A stretch of DNA of 10,587 nucleotides from Ramlibacter sp. GTDB lineage: Bacteria; Pseudomonadota; Gammaproteobacteria; Burkholderiales; Burkholderiaceae_C. Both the position numbers and the translations under genes were made by a program. Of the stretch, positions 1-10,587 are shown one piece after another; within the stretch, counting starts at the first letter, position 1; each line of letters begins with the position of its first letter. Under the pieces are notes generated by a model. That model searched no databases, had not been told where the DNA came from, and worked only from the letters and a program-made list of their open reading frames with translations. The DNA is taken from NCBI GenBank assembly GCA_023701085.1, contig JAMPXR010000044.1, positions 1 to 10,587 of the forward strand, read 5' to 3'.

Positions 1-2592
1 ACCTACATCGACGACACCTGCCTGTACCTGAAGGACAAGACCTGCTCGATCTGCAAGGGCGTGTGCGAGAACGACGCCATCAACTTCAACCAGACGCCCG
101 AGAAGGTGGAGATCAAGGTCGGCGCCATCGTGCTGTCGCCCGGCTTCGACACCTTCGACCCGAAGCTGCGCGGCGACTACGGCTACGGCAGTTACGAGAA
201 CGTGGTCACCAGCCTCGACTTCGAGCGACTACTGTGCGCCACCGGGCCGCACGACGGGCAGATCCTGCGCCCGTCGGACCGCGCGCATCCGCACAAGATC
301 GCCTGGATCCACTGCGTCGGCTCGCGGCAGGTCACGCCCGGCGGCAACAGCTATTGCTCCGCGGTGTGCTGCTCGTACACGCAAAAGCAGGTGATCCTGG
401 CCAAGGACCACCTGCCGGAAATGGAAGCGACGATCTTCCACAACGACATCCGCTCCTACGGCAAGGACTTCGAGCGCTTCTACCAGCGCGCGGAAAAGCT
501 GCCGGACGTGCAGTTCGTGCGCAGCTACGTCTCGGTGGCCGGCGAGGACCCGGTCACGAAGAACGTGCGCATCCGCTACGCCACCCCCGACGGGGGCGTC
601 AAGGAAGAGGAATTCGAGCTGGTCGTGCTTTCGGTCGGCTTGAACCCGCCGCGTGACGCGCAGCGCTTCGCGCAGCAGTTCGGCGTCGAACTCGGGCCGC
701 AGGGGTTCTGCAAGGTCAACCCGGTGAACCCGATCGAGACCACCCGTCCCGGCGTCTTCATCAGCGGCGCGTTCCGCGGGCCGATGGACATCCCTGAGGC
801 CGTGATGACCGCCAGCGGGGCCGGCGCCCTGTCCGGCCAGCTGCTGAAGTCGCGGCGCTGGCGCCTGAGCACCGAACGGGTCTACCCGACCGAGCGCGAC
901 GTGACCAAGGAAGAGCCCAAGGTCGGGGTGTTCGTGTGCCGCTGCGGGGCGAACATCGGCCGCGTGGTCGACGTGCCGGGGGTGGCCGAATACTCCCGCA
1001 CGCTGCCCAATGTCGTGCACGTCGAAGAGAGCCTGTTCGCCTGCGCGACCAACACGGCCAAGGCGATCGGCGACACGGTGCGCGAAAAGGGGCTGAACCG
1101 GGTGGTCGTCGCCGCCTGCACCCCGCGCACGCACGAGCCGCTGTTCCGTGACACGCTGCGCGAAGCGGGCATCAACCAGTACTTCTTCGACATGGCGAAC
1201 ATCCGCGAGCATTGCTCCTGGGTGCACTCCAAGGAGCATGCGGACGCCACGAAGAAGGCCAAGGACATCGTGCGCATGTCGGTGGCGCGCGCCAGCCTGC
1301 TGGAGCCGCTGGACGAATTCGCGCTGCCGGTGAACAAGGCGGCGCTGGTGGTCGGCGGCGGCGTGGCCGGCATGACCAGCGCCCTGACGCTGGCCGAGCA
1401 GGGCTTCCAGACCTACCTGATCGAGAAGGCTTCGGACCTCGGCGGCATGGCCCGGCGCATCCACTACACGGTGGAAGGCCTGGACGTCCAGGCCTGGCTC
1501 AAGGACCTGATGAAGCGGACCTACCGGCACCAGCAGATCCGGGTCATCACCGACGCCACCATCACGGAAGTCTCGGGCTACGTCGGCAATTTCGTCACCA
1601 AGGTCAAGTCCAAGGGGCGGGTGCAGGAGATCAAGCACGGCGCCGCCATCATCGCGACCGGCGCCGACGAGTACAAGCCGACGGAGTACCTGTACGGGCA
1701 GGACGCCCGCGTCATGACGCAGCTCGAGCTGGAGGGCAAGATCGCCGCCGGCGACGATCAGGTGCGCGCCGCGCGCAGCGTCGTCATGATCCAGTGCGTC
1801 GGCTGCCGGCAGCAAGACCGCAACTACTGCTCGCGCGTGTGCTGCAGCGGCGCGATGAAGAACGCCCTGAAGCTCAAGGCCGCCAACAAGGACGTGGACA
1901 TCCACGTGCTGTTCCGCGACATGCGCACTTACGGCTTCAACGAGGACTACTACCGCGAGGCGGCCGGCCAGGACGTGAAGTTCATCCGCTACGAACCGCA
2001 GGACAAGCCGGTGGTGCAGGCCGAAGGCGGCGTGTTGAAAGTCAGCGCGTCCGACCCCATCCTGGGCAAGCGGCTGGAGCTCGAGGCCGATGCCGTCGTG
2101 CTGGCCGCCGCCGTCATCCCGTCGGCCGGCAGCGAGGACACCGCGCGCCTGTTCAAGGTGCCGCTCAGCCCGGACGGATTCTTCCAGGAAGCGCACGTGA
2201 AGCTGCGGCCGGTCGACTTCGCCGCGGAGGGTGTCTACCTGTGCGGCACGGCGCAGTATCCCAAGCACCTGTCCGAGGTGATCGGCCAGGCCTACGGCGC
2301 CGCCGGCCGCGCCCTCACGCTGCTCACGCACGACACCGTGGTGGCGTCCGGCTCGGTCTGCGGCATCGACGAGGACCGGTGCGTGTCCTGCGGGGCCTGC
2401 ATCACCTCCTGCAGTTACGGCGCCATCGACTTCCATGACACGCCGCGCGGCAAGAAAGCCACGATCAATCCCGTGCTGTGCAAGGGCGACGGCCTGTGCA
2501 ACGCGAAGTGCCCCACGGGCGCAGTGTCCCTGAAGCACTACACCAACGACGAAGTGTTCGGCCAGATCGACGCCGCGCTGGCGGCGCTCTAG
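1..2592 (+). CDS. hdrA: HdrA-type FAD/iron-sulfur electron-transfer subunit, double-unit (BamE-like), 5' partial
   Basis: The frame is open from base 1, so the N-terminus lies outside; 863 residues are visible (numbered from base 1). Residues 1-300 are the C-terminal part of a first HdrA unit: a ferredoxin-like cluster (C7, C15, C18, C22), a CVGSR motif (C105) followed by YCSAVCC (C119, C123, C124), and the closing FAD-site segment GVFISGAFRGPMDIPEA (251-267). Residues about 306-863 are a second unit: HdrA N-terminal domain with C313, C315, C348, C373 and C405; Rossmann GGGVAG at 452-457; CVGCR (C599, C602) plus YCSRVCC (C610, C614, C615); then two C-terminal ferredoxin motifs, C794/C797/C800/C804 and C827/D830/C833/C837. 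HdrA proteins carry the FAD that splits or merges electron pairs and pass electrons to HdrB/HdrC-type partners; this is cytosolic, with no membrane segment seen. First gene visible of the five-gene redox operon. BamE-like assignment rests on gene order and is inference; a generic Hdr-type complex is the alternative. Confidence 0.93.
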   Translation, partial: TYIDDTCLYLKDKTCSICKGVCENDAINFNQTPEKVEIKVGAIVLSPGFDTFDPKLRGDYGYGSYENVVTSLDFERLLCATGPHDGQILRPSDRAHPHKIAWIHCVGSRQVTPGGNSYCSAVCCSYTQKQVILAKDHLPEMEATIFHNDIRSYGKDFERFYQRAEKLPDVQFVRSYVSVAGEDPVTKNVRIRYATPDGGVKEEEFELVVLSVGLNPPRDAQRFAQQFGVELGPQGFCKVNPVNPIETTRPGVFISGAFRGPMDIPEAVMTASGAGALSGQLLKSRRWRLSTERVYPTERDVTKEEPKVGVFVCRCGANIGRVVDVPGVAEYSRTLPNVVHVEESLFACATNTAKAIGDTVREKGLNRVVVAACTPRTHEPLFRDTLREAGINQYFFDMANIREHCSWVHSKEHADATKKAKDIVRMSVARASLLEPLDEFALPVNKAALVVGGGVAGMTSALTLAEQGFQTYLIEKASDLGGMARRIHYTVEGLDVQAWLKDLMKRTYRHQQIRVITDATITEVSGYVGNFVTKVKSKGRVQEIKHGAAIIATGADEYKPTEYLYGQDARVMTQLELEGKIAAGDDQVRAARSVVMIQCVGCRQQDRNYCSRVCCSGAMKNALKLKAANKDVDIHVLFRDMRTYGFNEDYYREAAGQDVKFIRYEPQDKPVVQAEGGVLKVSASDPILGKRLELEADAVVLAAAVIPSAGSEDTARLFKVPLSPDGFFQEAHVKLRPVDFAAEGVYLCGTAQYPKHLSEVIGQAYGAAGRALTLLTHDTVVASGSVCGIDEDRCVSCGACITSCSYGAIDFHDTPRGKKATINPVLCKGDGLCNAKCPTGAVSLKHYTNDEVFGQIDAALAAL

Positions 2593-2612
2593 GACCGGAC
2601 GGGAACGAACTC

Positions 2613-3380
2613 ATGGCCACCGCAATCGACTTCAAGCCGACCATCATTGGGTTCCTGTGCAACTGGTGCTGCTACGGCGGCGCCGACCTCGCCGGGGTGT
2701 CGCGCTTCCAGTACCCGCCGTACCTGCGGGTGATCCGGCTGATGTGCTCGGGGCGCGTCGACCTCGAGTTCATCTTCCGCACCTTCGCCAAGAAAGCCGA
2801 CGGCGTGTTCGTCGGCGGCTGCCACCTGAACGACTGCCACTACAACCCCGAGGGCAATTACGACGCGATGGGCAATGTGCTGATGGCCAAGCGCGTCCTG
2901 GAGAAAATCGGCGTGAACCCGGAACGGCTGCGCCTCGAATGGGTGTCGGCGGGCGAAGGCATCCGCTTCGCCGAGATCATGAACGACTTCTCCGCGAAGG
3001 TGAAAAGCCTGGGACGGCTCGGCTCGTCCGAGGGCATCCCGGTGGCCGAGTTGTCGTCGCGGCTGCAGACCGCCGAGGAGCTGGTGCCCTACATCAAGTT
3101 GGTCGAGCGCGAACGGCTGCGGGTGCCGGTGCGCACCGAGGAAGGCTACCGGCAGTTCTTCGGCAGCCCGCAGTTCGACAGCCTGTTCAACGAGCTGATC
3201 CTGGACAAGCTCGTGATGAGCCGGATCATGGGCTTCGTTCGCAGGAAGCCGGTGGCGGCCGCCGAAATCCCGGCCGGGCTGGACCTGGAGCCCTCCGAGG
3301 TCGCGCGGCACCTGCAGCAACTGACCGAGCGCGGGCTGCTCAAGTTCGACGCCGGCCAGAAGCTGGTGGCCGCGGTCTAG
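2613..3380 (+). CDS. mvhD: MvhD/FlpD-type [2Fe-2S] electron-transfer subunit with C-terminal winged-helix-like extension (BamF-like)
   Basis: This 255-residue protein starts at ATG 2613, 20 bp after the HdrA stop, with only a weak GGGA ribosome site (2601-2604). Residues 1-140 match the MvhD family, which carries a [2Fe-2S] cluster and hands electrons from a dehydrogenase or hydrogenase module to HdrA. The family cysteines are present: CNWCC (C16, C19, C20), C45 in LMCSGRVD, and C70/C75 in GGCHLNDCHY. All are TGC codons; some methanococcal homologues have selenocysteine, and no in-frame TGA is seen here. MvhD itself is about 140 residues, so about 115 residues are extra. The last 70 (185-255) look like helices followed by a helix-turn-helix (about 211-248, with EPSEVARHLQQLTERGLL). 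Its role is unknown: a docking module is more likely than DNA binding in this setting. Position between HdrA and the NuoE-like gene fits a bridge between those modules. Confidence 0.92.
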   Translation: MATAIDFKPTIIGFLCNWCCYGGADLAGVSRFQYPPYLRVIRLMCSGRVDLEFIFRTFAKKADGVFVGGCHLNDCHYNPEGNYDAMGNVLMAKRVLEKIGVNPERLRLEWVSAGEGIRFAEIMNDFSAKVKSLGRLGSSEGIPVAELSSRLQTAEELVPYIKLVERERLRVPVRTEEGYRQFFGSPQFDSLFNELILDKLVMSRIMGFVRRKPVAAAEIPAGLDLEPSEVARHLQQLTERGLLKFDAGQKLVAAV

Positions 3381-3410
3381 GGCCGCACACATTGGATTGG
3401 AACCGAGCCC

Positions 3411-3863
3411 ATGGATAGCGCCAACATCGACCTGATCATCGAGCAGCACCGCGGCAAGCCGGGCGACCTGATTCACGTGCTGATGGAAATCCAGCACGTC
3501 AACCACTGGCTGCCCCGCGACGTGCTGCGCAAGGTGGCCGAGGTGCTGGAGATCCCGTTCAGCCGCGTGCTGCGGATCGCCACCCTGTACAAGACCTTCA
3601 GCCTGACGCCCAAGGGGCGCAACGAGGTGCAGGTGTGCAACGGCATCTCCTGCCACCTGCGCGGCGCCAAACAGGTGATGGAGGCGGTGGAACGCGCCAC
3701 CGGCATCAAGGCCGGCGAGACCGACGCCAACTGGCGCTTCAGCCTCGATTCGGGCGCCTGCCTGGGCAGCTGCAGCCTGGGGCCCGAAGTGATCGTCAAC
3801 GGCAAGCATCACGCCCGCATGACCCCCGACAAGGTCGAGGACGTGCTCAAAGCATACGAGTAG
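3411..3863 (+). CDS. NuoE-like (24 kDa) thioredoxin-fold [2Fe-2S] subunit (BamG-like)
   Basis: This 150-residue protein has the complete NuoE signature: N-terminal helical part (about 1-65, with the family pattern ending in VLRIATLYKTF) and a thioredoxin-like [2Fe-2S] domain with C76-x4-C81 and C117-x3-C121. Length agrees with the usual 150-170 residues. In complex I, bidirectional hydrogenases and Bam-type complexes this subunit pairs with the FMN subunit and holds the N1a-type cluster. It begins at ATG 3411, 30 bp after the MvhD stop, with only a weak ribosome site. The next gene follows after 10 bp, so the two partners are likely co-translated. It is not part of a complex I operon: no membrane subunit (NuoH, J-N) or NuoB/C/D/I is near, and the upstream genes are HdrA and MvhD. 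A soluble NAD(P)H-oxidising module is therefore the best reading. Confidence 0.93.
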   Translation: MDSANIDLIIEQHRGKPGDLIHVLMEIQHVNHWLPRDVLRKVAEVLEIPFSRVLRIATLYKTFSLTPKGRNEVQVCNGISCHLRGAKQVMEAVERATGIKAGETDANWRFSLDSGACLGSCSLGPEVIVNGKHHARMTPDKVEDVLKAYE

Positions 3864-3873
3864 GACGGCACAC

Positions 3874-5544
3874 ATGACCAGGCTCCATTCAGCCGCCGAA
3901 CTGGAACAGCTGCGCGCGGGCATCCTCGCCGCGCGCGATCCCGCCCGGCCCTGCATCTCGGTATGCGCCGGCGCGGCCTGCCACGGGCTCGATTCCCTGG
4001 AGGTGGCCGCCGCCTTCCAGGCCGAAGTCGGGAAACTCGGCAGCGGCGCCGCCGTGGACGTGCGCGTCACGGGCTGCCACGGCTATTGCGAAAAGGGGCC
4101 GAACGTGGTGGTCGGCCCGCAGGAGATCTGCTACTTCCAGGTCAAGCCCGAGGATGTGCCCGAGATCGTCGGCAGCACGCTCAAGGGCGAAGTGGTCGAT
4201 CGGCTCGTGTATGTCCATCCCACCACCGGCGAAAAGGCCGTGCACATGAACGAGGTGCCGTTCTACAAGCACCAGACGCGCCTTCTGATCGGTGACAACA
4301 CGCGCATCGACCCGATGCGCATCGACGACTACCTGGCGGTGGGCGGCTACGCGGCGCTCGCCAAGGCGCTGCTGCAGATGACGCCCGAGCAGGTGCTGGG
4401 CGAGGTGAAGAAGGCCAACCTGCGCGGCCGCGGCGGCGGCGGCTTTCCCGCCGGGCAGAAGTGGGAAACCGCGAAGAACGCGCCGGGCGAGGAAAAGTAC
4501 GTCATCGTCAACGGCCACGAAGGCGAGCCCGGGGCGTTCATGGACCGGGCCCTGTTCACCGGCAATCCGCACAAGGTGCTGGAGGGCCTGATCATCGGCG
4601 CCTGGGCGATCGGCGCGCACCGGGGGTTCATCTACACGCGTCACGACTCGCCGCAGCTGATCAAGCACATCCGGCAGGCGCTGGCCCAGGCCGAGGAATA
4701 TGGCCTGCTCGGCGAGAACATTCTCGGTTCGGGGTTCGACTTCCGCGTCGAGCTGCACTTCGACGTGGGCATCTTCGTCTCGGGCGAGTCGAGCGCGCTG
4801 ATGCGTTCGATCGAAGGCATGCCGCCGGAGCCGCGGCCCAAGTACATCCGCACCTCGGTGGCCGGCATCTGGGACCGGCCGAGCAACCTCAACAACGTGG
4901 AGACCTGGGCCAACGTGCCGCAGATCATCAGCCGGGGCGCCGACTGGTACGCGGGCATAGGCACCGAAGGCAGCAAGGGGACCAAGCTGGTGTCGCTGTC
5001 GGGCAACGTGGCCAACAGCGGCGTGGTCGAAGTGCCGATGGGCACGCCGCTGCGCACCATCGTCTGCGACATCGGCGGCGGCGTGGCCGGCGGCAAAGCC
5101 GCCAAGGCCCTGCACTTCGGCGGTCCCATGGGCGGCTCGATCCCGGCCAGCCTGATGGACGCGCCGCTGGACTTCGACGAACTGGCGAAACTGGGTGCGC
5201 CCATAGGCGCCGGCGGCCTGCTCGTGATGGACGAGGACACCGACATGGTGGAGGTGGCGCGCTATTTCCTGGAGTGGCTGACCAACGAGTCCTGCGGCAA
5301 GTGCGTGCCCTGCCGGGAGGGCATGTGGCAGACCATGAAGGTGCTGGAGAACATCAACCACGGCAGGGGCCGCGACGGCGACATCGTGCGCCTGGAAGAC
5401 CTGAACGAAGTGACCAACGCCGCGTGCCTGTGCGCGCTCGGCAAGACGGCGGCCGACCCGCTCAAGAGCATGCTGCGCTATTTCCGGGAAGAGTACGAAG
5501 CGCAGATCGCCCGTGGCGAAACCGCAGGGAGCGCAGCGAAATGA
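3874..5544 (+). CDS. NuoF-like (51 kDa) FMN- and NAD(P)H-binding subunit with N-terminal [2Fe-2S] domain (BamH-like)
   Basis: The 556-residue protein has three parts. Residues about 25-110 are a thioredoxin-like [2Fe-2S] domain (C31, C36, C68, C72), an N-terminal addition as in HoxF/HydB-type proteins and absent from plain NuoF. Residues about 130-460 are the FMN/nucleotide domain, with glycine-rich LRGRGGGGFPAGQKW (183-197), NGHEGEPGAFMDR (213-225), and SGESSALMRSIEG (303-315). Residues about 465-545 carry the N3-type [4Fe-4S] ligands C474, C477, C480 and C520. It would oxidise or reduce NAD(H) or NADP(H) by hydride transfer through FMN. The usual NADE is NGHE here (D to H215) and the usual YICGEET is FVSGESS (second E to S306), so nucleotide preference is uncertain. 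An AGGA (3862-3865) overlapping the previous stop gives a ribosome site 8 bp before ATG 3874. The stop overlaps the next start (ATGA). Confidence 0.95.
   Translation: MTRLHSAAELEQLRAGILAARDPARPCISVCAGAACHGLDSLEVAAAFQAEVGKLGSGAAVDVRVTGCHGYCEKGPNVVVGPQEICYFQVKPEDVPEIVGSTLKGEVVDRLVYVHPTTGEKAVHMNEVPFYKHQTRLLIGDNTRIDPMRIDDYLAVGGYAALAKALLQMTPEQVLGEVKKANLRGRGGGGFPAGQKWETAKNAPGEEKYVIVNGHEGEPGAFMDRALFTGNPHKVLEGLIIGAWAIGAHRGFIYTRHDSPQLIKHIRQALAQAEEYGLLGENILGSGFDFRVELHFDVGIFVSGESSALMRSIEGMPPEPRPKYIRTSVAGIWDRPSNLNNVETWANVPQIISRGADWYAGIGTEGSKGTKLVSLSGNVANSGVVEVPMGTPLRTIVCDIGGGVAGGKAAKALHFGGPMGGSIPASLMDAPLDFDELAKLGAPIGAGGLLVMDEDTDMVEVARYFLEWLTNESCGKCVPCREGMWQTMKVLENINHGRGRDGDIVRLEDLNEVTNAACLCALGKTAADPLKSMLRYFREEYEAQIARGETAGSAAK
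5526..5531 (+). promoter_or_regulatory. Ribosome binding site of the NuoG/HoxU-like gene
   Basis: AGGGAG lies inside the end of the NuoF-like gene, 9 bases before ATG 5541. It fixes that start and, with the ATGA overlap, points to translational coupling of the last two subunits. Confidence 0.6.
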
Positions 5545-6155
5545 GCGAGGTCGTGATGCAGATCGATGGCAAGGAGGTCAAGGCCGCCAGCGGGACGACC
5601 GTGCTGGACGCCGCGCGGCAGGCCGGCATCCACATCCCGACGCTGTGCCACCACGAAAAGCTGGAGGCGTTCGGCGGCTGCCGCATGTGCATGGTGGAAG
5701 TCGAAACGCGCGGCCGCAAGAGCTACGTCGTGTCCTGCCTGTACCCGGTGGCCGGGGACCTCGTCGTGCGCACGCGCTCGGAGCGTGTCGACAAGATCCG
5801 CCGCACCCTGCTGGAGGAACTGCTGGCGCACGCGCCGAATTCGCCCGAGCTGGTGGAACTGGCGCGCGAATACAAGGCCGACCCCAACCGGTTCGAGAAG
5901 GACCCGTCCTTCTGCATCCTGTGCGGACTGTGCGTGCGCTATTGCAACGAGGTCAAGGGCATCAACGCGGTCGACTTCATCGAACGCGGCGCGAGCCGGG
6001 AGATCAGCTTCATCCCCGAGATCGCCGTCAAGGAATGCTGGGACTGCCAGGAGTGCTTCGCGCTGTGCCCGACCTCCTACGCGCAGGCCGCGTACTTCCT
6101 GACCGAGGCGCTCGCCTTTCCGGGCCGGCGCAAGCCCGCGGCGACGGCCGCGTAA
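5541..6155 (+). CDS. NuoG/HoxU-like ferredoxin subunit: [2Fe-2S] plus two [4Fe-4S] clusters, no N5 site (BamI-like)
   Basis: This 204-residue protein corresponds to the N-terminal part of NuoG, without the molybdopterin-like domain. It has a plant-type [2Fe-2S] domain (C36, C47, C50, C66), then a bacterial ferredoxin domain with C125/C128/C131/C135 and C166/C169/C172/C176. Between them (about 88-120), where NuoG and HoxU carry the His-Cys3 site of cluster N5, there is an HAPNSPEL segment with H97 but no cysteine, so that cluster should be absent. The protein would relay electrons from the NuoE/NuoF-like pair towards MvhD/HdrA. Its ATG overlaps the previous stop as ATGA and is preceded by AGGGAG. 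It is the last gene of the operon: the next gene is convergent 24 bp away. Short 2Fe-2S ferredoxin subunits of this form are common beside Hdr and formate dehydrogenase modules, so the Bam-like label depends on the neighbours. Confidence 0.92.
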   Translation: MSEVVMQIDGKEVKAASGTTVLDAARQAGIHIPTLCHHEKLEAFGGCRMCMVEVETRGRKSYVVSCLYPVAGDLVVRTRSERVDKIRRTLLEELLAHAPNSPELVELAREYKADPNRFEKDPSFCILCGLCVRYCNEVKGINAVDFIERGASREISFIPEIAVKECWDCQECFALCPTSYAQAAYFLTEALAFPGRRKPAATAA

Positions 6156-6179
6156 GCCGCCGCGGCCTCGAGGCCCCGC

Positions 6180-7202
6180 TCAGCCCACGCGCTTCTCGAA
6201 CGACAGGCGCTGCGACTGCTGGAAACCGGCGTCGTAGAAGAACCCGAGCAGCCCGAAGTTCTCGCGCGCCACCGAGGTTTCCACGCTCTCCACCCCCAGC
6301 GCCTGCAGGTTCGCGAACAACTGCGACAGGAGCGCGTGGCCGATGCCGCGGTGCTGGTAATCCGGGTCCACGCCTATCGTGTCCAGCACGGCCACCGGCT
6401 CCACGCGCCCGTAGTCGCCGAAGTCGGCGCGCGCCATCACGAAGCCGGCGGCAATGCCGTCCACCCGCGCCACCAGGGACACGCGCACCGCCGAATCGCC
6501 CATGGCTTCCTCGACCAGTTCGCGGATGTAGGCCTCGCGCCTGCGGCCCACCACGCCCTGATCGATGCGGATGATCTCGTCGACGTCGCCGTCCTGGAAG
6601 GCGCGCACGTCGAACCGGTCGCGCGCGTCGAAATCGTTTGCCGCGGCCACGCCATAGCCGACCTCGGCTTCCGAAAAGCCCGTGGCGTGCGCCGGCGCCA
6701 CGGTCGCGTCGCCGTTGTGCGCCGTCACCCGGTTGTGCCGCAGCGCGCATTCCAGCACCATGGTCCGCGAAAATTCGAAGCCCGCGCCATCGAAAAATTC
6801 CATGATGGCGTGGTCGCGCCAGGAGGCGGTCGTGCGGATGACGCCTATGCCCAGGCGTTGCGCCTCGGTCTCGAGCCGGGCCAGCAGGGCAGATCCGATG
6901 CCCCGGCCCTGCTCCGCGGCCACGACGGCAATGGACTCCAGCAGCAGCGCCGGCTCGGCGCGGCCGAATTCGCCCTGCTGCTTGCGCGCCTTGATGAAGC
7001 CGACGAAGCGGCCGTCACGTTCTGCCGAGAACTGCAGATGCCGGCCGGTCTGCGCGAGGGCCGCCTTGAGCCGGCGCTCGAAATACAAATGCCGGGGGTG
7101 ACCCACGATGGCCGCGTCCAGTGCGACCACCGACGCCATGTCTTCGGCTTTGGTGCGTCGAAGCGAGGGCCCGGCAGGTTGTTGCAGTGTTTGGCTGGCC
7201 AA
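6180..7202 (-). CDS. Tandem two-domain GNAT-family N-acetyltransferase
   Basis: The 340-residue protein holds two GNAT acetyltransferase domains in a row. Domain 1 (about 13-150) has the acetyl-CoA pyrophosphate loop EQGRGIGSALL (97-107) and the usual end FFDGAGFEFSRTMVLE. Domain 2 (about 197-338) has YQHRGIGHALL (282-292) and FFYDAGF. A linker of about 45 residues, rich in A, T and G, separates them. GNAT enzymes transfer acetyl from acetyl-CoA to an amine; the substrate cannot be read here. I chose TTG 7202 because an AAGGAG ribosome site sits 6 bases upstream and the -10 element (7240-7245) leaves room for transcription to begin near 7233. A longer in-frame TTG start at 7238 would lie upstream of that start point. 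No ATG exists before domain 1 begins. It converges on the redox operon and diverges from the DUF364 gene, so no functional link to either is shown. Confidence 0.88.
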   Translation of the reverse strand: MASQTLQQPAGPSLRRTKAEDMASVVALDAAIVGHPRHLYFERRLKAALAQTGRHLQFSAERDGRFVGFIKARKQQGEFGRAEPALLLESIAVVAAEQGRGIGSALLARLETEAQRLGIGVIRTTASWRDHAIMEFFDGAGFEFSRTMVLECALRHNRVTAHNGDATVAPAHATGFSEAEVGYGVAAANDFDARDRFDVRAFQDGDVDEIIRIDQGVVGRRREAYIRELVEEAMGDSAVRVSLVARVDGIAAGFVMARADFGDYGRVEPVAVLDTIGVDPDYQHRGIGHALLSQLFANLQALGVESVETSVARENFGLLGFFYDAGFQQSQRLSFEKRVG

Positions 7203-7208
7203 GATGTT

Positions 7209-7214
7209 CTCCTT
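7209..7214 (-). promoter_or_regulatory. Ribosome binding site of the GNAT gene
   Basis: On the - strand this reads AAGGAG, 6 bases before the TTG at 7202. It decides for that unusual start codon over the TTG at 7238, which has no such site. Confidence 0.65.
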
Positions 7215-7239
7215 CGCGCGGGTGGCATCCCTGCGCAAA

Positions 7240-7268
7240 ATTCTAGCGTCGAAGCCCGCGCGAGTGCA
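7240..7268 (-). promoter_or_regulatory. Probable sigma-70 promoter of the GNAT gene
   Basis: The - strand carries TAGAAT (7245-7240), five of six bases of the -10 consensus. It stands in a small A/T-richer patch of a GC-rich region. A weak -35 hexamer TGCACT (7268-7263, three of six) lies at a 17-base spacing. The expected transcription start is near 7233, giving a leader of about 30 bases before TTG 7202. The match is by eye. Confidence 0.5.
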
Positions 7269-7434
7269 CGCGATTCATTGATCCTTCGCAAAGATGCTTT
7301 TTCCGCCTGTCCTTGTCGGACTTTCCATCGGACGTGTTTCTCCGCAGCCGCCAGCGCCCCGGGGACGTCCTGCAGCTCTGCACGCCGCGCGACGGCACGC
7401 GCATTCGATTACGCTTGGGTACCTGACGGAAAGC

Positions 7435-8277
7435 ATGATGGACATCGCACACGAACTTCTGACCCTGCTCGAACGCTTCGCGGATCGCGCGCCGCTGCCC
7501 AGGATACGCGCGCTCCATGCGCCGCCGGCGGCGCTGGCCGACACGCGGGCGGGCGAGTTCTGCGCCATCGAGCTGGATGACGGCTCCCTCGGCCTGAGCT
7601 TCGTCCTGCTCGATGCGTCGAGCCGGCGTCTGGTCACCGATCCGGGCGACGCCGGCATCGAACTGGCGGGCGCGGACGCGCTGGCCGTCGCGCGCTGGTT
7701 CACCGGCACGCAGGGGGCACGCCGGTCGCTCGGCTTCGCGGCGATCAACGCGCTCAGCCGCTGCCTGTTCGATCGTGCCGGTTTCCAGCCGCCCGCCAGC
7801 ACCGACTCGATCGGCAGCATCGAACCGGTGGCGACCGATCACATCGGCATGATCGGCCTGTTCCCGCCGCTGATCAAGGACATCGTGAGTTCCGGCGCCA
7901 GGCTGACCGTGGTCGAACTGCGGCCCGATCTGGCGGGCGACCACGACGGCTACCGCGTGGCCCTGGACCGCAACGAGCTGTCGTCGTGCAACAAGGTGAT
8001 CGCGACCAGCAGCATGCTGCTCAACGGCAGCCTGGACACCATGCTGTCGGCCTGCTCGCAGGCGCGCAGCTTCGCGCTGATCGGCCCCGGCGCCGGCTGC
8101 CTGCCCGATCCGCTGTTTCGCCGCGGCGTCACGCTGATGGGCGGCACCTGGATCACCGACCGCGAGGCGTTTTGTGCCGCGCTCGCGGTGGGCGCGTCCT
8201 GGACGGCGGCCGCGCGCAAGTTCGCGCTGCGCCGGCAAGACTATCCCGGCGCCCAAGCGCTGCTCGAGCGCCTTTAG
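7435..8277 (+). CDS. DUF4213/DUF364 family protein (putative metal-chelation domain)
   Basis: This 280-residue protein resembles the DUF364 family. The N-terminal part (about 1-110) corresponds to the enolase-like DUF4213 domain. The C-terminal part (about 120-265) corresponds to the Rossmann-like DUF364 domain, with typical stretches IGMIGLFPPLIKDI (137-150), LTVVELRPD (157-165), CNKVIATSSMLLNG (185-198), ALIGPGAGCLPDPLF (214-228) and GVTLMGGTWITD (231-242). The family structure from Desulfitobacterium led its authors to propose heavy-metal chelation; no biochemical function is established. No signal peptide is seen, so it is probably cytosolic. Two ATG codons lie side by side at 7435 and 7438, preceded by GGAAAG; either could start. 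The same frame opens at 7294, but the extra 47 residues are arginine-, alanine- and proline-rich and unlike the family. No convincing + strand promoter was found in 7203-7434. Its closeness to a possible tungsten-enzyme operon is suggestive only. Confidence 0.85.
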   Translation: MMDIAHELLTLLERFADRAPLPRIRALHAPPAALADTRAGEFCAIELDDGSLGLSFVLLDASSRRLVTDPGDAGIELAGADALAVARWFTGTQGARRSLGFAAINALSRCLFDRAGFQPPASTDSIGSIEPVATDHIGMIGLFPPLIKDIVSSGARLTVVELRPDLAGDHDGYRVALDRNELSSCNKVIATSSMLLNGSLDTMLSACSQARSFALIGPGAGCLPDPLFRRGVTLMGGTWITDREAFCAALAVGASWTAAARKFALRRQDYPGAQALLERL

Positions 8278-8296
8278 GCTCGGCCGGCAATGGACC

Positions 8297-8476
8297 TCAG
8301 CTCGCTTGGGGCTCGGGCGCAGGTGGCTCGCTGTCCCCACCTGGCACCGGCGGGCGCCGCCGGATCAGGGCATCCAGCGCGCTGTCGGCGCCCTGTCCGG
8401 TCGAGGGAATCTCACGGCCGCTCTCGGGCTTGCGCGGTCCATCCTGCTCGCGTGCTTCATCGGGCTTGCCTGTCAT
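8297..8476 (-). CDS. Possible small hypothetical protein (59 aa), uncertain
   Basis: On the - strand an ATG at 8476 opens 59 codons ending in TGA at 8297-8299. The product would be hydrophilic and probably disordered, rich in D, E, R, G and P, with no cysteine, no membrane segment and a proline-rich tail (PPAPEPQAS). Most third positions are G or C, as in the real genes, but the whole region is GC-rich so this is weak evidence. No clear ribosome site precedes the ATG. The T run of the glutamate dehydrogenase terminator lies only six bases upstream, so expression would need read-through or a promoter I cannot see. The product matches no family I recognise. Confidence 0.3.
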   Translation of the reverse strand: MTGKPDEAREQDGPRKPESGREIPSTGQGADSALDALIRRRPPVPGGDSEPPAPEPQAS

Positions 8477-8482
8477 CTTGGC

Positions 8483-8513
8483 AAAAAGTCTGCGCGGGGC
8501 CCGCCGCCGCGCA
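8483..8513 (-). terminator. Intrinsic terminator of the NAD-glutamate dehydrogenase gene
   Basis: Read on the - strand, TGCGCGG (8513-8507) pairs perfectly with CCGCGCA (8497-8491) around a 9-base loop. After GAC comes a run of five T (8487-8483). It lies about 80 bases past the glutamate dehydrogenase stop codon and has the right polarity for that gene only, since no T run follows on the + strand. Confidence 0.6.
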
Positions 8514-8590
8514 TGTAGGCACGGCCACGAAGCCGGCGTAGGAGGCGCCCAGCGTCCCCCATGGGAAAACGCCGACTGCAGCTGCGTCGT

Positions 8591-10587
8591 TCAGACCAGG
8601 TTGCGCAGCTCGCGCAGCGCCACCGACAGCATGGCCAGGTCCGGGCTCGCCGTGTCCGCCAGCTCGGCCACCAGACGCCGGGCCCGCGCGAAGGCCGCCG
8701 GATTGCGCGCTTCCCATGACGAAAGCCTGTCCCCCGCCGCACCCACGTGGCGGCTGACGGCGTCCAGCGCGATGGAGCGCTGCAAGTCGGCCAGGTCGTC
8801 GGCGAGCGCCACCTTGGCGAGGCTTTGCCAGTGGGTGTCGGCCGGCAGCAGCTCGATCTGCTGGCGCAGTCTTTCCAGGCCCAGCCGCTCCCCGATCCCG
8901 AAATGCACCTCACTGGTGGCGTCCAGCGGAGCATGCGCCGATTCGGCGATTTCGGCGATGTCCAGCGCGCTGAACAGGCGGTCCGCGGCGCTCACCTGCC
9001 GCGCCAGGTCGCGCGGCACGCCGGCACGCATCCAGCTGGCGGCCTGGGCGGAATCCTCGCCCTCGGACTCCAGGCGCGCGCGCAGGGACGCGACCGCCGG
9101 CAGCAGCCGCTGCGCGCCCTGCTCCAGGGGCTCCTGCAGCCGCCGCGACCGAAGGAACCAGGTCGTGGCGCGCGCCATGAGCCGGCGCCACTCGATCAGC
9201 AGCTCGCACTGCACGCTGTCGGGCACCCGGTTGTCCAGCGCCTCGATGCGCTGCCACAGTTCCACGCTGGCGAAGACTTCGCGCGCCAGCAGGTAGGCCC
9301 GCACGACCTGGGGCGGCGCCGCGCCGGTCAGCTCCGACAGGCGGTGCACCAGCGTAGCTCCCACGCGGTTGATCATGCTGTTGAGCACATGCGTGGCGAT
9401 GATCTCGCGGCGCAGCGGATGGCGCGGGATGTAATCGCCCCAGGCGCTGCGCAGCGCGGCCGGGAAGTAGCGTTGCAAGGCGCTGGCGATCCAGGGGTCC
9501 TCCGGCAGATCGGACGCGATCAGCTCGTCCGACAGCCACATCTTGCTGTAGGCCAGCAGCACGGCCTGCTCGGGCGTGGCCAGTCCCAGCCCCTTGGCCT
9601 TGCGCTCGGCCAGTTCGTCGTCCGTCGGCAGGAACTCGATGGCCCGGTTCAGCCGTCCGTTCTTTTCGAGGAAGCGCATGAAGCGCGCCTGCTCGTCGAG
9701 CTGCGTCGCCCAGCGGGAGCGGCCGATCGACAGGGCCTGGGTCTGGAAATAGTTGTCGCGCAGCACCAGCGCCGCCACCTCGTCGGTCATCGTCGGCAGC
9801 AACGCGTTGCGCTGCTCCTGGGTGAGCTTGCCGTCGGCCACCGGCAGGCCGAGCAGGATCTTGATGTTGACCTCATGGTCGGAGGTGTCCACGCCGGCCG
9901 AGTTGTCGATCGCGTCGGTGCACAGGCGCACGCCCGCCAGCGCCGCCTCGACGCGGCCGCGCTGGGTCAGCCCCAGGTTGCCGCCCTCCGCGACCACCTT
10001 GCAGCGCAGCTGGCCGCCGTCGATGCGCACGGCGTCGTTGGCCCGGTCGCCGACCTCGAGATGGGTCTCGCTGCCGGCCTTGACATAGGTGCCGATGCCG
10101 CCGTTGTAGAGCAGGTCCACCGGCGCCTTCAGGATGGCGGACACCAGTTCGGTCGGCGTCAGGCGCTCGGCGTCGATGCCGAGCGCGGCGCGCGCCTGCG
10201 GGGAGATCGGAATGGACTTTTCCGAACGCGCCCAGACGCCGCCGCCTTCTGAAATCAGCTTGGCATCGTAGTCGGCCCATGAGGAGCGCGGCAGCGCGAA
10301 CAAGCGCTGGCGCTCCACGAAGGCCGGCGCGGCCTGCGGCTGCGGGTCGATGAAGACATGGCGGTGATCGAACGCCGCCACCAGCCGGATGTGCCGGGAC
10401 AGCAGCATGCCGTTGCCGAACACGTCGCCCGACATGTCGCCGATGCCCACGGCGGTGAAGTCGGTGGTCTGCGTGTCCACGCCCATTTCACGGAAATGGC
10501 GCTTGACGCTCTCCCAGGCGCCGCGCGCGGTGATCCCCATCGCCTTGTGGTCGTAGCCGGCGCTGCCGCCCGAGGCGAAGGCATCGC
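8591..10587 (-). CDS. NAD-dependent glutamate dehydrogenase, large (about 180 kDa) class, C-terminal part
   Basis: The reading frame enters from the right edge and ends at TGA 8591-8593, giving the last 664 residues of a protein that is usually about 1,600 long. The family oxidises L-glutamate to 2-oxoglutarate and ammonium with NAD, a mainly catabolic cytosolic reaction. The visible part begins in the catalytic domain: FASGGSAGYDHKAMGITARG (3-22, counting the first full codon as 1), the nucleotide-binding GIGDMSGDVFGNG (47-59), YNGGIGTYVK (160-169), VAEGGNLGLTQRGR (198-211) and DAIDNSAGVDTSDHEVN (224-240). The remaining roughly 420 residues are the helical C-terminal domain typical of this class, ending LRNLV. 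No frameshift or internal stop is seen. A terminator follows at 8483-8513. It is convergent with the DUF364 gene and shows no operon link with the redox cluster; it mainly indicates a proteobacterial-type chromosome. Confidence 0.95.
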   Translation of the reverse strand, partial: DAFASGGSAGYDHKAMGITARGAWESVKRHFREMGVDTQTTDFTAVGIGDMSGDVFGNGMLLSRHIRLVAAFDHRHVFIDPQPQAAPAFVERQRLFALPRSSWADYDAKLISEGGGVWARSEKSIPISPQARAALGIDAERLTPTELVSAILKAPVDLLYNGGIGTYVKAGSETHLEVGDRANDAVRIDGGQLRCKVVAEGGNLGLTQRGRVEAALAGVRLCTDAIDNSAGVDTSDHEVNIKILLGLPVADGKLTQEQRNALLPTMTDEVAALVLRDNYFQTQALSIGRSRWATQLDEQARFMRFLEKNGRLNRAIEFLPTDDELAERKAKGLGLATPEQAVLLAYSKMWLSDELIASDLPEDPWIASALQRYFPAALRSAWGDYIPRHPLRREIIATHVLNSMINRVGATLVHRLSELTGAAPPQVVRAYLLAREVFASVELWQRIEALDNRVPDSVQCELLIEWRRLMARATTWFLRSRRLQEPLEQGAQRLLPAVASLRARLESEGEDSAQAASWMRAGVPRDLARQVSAADRLFSALDIAEIAESAHAPLDATSEVHFGIGERLGLERLRQQIELLPADTHWQSLAKVALADDLADLQRSIALDAVSRHVGAAGDRLSSWEARNPAAFARARRLVAELADTASPDLAMLSVALRELRNLV

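Follow-up and report, generated by a model that had tools for sequence, protein, structure and literature searches.

A probable class II benzoyl-CoA reductase, represented by its electron-input genes, in a Ramlibacter genome with the gene content of a facultative anaerobe

The stretch of DNA analysed here, referred to as the window, comprises 10,587 bp and constitutes the whole of contig C373 in a MAG of Ramlibacter sp., its base 1 being an end of the assembly. The MAG amounts to 3.10 Mb in 543 contigs, and is 80.85% complete and 2.24% contaminated. Five contiguous genes with intergenic gaps of 20, 30, 10 and -4 bp are found in its first part (Table 1), and both this arrangement and the large NAD-glutamate dehydrogenase on the flank, as read by the first-pass annotation, are confirmed by the open reading frames and by Pfam and NCBIfam profile matches. 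The product of the first gene is HdrA-like, with two FAD modules and ferredoxin clusters (HdrA-type FAD and 4Fe-4S protein in these profile collections), and is 89% identical to a full-length frame of 1041 aa in G005, a genome of the same genus. In the fourth product, the matches are to Complex1_51K (Nuo51, 132 bits) and NADH_4Fe-4S (97 bits).

Table 1. Features of the 10,587-bp window
Feature	Position	Strand	Remarks
bamE, C-terminal 863 aa	1..2592	+	no start, runs off contig; ~178 aa missing
bamF, MvhD/FlpD with C-terminal helix-turn-helix-like part	2613..3380	+	FlpD 167.6 bits, HTH_20 27.7 bits
bamG, NuoE-like [2Fe-2S] subunit	3411..3863	+	153.5 bits
bamH, NuoF-like FMN/NAD(H) subunit, N-terminal [2Fe-2S] domain	3874..5544	+	
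bamI, NuoG/HoxU-like ferredoxin subunit	5541..6155	+	Fer2_4 69.9 bits, N-terminal ferredoxin
GNAT acetyltransferase	6180-7238	-	adjoins bamI
DUF364/DUF4213 protein	about 7435-8277	+	
large NAD-glutamate dehydrogenase, part	8591-10585	-	508 and 367 bits

The genes bamB, bamC and bamD were not found in the MAG of the window, either by a protein search with BamB or by a DNA search with bamB to bamD, the matches from the two being limited to AOR pieces, the 67-bp edge of the contig and one stretch of 29 bp. An AOR-like gene of this MAG (L167) scores 146 bits against BamB. When 99 other genomes were searched with BamE, near-full matches of 87-90% identity were obtained in four genomes of the same genus, G005, G043, G044 and G051 (in the last as two pieces), the remaining long matches having 30-36% identity. 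In all four of these relatives, bamB-C-D lies directly upstream of bamE. The run bamB1-C-D-E-F-G-H-I is unbroken in G005 (L113), G043 (L114) and G044 (L115), and in G051 a contig end divides it into B1-C-D with part of E (L116) and part of E with F-G-H-I (L117). It was upstream of base 1 that the first-pass annotation had proposed to look for BamB, BamC and BamD, an unrelated catalytic module being the outcome to be feared; the four operons carry bamB1 there, and the corresponding DNA of the window's own genome lies beyond the contig end and is absent from the assembly. Named loci were counted from the best 80 matches (79 loci) of a scan of GTDB genomes. Among these listed matches, 21 loci are titled Pseudomonadota (L005, L007-L025 and L031); all eight bam genes stand in order in seven of them (L005, L008, L012, L013, L021, L022 and L031), and most of the others are interrupted by contig ends. 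L014 and L017 are without bamD between bamC and bamE, and bamC is not preceded by bamB1 in L023 or in the second set of L024. A plasmid search with BamE gave two distant records.

BamB1 of G005 aligns end to end (residues 1-651) with the BamB of Geobacter (4Z3W) at 1140 bits, the next family, the aldehyde oxidoreductases, reaching at most 199 bits. In the available text of PMC12096430, Cys322 is described as the W ligand and Glu251, His255, Glu257 and His260 as lying at the Zn site of the substrate-free enzyme and on the proton path, His255 being called invariant. All five residues are kept in BamB1 of the four same-genus genomes. In the 16 named Pseudomonadota BamB1 rows among the matches listed, Glu251, Glu257 and His260 are kept throughout and Cys322 in 15, L009 being unaligned there, and site 255 is occupied by Val (14 rows), Ala (one) or Phe (one) and in none by His. 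In a BamB tree of 65 rows, from which rows shorter than 450 aa (including BamB2 of L116), L029 and an AOR row also serving as outgroup were omitted, all 20 Pseudomonadota BamB1 rows fall in one clade with support of 100/99, within a BamB1 set that also contains Geobacter, other Thermodesulfobacteriota, Chloroflexota and more. Geobacter BamB itself is placed in WOR clade 62, according to the accessible part of PMC13328260.

An HD-domain gene and a second gene, bamB2, diverge from bamB1 in L113-L116, together with bamC2 in L113-L115. BamB2 of G005 scores 789 bits against 4Z3W, and its residues at sites 251, 255, 257, 260 and 322 are W/E/D/H/C in all four relatives; in several loci of Bacillota, and in others among the matches listed, a BamB2-like gene stands at the head of a C-I set of its own. 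This second pair, with its altered site residues beside the operon, speaks for the view that a Bam-type complex is present but acts on another aryl-CoA or in reverse, while benzoyl-CoA is handled by the class I reductase, the genes of which occur with oah/had in the same MAG and in relatives. Reverse activity of BamBC has moreover been noted (PMC11971306, in the text available). The five kept site residues of BamB1 and its end-to-end alignment with Geobacter BamB, however, argue against this view, which is regarded as rather unlikely.

The condition of the five window genes was assessed from cysteines and from substitution rates. Across 37-71 homologues per subunit, rows below 45% identity or 80% length being excluded, the Cys are conserved to at least 85%, except two in BamH, at positions 398 (2%) and 518 (19%). 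In BamE 29 Cys are kept in 92-100% of 71 rows, in BamF six in 97-100% of 37 rows, in BamG four in 94-100% of 52 rows and in BamI 12 in 100% of 44 rows. Between the window and G005, dN/dS is 0.147 for E, 0.153 for F, 0.157 for G, 0.121 for H and 0.247 for I. Given the conserved Cys and these ratios of 0.12-0.25, the open reading frames are not due to chance. The complex is rare: BamB was found in 4 of 60 genomes of the genus (E <= 1e-60), the genome of the window being one of the 56 without a match, and in none of 399 genomes sampled evenly across the order (E <= 1e-100; at most two candidates were scored per genome where shown), the same query having given E = 0 matches in same-genus genomes. 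While such rarity would suit a decaying relic of past transfer from which no enzyme is made, this very improbable explanation is rejected on the Cys conservation and dN/dS, to which the open frames and the full operon in relatives may be added.

Phylogenetic placement was obtained subunit by subunit, because BamF contributed only 23 columns to a joint tree of 43 complete E-I sets. The single trees contain, from E to I, 93, 81, 55, 48 and 46 rows, and their supports were read after re-rooting. In each of the five, the window's protein lies inside a Pseudomonadota Bam clade, among same-genus rows; this clade comprises 26, 23, 20, 17 and 17 rows with SH-aLRT of 100, 100, 96, 100 and 99, and some forks beside the window are weak (75, 84, 42 and 35). 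The sole other row in it, in the BamE and BamF trees, is L006, which is titled Deltaproteobacteria. Of the named loci among the matches listed, L005 and L007 are nearest to the window, which makes a host in the Burkholderiales probable. One main entry of bam into the Pseudomonadota would explain these trees. The same placement runs counter to the outcome named beforehand as damaging, all five subunits outside the Bam clade, and agrees with the proteobacterial host that had been suspected from the letters. The alternative offered earlier was a complex of the Hdr-linked NAD(P)H type working with some other catalytic partner. In its favour, parts of the HdrA, MvhD and NuoEF kind recur in other complexes, as is also apparent from NCBIfam cross-matches, and bamB was not found in the MAG; with bamBCD directly upstream in all four relatives and the window's proteins inside the Bam clade, this alternative finds no support, is hardly credible and is rejected.

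In the MAG of the window, class I subunits B, A and D score 787, 710 and 427 bits on contig C533, and oah and had 623 and 579 bits on contig C159, all over curated cut-offs; the class I reductase that the first-pass annotation had expected in such a host is thus represented in the same MAG. Reading of the frames suggested a ferredoxin gene on C533 and, on C159, a gene for a 2-oxoacid:ferredoxin oxidoreductase. No bcrC was found in this MAG, the single HGD-D match of which (BcrB) lies at a contig end, and both HGD-D halves (BcrB and BcrC) are present in G005, G043 and G044; the dch of G005 scores 392 bits. Also present in the MAG are boxB (897 bits), a partial narG (1789 bits) and members of the heme-copper oxidase family (best 543 bits), a family that includes NO reductases. 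With narG, boxB and the heme-copper oxidase family in the same MAG, the gene content is not that of a strictly anaerobic host. Across the five Bam genomes, cut-offs are passed by COX1 and narG in 5/5 and by boxB and oah in 4/5. In G044, where oah (TIGR03200) is below the cut-off, the gene may be cut off, since dch is located at base 101 of a contig, and the boxB match is truncated where its contig ends. Both G043 and G044 have a further class I-like set (L160 from frame reading), the G043 proteins of which (L166) score below the benzoyl-CoA reductase cut-offs. BcrB is found in 16 of 60 genus genomes (E <= 1e-30), including the four BamB genomes and that of the window; with the latter scored as Bam-positive from its E-I genes, BcrB is present in 5/5 Bam-positive genomes versus 11/55 others (Fisher p = 0.0008, kinship ignored). 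On this genetic evidence, the Bam bacteria of the genus look like facultative anaerobes with three benzoyl-CoA routes. The assignment of the host would be wrong if the contig had been misbinned from an anaerobe, as might be feared in a fragmented and slightly contaminated MAG in which class I, box and respiration genes are all absent from contig C373, but this is scarcely conceivable and is rejected: the window's subunits group with same-genus genomes, the GNAT gene beside bamI is common to all four relatives (71-78% identity), and in G043 (100% complete, 1% contaminated) boxB at 592 kb and bam at about 871-885 kb share a single contig of 1,277,738 bp.

Taken together, the window probably carries bamE-I, genes for the electron-input half of a class II benzoyl-CoA reductase of the canonical kind (tungsten, ATP-independent), and its host is probably a facultative anaerobe. 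This reading, the one first favoured for the five genes, is well supported because bamB-C-D lies upstream in relatives, BamB matches in sequence and residues, and all five trees agree. The hallmarks of class II Bam are ATP-independent benzoyl-CoA reduction, W and a 1-MDa complex. By analogy with Geobacter Bam, BamG, BamH and BamI would exchange electrons with NAD(H), BamE and BamF would form a flavin-based bifurcation core with BamD, and BamB and BamC would reduce benzoyl-CoA at a W-bis-metallopterin site, yielding cyclohexa-1,5-diene-1-carbonyl-CoA, their putative electron donor being reduced ferredoxin. Of this machinery, the window would supply the arm that faces NAD(H), with G, H and I, and, with E and F, the greater part of the flavin core. 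The Bam products would feed the had/oah pathway, shared with the class I reductase encoded in this genome, and Bam might be used under energy limitation and class I under an ample supply of nitrate. The Bam assignment is based on which genes are present and in what order, on Fe-S and catalytic residues (for BamB-D from relatives only), on trees and on co-encoded genes, and the reaction, bifurcation, tungsten and direction are taken over from the characterised Geobacter enzyme. For the latter, the available texts of PMC12096430 and PMC11971306 describe ring reduction in BamB by hydrogen-atom transfer from W-bound water, and the feeding of BamB by BamC-I through a flavin-based bifurcation for which reduced ferredoxin is the putative donor and NAD or menaquinone are the proposed high-potential acceptors.

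The complex is canonical and the host unexpected, the activity being predicted from genes. As far as their accessible parts go, four sources attribute class II to anaerobes described as strict or obligate, and class I to facultative anaerobes (PMC5378359, PMC12096430, PMC11971306 and PMC12521323), one restricts class II to strict anaerobes only 'mostly' (PMC5400083), and reviews explain this host split by energy yield. Searches of an open-access library, which contains few subscription papers, brought up no account of a betaproteobacterium with a full bam operon. Genomes with both classes and an aerobic route make the energy-yield explanation testable within one organism. In addition, a facultative host might ease production and mutation of the large, oxygen-sensitive Bam complex, and counts that take bamB as a marker of strictly anaerobic degraders would include these bacteria as well. 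More tentatively, it is possible that some facultative nitrate-respiring betaproteobacteria hold Box, class I and class II and switch between them by oxygen and energy supply, and that, within the genus, a single BamDEFGHI engine works with either of two interchangeable catalytic heads: BamB1C1, acting on benzoyl-CoA, and BamB2C2, acting on a different aryl-CoA.

Among known systems, the closest counterpart is BamBCDEFGHI of Geobacter metallireducens (BamB: PDB 4Z3W), with the same gene set and order, the same Fe-S Cys and, in relatives of the window's genome, the same BamB site residues. The difference lies in the host, whose MAG here also contains class I genes, boxB, narG and members of the heme-copper oxidase family, and in His255, which is replaced in all 16 named Pseudomonadota rows among the matches listed, but not in the four same-genus genomes. 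The class I enzyme BcrCBAD (Thauera type), of which B, A and D are encoded in the same MAG, catalyzes the same reaction, but is ATP-dependent, has unrelated subunits and is here located on another contig (C533). Co-occurrence of both reductase classes is not new as such, because class I and class II subunits are both widespread across Desulfatiglandales MAGs, where class I is mostly of the bzd type and boxB is not mentioned in the available text (PMC10570749). In a nitrate-reducing benzene consortium, bam-like transcripts point to the use of class II under nitrate reduction, but were assigned to Peptococcaceae-like bacteria rather than Betaproteobacteria (PMC5852087, accessible part). Rhodoferax ferrireducens is likewise a facultative betaproteobacterium with bam-like genes, which are, in the available text of PMC2755013, moderately similar and not clustered, with no class I found; here, in contrast, the bam operon is contiguous in relatives and class I is present.

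The window's acetyltransferase gene beside bamI recurs, likewise on the strand opposite to it, in five related loci (same-genus L113, L114, L115 and L117, and Pseudomonadota-titled L005; 71–78% identity), and the DUF364 and glutamate dehydrogenase genes of the window had no match in the related loci compared.

Features of the bam and associated loci
Feature	Locus	Position	Strand	Remark
GNAT acetyltransferase, two-domain	window	6180-7238	-	adjoins bamI, opposite strand
AOR-family gene near bam	L113 (G005)	340-2510		AFOR_C 398 bits
HD-domain gene + bamB2 + bamC2	L113	2737-6134		divergent
HD-domain gene + bamB2 + bamC2	L114	2878-6236		divergent
HD-domain gene + bamB2 + bamC2	L115	13574-16965		divergent
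HD-domain gene + bamB2	L116	1-2059		divergent; bamC2 absent from locus, cut
Second class I-like reductase set	L166 (G043)	8135-12841		
Second class I-like reductase set	L160 (G044)	8414-13126		

The second catalytic pair of L113–L116 lacks D–I genes of its own, and in the residue check of these loci the site residues of BamB2 deviate. The window's own genome holds a further AOR-family gene (L167, contig C141), accompanied, on reading of the frames, by a small MoaD-like frame. The second class I-like set may perhaps act on a substrate other than benzoyl-CoA, because its C, B and A matches at L166 fall below the curated benzoyl-CoA reductase cut-offs.

When Bam proteins were mapped on the loci, bamD was missing between bamC and bamE in L014 and L017; L014 carries a weak bamD-like match 3' of bamI, at the contig end. 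In single-subunit trees, BamE and BamF of L006 fell inside the Pseudomonadota clade despite its Deltaproteobacteria title, reflecting either a mixed or mislabelled bin or a recent transfer.

His255 of BamB is termed "invariant" in a review (PMC12096430); in 16 named Pseudomonadota rows (L005–L031), position 255 of BamB1, the catalytic subunit heading the operon, is Val, Ala or Phe, not His.
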